28,021 bases of DNA from a virus, in the IMG/VR virus record IMGVR_UViG_3300027806_000129, positions 1 to 28,021 of that record; one strand, 5' to 3'. This document shows, one piece after another, positions 1 through 28,021 of the stretch. The notes below the pieces were generated by a model that saw only the letters and a program-made list of their open reading frames with translations, was not told the origin of the DNA and did no database searches. The position numbers and the translations under genes were made by a program. Each line of letters opens with the position of its first letter. The first letter of the stretch is position 1.

Positions 1-257
1 GAGATTGTGGTGGTAATCCACCTACTGATAAATTTAATCTACAAGGAATGTTTGGTCTTTATTGTACTAAATGTATGGAAGTTGTTAATTGGCGACCTAC
101 ACAAGACACTACACCTAAAATTCCTGTCGTAGTCTCTATTGATGAAACAGGTAAAGATCATTATGATCCTATGAACTCTAGAGTAGTAACTCTAGAATTA
201 AGAGAAAATGTTCCTGTAGATAAAAAAATTAAATTTGAAGAATTAAAAATTGAATAA
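1..257 (+). CDS. Partial hypothetical protein, C-terminal part, possible zinc ribbon
   Basis: The frame is open from base 3, upstream of the first ATG at 48, so this is probably the tail of a gene that starts outside the window. The visible part has Cys-Gly-Gly near the left edge and a Cys-x-x-Cys pair (CTKC) about 20 residues later. This spacing suggests half of a zinc ribbon, with the other Cys possibly off the edge. The rest is polar and acidic (ending EELKIE) with no recognised domain. The ATG at 48 has only AAGGA directly against it, too close to act as a ribosome binding site. The stop is one base before the ATG of the DNA ligase, so the two are likely co-transcribed. Function unknown; the zinc-binding idea is inference. 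Confidence 0.6.
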   Translation, partial: DCGGNPPTDKFNLQGMFGLYCTKCMEVVNWRPTQDTTPKIPVVVSIDETGKDHYDPMNSRVVTLELRENVPVDKKIKFEELKIE

Positions 258-258
258 T

Positions 259-1536
259 ATGGCTGATGTAGTAGCAAATGTATTACCTACTTTATACACA
301 TTAGATTCTTTTAATAAAGTTAGAATATTTAAAGCTAGTGTTGTAGCTAGTTCAACAGAAGATGGATATGCTATTAAAACTGAAACAGGTTTAATAGATG
401 GTAAACTTACTCCTAAGATGGAATTAGTTAAAAAAGGTAAACAAAAAAGAAATGTTTATGAGCAGGCTATATTTCAGTTAAACGCTTTGTGGAGACAAAA
501 ATTAGATGAAGGATATAAATCTCTAGATGACCTTGTTAAAAGATTATTGGAGTTTAATATAATTCAAGTAAATTACAATATCACAGAACAAGAAATATTA
601 GCAAAAGCTATTAACTATATACCTAATTTTGCTTATACAAATAGTAACTGGGATGAATTACCAATGCTTGCACATAAGATAAAAGATGTAAAGGTATTAA
701 ATTTTCCTTACATTATTCAACCTAAGTTAGATGGTGTTAGATGTTTAGTAAAAAAAAAAAACCTAGATGCTGTTTTAATTAGTAGAGGTGGTCAATATTA
801 TCAAATACCTCATTTAATAAACGATCTTACTATATTTTTAAAACGTTTAGGAAATGCTGGTTATAGTTCTTTATTATTAGATGGTGAAATTTACAAACAT
901 GGGATTCCTCTTCAAGAAATTTCTGGAGCAGCTAGAAAAGAAGAAAATGGAATGTTTGCTTCTAATAGTTGGTTAGAATATCATATTTATGATGTTATTT
1001 CATTGATTGATAGTAAAGCATCACAAAGAGAACGTGATTTATTATTAACCATTAATCAAAAATATTCTTTTGATTTACTTTCTATTAAATTTGTAGAAAG
1101 TAAAAAAATCTACAGTAAAGAAGAAGCTGAAATGGTGCATAATTATTATGTATCACAAGGATATGAAGGTGCCATTCTAAGAAATCCTATGGGTATTTAT
1201 GAATTTAATACTAGATCATATTCATTGATTAAAATAAAAGAATATCAAGACGAAGAATTTGAAATTATTGCTTGTGGTAATGATGAAAATAAATCTATTG
1301 GTGAGTCTTTTTATTTTGTATTAAAGAACAATATTAATGATTTAATATTTAAATCTAGACCTACTGGAACAGAAAAGCAAAAAGAGTATTGGTTCTATAA
1401 TATAGATAAGTTTAAAGGTAAGAAAGCTACTGTTAGATTTTTTACAAGAAGTAATGATGGATTGCCTACTCAGGGTGTTGTAAGACATAAAGATACTGAA
1501 ATATTAGTTAAACATATTAGATCAGATGGAGAATAA
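259..1536 (+). CDS. ATP-dependent DNA ligase with WGR-like N-terminal domain
   Basis: Seals nicks in DNA using ATP through a lysyl-AMP intermediate, probably joining lagging-strand fragments of the phage genome. The nucleotidyltransferase motifs appear in order: motif I KLDG (lysine at about residue 156), motif III LLLDGEIY, motif IV EGAILR and motif V LIKIKEYQDEEF. A short OB-fold-like region ending in GVVRHKD follows. The first 90 residues (LYTLDSFNKVRIFKASV, GLIDGKL, then YEQA and LDEGY) resemble a WGR domain, a nucleic-acid-binding module. The frame also has a TTG at 250, but the ATG at 259 is one base after the previous stop and fits the local pattern, giving 425 residues. A run of twelve A at 750-761 lies just after motif I without breaking the frame. 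Ligase assignment is firm; the WGR part is recognition from memory. Confidence 0.93.
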   Translation: MADVVANVLPTLYTLDSFNKVRIFKASVVASSTEDGYAIKTETGLIDGKLTPKMELVKKGKQKRNVYEQAIFQLNALWRQKLDEGYKSLDDLVKRLLEFNIIQVNYNITEQEILAKAINYIPNFAYTNSNWDELPMLAHKIKDVKVLNFPYIIQPKLDGVRCLVKKKNLDAVLISRGGQYYQIPHLINDLTIFLKRLGNAGYSSLLLDGEIYKHGIPLQEISGAARKEENGMFASNSWLEYHIYDVISLIDSKASQRERDLLLTINQKYSFDLLSIKFVESKKIYSKEEAEMVHNYYVSQGYEGAILRNPMGIYEFNTRSYSLIKIKEYQDEEFEIIACGNDENKSIGESFYFVLKNNINDLIFKSRPTGTEKQKEYWFYNIDKFKGKKATVRFFTRSNDGLPTQGVVRHKDTEILVKHIRSDGE

Positions 1537-1606
1537 TGAACAACAAAAAGAACAATTTGAAAAAGAGTATCAGTTAGAACAAGATAGAATTTTAAGGATA
1601 TATTAA
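1526..1606 (+). pseudogene. N-terminal fragment of the gene continuing at 1649, cut by in-frame TAA
   Basis: An ATG at 1526, inside the last codons of the ligase, opens a 26-codon frame (MENNEQQKEQFEKEY and on to RILRIY). It stops at TAA 1604-1606. The same frame then continues without another stop through the ATG at 1649 to 2230. The codons between (DNDSKSPDNWEDTD) look like coding sequence and match the N-terminal pattern I remember for this phage protein family. The simplest reading is one gene of about 234 codons interrupted by a nonsense codon. A real 26-residue leader peptide is the alternative. Confidence 0.5.
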
Positions 1607-1648
1607 GATAATGATTCTAAATCTCCTGATAATTGGGAAGATACTGAT

Positions 1649-2230
1649 ATGTTTCTTGTATATGACCACAGACAATTCACTGTAAAAAGAAAAGGATTTG
1701 CACCAGAGGATATTGCTGAATGGTATGGAACTTCTTTTAGAACATTAGATTATGAAGGATATTATGTTTTTCCTGTTGCTGCTTATATTCATAGTGATAT
1801 TGTATTAAATCTTACTGATTCTTTACAAAGACAAGGTTGGGATACTAGTGTTACTGGTTTTATTTTAGTTCATAAAGACAGCGTATTTATTACAGAAAAG
1901 GATAAAAGTAAGACTAAAGAACAAATTGCTAAAGAATATGCAGAAGGTTTAATTGAAACTTGGAATCAGTATTTATCTGGTGATGTTTGGGGTTTTAAAG
2001 TATTTAAGAAAGTTAAATATTATAATATTTCAGAGGATAAAGTAAATAAAATAATTGATAATTCTTGTAAGAACCAAGAATGTATATGGTTAGAAGATTT
2101 TAGAGAGAAATCCGAAGAAACTGTTAAACTAAAAGAAGAAGATTCTTGTTGGGGATTTTATGGTTCTGATATTAAAACTAATGGAATATTAGATTATATT
2201 GGTTATAAATTAGTTGAAAATGAAAAATGA
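1649..2230 (+). CDS. Conserved phage protein of unknown function (WNQYLSGDVWG / DSCWGFYG family)
   Basis: I recognise this as a protein family common in tailed phages and mobile elements, marked by a VAAYIHS-type motif, WNQYLSGDVWGF in the middle and DSCWGFYG near the C-terminus. Its molecular role is not known to me. As read from the ATG at 1649 it is 193 residues. In relatives the segment before this Met, of the form D.D...P..WDN, is part of the protein, and here that segment lies upstream in the same frame, beyond a TAA at 1604. The ATG at 1649 may therefore be an internal restart after a nonsense mutation rather than the native start. It ends 8 bases past the next gene's ATG at 2220. Confidence 0.75.
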   Translation: MFLVYDHRQFTVKRKGFAPEDIAEWYGTSFRTLDYEGYYVFPVAAYIHSDIVLNLTDSLQRQGWDTSVTGFILVHKDSVFITEKDKSKTKEQIAKEYAEGLIETWNQYLSGDVWGFKVFKKVKYYNISEDKVNKIIDNSCKNQECIWLEDFREKSEETVKLKEEDSCWGFYGSDIKTNGILDYIGYKLVENEK

Positions 2231-2606
2231 AGGAATTAATATTACTTATGAAGAAGCATTAGATATATTATTACAGATACCAGAAGATAAATTTATAACT
2301 GGTGCATATGAGCAAGAAAAAGATAATTGTTGTAGTATAGGTCATTTATCTAAGATACTTTTTAATAATTCTAGTCCTAGAGCTAATATTAGTAACATAA
2401 ATAATGTATTTTTACATGAACAAGAAATTTATATTAGACAAAGTGCACCTGGTGAATCTTTAATATCTCAAATAAATGATGGGAGAGCAGTGGATTATTT
2501 TCATTGGAAATATAATCAAAATACAGCTAAGCAAAGAGTATTAGCTTATTTATTAGATGTTGTAAGAGTTGGTAAAGGAAATGTAATATTATTTACATAT
2601 GATTAA
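2220..2606 (+). CDS. Hypothetical protein, DUF6197-like arrangement
   Basis: The ATG at 2220 overlaps the end of the previous gene; a TTG two codons upstream at 2214 is less likely. The 128-residue product begins with a short helix (TYEEALDILLQI), then FITGAYEQE, CCSIGHL, an asparagine-rich stretch (SNINNVF), and a closing helix with AKQRVLAYLLDVV. This order (W/F..GA...D, C.IGHL, N, then a terminal helix) recalls DUF6197-type phage and actinobacterial proteins, but I hold that weakly. No catalytic motif, signal peptide or membrane segment is visible. It ends 8 bases past the next start. Function unknown. Confidence 0.7.
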   Translation: MKNEGINITYEEALDILLQIPEDKFITGAYEQEKDNCCSIGHLSKILFNNSSPRANISNINNVFLHEQEIYIRQSAPGESLISQINDGRAVDYFHWKYNQNTAKQRVLAYLLDVVRVGKGNVILFTYD

Positions 2607-2817
2607 CTACTATAAAAAAGAAGATACTCTAACTAAATATTACGCTAAAGTAGATACAGAAACTAAAAAATCTGTATCTATTTACCGTAATAAAGACGGC
2701 TCTCGTTTTGGTATTAATATTTTTAATTGTTATCCATCTATTTATAATGATTGGGTTATGTCTACACCAGAAGAGTTTATTGCTAAATTAGATTTTATTA
2801 AAAATGCAATAGTATAG
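2599..2817 (+). CDS. Small hypothetical protein
   Basis: This 72-residue product starts MINYYKKEDTLTKYY and ends in a short helix (FIAKLDFIKNAIV). Its start overlaps the previous gene by 8 bases and its TAG stop is two bases before the helicase ATG, so it sits inside the same operon. I see no known motif. The tyrosine- and lysine-rich first half and the pattern of short strands suggest a small globular phage protein. Confidence 0.65.
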   Translation: MINYYKKEDTLTKYYAKVDTETKKSVSIYRNKDGSRFGINIFNCYPSIYNDWVMSTPEEFIAKLDFIKNAIV

Positions 2818-2819
2818 AT

Positions 2820-4316
2820 ATGGATCAGTATTTAGAATTAGTTCTTAATTGGTTTAAACAATTAGGTATTATTAAAGTACATGAAGATAAATTAAAACGT
2901 CAACTATCTATAATAACTAATTGGTTTAAGCATAATGGAATAGGAGTTCTAGAAGCTGTAACTGGTTTTGGAAAAACGATGGTTGCAATTATTACAATTT
3001 ATCGTTTAAATTTAAAATATCCTGATGCTAAAATCAATATTGTTGTTCCATCTATTAAATTATTAAAAGATTGGGAAGATAATGTTGAAACTTTTAAATT
3101 AAAAAATGTATCTGTTTATGTTGTAAATACTTATGTATTACAATATCAATCTCGTCAAACAAATTGGGAATGTGATTTATTAGTATGTGATGAAGTTCAT
3201 AATTATCTTTCTGATGATGCTTTAATGTTTAACCAAACAATTAAGTGTACTAAATTTAAAATGTTTTTAGGTTTATCAGCTACTTTAGATGATAAAGAGA
3301 AAAATGTTCTAGAAAGATTACAAATACCAATTATTGATAAAGTAACATTAAGTGAAGCGAAAAGATTTAATTATATTTCTGATTATATTGTATATAATAT
3401 AGGTATAGAATTAAATCCAGAAGAGTCTGAAAAATATGCTAGGCTTAATGATATTCATAACTCTAATTACTCTAAATTTAATTTTCATAATAACGGAGAA
3501 CATAATTGGGAATTAGCTCAAGCTTGTTCTGTTGGTGCAAGTAATTATGCAAAAGTTAATGGAGTTTGGAAAACAGGTGCAGAATGGAGAAGCTGGTATG
3601 CTCAAGAACAAGGTTGGAATAAAGAAGCAGATCATCCGTGGAGTCCACAAAATATTGCTAAATATGCAAATCAGTGGTCTTGGGCAATGAGAAATAGAAA
3701 AGATTTCTTATATAAACATAATAGTAAAATTGATAAAGCTATTGAAATTATTAATTTACTTAATGTATCAACTATTACATTTGCAGAAACAACGGAATTT
3801 GCAGATGAATTAGCCACTAGGTTAGGAGATAAGGCCAGAGCATATCATACTAATTTAAAACCAGGATTTGAAAAAGAAGAAGTAATTGTTTATCGTAAAC
3901 AATTAACAGCAGCTAAAAAACTTGCTCTTCAATATAATGGTAAGATAGGTAATTTTGAAGAAATAAAAGGTTATCCTATTAAATATTATAAAGAAAAGAA
4001 GATCAGTGCTATTAAATTACGTAAAATAGCTTTATCTCTTTTTGAGAATAAGGAAATTACTACTTTATGTACCGCAAAAGCTTTAGATGAAGGACTTAAT
4101 ATTGAAGGTATTGAATGTGCGATTATATGCAGCGCTTCTAGCAAAAAGAGACAATATGTTCAACGAATGGGGCGCGGTCTTCGTTTTATAGAAGGTAAAG
4201 TTGCTAAAATTGTAAATCTTTATATTAAAAATACTCAAGATGAAGCTTGGTTAAAGAAGCGTCAAAAAGGAGATATTAATGTTCGTTGGATTGAGAATTT
4301 AACCGATATATTATGA
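2820..4316 (+). CDS. Superfamily 2 DNA helicase (DEAD/H-box, XPB/UvsW-like)
   Basis: ATP-driven helicase or translocase acting on phage DNA in replication, recombination or repair. Motifs in order in this 498-residue protein are: Walker A AVTGFGKT (lysine 52), VVPSIKLLKDW (Ia region), DEVH at 123-126 (motif II), SATL at 152-155 (motif III), CTAKALDEGLNI (motif V region) and QRMGRGLR at 448-455 (motif VI with arginine finger). Between the two RecA lobes, roughly residues 225-295, is a tryptophan-rich insert with eight or more Trp, including GWNKEADHPW and NQWSW, which is not part of the core. It overlaps the next gene by ATGA, so translation is probably coupled. Helicase family is firm; the exact substrate is inferred. 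Confidence 0.93.
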   Translation: MDQYLELVLNWFKQLGIIKVHEDKLKRQLSIITNWFKHNGIGVLEAVTGFGKTMVAIITIYRLNLKYPDAKINIVVPSIKLLKDWEDNVETFKLKNVSVYVVNTYVLQYQSRQTNWECDLLVCDEVHNYLSDDALMFNQTIKCTKFKMFLGLSATLDDKEKNVLERLQIPIIDKVTLSEAKRFNYISDYIVYNIGIELNPEESEKYARLNDIHNSNYSKFNFHNNGEHNWELAQACSVGASNYAKVNGVWKTGAEWRSWYAQEQGWNKEADHPWSPQNIAKYANQWSWAMRNRKDFLYKHNSKIDKAIEIINLLNVSTITFAETTEFADELATRLGDKARAYHTNLKPGFEKEEVIVYRKQLTAAKKLALQYNGKIGNFEEIKGYPIKYYKEKKISAIKLRKIALSLFENKEITTLCTAKALDEGLNIEGIECAIICSASSKKRQYVQRMGRGLRFIEGKVAKIVNLYIKNTQDEAWLKKRQKGDINVRWIENLTDIL

Positions 4317-4546
4317 ATATAAATAAAGAATTACTTACTACAAGATTATCTATTTTAATGGGTAGAGAATCTTTAAATTTTCTAACTCCAACTTCTATTT
4401 ATAAGCAAAAACTTCAAGAATATTTTAATACATCTTATACTAATAAAGATATTATAGATGGATTACATGAAATAGAAGAAGCTTATATTGTAGAAGAGCA
4501 TAAAAAAGAAATATTTAGTGCAGAAATAGAAGAAGATTTTGTATGA
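4313..4546 (+). CDS. Small hypothetical protein between two helicase genes
   Basis: The 77-residue product is linked by ATGA overlaps to the SF2 helicase upstream and to the next gene downstream, a sign of coupled translation. It is mostly predicted helix with an acidic C-terminal tail (EIEEDFV). A segment TSIYKQKLQEYFNTSYTNKDIIDGLHEI could form a small helix-turn-helix-like unit, but the match is not specific. The location suggests a replication accessory role. Function unknown. Confidence 0.65.
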   Translation: MNINKELLTTRLSILMGRESLNFLTPTSIYKQKLQEYFNTSYTNKDIIDGLHEIEEAYIVEEHKKEIFSAEIEEDFV

Positions 4547-5106
4547 TAGCAGACATTAATAAATATGTTAATTTTCTTACAGAAAATCATTTGAGTGAGA
4601 ATCATTTTCTTATTCTTTGGTTAGTTTATACAAAAGATGTTGAAAATATTAAAAAGTATAAACAAACTTTTGGTGATTTTGACGTTAATGCAATTCAGTA
4701 TTTAATAGATTATGGATGGCTTGATGATTTTGGGATAGCTTCTCAAAATAGAGATTATATGATAACTGATTTTCTTGTATCAGATAGATTTATTAAGCGA
4801 ATAGTTATTGATGAAGAAGATAGTTATGAAGAATTGTGTCAAGTCTATCCAAAATGGTTACTTATAAATGGTTCTAAGGTTCCTGCAATAACTGGTGATC
4901 CAGTTAAAATAGCTAAAGATTATTTAAAATGTCATAAAAAGAATAGAATTGCCCATGAGAGAGTAATTAATATTACTAAAAATTGGTTTAAGTCTAAGCC
5001 TTATGCACAAGAAAAAATAGAGAACTATATTTTAAATAGAAGATGGAATCTTTATGAAGAAGAATTAACTAAAGGTTCTAAAGAAAATATATTCCAAACA
5101 TTATGA
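4543..5106 (+). CDS. Hypothetical protein next to DnaB-like helicase
   Basis: The 187-residue product has no motif I recognise. The first part, about residues 1-75, is helical with FLILWLVYTKD, AIQYLIDYGWLDDFG and RDYMITDFLV. This pattern resembles winged-helix modules in phage replication or loader proteins. The second half is basic and helical (KIAKDYLKCHKKNRI, NITKNWFKSK). It is bounded by ATGA overlaps on both sides, between a small gene and the DnaB-like helicase. From position one could guess a helicase-loading or primosome role, but that is inference only. Confidence 0.68.
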   Translation: MIADINKYVNFLTENHLSENHFLILWLVYTKDVENIKKYKQTFGDFDVNAIQYLIDYGWLDDFGIASQNRDYMITDFLVSDRFIKRIVIDEEDSYEELCQVYPKWLLINGSKVPAITGDPVKIAKDYLKCHKKNRIAHERVINITKNWFKSKPYAQEKIENYILNRRWNLYEEELTKGSKENIFQTL

Positions 5107-6215
5107 ATTATTTCGATGGTTTTCTTCAAGATGTTGAAGATGGTTTAGCTGGTAGAAACTATGGTTTAAGTACAGGTAGTGCTAAATTAGATGGTTTAAT
5201 AGGAGGTGTTCAAAGAGGTACTTATTATCTTATTGGTGGAAATACTGGAACAGGTAAAACTGCTTTTGCGGATTTTGCTTTCGTTTTATCACCATATAAA
5301 AATTATTTACATAATGTAATATCTTCTAATTATAGAGAAGGTCCACTTATTAAATATCGAGTATTTTATTATTCACAAGAAATTGCTGCTAAAAGAAAAA
5401 TAGCTAAATGGGTATGTTTATTAATGTTTGAGAGACATCAAATAATCATAGATATTAATGAAGTTTATTCTCGTAGAAGTCAATTAAGTGAAGAAAAATA
5501 CGAGATGATAAAAATGTGTAGAGATTACATAGAAAAAATGATGGACTGGGTTCATATTTTTGATAGACCTATAAATCCTTATGGTATTTATAAAGAAGTA
5601 TCAGAATATATGGAACGTAATGGTACTACTAAAGAAATCATCAAAAATGTAAGAGGTCAAGATTTAAAATTTAAAACTTATATTCCAAATGATTCTTACG
5701 AAATTGTTGTTGTAATAGTAGATCATATTGGCCTATTACGTCCTGAAACTATTAGAAATGATAAAGGTGAAATAACTGCTAGTTATCGAAACAAAAAAGA
5801 AATTATAGATCATGATTCAGAAAATGCAATTACACTTCGTAATTTATATGGTGTTAGTCGTGTATCAATATCTCAATTTAATAGAGATTTAGCAGATATG
5901 GATAGGCGTAGATTTACAGAACTTACGCCTCAACTTGAAGATTTTAAAAATACAGGTAACGCATCTGAAGACGCAGAAGTTGTAATGACTTTATTTAATC
6001 CTTTACGCTATGGTGAAACAACTTATGCAGGATTAAATGTAGTTAGTTTACAAGGAAGATATAGACCTCTTTCTATCTTAAAAAGTCGAGATACTAGTGA
6101 TATGAAAACACTAAATCTTAATTTTTTAGGTGAATGTGGTCATTTTAGAGATTTTCCTAATACTATGTCAGAACATAATTATAGAGAAGCAAGAGAGTAT
6201 ACTAGATTTACTTAA
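5103..6215 (+). CDS. DnaB-like replicative helicase (RecA-fold ATPase domain)
   Basis: Likely the ring helicase that unwinds the phage replication fork. The 370-residue protein consists essentially of the DnaB C-terminal ATPase fold. Visible elements are an N-terminal STGSAKLDGLIGG linker, Walker A GNTGTGKT (lysine 52), FYYSQE (the position of the DnaB motif with Glu), Walker B VVVIVDHIG ending at Asp207-His208, and SISQFNRDLADMD, matching the region with the sensor Gln and arginine finger. There is no N-terminal primase-interacting domain like that of bacterial DnaB, so it is shorter than the usual ~470 residues. It starts in an ATGA overlap with the gene before. Family assignment is good; a RecA/Sak4-type recombinase is a less likely alternative. 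Confidence 0.85.
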   Translation: MNYFDGFLQDVEDGLAGRNYGLSTGSAKLDGLIGGVQRGTYYLIGGNTGTGKTAFADFAFVLSPYKNYLHNVISSNYREGPLIKYRVFYYSQEIAAKRKIAKWVCLLMFERHQIIIDINEVYSRRSQLSEEKYEMIKMCRDYIEKMMDWVHIFDRPINPYGIYKEVSEYMERNGTTKEIIKNVRGQDLKFKTYIPNDSYEIVVVIVDHIGLLRPETIRNDKGEITASYRNKKEIIDHDSENAITLRNLYGVSRVSISQFNRDLADMDRRRFTELTPQLEDFKNTGNASEDAEVVMTLFNPLRYGETTYAGLNVVSLQGRYRPLSILKSRDTSDMKTLNLNFLGECGHFRDFPNTMSEHNYREAREYTRFT

Positions 6216-6225
6216 AATAATACAA

Positions 6226-6927
6226 ATGAGTTATAGTTCAGAACTAATAGCAGTAGTTGGACCGACAGGCGGTGGTAAAAGTACTTCAACAGAAAATTTA
6301 AATCCATCTGAGACTTTTTATATTAATTTATCTAATAAACCTTTACCCTTTAGAGGTTGGATGAATAAATATAAACCTTATAGTAGTAAAACAGAAGAAG
6401 GAAAGAAAGGTAACTATTATAACAGTAATATATCTGATGTTATAGTAGCTCTTCTTCAAAATATTAGTGATAATATGCCTCATATAAAGTATATTATTAT
6501 TGATGACTACCAATATCTAATGGCAGATGAATTTATGCGTAGAGCATATGAAAAAGGTTGGGATAAGTATACTGAACTTGCTCGTCATGCTTACGATATA
6601 TTAGATAAAAGTAGGAATTTAAGAGCAGATATAAAAGTTTTTGTATTAACACATGATGAAGTTGTAAAGGAAGGTGTTAATCAAAGACGTAAAATTAAAA
6701 CTATTGGTAATCTGCTGGACGATAAAATAAGTCTGGAAGGTATGTTTACTTATGTTTTATTTACACACACAGAGAAAGTAGCGGGTAAAGACGAGCCGGA
6801 GTATTATTTTATTACAAATACTGACGGCTATACGACTGCAAAATCTCCCAAAGGTTGCCTTCCTTATAAAATGCCCAACGATTTAGCAAAAGTGGCGAAA
6901 GCTATTGATGCCTATAAGGTAGGGTAA
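6226..6927 (+). CDS. Sak4-like P-loop ATPase
   Basis: The start is the ATG at 6226, ten bases after the helicase stop; an in-frame GTG far upstream lies inside the helicase gene and is not credible. The 233-residue product has Walker A GPTGGGKST at 12-20, a Walker B-like YIIIDDYQY with Asp93-Asp94, VFVLTHDEV, and KIKTIGNLLDDKISLEGMF, a segment typical of phage AAA_24 / Sak4-type ATP-binding proteins. That family acts in phage single-strand annealing and recombination and is often encoded beside a single-stranded DNA-binding protein, as here. The last 200 bases use more G and C than the surroundings. The non-coding gap that follows carries a promoter. Confidence 0.8.
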   Translation: MSYSSELIAVVGPTGGGKSTSTENLNPSETFYINLSNKPLPFRGWMNKYKPYSSKTEEGKKGNYYNSNISDVIVALLQNISDNMPHIKYIIIDDYQYLMADEFMRRAYEKGWDKYTELARHAYDILDKSRNLRADIKVFVLTHDEVVKEGVNQRRKIKTIGNLLDDKISLEGMFTYVLFTHTEKVAGKDEPEYYFITNTDGYTTAKSPKGCLPYKMPNDLAKVAKAIDAYKVG

Positions 6928-6946
6928 AAATAAATTTCATCTTTTA

Positions 6947-6979
6947 CTTGACATAGACAGGTGAAAGAGTGTACCTTTG
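6947..6979 (+). promoter_or_regulatory. Bacteroidota-type promoter
   Basis: The 117-base gap after the P-loop ATPase gene holds TTGACA at 6948-6953 (CTTG at the -33 position) and TACCTTTG at 6972-6979. The second matches the Bacteroidota -7 element TAnnTTTG exactly. The distance of 21 bases between TTG and TA is in the range known for that host group. It would start transcription at about 6985 and give a leader of about 60 bases for the gene at 7045. This would let the host sigma factor strongly express the single-stranded DNA-binding region. Confidence 0.65.
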
Positions 6980-7013
6980 GTCAATAATTTGGACTAAATA
7001 AGTCAAAATAAAT

Positions 7014-7025
7014 TTAAACGTTTAA
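7014..7025. promoter_or_regulatory. 12-bp palindrome in leader
   Basis: TTAAACGTTTAA is a perfect 12-bp palindrome about 20 bases before the ATG at 7045 and downstream of the predicted transcription start. It could be an operator for a dimeric regulator or a small structure in the leader RNA. The TTTAAAC core also occurs just before the starts at 7710 and 14418. Role not established. Confidence 0.35.
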
Positions 7026-7044
7026 TTACTAAAACAAACACAGT

Positions 7045-7620
7045 ATGATTAAGTTTGGAGATTTAGAAGTAGTAGAAAAAACCTTTACACGTGAAGGTGG
7101 TGCAGTAAGAACTCAAGCTTACACAGGTATTAAGTTTCGTAGGTATGAATCAGAGAAAGGTAAGAAAGCAGCCCAAGAAGAAGGAAAAGAGTTTGTTCCT
7201 TTTATGGAAGAGCAATTTGTTATTTCTAACAAAGCTTGGGAACAACTTGGTTTAGAAGAAAATGCGCTTTTACAAACTAAAAAAGGTAATCAGGTGATTC
7301 TGTTATCATTAGCAGATAGTGATAATGTAAAGCCTGCTCCTAAATTCTTGCGTAGGTCTTTTGCTAAAGTAGATGGCGCTCCTCAAAAGAAAGGTAAAAT
7401 GTTTTCTAATGAGTTTTTAACTGCTGATTTAGTATCTGCTGGTGTTATTGATGCCACTAAACTTGGTAATCAATACATCGCATTGCAAGACGTAACTTCT
7501 CAAGTTGCTGATCTTCCTTCACACGTAAAAGGTGCTTATATGTTAGTAGTAGATGAGTCTATTGACGCTGCTGCTGCTGAAGAAGAAGCATCTGCTGATG
7601 CAAACAGCAATGAGTTCTAA
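7045..7620 (+). CDS. Hypothetical protein, probably abundant; possible DNA-binding partner of SSB
   Basis: The 191-residue product is the first gene behind the promoter at 6947-6979 and is followed at once by a terminator, so it is likely highly expressed on its own. The N-terminal half is rich in short strands (FGDLEVVEKTFTREGG, GIKFRRYES, NQVILLSLAD), compatible with an OB-fold or beta-barrel. The C-terminal 25 residues are an Ala/Glu-rich disordered tail ending in NEF. An acidic tail closing with a phenylalanine recalls single-stranded DNA-binding proteins, where it recruits partners. The next gene also ends in EF. No sequence family is recognised, so the function is inferred from context and tail only. 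Confidence 0.72.
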   Translation: MIKFGDLEVVEKTFTREGGAVRTQAYTGIKFRRYESEKGKKAAQEEGKEFVPFMEEQFVISNKAWEQLGLEENALLQTKKGNQVILLSLADSDNVKPAPKFLRRSFAKVDGAPQKKGKMFSNEFLTADLVSAGVIDATKLGNQYIALQDVTSQVADLPSHVKGAYMLVVDESIDAAAAEEEASADANSNEF

Positions 7621-7644
7621 GAATTTCTAATTAACCACTAAAAC

Positions 7645-7683
7645 AAAAGGGAGAGAGTGATAAATTTCACTCCTCTCTTTTTT
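7645..7683 (+). terminator. Rho-independent terminator with one-base bulge
   Basis: The arms GGGAGAGAGTGA and TCACTCCTCTC pair through about 12 positions with one bulged C at 7673 and a six-base loop. An A-run precedes and a run of T (7678-7683) follows. It lies 24 bases after the stop of the gene at 7045. Only 26 bases remain before the next ATG at 7710, so complete termination would also silence the next gene unless it has a promoter of its own or the terminator leaks. Confidence 0.75.
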
Positions 7684-7709
7684 ATTCTAATTAATTTAAA
7701 CATAATAAA

Positions 7710-8477
7710 ATGCCGGTAGGTGGTAATAGTTCCGAAAAACAAGTAGTTGGTGGTGTATATACAGGTGTTACTAGCGTAAAAGTATCTGTAATTAATCCAA
7801 CTAAAGAGACACTTATTAGTATGGGTATTAATGCTCAAAAAGAGCCACAGTATTTGACAGAAGAAAATGGTATTAAAAAATTGCGATTAGATTTTTATCT
7901 ATCTCATACAACCACGAATTTAAGTCGAGTTACAAAAGCTTCTTTTTGGTTAGAAAATAAACCTCGTACTAATAAAGATGCAACTAAAGTTCAATGGGTA
8001 AACAAATTTGGTACGTTTGCATGGTCTACTAATGAAACAGATGCACCAAATTATGAATGGTTTAGTAAAGAAGGTGCTCGTCCTGCATTTGTAGGTGAAG
8101 AAGCATTAGTAGGCTTTATTAAAGCATGGGCTAACGTAGAACAAAGTAGTCAAGCAATTCTTGATAATATGGCTGCGTTATTTGAAGGTAATATTAAAGA
8201 ATTAACTGATACACATAATGCTCTTAAAAATAATACAGTTCGTGCATTATTAGGAGCACAAGATGGTAAGTATCAAGCTGTTTATACTAAATTCTTTCAA
8301 CGTTCTTATCAATTAAGCCTTGATCCTTGGAAAAAAGCATTAGAAGCTGATTATGGAGATTTTAAAGCAGATTATCAAAATGATCTCGCATTTAAACCAT
8401 ATGTAGGTTCTACTGCTGTAGCAGGTGATAAACCCGCAGATTTGAGTGTTCCAGCAGGAGCAAATATAGAGTTTTAA
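7710..8477 (+). CDS. Single-stranded DNA-binding protein, phage type
   Basis: This 255-residue protein fits a family I recall from crAss-like and other Bacteroides phages as a single-stranded DNA-binding protein. Landmarks are VYTGVTSVKVSVINPTKE near the N-terminus, PQYLTEENG, LRLDFYLSHTTTN, ASFWLENKPRTNKDATK, VNKFGTFAW and GEEALVGFIKAW. The first half would form an OB-fold that coats single-stranded DNA at the fork. The C-terminus is Ala/Asp-rich and ends in NIEF, like the acidic, Phe-ending tail of SSB and T7 gp2.5, which binds partner proteins. It lies between terminators, next to the Sak4-like ATPase and primase genes. Family identity is from memory and should be read as probable. Confidence 0.68.
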   Translation: MPVGGNSSEKQVVGGVYTGVTSVKVSVINPTKETLISMGINAQKEPQYLTEENGIKKLRLDFYLSHTTTNLSRVTKASFWLENKPRTNKDATKVQWVNKFGTFAWSTNETDAPNYEWFSKEGARPAFVGEEALVGFIKAWANVEQSSQAILDNMAALFEGNIKELTDTHNALKNNTVRALLGAQDGKYQAVYTKFFQRSYQLSLDPWKKALEADYGDFKADYQNDLAFKPYVGSTAVAGDKPADLSVPAGANIEF

Positions 8478-8490
8478 TTACTTCTAAATC

Positions 8491-8525
8491 TAAAGGGAGA
8501 GCAGCAATGTTCTCCCTTTTTTATT
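8491..8525 (+). terminator. Rho-independent terminator
   Basis: The arms AAAGGGAGA (8492-8500) and TCTCCCTTT (8511-8519) are perfect, with a ten-base loop and a T-run extending to 8522. It follows the single-stranded DNA-binding protein gene. The left arm repeats the AAAGGGAGAG word of the terminator at 7645, so the two neighbouring genes carry similar 3' ends. Confidence 0.82.
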
Positions 8526-8528
8526 TTT

Positions 8529-8699
8529 ATGATACTAAGGAATAAGCTAGAAAAAATATTACAAAAACATAATACAAGATCGTCTGATCCTGAAAATCTT
8601 CGTAAAGATATAATTAAACTTATATATGCCCATCGAACCAGGAATACCTCTAAGAAGAGACGAGATTTTAAAACGGATAACAGAAGAACAGATATTTGA
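8529..8699 (+). CDS. Possible small protein overlapping primase start
   Basis: ATG at 8529, just after the terminator T-run, opens a 56-codon frame ending at TGA 8697-8699. The product starts MILRNKLEKILQKHN and has DPENLRKDIIKLIYAHR, which reads like a genuine amphipathic helical protein. The tail is very basic (SKKRRDFKTDNRRTDI) and lies within the primase gene in another frame. The 97 bases between terminator and primase are otherwise empty, which favours a real gene. The 74-base overlap is longer than others here, which counts against it. Confidence 0.45.
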   Translation: MILRNKLEKILQKHNTRSSDPENLRKDIIKLIYAHRTRNTSKKRRDFKTDNRRTDI

Positions 8700-9669
8700 A
8701 AAATATCTTGGTATGCCAGTAGACGATAGTGTTACTTACATAAATCCTCTGCGATTAGATAAACGTGCAGGTTGTAGATTTTATAGAGCAAGTAATAATA
8801 GAATCTATTTTAAAGATTTTAGTAAAAAATATCACTGGGATTGTTTTAATGTTGTTCAGTTTATTAATAATAATTGCTCTTTTACAGATGCAATGCGTAT
8901 TATTATTAAGGATTTTAAACTTAATACAATAAATGCTCAATACGATATTACTCCACAAGAGTTTAAAAAGTTTAGATCGAGAATACAAATTGCAACTAGA
9001 AGTTGGGATTTACAAGATGTTCAATATTGGAATCAATATAGTTTAGATATTTCTAGGCTTACAGATTATAGAGTTTATCCATGTAAAGCTATTTGGCTTA
9101 ATGGAGATTATTACAGATGTAAACCAAATGATCCTTGTTATGCTTATTATTTTGGTAAAATTGATGGTATTGATATAATTAAACTTTATTTTCCTTTTAG
9201 AAAAGAAAATAGATTTTTTCAAAATTCTATTAAAGATGATAATCTTTTACAAGGTGAAAGCTACTTAAAGTATCAATCTAATACTTTAGTTCTTACTAAA
9301 AGCTATAAAGATGTTATGTGTTTTGATTTATTTAATCTAGATAGTGTTGCTCCTACTAGTGAATATCAAATACTTACACAAAGTCAAGTAGATTATTTTA
9401 AAACTAAATACCGGAATATTGTTTGTGTTGCAGATCATGATGATACTGGAAGACAATTTGCTTTAGAACATTGGAGAAAATATAATATTCCTTATTATGT
9501 GTTTCCTTGGACTATGGGTAAAGATTTATCTGATAATATAAAGCTATATAAAATTGATAAAGTTAAACAAATTATAAATGAAACCAATGGAATCAAATTT
9601 TTATTAAACTTTTTGCGCGATGGAAAAACTAACAGTAGAAGACTTACAAGGGATTGCAACATTCCTTGA
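8626..9669 (+). CDS. DNA primase, DnaG-type with TOPRIM domain
   Basis: Makes RNA primers for phage DNA synthesis. The N-terminal part (YINPLRLDKRAGCRFY, IYFKDFSKK, WDCFNVVQFI) follows the layout of a CHC2 zinc finger, but with too few Cys/His for a full metal site. The C-terminal half is a TOPRIM fold: LVLTKSYKDVMCF at about residues 222-231, VADHDDTGR with the metal-binding Asp270 and Asp272, and FPWTMGKDLSDNI. The usual acidic residue before the first TOPRIM helix is Lys225; I recall the same TKS.KDVM form in related phage primases. Length is 347 residues. The end overlaps the next gene by 50 bases. Close neighbours are the helicase and the single-stranded DNA-binding protein. Confidence 0.85.
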   Translation: MPIEPGIPLRRDEILKRITEEQIFEKYLGMPVDDSVTYINPLRLDKRAGCRFYRASNNRIYFKDFSKKYHWDCFNVVQFINNNCSFTDAMRIIIKDFKLNTINAQYDITPQEFKKFRSRIQIATRSWDLQDVQYWNQYSLDISRLTDYRVYPCKAIWLNGDYYRCKPNDPCYAYYFGKIDGIDIIKLYFPFRKENRFFQNSIKDDNLLQGESYLKYQSNTLVLTKSYKDVMCFDLFNLDSVAPTSEYQILTQSQVDYFKTKYRNIVCVADHDDTGRQFALEHWRKYNIPYYVFPWTMGKDLSDNIKLYKIDKVKQIINETNGIKFLLNFLRDGKTNSRRLTRDCNIP

Positions 9670-9925
9670 AGTAAAGGCAGGAATTAAAATAATGGTAATG
9701 CCTAATGAATTTATGAAAGAAGGTGTTGCTTTCTTATTGATGAACTCAAAAGATGTTGAAAATATGAAGGAGATTTTTGAAGCCGTGAAACCACTCAAGT
9801 TAGTTGAGTGCGTTGGCAAGTATTACCGTGGCAGGTGGGCGGGTTTTTGGTGTATAGATAGATCAGACCCACAATGCTCAAAACAATGTGGGTACTGCCA
9901 AGATAATGACCCCAACTGTGCGTAG
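9620..9925 (+). CDS. Small cysteine-rich protein of unknown function, GC-rich 3' half
   Basis: The 101-residue product starts inside the end of the primase gene. Residues 1-65 form a mixed helix-strand unit (EDLQGIATFLEVKAGIKIMV, FMKEGVAFLLMNSKD). The C-terminal third changes character: GRWAGFWC, then CSKQCGYC and a final NC give six closely spaced cysteines including C-x3-C-x2-C, which could bind zinc or form a cluster. The DNA of that part (9781-9930) is close to 49% GC by hand count, about twice the surrounding level, and uses many C- and G-ending codons not used by neighbours. This suggests recent acquisition or a constrained sequence. No family recognised. A 69-base gap without clear signals follows. 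Confidence 0.6.
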   Translation: MEKLTVEDLQGIATFLEVKAGIKIMVMPNEFMKEGVAFLLMNSKDVENMKEIFEAVKPLKLVECVGKYYRGRWAGFWCIDRSDPQCSKQCGYCQDNDPNCA

Positions 9926-9994
9926 GCTTCCATGCCAGACCAGAAAATATGGTATTAGACAATAATTAATGTATATACTACTAACTAATCATGT

Positions 9995-10720
9995 ATGGAG
10001 AGTGCAGGCAATAATGTAATTAAACCTTTTGTTCCTAATGTAAGATTAATTTATAGTGTTACTATTCCTAATTATATTAGAAAAGTAAAACTTTCGGATG
10101 CTAGACGTGCAAAGTATTATACTTTTCCAAAAGATGAAAGTGTTAAAACTACAAAGAAAAAGTTTAATAGTAATAGGTATCAATGGAGAGAATATACTTC
10201 TTCTACAAAAAAGAAAGAAATAAGATTATTTGATACTGCAACTAATGAGTTTGTAGTTAAGAATACAAGAACAGCAGGTACAGAAAAATGGGAAGTAATT
10301 AATGCAGAAAAAGTTTATAATAGAGCATATCACCCTAGTGTTCAAGCTAAAATAGTAAGAGAGATAGGTCAATTCCTTCTCTCTTTTCTAAAAGCTATGC
10401 CAGTAATTAGTCAATTTCCTTTATATGTTCAATGCGAGATACACGATTATAATAACGATAAAATATCTGGTAATATATGGGATGTAATTAATAGAGGTTA
10501 TTTATATTGTAAAGTATTTGAAGATATTTTAAAACCTAAAACTGATAAAAATCCTTTAGGTCTAGGGGTTATTCCAGATGATTCATATAAATATATAATG
10601 TGTCCTGCTCATCCTATATTTTATTCTTTAGGAGAAAAAAGAAAAGTGTTTACAGAAGAAATGGATTCTTTTCTTGATCCTGAACCTAAATTAGTATTTA
10701 ATATTTATGTATGCCAATAG
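9995..10720 (+). CDS. Possible RusA-like Holliday junction resolvase
   Basis: The 241-residue product starts at ATG 9995, with an in-frame stop nine bases before, so the start is well defined. The N-terminal 110 residues are basic (KKKFNSNRYQWR, STKKKEIRLF). The C-terminal half has the pattern of RusA endonucleases: a strand FPLYVQCEI, then HDYNNDKISGNIWDVINR, a helix with KVFEDILK, then GVIPDDSYKYI followed by strands. In RusA, Asp residues in D.DN..K, D.L and DD bind the catalytic metal and cut four-way junctions in replicated DNA. The fit is by pattern only and the N-terminal half would be an addition. Weakly to moderately supported. Confidence 0.6.
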   Translation: MESAGNNVIKPFVPNVRLIYSVTIPNYIRKVKLSDARRAKYYTFPKDESVKTTKKKFNSNRYQWREYTSSTKKKEIRLFDTATNEFVVKNTRTAGTEKWEVINAEKVYNRAYHPSVQAKIVREIGQFLLSFLKAMPVISQFPLYVQCEIHDYNNDKISGNIWDVINRGYLYCKVFEDILKPKTDKNPLGLGVIPDDSYKYIMCPAHPIFYSLGEKRKVFTEEMDSFLDPEPKLVFNIYVCQ

Positions 10721-10956
10721 CAGGTAGACCCACAGACTTAACATATGAAGCTAAAATTGAACGTGTTTTAAATGTAATAAATAAGCTTCATAGTGAATCA
10801 GATAGACATTTTATAAGAACCTTTATTTTTGATTTAGGTTATCAATATATAGTAAAGTCCAAAGAGTTAGATAAGTTTGTTAGGCCAGAAATAGAAGCAT
10901 TAGATAGAAGAGCGATAACAAATATATTAAGAGATTTAGGTTATGATGGATTTTAG
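10711..10956 (+). CDS. Small hypothetical protein
   Basis: The 81-residue product overlaps the previous gene by 10 bases and the next by 14. It is predicted almost wholly helical, with many charged residues (YEAKIERVLNVINKLHSES, DKFVRPEIEALDRRAI, LRDLGYDGF). No motif is recognised. It lies between a possible resolvase and a short basic gene, so a role in DNA handling is possible but not shown. Confidence 0.65.
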   Translation: MPIAGRPTDLTYEAKIERVLNVINKLHSESDRHFIRTFIFDLGYQYIVKSKELDKFVRPEIEALDRRAITNILRDLGYDGF

Positions 10957-11128
10957 ATATTTGATAATAGATAAAAACACAGGTAATGTAGTTAGATATA
11001 ATATAGTTCCAGGTTATCTTAATTATAATATCTATAAAGGTATACTTATTCTAATTGATTTAGAAAATTATACTGAATTTGATCCTAGTACAGAAACATG
11101 GAACCAAATTGATCGAGAAGAAAAATAA
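10943..11128 (+). CDS. Small hypothetical protein
   Basis: The 61-residue product begins at one of two adjacent ATG codons (10943 or 10946) inside the preceding gene. It is tyrosine-rich with alternating strands (FRYLIIDKNTG, VRYNIVPGYLNYNIY, ILILIDLENYTEF) and looks like a small beta-domain. Its stop codon lies inside the left arm of the AT-only hairpin at 11121-11162, so it is the last gene of its transcription group. Function unknown. Confidence 0.62.
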   Translation: MMDFRYLIIDKNTGNVVRYNIVPGYLNYNIYKGILILIDLENYTEFDPSTETWNQIDREEK

Positions 11129-11162
11129 TTTTAAAAATTTTTTATTTTTTAAAATTATTTTT
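11121..11162 (+). terminator. AT-only 17-bp hairpin, terminator-like
   Basis: The arms 11121-11137 and 11146-11162 are perfect complements over 17 bp, made only of A and T, with an eight-base loop. Each arm has its own A- or T-runs, so it could act in both directions. It overlaps the stop of the small gene before it and leaves 48 bases of AT-rich leader before the nuclease gene. A pure A/T stem is weak thermally, but its length and perfection argue it is selected. Confidence 0.65.
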
Positions 11163-11210
11163 CCAATCAATTTTCATAAATTTACATATTAAAAATTATA
11201 AGAAAATATT

Positions 11211-12308
11211 ATGCCTATTGGATATTTAGTTAATAATGGTGATCTTAGTAATCCTATTGTTAGTCAATCTGCTCTTAATCAATTAGACCCTAATATGGGT
11301 GGACACCCTAAAAAGTTTGCTAATTATATAATGCAGTTTGAACCAATAAAGAAAACACCATCTTTAGAAAGAGGGGATTTACTTCATAGTTGGATTGAGC
11401 ATCCTGATGATTTTGTTTTTTCAGAAGTTAATAAACCTGCTGAGAAATTAGCCGATTTTAGTGAATCTTTCTATAAATTATATTGTAATAAATTATATGA
11501 AATTACAGAAGAATTTGCTGAATTTTGTCAAGGCGATATGCAACTTGAAGCAGAGGATTATTTTATTGTAAATGATCTATTTAAAGATTTAAATCAACGA
11601 TCTCCTGAAAAAGATGAAGTAAAATTATTAGTTTATAGTATATTTTATGCTCGTAAGCAAGCAGAATATGATAAAAGATTAGTACCCTCAACAGTAATTA
11701 AAAAATTTAAAGAATGTTTACCATATATTAAGTTTTTAGTATCTGCTACAGGAAAGATTGCTGTTACAGGAGAGACAAAAAAGATTCTTATAAATTGTTA
11801 TGAGTCTTTACGACAACATCCAACTGCAAAGATGATGTTATTTGATAATCTTCTTAATACTACAAGAAGAAAAGAGTTAGAATTATTCTGGGATGAAAGA
11901 ACAGAAGTAGAAGAAAATCTATATATTGATATTAAAAGAAAAGCAAAATTAGACAATATTCTAAAAACTGAAAATACTATTATAATTAGTGATTTAAAAA
12001 CTACGTCACATAATGTTGGAGACTTCAAAGAAGGAGCTTTTAAAGAATGGAATCTGGGTCGGCAGTTGATAAGTTATGGTGTTGGTTACAATGCAGTTAC
12101 TCAAAATCAAAAACAAATAATTTATCGTAACATAGTAGTTGAAACAAAAGAACCTTATACAACTGCTATTTATCAAATGAGTTTTGATAGTATATTAAGC
12201 GCTAAGAGAAGTTATAATGAAATTATGAAAAGATTAGCACATCATATTTACTTTCAAAATTGGAATCTTACTAAAGAAGAGTATAATGTTGGTTATATTG
12301 AATTATGA
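11211..12308 (+). CDS. PD-(D/E)XK nuclease, RecB/Cas4-like exonuclease family
   Basis: Predicted metal-dependent exonuclease for recombination or DNA processing. The 365-residue protein has an early RGDLLHSWIEHP segment (His59), matching the conserved helix of RecB-type nucleases. It also has KAKLDNIL (Asp248), IIISDLKTT (Asp261, Lys263; the D...DxK core) and GRQLISYGVGY, which matches the Q...Y motif. The order H, D, DxK, Q..Y is the one expected of the PD-(D/E)XK family-1 exonucleases found in many phages with annealing proteins; the Sak4-like ATPase at 6226 could be its partner. It ends in an ATGA overlap with the next gene. Preceded by an AT-rich leader with no convincing promoter. Confidence 0.85.
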   Translation: MPIGYLVNNGDLSNPIVSQSALNQLDPNMGGHPKKFANYIMQFEPIKKTPSLERGDLLHSWIEHPDDFVFSEVNKPAEKLADFSESFYKLYCNKLYEITEEFAEFCQGDMQLEAEDYFIVNDLFKDLNQRSPEKDEVKLLVYSIFYARKQAEYDKRLVPSTVIKKFKECLPYIKFLVSATGKIAVTGETKKILINCYESLRQHPTAKMMLFDNLLNTTRRKELELFWDERTEVEENLYIDIKRKAKLDNILKTENTIIISDLKTTSHNVGDFKEGAFKEWNLGRQLISYGVGYNAVTQNQKQIIYRNIVVETKEPYTTAIYQMSFDSILSAKRSYNEIMKRLAHHIYFQNWNLTKEEYNVGYIEL

Positions 12309-12691
12309 AGTTAAAATCTGAAGAAATTAAAAAAGTTAAGTATTCTAAAGATGAATTAGTTAAACTTTTTTGTAAAGAATTTAGTTATTTTAATGTTAAC
12401 TCTAATATTATAAGAGGTGTTAAATTTAATTCTGCTAATGGATTTTACGATTTTGTTAAGAAAAAAACTTTTACTTTAGAAGAGTTAAATTATTATAGAT
12501 CACTTTTAGATTTTCATTATCGTTTGAATATTCCTATTACTGCTGTAGCAAAGGTTCATAATCATATTGAAAAAATTAGTTGGCGACTAGTACAGCTTAC
12601 TGAAAAAAAAATATTTGATAGTATGAGAAGTTGTGATTATACAGAAGAACAAATTAATAAAATAAAAAAATATGTCACAAATAAAGATTGA
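12305..12691 (+). CDS. Hypothetical protein
   Basis: The 128-residue, lysine-rich product is joined to the nuclease gene by an ATGA overlap and overlaps the next gene by 20 bases. It is mostly helical, with YSKDELVKLFCKEF, FTLEELNYYRSLLDFHYRL and YTEEQINKIKKYV. The last could be part of a small DNA-binding fold. No family recognised. The translational coupling to the nuclease hints at a shared task, such as a nuclease accessory factor, but this is a guess from position. Confidence 0.65.
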   Translation: MKLKSEEIKKVKYSKDELVKLFCKEFSYFNVNSNIIRGVKFNSANGFYDFVKKKTFTLEELNYYRSLLDFHYRLNIPITAVAKVHNHIEKISWRLVQLTEKKIFDSMRSCDYTEEQINKIKKYVTNKD

Positions 12692-13031
12692 AGCAAATAA
12701 TATTCAAATTGTATCTCCTGATAATAAAGTATTTTTTAGTACTTTATATGATTTAGGATTGTTTCTTCCGTATATACGCTCTAAAACAGTTGATGTAACT
12801 AAATCATTTATAGAAACGCAAACTGGAAAAGTTTTAATAGATCGTAGAGAGCAAAAATTTAATAAAAAGGATCATAGTGAATACGTAAATGCAAAAGTAA
12901 CTATTAAAGAAATTGCATTAGGAAATTCAGATGGTTTAGATAAGATTGCTGAAAATCTTGAAAATGGTAAAACTGTTACTATTAATGATTGGAAATTAAA
13001 AGTAGTACAATATGATAGGATTAAAAGATAA
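12672..13031 (+). CDS. Hypothetical protein
   Basis: The 119-residue product starts inside the previous gene and overlaps the next by 20 bases. It is strand-rich at the N-terminus (QIKIEANNIQIVSPDNKVFFS) and again at the C-terminus (VTINDWKLKVVQYDRIK), with a central basic part (VLIDRREQKFNKKDH). No membrane segment or known motif is seen. Function unknown. Confidence 0.65.
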   Translation: MSQIKIEANNIQIVSPDNKVFFSTLYDLGLFLPYIRSKTVDVTKSFIETQTGKVLIDRREQKFNKKDHSEYVNAKVTIKEIALGNSDGLDKIAENLENGKTVTINDWKLKVVQYDRIKR

Positions 13032-13275
13032 AGTTACATTATTTGTAACTGCTTTTGTTCAAGTAACTTTTGTAGCTATGAGTTCTGTCAGTATTATTAA
13101 CAACAGTCTTATTATGATTGGTGTTACTGGATTTATGATTTCATTTATTTGGACACTCAATGTTAAAAAAGTTGCTTTTGGTAATACAAGAGATAGGTTT
13201 ATTTACGCAATAGGTGCTATGTTAGGCACCTATTGCGGTTATTTTTTAAGTAAATATTTAATCACAATTATATGA
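13012..13275 (+). CDS. Small integral membrane protein with three predicted helices
   Basis: The 87-residue product has three hydrophobic segments, at about residues 8-29, 31-49 and 63-85, separated by short loops with NVKKVAFGNTRDR between the second and third. I recall small phage membrane proteins with the same outline (a FxQVxFVA first helix, then GFxISxIWxxNVKKxAFG), of unknown function. It would sit in the host inner membrane. Being in the early module rather than a lysis cassette argues against a classical holin. Bases 13206-13247 of the gene form a terminator-like hairpin. The stop overlaps the thyX start by ATGA. Confidence 0.75.
   Translation: MIGLKDKVTLFVTAFVQVTFVAMSSVSIINNSLIMIGVTGFMISFIWTLNVKKVAFGNTRDRFIYAIGAMLGTYCGYFLSKYLITII
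13206..13247 (+). terminator. Terminator-like hairpin inside the membrane-protein gene
   Basis: CGCAATAGGTGC (13206-13217) and GCACCTATTGCG (13226-13237) form a perfect 12-bp stem with an eight-base loop, and a T-run (13242-13247) follows after four bases. It is the most GC-rich perfect hairpin in this part of the window and lies 34 bases before thyX. It is within codons 65-76 of the small membrane protein. It could attenuate transcription into thyX, stabilise or cleave the message, or be fortuitous. Confidence 0.6.
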
Positions 13276-14363
13276 TATTAGCAAAAGTAGTAGCAGACAG
13301 TAAAAACGAATTTGGTGATCGTATTACTACAATGATAGTTACATTTCCACGTATTATTTTAGCAGAATTTAATACTCATAGAATGTTTAGTAGAAACTCT
13401 GCAAGTAGTAGAGCTATACCATTTGAGAAGATGGTTAAATCTATTAAAGAAAATCCCTTTGTGCCTATAGCATGGATGAAAGATCATAGAGGTATGCAAG
13501 GAACTGAATTTTTTACTAATGAAGATGAGATTAGAGAATTAAAAAGTCAGTATTTATTTGCTAGAGATTATGCAGTACAACAAGCAGAAACATTAAACGG
13601 TAAAGGACTTACTAAACAAATTGTTAATAGAGGTTTAGAAGCTTATATGTGGCATACAGTAATTGTAACTGCTACAGAATGGGAGAATTTCTTTGCATTG
13701 AGGTGTCCACAATATAGTATTAATGAACCTAATAAAGAAGTTAGTGGTAAATTATTTAGAAGTTGGAAAGATGTAATCAAAGCTATTACTTCTTATGATC
13801 TTCGTAATCATGATTATGATTTCTATTCTAAGTTTGATAATACTAAAAAACTTAAACATAATAAAGGTCAAGCTGAAATTCACATGATGGCTTTAGCAGA
13901 AGCAATGTGGGATGCTTATAATGAATCCACTCCTAAAGAATTAAAGGCTGGTGAGTGGCATATACCATTTGGGGATAATCTCGATGAGTTTCAAGTTTAT
14001 AAACAATTTAGCTTAGGCACTATTAACGAATGGGGCATTAAGAGTTTTAGAACTGAATTAGATATTTTGAAGATCAAAATAGCAACTGCTCGTTGTGCAA
14101 GAGTATCTTATACAGTAGTTGGTGAAGAAGGTAAAGAACCTAATTATGAAAATGATGTAAAACTTCATGATAGATTAGCTGAAAGTGGTCATTGGAGTCC
14201 ATTTGAGCATTGTGCTAAAGCTATGAATTTTGGTGAATTTGATAATTCATTTCATAAAGGAAATAGTGGAGATGGACCTGAATTTTATAGTAATGGATGG
14301 AGCGGTAATTTTAGAGGCTTTGTTCAATATCGTAAGATGTTTAATAATGAAAACATAAGTTAA
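13272..14363 (+). CDS. thyX: FAD-dependent thymidylate synthase ThyX, circularly permuted form
   Basis: Converts dUMP to dTMP with methylene-tetrahydrofolate and FAD, supplying thymidine for an AT-rich genome. The ThyX motif HRxxSxNxxSxR is at residues 36-47 (THRMFSRNSASSRA). KQIVNRGLEAYMWHTVIVTATEWENFFALR (about 115-144) matches the later ThyX region with the substrate-binding Arg. The segment ARVSY...GHWSPFEH, which in ordinary ThyX precedes the HR motif, is at 276-313 near the C-terminus. The blocks are thus in permuted order. At 363 residues it is longer than the usual 220-250. Other phage ThyX proteins have this form to my recollection. It starts in an ATGA overlap and ends before a strong terminator. 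Confidence 0.9.
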   Translation: MILAKVVADSKNEFGDRITTMIVTFPRIILAEFNTHRMFSRNSASSRAIPFEKMVKSIKENPFVPIAWMKDHRGMQGTEFFTNEDEIRELKSQYLFARDYAVQQAETLNGKGLTKQIVNRGLEAYMWHTVIVTATEWENFFALRCPQYSINEPNKEVSGKLFRSWKDVIKAITSYDLRNHDYDFYSKFDNTKKLKHNKGQAEIHMMALAEAMWDAYNESTPKELKAGEWHIPFGDNLDEFQVYKQFSLGTINEWGIKSFRTELDILKIKIATARCARVSYTVVGEEGKEPNYENDVKLHDRLAESGHWSPFEHCAKAMNFGEFDNSFHKGNSGDGPEFYSNGWSGNFRGFVQYRKMFNNENIS

Positions 14364-14369
14364 CAATCT

Positions 14370-14404
14370 AATTAGTAGTAAGATTTATCTTACTACTAAT
14401 TTTA
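14370..14404 (+). terminator. Rho-independent terminator after thyX
   Basis: The arms AATTAGTAGTAAGA (14370-14383) and TCTTACTACTAATT (14388-14401) are a perfect 14-bp stem with loop TTTA, followed by further T. It begins six bases after the thyX stop. Only 14 bases lie between it and the next ATG at 14418, too few for an ordinary promoter, so downstream genes depend on readthrough, antitermination or an embedded promoter. Confidence 0.85.
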
Positions 14405-14417
14405 AACTAAAAATATT

Positions 14418-15314
14418 ATGATTATAGGAATAAGTGGTAAAATTGGTAGTGGTAAAGATACTGTGGGTAAAATTATACAGTATTTAACTATTAAATCTGA
14501 TAATAAAATTGTAGAAGCATTACATGAAACTAAAGAAATTGATATTATTAAATTTTTAGATAAATGGAATGGTAATCAATCAGATTGGCAAATTAAAAAG
14601 TTTGCAGGTAAACTTAAACAAATTGTATCTATACTGACTGGAATATCTGTTGAAGATTTAGAGAAACAAGAAGTTAAAGATAGATTATTAGGAGAAGATT
14701 GGACTAGATACGGTTATGCTGATGGTTTTAGTGATGTCTATAAAGACGGTGTCAAAGTTGTTACTATGATGAACAAAGAATGTTCTAAAGAAAGATATGA
14801 AGATGAACTAAGAGTTAATTGGCAAACAGCTTATAAAGTAAAATACAATCCTAGACTATTAATGCAGTATATTGGTACTGATTTATTTAGAGATAAACTA
14901 CTTAACAACATTTGGGTTAATGCTTTGTTTGCTGATTACAAAAGTAAATTTGCTGGTGAAGATGGATTTACTACTCATACTTATGATAAAATAAAAGATT
15001 CTCAAGGAAATTATACAAAAATAACTATAAAAATAAAAGACCATCCATTATTTGAGCCTTCACATTTTCCTAATTGGATTATTACTGATATGCGGTTTCC
15101 TAATGAGCTACAAGCTATTAAAGATAGAGGAGGTATTTGTGTTAGAGTTAATAGATTGCTAAGTGAAGGAAATAGAGCTTACACAGAAATTCATCCTTCT
15201 GAAACAGCTTTAGATAATGCTACTTTTGATTATACAATTAATAACAATGAAACAATCGAACAACTGGTGGGTAAGGTTAAAGAGATTCTTATTTGTGAGA
15301 GAATTATTTCTTAG
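14418..15314 (+). CDS. Deoxynucleoside monophosphate kinase (T4 gp1-like)
   Basis: Phosphorylates dNMPs to dNDPs in the nucleotide supply for replication. The 298-residue protein starts with a strand and P-loop (IIGISGKIGSGKDTVG, lysine 13). It also has the FAGKLKQIVSILTGI segment, DRLLGEDW, LMQYIGTDLFRD, WIITDMRFPNELQAIKDRGG and IHPSETALDNATFDYTI. These landmarks match phage dNMP kinases and adenylate-kinase-like adenylylation enzymes, with the R-rich D.RF.NE motif near the end. It follows thyX and so acts on the product of that enzyme, among others. It lies directly behind the terminator at 14370. Confidence 0.85.
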   Translation: MIIGISGKIGSGKDTVGKIIQYLTIKSDNKIVEALHETKEIDIIKFLDKWNGNQSDWQIKKFAGKLKQIVSILTGISVEDLEKQEVKDRLLGEDWTRYGYADGFSDVYKDGVKVVTMMNKECSKERYEDELRVNWQTAYKVKYNPRLLMQYIGTDLFRDKLLNNIWVNALFADYKSKFAGEDGFTTHTYDKIKDSQGNYTKITIKIKDHPLFEPSHFPNWIITDMRFPNELQAIKDRGGICVRVNRLLSEGNRAYTEIHPSETALDNATFDYTINNNETIEQLVGKVKEILICERIIS

Positions 15315-15549
15315 TAATAGAATTTTTTATACAAGTAGTATCATTCAAAAAGGTGATGGATATTATTATAGAAATTATAAATTTTTATTTTATAGTCTAG
15401 AAGCAAGTATTTTTGCAGGATATAAGAAACACGCTCTTAATTCTGATAAAACTACTTTTGAGCATTTTCAAAATTTGCATAATATTACATTAGAAATTAA
15501 TATAAATGACAACACAAAAACACAAAACCTTAGTAACCAAGAATGGTGA
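15295..15549 (+). CDS. Small hypothetical protein, start uncertain
   Basis: The frame is open from well inside the dNMP kinase gene. The first part (with WWVRLKRF) is most likely an out-of-frame shadow of it. A GTG at 15295 gives 84 residues with only a 20-base overlap and is the preferred start; an ATG at 15247 is possible. The product has YYYRNYKFLFYSLEASIFAGY and FEHFQNLHNITLEI, aromatic-rich without a known motif. It overlaps the next gene by 44 bases, so both the start and reality of its last codons are less sure than for neighbours. Confidence 0.5.
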   Translation: MRELFLSNRIFYTSSIIQKGDGYYYRNYKFLFYSLEASIFAGYKKHALNSDKTTFEHFQNLHNITLEININDNTKTQNLSNQEW

Positions 15550-15748
15550 ATGGGCAGCTTATTTATCAGATGGACAAATTGGAATTAGTGAAATTCCTCG
15601 CATTTTAGCAAAAGAAGCTACTATAGAAGGTTTAAGAGATTATATGATAAATGTTGAGGGTATTCCACAAGAACTAGCAAATGAAACTTTAAATAAGTTA
15701 GAAATAATTGAAGTTGAAATAAGTTACGCTAAAACATGGCTAAATTAA
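15506..15748 (+). CDS. Small hypothetical protein
   Basis: The 80-residue product begins MTTQKHKTLVTKNGEW. It has strands followed by helices (IPRILAKEATIEGLRDYMI, IPQELANETLNKLEI) and is acidic towards the C-terminus. It overlaps the genes on both sides (44 and 13 bases) in a chain of small phage genes between the dNMP kinase and the uracil-DNA glycosylase. No family recognised. Confidence 0.62.
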   Translation: MTTQKHKTLVTKNGEWAAYLSDGQIGISEIPRILAKEATIEGLRDYMINVEGIPQELANETLNKLEIIEVEISYAKTWLN

Positions 15749-15954
15749 TTCTTGAATTTGATCTAGATAATCACGAAGATGAGATTAGTTCTAGAAAAGC
15801 AGTACACGGCTATAAATTGTTTAACGCTTTATTTCAAATATCAGAGGAGTTACGTACAGATATTAAATATAAAGAATTACCGTTAGAAGATTTTCACCGT
15901 AAATTTAATGAAATTTTAGAAGATAATCATATATATTTAAATGAATATCAGTAA
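15736..15954 (+). CDS. Small conserved phage protein, acidic
   Basis: The 72-residue product starts AKLILEFDLDNHEDE and continues with helices (AVHGYKLFNALFQISEELRTDIKYK, FHRKFNEILEDNHIYLNEY). I recall a widespread set of short phage proteins with the same LxFDLpxxxxE....A..G.....AL......LR...KY layout, but none with a known role. Its stop shares a base with the next start (TAATG), so the two are coupled. Confidence 0.68.
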   Translation: MAKLILEFDLDNHEDEISSRKAVHGYKLFNALFQISEELRTDIKYKELPLEDFHRKFNEILEDNHIYLNEYQ

Positions 15955-16274
15955 TGGACAGTTTATTACAAACGTTATACTATGCTTATGTTTTTATAGG
16001 TGGCTTTTGTAGTGTAGAAAATGTTCAGTATCAAAATACTAAACATTTTGTATACATTAATACTGAAGAGTACCAAGTAAGATTAATAAAATCTCACAAA
16101 ATCAATGATACGACATATGCTTGTTTAGATGAAGAAGGATATGCCTGGTTATTTACTTATGAAAGAAGTAAGAAAGGATATAAAATAATATTTCTTACTG
16201 ATGAAGATGCAGAAGAACTTGAATTTTTTACAATAACTATTTCTAATTTAGATATTTGTGAGCAGCGAGAATAA
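15954..16274 (+). CDS. Hypothetical protein
   Basis: The 106-residue product begins with a moderately hydrophobic stretch (LLQTLYYAYVFIGGFCSV), too polar and short to call a membrane anchor with confidence. It is then strand-rich (HFVYINTEEYQVRLIKSHKI, YAWLFTYE, GYKIIFLTDED) and ends acidic. It is coupled to the upstream gene by TAATG and overlaps the next by 17 bases. Function unknown. Confidence 0.62.
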   Translation: MDSLLQTLYYAYVFIGGFCSVENVQYQNTKHFVYINTEEYQVRLIKSHKINDTTYACLDEEGYAWLFTYERSKKGYKIIFLTDEDAEELEFFTITISNLDICEQRE

Positions 16275-16524
16275 ATATACGTTTTGGTTATACTTTCTTA
16301 GAAATAACTATGAAGATGTAAATAAAAGAGAGTGGGTTGTTGTTATAAAACAAAACAATCGTTTAAAAGGATTAAAATTTATTGTTAATAAAATAAATAT
16401 TGACGTACCTACTTGGGTAGTTAATAGAGGTTTAAGAAAACATCCTTGTGGTGTCATTAGTGGAGAGTTTAGTCAATTTATTGTTTGGGAAGATAAAGGA
16501 ATAAAATATATTTTAATAGAATGA
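16258..16524 (+). CDS. Small hypothetical protein with GTG start
   Basis: The frame has no ATG before the end of the gene that would leave a sensible product, so the GTG at 16258, overlapping the gene before by 17 bases, is the likely start. The 88-residue product is aromatic and basic (YTFWLYFLRNNYED, KREWVVVIKQNNRLKGLKF) and ends in WEDKGIKYILIE. It joins the uracil-DNA glycosylase gene by an ATGA overlap. No family recognised. Confidence 0.58.
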   Translation: MSSENKYTFWLYFLRNNYEDVNKREWVVVIKQNNRLKGLKFIVNKINIDVPTWVVNRGLRKHPCGVISGEFSQFIVWEDKGIKYILIE

Positions 16525-17312
16525 ATTTAGCAGATAAAATAGGTGAAAGATGGGTTCCTATTCTTGGACAAGAATTTGAAAAAGAATATCTTCAAAAACT
16601 TGGTGCTTGGATTACATATACAAGACAAAGTAAAACAATTTATCCTGAAAGTCAAGATATATTTAAAGCTTTAAAGCTATGTCCATATGGTCAGGTTAAA
16701 GTTGTTATTATTGGTCAAGATCCTTATTATGATGGCACTGCGGATGGTTTAGCTTTTTCCTATAAAGATGGATTAAAGTTTCCAAAAGGTAAAAAATCTC
16801 TTGATATTATACTAGAAGAAATAGAAAGAGATTGTTACGATGGATTCAATTTAAATAAAGACTATCAATTAGATTATCTTGCTAAACAAGGTGTTCTTTT
16901 GCTTAATAGTATATTAACTGTGTTTAAGGGAAAACCTGCAAGTCATAAAGATTTAGGTTGGGAAAACTTTACAGATGCTGTTATTATTAGTCAAATAATG
17001 GAACCCTCTCGCAAAGTATTTATGTTATGGGGTAATGAAGCTAAGGCAGCATTTAATAGAGTTAAATCCAAAATTGATTATTTTTTCTATGATGTTCATT
17101 TAGTTTTAGAAGCAAAACATCCTGCATCTGACTTATATAATTCAGATAGTTTTGGAAATATTACACCAAATTACCCTAATACATTTAGCGGTTGTAAACA
17201 TTTTAGTCAAGCTAATCAATTTTTATTAGATACACATACTACTTGTATTGATTGGTTACCTGTAACAGAACCACATTTTAATCTTAAATTGAGCGATACT
17301 GCTCCTTTTTAA
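16521..17312 (+). CDS. ung: Uracil-DNA glycosylase, family 1
   Basis: Removes uracil from DNA, starting base-excision repair and guarding the phage genome against cytosine deamination and dUTP incorporation. All family-1 landmarks are present in the 263-residue protein: GQDPYY at 65-70 (catalytic water-activating Asp67), GLAFS, LLLNSILTVFKGKPASHKDLGWENFTD and MLWGNEAK. HPASDL carries the catalytic His and corresponds to HPSPLS. The last position of GQDPYH is Tyr instead of His and HPSPLS is altered to HPASDL; both are tolerated variants in the family as far as I know. The C-terminal 40 residues after FSQANQFL go beyond the usual end. ThyX nearby makes dTMP from dUMP, so both limit uracil in DNA. 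Confidence 0.92.
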   Translation: MNLADKIGERWVPILGQEFEKEYLQKLGAWITYTRQSKTIYPESQDIFKALKLCPYGQVKVVIIGQDPYYDGTADGLAFSYKDGLKFPKGKKSLDIILEEIERDCYDGFNLNKDYQLDYLAKQGVLLLNSILTVFKGKPASHKDLGWENFTDAVIISQIMEPSRKVFMLWGNEAKAAFNRVKSKIDYFFYDVHLVLEAKHPASDLYNSDSFGNITPNYPNTFSGCKHFSQANQFLLDTHTTCIDWLPVTEPHFNLKLSDTAPF

Positions 17313-17314
17313 TT

Positions 17315-17416
17315 ATGAAAGAAATATTAGATGAAATAGAAAGTAAATTTATAGAAAGATGTAAAGCTCAAGATATTAAATTTAAAAGTAAAAAATTTTA
17401 TATAGTTAAATATTAA
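17315..17416 (+). CDS. Short gene, 33 residues
   Basis: A short frame starts at ATG 17315, two bases after the uracil-DNA glycosylase stop, and ends at TAA 17414-17416, one base before the next ATG. The product MKEILDEIESKFIERCKAQ and a basic, tyrosine-containing tail (FKSKKFYIVKY) would be a single amphipathic helix followed by a strand. The exact fit between two genes, in the same spacing used throughout the operon, supports a real gene. Function unknown. Confidence 0.6.
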   Translation: MKEILDEIESKFIERCKAQDIKFKSKKFYIVKY

Positions 17417-17417
17417 T

Positions 17418-17666
17418 ATGAAAACAATAGAAATTTATGAAGTAGGTGACGAAGTTTATTTTTTAAGTAATACAGAAGGATTTGTAAAAGGTTGGATTAA
17501 GTCTATTGAAACCAACAAAAACAATATTTTTTATCGAGTTAATTGTGACGGCTATAATAGGGAGTATCTAGGTGATTTAAAATCTTTTGAATTATTATTT
17601 AGAGATGTTAAAACAATGTTAAATTATTATTCTAAAAACATAAAATTTACGAATAACAGCATTTAA
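17418..17666 (+). CDS. Small hypothetical protein, possible SH3-like fold
   Basis: The 82-residue product starts with EVGDEVYFLSNTEGFVKGWIKSIE and IFYRVNCDGYN. The VGDxVYF.....G...G.I..I.......Y.V pattern is that of small SH3-like or KOW-like barrels. The C-terminal part is a basic helix (VKTMLNYYSKNIKF). The fold suggestion is by pattern only. Spacing to neighbours is one and five bases. Confidence 0.62.
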   Translation: MKTIEIYEVGDEVYFLSNTEGFVKGWIKSIETNKNNIFYRVNCDGYNREYLGDLKSFELLFRDVKTMLNYYSKNIKFTNNSI

Positions 17667-17671
17667 AATAT

Positions 17672-17944
17672 ATGGAAAATTTATTTGAATTTAAAATTGA
17701 AGATGTTGAAGTAAAAGGTCGTGGTGCTCGTAAAGAAAAAGAAAAAGAAAGTATTTTACGAGTTTTACCAAACCTTAAAGCAGGTCAGTCTATTTTTATA
17801 GAAGCTACTATGTTAAGTACAGTAACAGTACGGGAAATAATTAAAAATCTAAATGAAACTAGTAGTGATCGAAGATATGTATTAAGTATTAAAGATAAAC
17901 CAGTTAAGGGTACTAGGATTGGAGTTAAATTTTATCGTAATTAA
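17672..17944 (+). CDS. Small hypothetical protein, DUF7303-like pattern
   Basis: The 90-residue product has a charged N-terminal region (GRGARKEKEKESI), then LKAGQSIFIEATMLSTVTVREIIKNLNE, then RRYVLSIKD and GTRIGVKFYRN. The G.S.F......V...I......Y.......GTRI....R pattern is found in small phage proteins grouped as DUF7303 and in some regulators, function unproven. It is two bases ahead of the next gene, so they probably share a message. No DNA-binding motif can be shown. Confidence 0.62.
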   Translation: MENLFEFKIEDVEVKGRGARKEKEKESILRVLPNLKAGQSIFIEATMLSTVTVREIIKNLNETSSDRRYVLSIKDKPVKGTRIGVKFYRN

Positions 17945-17946
17945 TT

Positions 17947-18690
17947 ATGGATGTAAGTTTAGATCAAGTATTAAATAGTAAGGTTTATGTAAAGGAAGAC
18001 TCTCTTATTAGTTTTGGAAGTCCTCGTCAATATATTGAACCTTTTGTTGAAAAGTTACAAGGAATTACTAATAATTTTAGAGTTTCTGTATCTGATCGCG
18101 TTGCTAATAAAGAAGAATCAGGTAGTATTAATGAAGCGTATGGGCGTGTTTTAATTGAAGCAAAACTTCCTAATGAGTTTTGTGCTTATGACCATGATTC
18201 TGTAATTGGTATGGTCTATGCGCTAGACACTCAAAAACCTACGATGCGAGTATATTCAGGTGAAAATGCTTGGGCGTGTACTAATCTTTCTATTTTTGGT
18301 GCTCGCTATATTCATCAGGTAGAATTACTACAAGGCAACTCTTCTATATATGAAAAAGCATATGAGTATGTAGATAGTGTTACAGAACAACTTCATAGGT
18401 TCCGAGAAATTTATGAAAGAATGAATGAAAAAGTATATGAAGGAGATGATATTAATCGAGTAGTGGGTTACCTTTTAAGAGAAGGTAGCAGAAATAAGCA
18501 GATTGGTACTAGTGCTATTCTTTCTGCAGTTAAAGATCTTGACGATAATAAATCAAGATATGCTATTCGAGAAAATAAAGTGTCTCAATGGAATGTTTAT
18601 TCAGCTGTTACTCAATATATTACCGATAAAGTTGATATTGTAGATAAAGCTAGTAAAACAGTAGTGGTGTCAAATCTTTTTATAAATTAA
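17947..18690 (+). CDS. Conserved phage protein, DUF932-like C-terminus
   Basis: The 247-residue product is soluble, with a mixed fold. Its final third, with HRFREIYERMNEK, SQWNVYSAVTQYITDKV and KTVVVSNLF, recalls DUF932-type proteins, where the W.VYNAVTEY motif is characteristic. The function of that family is unknown. The central part (FCAYDHDSVIGMVYALDTQKPTMRVYSG, ACTNLSIFGARYIHQVELL) also fits that family. Codons GCG, GGG and CGC are more common than in neighbours. It sits between two small genes and the MazG-like gene. Confident as a gene, tentative for the family. Confidence 0.72.
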   Translation: MDVSLDQVLNSKVYVKEDSLISFGSPRQYIEPFVEKLQGITNNFRVSVSDRVANKEESGSINEAYGRVLIEAKLPNEFCAYDHDSVIGMVYALDTQKPTMRVYSGENAWACTNLSIFGARYIHQVELLQGNSSIYEKAYEYVDSVTEQLHRFREIYERMNEKVYEGDDINRVVGYLLREGSRNKQIGTSAILSAVKDLDDNKSRYAIRENKVSQWNVYSAVTQYITDKVDIVDKASKTVVVSNLFIN

Positions 18691-18691
18691 C

Positions 18692-19285
18692 ATGAACAAT
18701 CTTATTTATTGTAAAAATACTAAAAGAACTCTTCCTGATTTAGGTCTTGATAAAGAGCAAATTAATCGTCTTATTCCTGTGGAAATAGGACATAAATTAA
18801 ACTTGGCTCACATGGCTTTAGGACTTAGTACAGAGTTAGGTGAATTAGTAAATTGTATTGGTACCGAGTTAAAAGTTAGAGTAGATCGAGTTAATTTAGG
18901 AGAAGAAATTGGTGATTTGTATTGGTATATTGCTAATTATTGTAACTTACAAGACATTGCTCCTCCTGATGAATTAACTATTAATAGCTTACCTGATTAT
19001 AAAGCTATGGAATTACTTATTTCTAGTATTGCAGATTTAAATGATCTAGTTAAGAAATTTGTAGCTTACAATAGACCTATTGAAAAATCAGTAGAATTAG
19101 AAGCTATTTACGATATTTATTCTTCTTTAAATTTACTTGAAGAAGTTTATAAATTAAATGGAGCAGAATTAAGAGCAGCTAATATTGAAAAACTGCGTGT
19201 TCGTTATCCTCATAAGTTTACAGAAGAAGCAGCTATCAATAGAGATATTGACAAAGAACGACAAACACTAGAAAATAAGTTATAA
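18692..19285 (+). CDS. MazG-like all-alpha NTP pyrophosphohydrolase
   Basis: Predicted to hydrolyse (d)NTPs to (d)NMPs and pyrophosphate, cleansing the pool of unwanted nucleotides. The metal-binding pattern ExxE ... ExxD is clear: LSTELGEL with Glu48 and Glu51, then LGEEIGDLYW with Glu72 and Asp75, all on predicted helices. The C-terminal KLRVRYPHKFTEEAAINRD is typical of phage MazG-like proteins. In the 197-residue protein the two halves are joined by a stretch of ordinary helices. In this context it may limit dUTP or feed dUMP to ThyX, but the true substrate cannot be read from the sequence. Confidence 0.82.
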   Translation: MNNLIYCKNTKRTLPDLGLDKEQINRLIPVEIGHKLNLAHMALGLSTELGELVNCIGTELKVRVDRVNLGEEIGDLYWYIANYCNLQDIAPPDELTINSLPDYKAMELLISSIADLNDLVKKFVAYNRPIEKSVELEAIYDIYSSLNLLEEVYKLNGAELRAANIEKLRVRYPHKFTEEAAINRDIDKERQTLENKL

Positions 19286-19287
19286 AT

Positions 19288-19497
19288 ATGTATTATCAAA
19301 ATGAACAGGAAATTCGTTTTCCTAAATACCAACTTGATGTAAGCTTTAGTTTCTTTAATTGGTCTTTTTATATTACTAAAGGTAGTTATACACGAGCTTT
19401 AGATAATAAACCACTTGAAGAGGTTACACGTTATTGGAGTTTTTTATTTTTGAGTTTTGAACTACGTCATATTCAAGATAAAACCAGTAAATCCTAA
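19288..19497 (+). CDS. Small hypothetical protein, last gene of the rightward module
   Basis: The 69-residue product is rich in Phe, Trp and Tyr (LDVSFSFFNWSFYITKGSY, YWSFLFLSFELRHI) and strand-like, with no membrane-anchor-length segment. It starts two bases after the MazG-like gene and ends five bases before the bidirectional terminator. No family recognised. Confidence 0.6.
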   Translation: MYYQNEQEIRFPKYQLDVSFSFFNWSFYITKGSYTRALDNKPLEEVTRYWSFLFLSFELRHIQDKTSKS

Positions 19498-19502
19498 TAA
19501 AT

Positions 19503-19538
19503 AAAATGGTCTTGCAACACAAATTGCAAGACCATTTT
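19503..19538. terminator. Bidirectional terminator between convergent modules
   Basis: AAAATGGTCTTGCAA (19503-19517) and TTGCAAGACCATTTT (19524-19538) form a perfect 15-bp stem with a six-base loop. The A-run before and T-run after give U-tracts in both directions, so it should stop the rightward early unit and the leftward late unit. It lies right at the strand switch. Confidence 0.92.
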
Positions 19539-19548
19539 CTTTTAATCG

Positions 19549-19575
19549 TCTGTATCTTTATACAGATCGGTTGTT
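19549..19575. terminator. Second hairpin at the convergence
   Basis: TCTGTAT (19549-19555) and ATACAGA (19560-19566) form a 7-bp stem with loop CTTT, followed on the plus strand, after a few bases, by GTTTTTAT. It is ten bases from the larger hairpin and could be a back-up terminator for the rightward unit. It lies 14 bases beyond the end of the metallophosphoesterase gene. Confidence 0.5.
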
Positions 19576-19588
19576 TTTATTGCATCTA

Positions 19589-20926
19589 TTAGCGACTCAG
19601 CGCAAAATCAAAATGATGCACATTATTTCTACTAGAATTAGCCACAAATATAGAAAATCCTGGTGAACAACTGTAACCATTTTCCTCTGCCCATCTGTTT
19701 CCTGTAACGATAGGAGCCACAGTTACAGCCCTATATTTGTTTGTGTCACTAAGTATTGTATTCTTTTCCTGAAAAATTTTTGTACTTTTACGTATATGTA
19801 AATGCGCGGTCAAGAATACATTGTACTTACTTTGATCTCCATATTCAAAAACTACTTTACCTAAATCTTGTTTTGCTATTTTATGATCTCCATGATTTAG
19901 AATATAGCAGATATTATCAATTTCAGTATTAATGATAAAAGGATGCCAAGTTGTAGGTACTGTTTTGCTTAACATATAAGCTACAATTTGTGCTGCTCCA
20001 CCATCTTTATCCATAGGTTTTTCTGGAGTTAGTCTATCATGATTACCACTAACCATATAGACGTGTTTTAAATTATTTATAGAAGACAACATCTTATGCA
20101 GTAATTCATATGCTGCAATAATAAGATTTCCGCCTGTCATTCCAAACTCCATTTCTTTAAGAGTCTCTATTTTATTATAGCCAGTTACAGACTCTACCAA
20201 ATCTCCCAATATTACAACGTGTACTTCTTTAAATCCGAGTTGATTTGTTTTAGTAACTATTTCTGTAAGATATTCTGTTAATTTACGAACATTGTATTCT
20301 TGTGTATGTTTAGTAAATTTCTCTATTTTTAGTCCAGCATGAATATCAGCTAAAGCAACAACTCCCGCATTAAAATTTTCTGTCTTAACAATATTTATCT
20401 TATCATTTTTAACAAATTGATTCACAATTTTATATATCTTTTGATAATCAATCTCGTTTTCTTTCTTTACAAGCTGAACATTTACTAAATAGTTAGTCTT
20501 TTTTACGGGAGTGTGTACTATTTTACCATCTTTTATTTTTTCTATTTTCATTGAAGTATCCCAAGACTTACAATTCCAGGATACTACTTTCCAAATTTTA
20601 GTATCTACTTCAAAGTAATCTAAAGCTTCTTTTAAAGAAGTAATAGGTTTTTCTGTCTTAGCTTTAAGTTCTCTAGTATTCTCATTTTCAAAAATTTCTC
20701 TTCCATTTTCACCCAAAGTAATTTGAGGTGCTGTATTACGTGTTTTTATTACACTTTTGGTTTTTAAATACTTTTTATATAAAGAAATAGTAAATGTTTG
20801 ATTACCTTCTTCTTTTTCTTTAATTATAAAAGCTTTAATACAATCATTATCTGTTTCAAATTCTCCTCTAACTTCATCGTAAAAATCATAAAATTTAGTT
20901 CGTAATTTAACATTAATTTGAGACAT
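19589..20926 (-). CDS. Metallophosphoesterase (calcineurin-like) with extra N-terminal domain
   Basis: Predicted dinuclear-metal phosphodiesterase, possibly a nuclease of the Mre11/SbcD type. The 445-residue protein has the motifs DxH (Asp194, His196), GD (Gly241-Asp242), GNHD (294-297), NHGDH (344-348) and AHLH (374-377, the GHxH position with Ala). Residues 1-185 are an additional region with a possible helix-turn-helix at the start and a beta module containing VSWNCKSW; I recall such a leading part in phage phosphoesterases. The gene starts one base after the RNA polymerase stop, so the two are co-transcribed and it is the last gene of the leftward unit. Its substrate is unknown. Confidence 0.85.
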   Translation of the reverse strand: MSQINVKLRTKFYDFYDEVRGEFETDNDCIKAFIIKEKEEGNQTFTISLYKKYLKTKSVIKTRNTAPQITLGENGREIFENENTRELKAKTEKPITSLKEALDYFEVDTKIWKVVSWNCKSWDTSMKIEKIKDGKIVHTPVKKTNYLVNVQLVKKENEIDYQKIYKIVNQFVKNDKINIVKTENFNAGVVALADIHAGLKIEKFTKHTQEYNVRKLTEYLTEIVTKTNQLGFKEVHVVILGDLVESVTGYNKIETLKEMEFGMTGGNLIIAAYELLHKMLSSINNLKHVYMVSGNHDRLTPEKPMDKDGGAAQIVAYMLSKTVPTTWHPFIINTEIDNICYILNHGDHKIAKQDLGKVVFEYGDQSKYNVFLTAHLHIRKSTKIFQEKNTILSDTNKYRAVTVAPIVTGNRWAEENGYSCSPGFSIFVANSSRNNVHHFDFALSR

Positions 20927-20927
20927 A

Positions 20928-23900
20928 TTATTCTATTATAGTGTTAGTTAACGACACAAGTACTGGAGGATTATTACTAAAAAACTTTAATTGCTCTTCA
21001 GGAGTTCTAGCATTGTAGTAAGTACCAGCAAAAGGTACTAATTCAATACCTATAATCTCATAATTCTTTAATCCCTTGTACTTTCCTTTCTCCATTTCAT
21101 CGTTCCAATTCCAAACTTCTATTAATCTTTGTAACTTTTCAATTTGACGAATTGCAGGAAGAGGACTACGTGCAAGACGTATAGCTTCTTGAGGGTTACT
21201 ATAAAACTGCAATTCAGAATGTATTCTCAATGCTTCGTAAGCAATAAATGCTGCTACCCAATTATCTTCATCATCTGCATATGCAGTAGCTAAAGAAGCT
21301 ATTGCTGCTGTAGCAAGCATAAAACTAAATTCTGTGGCAACACGGATTAAATTAGCTTTTTCTACTGCTTTTATAGTTTCGTCAGTAGTTCCTAAAGTAT
21401 CTTTAAGTTCTGTCAATTCTAGAATAGAACGTTTTAACACTCTCCACAGTGTTGTGTAATATCCTTCTGTATAAATTTCCCCTTCCTCATTATAAGTAAG
21501 TTTTTCAAATCGTCTGTTCCACCCTGGTTTCATCCATTTTCTAAATAATAAACCCATTCGTCCTATAGCATATCTATGAACTGCTGCTTTATCTATATCA
21601 TTATAGATACCATGTAATCTCTTATTTAAGAAGTTTTGTCTGTTAATAAATCTATTAACATCTTTTTGAGTCAATGGCTTACCGTTTTCTTCTTTCTTAA
21701 ATAAATCAGTTGCTTTTTCTCCTCCTACCTTTGTCAATCCTTCTTTTAATTTAAGTCTATAAGATGGATTTTCCTCTGTTCCCACATTTACAACATCATA
21801 AGCTTCCCAAAGAGTCATTATATTTCCTTCAGTATCTTTTACTTTTATTCTTTGAGCAAGTGCTAAAGAAGATTTAAGCTGCATATAATGTTCACCACTT
21901 CTATTCATAAAGTATAAACTAGATTGAGTAAACATTCTAGAGAACCAATTTGTTCTACCAGTATTTGCGTCTCTTAATTCTCTATTGTAGTCTTGCAGTG
22001 TATTATGATATTCACTCCATAAGCTTAATTTATTAGATACATTTCTAGCACCAATATCTTTTAAAGTACTAGGTAATTCACTTAAATAAATTTTATCTGC
22101 TTCTAATAAATCTTTATTAGTAATAAGTTCTCCAGCAAATGCTTCCATTCTAGTCATTATATTACCATAAGCTAAGTTAGCAACACCTGCATAAACGTTC
22201 AAAGCAAGAGAAGATAAAGATGTATATTTATTTAAAGTATCTGCAAGCTTTGCAAATTTTTCATCTTTCTTTTCATTACCATAAATTACCATTTCCATAT
22301 AATCTTGATAACGTGCAAATGCTTTACTATTTTCACCTTTAATAGTAATTTGTTTACCTTTTTCTCCTTCTTTTTTAAAGTAAGTAATAGGATCAAAAGT
22401 ACCTGTTAATATTTCTCTTTCAATAAGAATATCTTTAGATAGTTCCACCATATCTACTACTTTACTAATAGCCTGATAGTTATAAGCTGAGTTAACTAAA
22501 GCAATTAATGAAGAACTTGCATCAGTAGATAATTGTGTAGGATCAATAGGTCTAGTATAGAACATAGGTACAAAATTTACAGGATTACCTTTTTCATCTG
22601 TAAGTTTTGTTAATCCAAACTCTATATCATCACCAGCTTGCTTTTTAAAAGCTTCCAGTATAGTTTCCTTACCTTCGTTTAAATAATCTTTAGGAGATTT
22701 AAGAGTTCTTTCTCCATTTTTATCTACAAAAGCTAATCTTTCAAAGAAATCTTTTCTTACTTGTGGCATATAACCAAATAGTTTATATGCTTCAGGTAAT
22801 TGAGATTCTACTTCTTTTAATAAATTAGTATATTTATCATAATAAGCTTTAAGTGCTGGATTATTTTCAATCTCTGCAAATTGACGGCTTAAATACTTAT
22901 CAGAAGGAACAGCAAGTTCTTTAATATATCTAAGTTCACGCTCTCCACTTTCAGGATTATATATTTCTGTACTATTTTTAGCAACCCAGGCATTATACTC
23001 CCTTATACCAATACGTTGACCATATCGTGTAATAAATTCCTTTTTCTTATTTTCTAAAACTTCTTTATAATTAGGATTTACTTGAGTATTAATACTAAAC
23101 CACTCTGCTACTTTTCTATTCCACTCTCTTTGTTTAAATGCATCTTCTGGTTTTGGTCCAATAGACTTAAAAAAGGCAGATTTTGCTTTATTATATTCAG
23201 CAACATTCCACTTACTAATCATTCTACCTGAAAGATTGCCTGCAAAATCTCTTTCATACATCCAATTAGTAGATTTAATACCAGCTTTTTCTAATTCCTG
23301 CTGCATATCTACTATAGATTTTGCTTTTTCTAGTAATGGTACTCTATAATTATTTAATGAGTCTTTAACAATAATATCAATAATTTTTAAAATAGGATCA
23401 CCGGATTCAGCTAAAGCATCTAAACCTCGTTGAGTAAAAGAAATATCTTTTTCTAATACTTCTAGTGCTTTTTCCATATCCTGTTTTAATTTAGGATTAG
23501 ATGAAAAAGACTTAAATATATCAGCAAGAAGTGTTTTACCTAATTTTAAATAATTATTTTTTAAAGCTTGAGTAGTCACATAGGTATCACTAGCTTTAAC
23601 ATTAATACTATTATTCGTAAAAGGTTTATCTGTTGCTAATTTTTCTAATGTACTTTCAAAACCTAAAACATAATTTTGTGCAGAACGAAGAGTATTAATT
23701 AATTCTCTTTTTTCTTCTAAAGTTTCAGGTATTCCATTTTTAATAATTTCACCGATTTGATTATATCGTTTTGCAACTGTATCCAATTCAATTCGTGCAT
23801 TAGCTAAATATCTTAATAAACCTAACTCATATTTCTCTTTATTAAGATCTTTTATTAATTTGTCAAAAATGTCTTTTTCTCTTTGTAAGTAGGTACTACC

Positions 23901-26900
23901 AGCTTTTCTTTCATATAAAGATAATTTCTTAAAAATAGAATCAATACCAAGTTTAAGAGTTTCTATATTATCGTTAATGTCTTTTTCAGAACTTAACTTA
24001 TAAAATACCTCTCCAATTTTAATATTTCTGTTAGTAAATATATTGGTATTACCAGCTAATATTTGTTCTGCAATATATTCTGTAATACTATTTACTTCTT
24101 TATTAAAATCAGCTATATCTACTTTTCTAAAAATACCAATAAATCTGTTCCATAAAGCTTCTAAGAATTGAAGTACTACGTTATTAGTGTTTTTTCTAGT
24201 TTCATTATACCGCTTAACAATAGCTTTTCCTATAAGTTTACCAATCGTTTCTCTTTTTAAAGTAGTTATATCTCCAGCATAAATCTCTCCATATTCATTT
24301 ACTACTTCTTTATACTCGGCAGTATTTTGAACTAAACCCATTAAACTATCGTGAAAAGATGTTCCTCTAGTAAATGCTTCTGCAAAGTGTCCAATTTCTT
24401 CAGGAAGAGTATTTACATTTTCTTTATTTTGTGAAATAAGAATAAGTTTATTGTAAATATCCGCAGCACCAGCAGCATCTATACCTAATCTAGATTTAAG
24501 ATTTTCGTGTGCTTCTACTTTAATTCCTAAAGAACTAGCAAATGTTTTTAATATATTATTAAGATTTTCATCTGCTTTCTTAACGTTTTGTTGAGAATTT
24601 TCTAAAGAATATAAAGTTGTATAATCATAATCTACATCGAAGTAGCTGTCAGCATTAATAGATTTGATTTTGTTAGAAGGTATATTTGTTTCAGCAGGAT
24701 TTAATTTATCAAACTCTACAATATGGTTTTCATATCCTAGATTTTCCTGAATATTAAATACAGTTTCATTATTTTTAGTAGTTCCACTATATTTAAAAGT
24801 ATAGGTGATACCGTTACTATTTTCGTATAAAAACCGATTACGTATTACTTTCCCTTCTTCATCATAAATACCTAAACTTCTACTTTTAGCTTCGTCAAAT
24901 TTCATACTAGTAACAAAACCACCTTTATTCTTTTTTGTTACAGTTACATCTTCTTTTTTCAAAGTTTGAAGTAAAGTATTATAAGTACTTTTATGTCTAT
25001 ATATTTGATCTAAATAATTTGCAATTAAATGCGTACTATCTTTTTCATTTTGTAATCTATATACAAAATCTCGATAAGAAACATCCTCTTTATTTCTTAG
25101 GTTTTCTAAGAAATTAATAGGAGTTAGATGAGAAAATCCAGTATATTTAAATCCTAAATATGTAGTAAAAAAAGCATAGTTTAATAAATCATTGGCCATT
25201 CCTTTAATCTCTACATTATCAGAACCTAACATAGATTCCCAAGCATCTTGTAATCGCTCTATCTGCTCATTACTAATAGTAGCAGCAGAAGTAAACTCAA
25301 TTCTTTGTAGGTTATTAAACGAACTCTTACTTTTAACAGCAAGATATTTAATCAATTCTAATTCAGGATATTTTTTCTTTAATGCTACAAATTTAGCAGG
25401 GTATTCATTTATATAATATAATTTTTTAGTCTCATCAAAGAAACTAAAATCACTTATATAAAAATGAATAAAGTTATTAAATACATAATTTATTTCATCT
25501 GCTGTTAATTCTTGACCTTTATTATTTTCTAAAACATTAACTAATGTCTTAAATAGTTTTCCATTATAAGGAAAATATCTAGATAGTATCTCCTCTTGTG
25601 GTTTTTTAACACCGTATTCAATAGATATATCAATTAAAGGAATATTTAAAACTGAATCAATTCCAGTTAAAGATTTTAGTTTACTTACATTACCAACACT
25701 TTCTAAAAAATGAGTATTTTCTGCAAGAGTTTTACCTACACCATTAGTATCTGCTTTTGAAGCTTTAATTAAAGCAGATAATTGTTTGCCTGTTTTTCTT
25801 AATTCTAAGAAAGTTTCTAAAACTTTAGCTTGTAATAGTGCTGCTTTACGTTTTGCAGTAGGATCAGGAATATTAGCAAGACTCACAAAAGATTTTCCTA
25901 ATTCTTTTGTACTTAAATCATACATTTTAGATTTAGGATAATCTCCAATAATTTTTGTAAGTTGTTGCCGTAAATCTGTTACAATCTTATCAACTTTTGC
26001 TTCTGACTTATTTTGATTATTATATTGATTAACTAGATTTTTTAAGATAGATTGATTAATAAAATACATCGCTGTTTTTAAACTAAATCCAGCACGTATA
26101 ATTAAAGCAACACTATCAAAAGTAAATAAGTTAAGATTTAAACCAGTTGCTACGGGGTCTTTTGCTGTATCTACAAACGCACCTAAAAATTCTGCTAAGT
26201 TTTGACCTACTGATCTTCCTTGCTCTGTTGTTTCCGTAGTATGTAAAGAAGATCTTCTTTCTCCGTCAAAACTAATTGATTGTGTTAAACCAAGTTTAGA
26301 ATATTGAGTAAGAGCATGACTACTATTGTGATTAGCAGCAAGACCAATTAAATTCCCACCATTACTATTGATATCAAAATATTTACTTTCTGTTCTTGGT
26401 AATATAATATTATCTTGACGTATCAACGCTCCATAAGAATCTCTTATTTCATTATGTAGAGTTTTTAAAGTATCAAATCCACCTGGAGTTAATACTTTAC
26501 TCGACATATCAGGATGAGAATATATACTGTTTATAATATCTAATAATGCATTATCTCTCTGAACTTTAGATAAAGTTTCAGGTTTATCTAAATTATATTT
26601 TACTTTTCTTAACTTCCAATTTACTTCTTCTAGAGTAGGAAGAATAGTGTAAATTTTATCAATATCGAAGTCTTCACCAGCAATAGTAGTAATATCATAA
26701 GGTAGTAAAGCAACACTACCCATAATATCGGGAGTAAATCCTACAATTTTCATTTTTTTAATAGAGTACCATCCTTCTGTGGGAATACGATAGCCTATTA
26801 ATTCTAATACTTCTGGAGATTCTTTTTGAAGCTGTTCAATATCTACTTCACCTTTCTTATCTTTTAATTCAAAAAACTTACGAGTATAAGCAGGAAGCAT

Positions 26901-28021
26901 TACTTCCATATACTCTACTCCACCTTCTTTATTTTTTACTATTTTTAATTTCTTATCTAATCCCCAACTAGAAACCAAAGTAAGAGAAGCACCAGCAATT
27001 TTTTGTTTTGTAACATTATTACGAATAACAGCATTTAAAATATTTTGTGTTCTTCTACCATGAATAGGATCAAATAGAGGAATATTAAATATTTTATTAC
27101 CTTCTTGATCAATTACAATTTTTAAAGCTTCGGCATAAGACTCACTTAGACCACGATCTCTAACTTGTTCTAATAGCAATTTTTGAACACTTTCAATGGT
27201 CTGAAATTCACCAGATAGAGTATTATAAGATTCTATAATATTATCTGTTAATAGTTTTTGATAGGTTTTGAATAATTCTTGTTTATTCATACCCATAATT
27301 TCAATATTATCAGGAATTTCAGATAAAGCTAATTTCTTAAACTGAGTTCCAAGTAATACTTCAATATCTAAATGTTTAGCTGGTACTCTTTGCTGAATAC
27401 CATAATCCTTATTATTTAAGATGTGAATAACTGGTTTTGCACCTTTTAAAAATTCTTCTACTGTTACTGCACCGTATTCTCCTACTTTAACAGCAGAGTC
27501 TGCAAATTGAATTTCATCAATATTATTAGCATCCATGTAATCCAGTAATTTTTTTAATACTGGATTTTCTTTAGCCATAGCTGGCGTAAGTAATGCTTGG
27601 CTGTTTTTATGCTGTACTGGTATAATTATATCAGTACCATCTATATTTTCGTGTGTAAATGCAAAAGGCTTTATAGAAGATGGTAGAAAATTAGAAAATC
27701 CTGTACTCCATGCTCCTTTCTGTGCTTTTTGATAAGTAGATTCGTGTTGATCTGTCCATTTACCAATACCAATCATTATGTTTTTATATCTATTTAAACG
27801 AATAAATGATTGAGCATCTGTAACATTTACATTTTTAAATAGTTCTGTATCTTCTTTAACATCTTTTAAATAAATACTTTTATAATATTGTCCAACACCA
27901 GTACCATCTTTCCAAACAGCAGTAGTATCTAGTCTATCTGTTAATTTATAAATTTGACCATTACGTTTTTGAAATGTAATAGAATCTTTATAGAAAGATA
28001 GATCAATAGATGTTAATTGAA
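20928..28021 (-). CDS. Giant virion RNA polymerase polyprotein, partial (N-terminus beyond right edge)
   Basis: The longest frame starts at the Met at 27774-27776, but the same frame stays open for 81 further codons to the right edge and reads as coding sequence, so the start is outside the window. At least 2363 residues are visible. Numbering from that Met, GEDFDIDK (Asp369, 371, 373) is the metal-binding catalytic loop of the crAss-like RNA polymerase, set in RIPTEGW ... VGFTPDIMG. NHNSSHALTQYSKLG follows. Then come long helical parts, LPEEIGHF at 1124-1131 (a zincin-like segment with HExxH degraded to EExxH) with a Glu-helix after it, more coiled helices, and a hydrophobic segment at 2150-2166. 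In phi14:2 gp66 the DFDID loop is far into the chain, so upstream RNA polymerase domains are expected off the edge. Likely packaged and injected with the DNA to transcribe early genes. Confidence 0.88.
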   Translation of the reverse strand, partial: QLTSIDLSFYKDSITFQKRNGQIYKLTDRLDTTAVWKDGTGVGQYYKSIYLKDVKEDTELFKNVNVTDAQSFIRLNRYKNIMIGIGKWTDQHESTYQKAQKGAWSTGFSNFLPSSIKPFAFTHENIDGTDIIIPVQHKNSQALLTPAMAKENPVLKKLLDYMDANNIDEIQFADSAVKVGEYGAVTVEEFLKGAKPVIHILNNKDYGIQQRVPAKHLDIEVLLGTQFKKLALSEIPDNIEIMGMNKQELFKTYQKLLTDNIIESYNTLSGEFQTIESVQKLLLEQVRDRGLSESYAEALKIVIDQEGNKIFNIPLFDPIHGRRTQNILNAVIRNNVTKQKIAGASLTLVSSWGLDKKLKIVKNKEGGVEYMEVMLPAYTRKFFELKDKKGEVDIEQLQKESPEVLELIGYRIPTEGWYSIKKMKIVGFTPDIMGSVALLPYDITTIAGEDFDIDKIYTILPTLEEVNWKLRKVKYNLDKPETLSKVQRDNALLDIINSIYSHPDMSSKVLTPGGFDTLKTLHNEIRDSYGALIRQDNIILPRTESKYFDINSNGGNLIGLAANHNSSHALTQYSKLGLTQSISFDGERRSSLHTTETTEQGRSVGQNLAEFLGAFVDTAKDPVATGLNLNLFTFDSVALIIRAGFSLKTAMYFINQSILKNLVNQYNNQNKSEAKVDKIVTDLRQQLTKIIGDYPKSKMYDLSTKELGKSFVSLANIPDPTAKRKAALLQAKVLETFLELRKTGKQLSALIKASKADTNGVGKTLAENTHFLESVGNVSKLKSLTGIDSVLNIPLIDISIEYGVKKPQEEILSRYFPYNGKLFKTLVNVLENNKGQELTADEINYVFNNFIHFYISDFSFFDETKKLYYINEYPAKFVALKKKYPELELIKYLAVKSKSSFNNLQRIEFTSAATISNEQIERLQDAWESMLGSDNVEIKGMANDLLNYAFFTTYLGFKYTGFSHLTPINFLENLRNKEDVSYRDFVYRLQNEKDSTHLIANYLDQIYRHKSTYNTLLQTLKKEDVTVTKKNKGGFVTSMKFDEAKSRSLGIYDEEGKVIRNRFLYENSNGITYTFKYSGTTKNNETVFNIQENLGYENHIVEFDKLNPAETNIPSNKIKSINADSYFDVDYDYTTLYSLENSQQNVKKADENLNNILKTFASSLGIKVEAHENLKSRLGIDAAGAADIYNKLILISQNKENVNTLPEEIGHFAEAFTRGTSFHDSLMGLVQNTAEYKEVVNEYGEIYAGDITTLKRETIGKLIGKAIVKRYNETRKNTNNVVLQFLEALWNRFIGIFRKVDIADFNKEVNSITEYIAEQILAGNTNIFTNRNIKIGEVFYKLSSEKDINDNIETLKLGIDSIFKKLSLYERKAGSTYLQREKDIFDKLIKDLNKEKYELGLLRYLANARIELDTVAKRYNQIGEIIKNGIPETLEEKRELINTLRSAQNYVLGFESTLEKLATDKPFTNNSINVKASDTYVTTQALKNNYLKLGKTLLADIFKSFSSNPKLKQDMEKALEVLEKDISFTQRGLDALAESGDPILKIIDIIVKDSLNNYRVPLLEKAKSIVDMQQELEKAGIKSTNWMYERDFAGNLSGRMISKWNVAEYNKAKSAFFKSIGPKPEDAFKQREWNRKVAEWFSINTQVNPNYKEVLENKKKEFITRYGQRIGIREYNAWVAKNSTEIYNPESGERELRYIKELAVPSDKYLSRQFAEIENNPALKAYYDKYTNLLKEVESQLPEAYKLFGYMPQVRKDFFERLAFVDKNGERTLKSPKDYLNEGKETILEAFKKQAGDDIEFGLTKLTDEKGNPVNFVPMFYTRPIDPTQLSTDASSSLIALVNSAYNYQAISKVVDMVELSKDILIEREILTGTFDPITYFKKEGEKGKQITIKGENSKAFARYQDYMEMVIYGNEKKDEKFAKLADTLNKYTSLSSLALNVYAGVANLAYGNIMTRMEAFAGELITNKDLLEADKIYLSELPSTLKDIGARNVSNKLSLWSEYHNTLQDYNRELRDANTGRTNWFSRMFTQSSLYFMNRSGEHYMQLKSSLALAQRIKVKDTEGNIMTLWEAYDVVNVGTEENPSYRLKLKEGLTKVGGEKATDLFKKEENGKPLTQKDVNRFINRQNFLNKRLHGIYNDIDKAAVHRYAIGRMGLLFRKWMKPGWNRRFEKLTYNEEGEIYTEGYYTTLWRVLKRSILELTELKDTLGTTDETIKAVEKANLIRVATEFSFMLATAAIASLATAYADDEDNWVAAFIAYEALRIHSELQFYSNPQEAIRLARSPLPAIRQIEKLQRLIEVWNWNDEMEKGKYKGLKNYEIIGIELVPFAGTYYNARTPEEQLKFFSNNPPVLVSLTNTIIE

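Follow-up and report, generated by a model that had tools for sequence, protein, structure and literature searches.

The DNA analysed here, referred to below as the window, is a stretch of 28,021 nucleotides from a viral record (IMGVR_UViG_3300027806_000129), and its right-hand end is taken up by a single frame on the minus strand (Table 1). Counted from the first visible ATG, the ORF (20928..27776) is 2282 aa long, and the frame is open right up to the window edge, giving 2363 aa. A preliminary description, made from the letters alone, had placed the catalytic DFDID of an RNA polymerase at residue 369 from that Met with 1909 residues after it (2282–373), and this reading of the minus-strand frame is correct. 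It had also proposed that the contig be extended in search of the real start. A longer viral contig (IMGVR_UViG_3300027816_000067, 124,964 bp; L011) contains the window at 100% identity, and there the frame does not stop just beyond the edge, but runs on for 2532 residues more, to the true start; the first visible Met is internal. The complete ORF (L011:2405-17092) encodes 4895 aa.

The frame is confirmed as the C-terminal half of a crAss-like phage cargo chain in which counterparts of gp47, gp50 (the RNA polymerase) and gp49 are fused, in that order. By homology, the chain is almost certainly virion cargo, because its homologues in crAss001 and phi14:2 are detected in virions: gp47, gp49 and gp50 of crAss001 by virion mass spectrometry (PMC10172136), and gp076–gp078 of phi14:2, annotated as structural from MS/MS. 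The length of the frame owes nothing to recoding of TAG or TGA; it is open under table 11, and the same after recoding. Searches of Pfam, NCBIfam and PHROGs with the chain gave no usable match. In the PDB, a sequence search with the whole chain gave 6VR4 and nothing else below E 1; phmmer matches to pyrrolysyl-tRNA synthetase, at E about 0.8, we regard as chance. After a gap of a single base, the giant ORF is followed on the same strand by a gene for a calcineurin-like metallophosphoesterase/SbcD-type exonuclease (19589-20926 (-); PF00149, phrog_284).

Table 1. Features of the cargo-chain frame within the window
Feature	Position	Strand	Basis or remark
C-terminal 2363 residues of the 4895-residue chain, almost certainly virion cargo	20928..28021	-	5' end outside the window
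gp49-like virion protein module fused to the polymerase (the 'extra' residues)	20931..24674	-	Sequence and fold matches
Hydrophobic stretch EFSFMLATAAIASLATAYA near the C-terminus, inside the conserved gp49 domain	21276..21332	-	Alignment
Zincin-like LPEEIGHF (EExxH)	24384..24407	-	Variant common to most gp49 homologues
Predicted crAss-like virion RNA polymerase part (gp50-like), C-terminal portion of the polymerase module	24708..28019	-	PDB 6VR4, E 1.5e-28
Predicted catalytic DFDID motif	26658..26672	-	Aligns with G-x-D-[FL]-D-x-D of 8 crAss-like RNA polymerases

The DFDxD of the polymerase module, present in its family context, identifies the module by sequence as a crAss-like virion RNA polymerase akin to crAss001 gp50 and phi14:2 gp66, the relatives in which polymerase activity and virion location are known. 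The motif occupies residues 450–454 of the open frame and lies at about residue 2982 of the full chain. Other matches of this part include crAss001 gp50, bajarodcaudo, Dulem 41 and others, and the gp50-like matches to crAss001 span full-chain residues 2009 to about 3636. The phi14:2 polymerase (gp66 of Drobysheva 2021, gp077 of KC821624, PDB 6VR4) has its motif near residue 1365 of 2180; about 815 residues follow, far fewer than here, as the preliminary description had stated. The ~1900 residues that follow DFDID in our chain are the last ~650 of the polymerase module and then a gp49 module of ~1250 residues.

This tail is a recognisable member of the crAss001 gp49/phi14:2 gp076 family. It occupies full-chain residues 3648–4879, and is 29% identical to crAss001 gp49 (E 1e-142, gp49 residues 157–1347) and 31% identical to the bajarodcaudo homologue (E 4e-152). 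An AlphaFold2 model of it (44 sequences, pLDDT 80) points to the same relatives, matching a crAss 'RNA-polymerase subunit' at E 3e-50 and phi14:2 gp076 at E 3e-38, and shows weak fold matches to polyvalent phage proteins as well. Foldseek found nothing in the PDB for this model at E<=0.001, and the VIA-align matches of the tail (Z up to 9.3) were generic helical bundles only. The preliminary description had noticed in the tail a zincin-like LPEEIGHF with its first His lost. The motif is there, with EExxH in place of the HExxH of active zincins, but the H-to-E change is a common variant of the family: about 29 of 44 gp49 homologues have EExxH at this position, and 5 of 44 have HExxH. The helix that holds the motif in the model is of low confidence, and the matches listed include no zincin. 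Many distant gp49 homologues have kept EExxH for HExxH, which is odd for simple decay. The hydrophobic segment reported near the end is likewise present; it lies inside the conserved gp49 fold, and nothing was found for the membrane-active or portal-interacting part that had been suggested.

Upstream of the polymerase, outside the window, the gp47-like part carries an intact zincin motif, HEAFH, at residue 1271. It matches crAss001 gp47 at E 5e-14, and the gp47-type proteins of crAss002 and p-crAssphage match chain residues 56–403. A conserved N-terminal region and an HExxH upstream of the polymerase are both present, which, by motif and position, mark this as a gp47-type module. Between the gp47-type zincin and the remaining gp47-like part, at residues ~1440–1760 of the L011:2405-17092 product, lies a 'VEIQEIQSDLFQKGRD' segment, which may be akin to one found in phage polyvalent proteins.

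Relatives partition these modules differently. The three are separate genes in crAss001, cr128, Dulem 41 and phi14:2, and the polymerase and gp49 are fused in p-crAssphage, crAss002 and jaberico. The preliminary description had named as a refutation homologues that keep polymerase and tail apart, with a start codon at an equivalent position here. Some do keep them apart, but in our chain there is no stop at the joint, and nothing recognisable in it corresponds to the ends that flank the joint in split relatives (~75–210 aa of gp50, ~155 aa of gp49). Long fused polymerases as such are already known—a review puts these genes at up to about 6000 aa (PMC10136315)—and the fusion here is a variant within a known polymerase family. 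In p-crAssphage (Carjivirus communis, BK010471), gp44 (4070 aa) is annotated 'RNAP catalytic subunit fused to unknown RNAP subunit' and gp45 'fused to zincin protease'. Complete gp47–polymerase–gp49 fusion appears to be rare: it occurs in this phage, in L089 (5642 aa), in a contig of Chitinophaga sp. YR573 (5485 aa), and probably in L039, L102 and L134. The Chitinophaga fusion (L351:1067-17539) has no cysteine and sits on a 4.8 Mb contig, possibly as an integrated crAss-like element. L134 has two cysteine-free frames, of 2016 and 2873 aa, whose overlap falls on a near-perfect 13-base repeat (L134:8270-8307); they are probably one fused chain broken by a frameshift. The virion RNA polymerase of P23-45 likewise lies in a chain of ~5000 residues, but is fused to the tape measure protein rather than to gp47 and gp49 (PMC10770324).

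The 4895-residue chain contains no cysteine at all, against 11.2 per 1000 residues in the other proteins of the window. None of the 2364 codons of the window part is TGT or TGC, and the other two frames have 18 and 130 of these triplets. In phi14:2, with a homologous polymerase and the same three modules in the same order, the modules are instead separate proteins of 1797, 2180 and 1421 aa, and these have just four cysteines, all at facing ends: Cys 1797, the last residue of the first protein; Cys 3 and Cys 2179 of the second; and Cys 3 of the third. The homologous cargo of crAss001, thought to be packed in the head (PMC10172136), is encoded by three genes, gp47 on the opposite strand; cysteines stand at the C-terminus of gp47, at both ends of gp50 and at the N-terminus of gp49, with one extra, C1334, in gp50. 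And in p-crAssphage, where gp47 is separate, Cys 1956 of its 1957 residues faces Cys 3 of the gp44 fusion, which is accompanied by several internal cysteines.

Surveyed more widely, the same rule is found: cysteines on both sides of gene breaks, and none at fused joints or outer ends. Gene starts were picked by distance to the upstream stop, blind to cysteine, and the counts and trees cover 80 loci per scan. A first survey found the polymerase C-terminal cysteine in 62/62 loci, the gp49 N-terminal cysteine in 61/62 and a gp49 C-terminal one in 0/60; among control ORFs, 8/173 had cysteine in the N-terminal 10 residues and 41/173 in the C-terminal 16 (Fisher values 2e-29, 3e-46 and 2e-6). Three further scans supplied new loci, none of them related to a member of the first set at >=80% core identity, and of these alone, 60 of 63 have cysteine on both sides and none of 53 at the gp49 C-terminus. 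Across 147 non-redundant loci, the polymerase C-terminus has its cysteine in 114/117, the gp49 N-terminus in 115/117, and both together in 113/117, while the outer ends have none (0/105 at the gp49 C-terminus, 0/44 at the N-terminus of gp47-fused chains). When gp49 is fused, the polymerase C-terminal cysteine is gone (0/15). The N-terminal cysteine of the polymerase is found in none of 44 with gp47 fused and in 21 of 23 with gp47 separate, and 22 of the 23 separate gp47 proteins have one at the C-terminus; this joint is scored on fewer loci because the gp47 module went undetected in 59 loci with separate gp49. In GTDB genomes, scanned with frozen profiles, cysteines occur on both sides of 9/9 split joints and of 7/7 gp47/polymerase joints, and at 0/8 gp49 C-termini; the cysteine-free Chitinophaga fusion comes from this set. 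The N-terminal cysteine of gp49 is invariant in 40 of 40 split homologues despite identities of about 20%, and no other cysteine column of the family is conserved.

The pattern is seen even in phi17:2 (NC_021798, L362 20996-34500), of the distant Epsilon group, which is described as lacking the transcription block. Its gp039 (1957 aa) has Cys 1957, gp038 (517 aa) Cys 4 and 516, and gp036 (1914 aa) Cys 3. These 4388 residues contain no more than four cysteines, every one at a joint. A structural protein of phi17:2 matches the predicted gp49 model at E 5e-18.

There are exceptions. No end cysteine occurs in L062 or L240, where gp49 is not intact nearby; the cysteine is 27 residues from the end in L294 and at residue 20 in L064; and in L329 the polymerase end has none. 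Scarcity of internal cysteines is not universal, their frequency in relatives having a median of 0.28 per 1000 and a maximum of 11.7. Start calls account for several other cases. In L055 and L230 a second ATG places a cysteine near the start, and L086 starts MAC in a frameshifted frame. For crAss002 gp33 (L018:23984), translation seems to have been annotated from 32 codons too far upstream. Begun at the following ATG, the protein reads MSCTPSNP, where Cys 3 is as expected, and the near-identical L104 was given this same start.

The end-cysteines follow the break, not a domain. In 11 non-redundant phages the gp47/polymerase break is upstream of the zincin, displaced by hundreds of residues relative to crAss001, and the cysteine pair is present there. 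In L034 a break divides the gp49 module, and the additional piece, of 456 aa, has cysteines at positions 7 and 455. On a polymerase tree (FastTree), fusion state has undergone at least 6 and 8 changes, and the independent pairs are in the predicted direction or tied, none opposite. For gp47 there are 8 such pairs (median p 0.008); the supported pairs for gp49 number 4, too few for significance alone. Nor is gene overlap the cause of the end-cysteines, because gp47 of crAss001, which is on the other strand and apart from gp50, keeps its C-terminal cysteine. Overlap and translational coupling are ruled out by opposite-strand gp47 in cr128 and bajarodcaudo, too, and by loci where endonuclease-like or other ORFs separate the parts.

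Only the ends that face a neighbour carry cysteine, fused joints lack it, and it moves with the break; for these reasons we favour coupling. Quite probably, the three modules are ejected as one covalent string, held together by disulfides in split relatives and by peptide bonds here. The gp47, polymerase and gp49 modules would be carried in the head and leave it N-terminus first. In split phages, a disulfide would tie the C-terminal cysteine of each protein to the N-terminal one of its successor, the linked pieces would pass through the tail with order and register fixed by the string, and the host cytoplasm would then reduce the disulfides and let the pieces come apart. In fused phages, peptide bonds would take the place of the couplings, the end-cysteines would be lost, and the chain would become cysteine-free. 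For crAss-like phages in general, it is probable that the polymerase complex is ejected as two to four proteins joined end to end by heterotypic disulfides, couplings that reduction undoes. The disulfide chemistry, the identity of the partners, the order of ejection and the release by reduction are what we infer from the placement of the cysteines. Release would not be obligatory, since fused phages have no release step. The anaerobic host cytoplasm is reducing until lysis, which counts against disulfide formation there. In the particle disulfides can form, since crAss001 virions contain inter-protein disulfides elsewhere, in the tail and in gp57 (PMC10172136). The crAss001 cargo is considered to require some unfolding for ejection, and for gp45 threading from N to C has been proposed (PMC10172136). 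The open-access literature yielded no mention of end-cysteines in the cargo of crAss-like phages and no description of the coupling rule, which appears to be new; the polymerase family is not.

Might the end-cysteines act singly instead—in metal binding, in redox sensing, in docking to the portal or to gp45/gp46, or as a packaging tag—with no link to a neighbour? One cysteine per end could serve such roles, and thioredoxin-like genes do lie in or near the block in several relatives. Yet the cysteines are never on outer ends and almost always on inner ones, fused joints have lost both cysteines of the pair, and new pairs appear at breaks elsewhere in the chain, whereas a per-protein tag should persist after fusion, or mark outer ends too; we consider such separate roles unlikely. 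Homotypic disulfides, by which each end-cysteine would oligomerise copies of the same protein, could suit the about 6 copies per virion estimated for crAss001 (PMC10172136), but leave the loss of both cysteines at fusion joints and the cysteine-free outer ends unexplained, and strike us as very unlikely. Scarcely any credence is due to cysteine avoidance alone, by which ejected proteins would escape trapping by oxidation and the end-cysteines would be incidental: it predicts no end-cysteines, yet the gp49 N-terminal cysteine is invariant, and proteins of ~4000 aa keep a single cysteine, within their last few residues. We know of no end-cysteine coupling in the N4-like (Schitoviridae) virion RNA polymerases. 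Those giants, of about 3,400–3,500 aa, are reported to be cysteine-free with that very rationale, and they are single chains, like ours, and ejected (PMC3715699, PMC3915230), but they are described as T7-like (PMC12633501).

The preliminary description had suggested a polyvalent protein delivered with the DNA, uniting polymerase, degenerate protease and a membrane-active or portal-interacting part, and perhaps cleaved after delivery. Part of this stands: a polymerase and further modules do form a single chain, an intact HExxH is present in the gp47-like part, and the weak polyvalent fold matches are there. But the tail belongs to the ordinary gp49 family, evidence of a membrane or portal function was not found in it, and the zincin is found whether the modules are split or fused, so its presence does not go with a need for cleavage; the model as a whole seems to us quite unlikely. 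That the fusion is an assembly artefact, separate genes joined through missing stops, has next to nothing in its favour in our estimation, even though the two contigs with the sequence are identical and may share source data. The divergent L022 (52% core identity) has the same polymerase–gp49 fusion, triple fusions recur in L089 and in the Chitinophaga contig, and the absence of end-cysteines is what a real fusion predicts.

Several proteins of 150–280 kDa each have to pass in order through a tail constriction of <50 angstroms. A rule seen across a phage order, in cultured and metagenomic members alike, points to a simple way: the proteins would be links of one chain. The rule predicts which ends touch, and helps to call gene starts. 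It suggests a way, too, to find chain partners in unannotated phages, having picked out the three cargo genes of phi17:2. And it would explain why the cargo genes of crAss-like phages fuse and split so freely.
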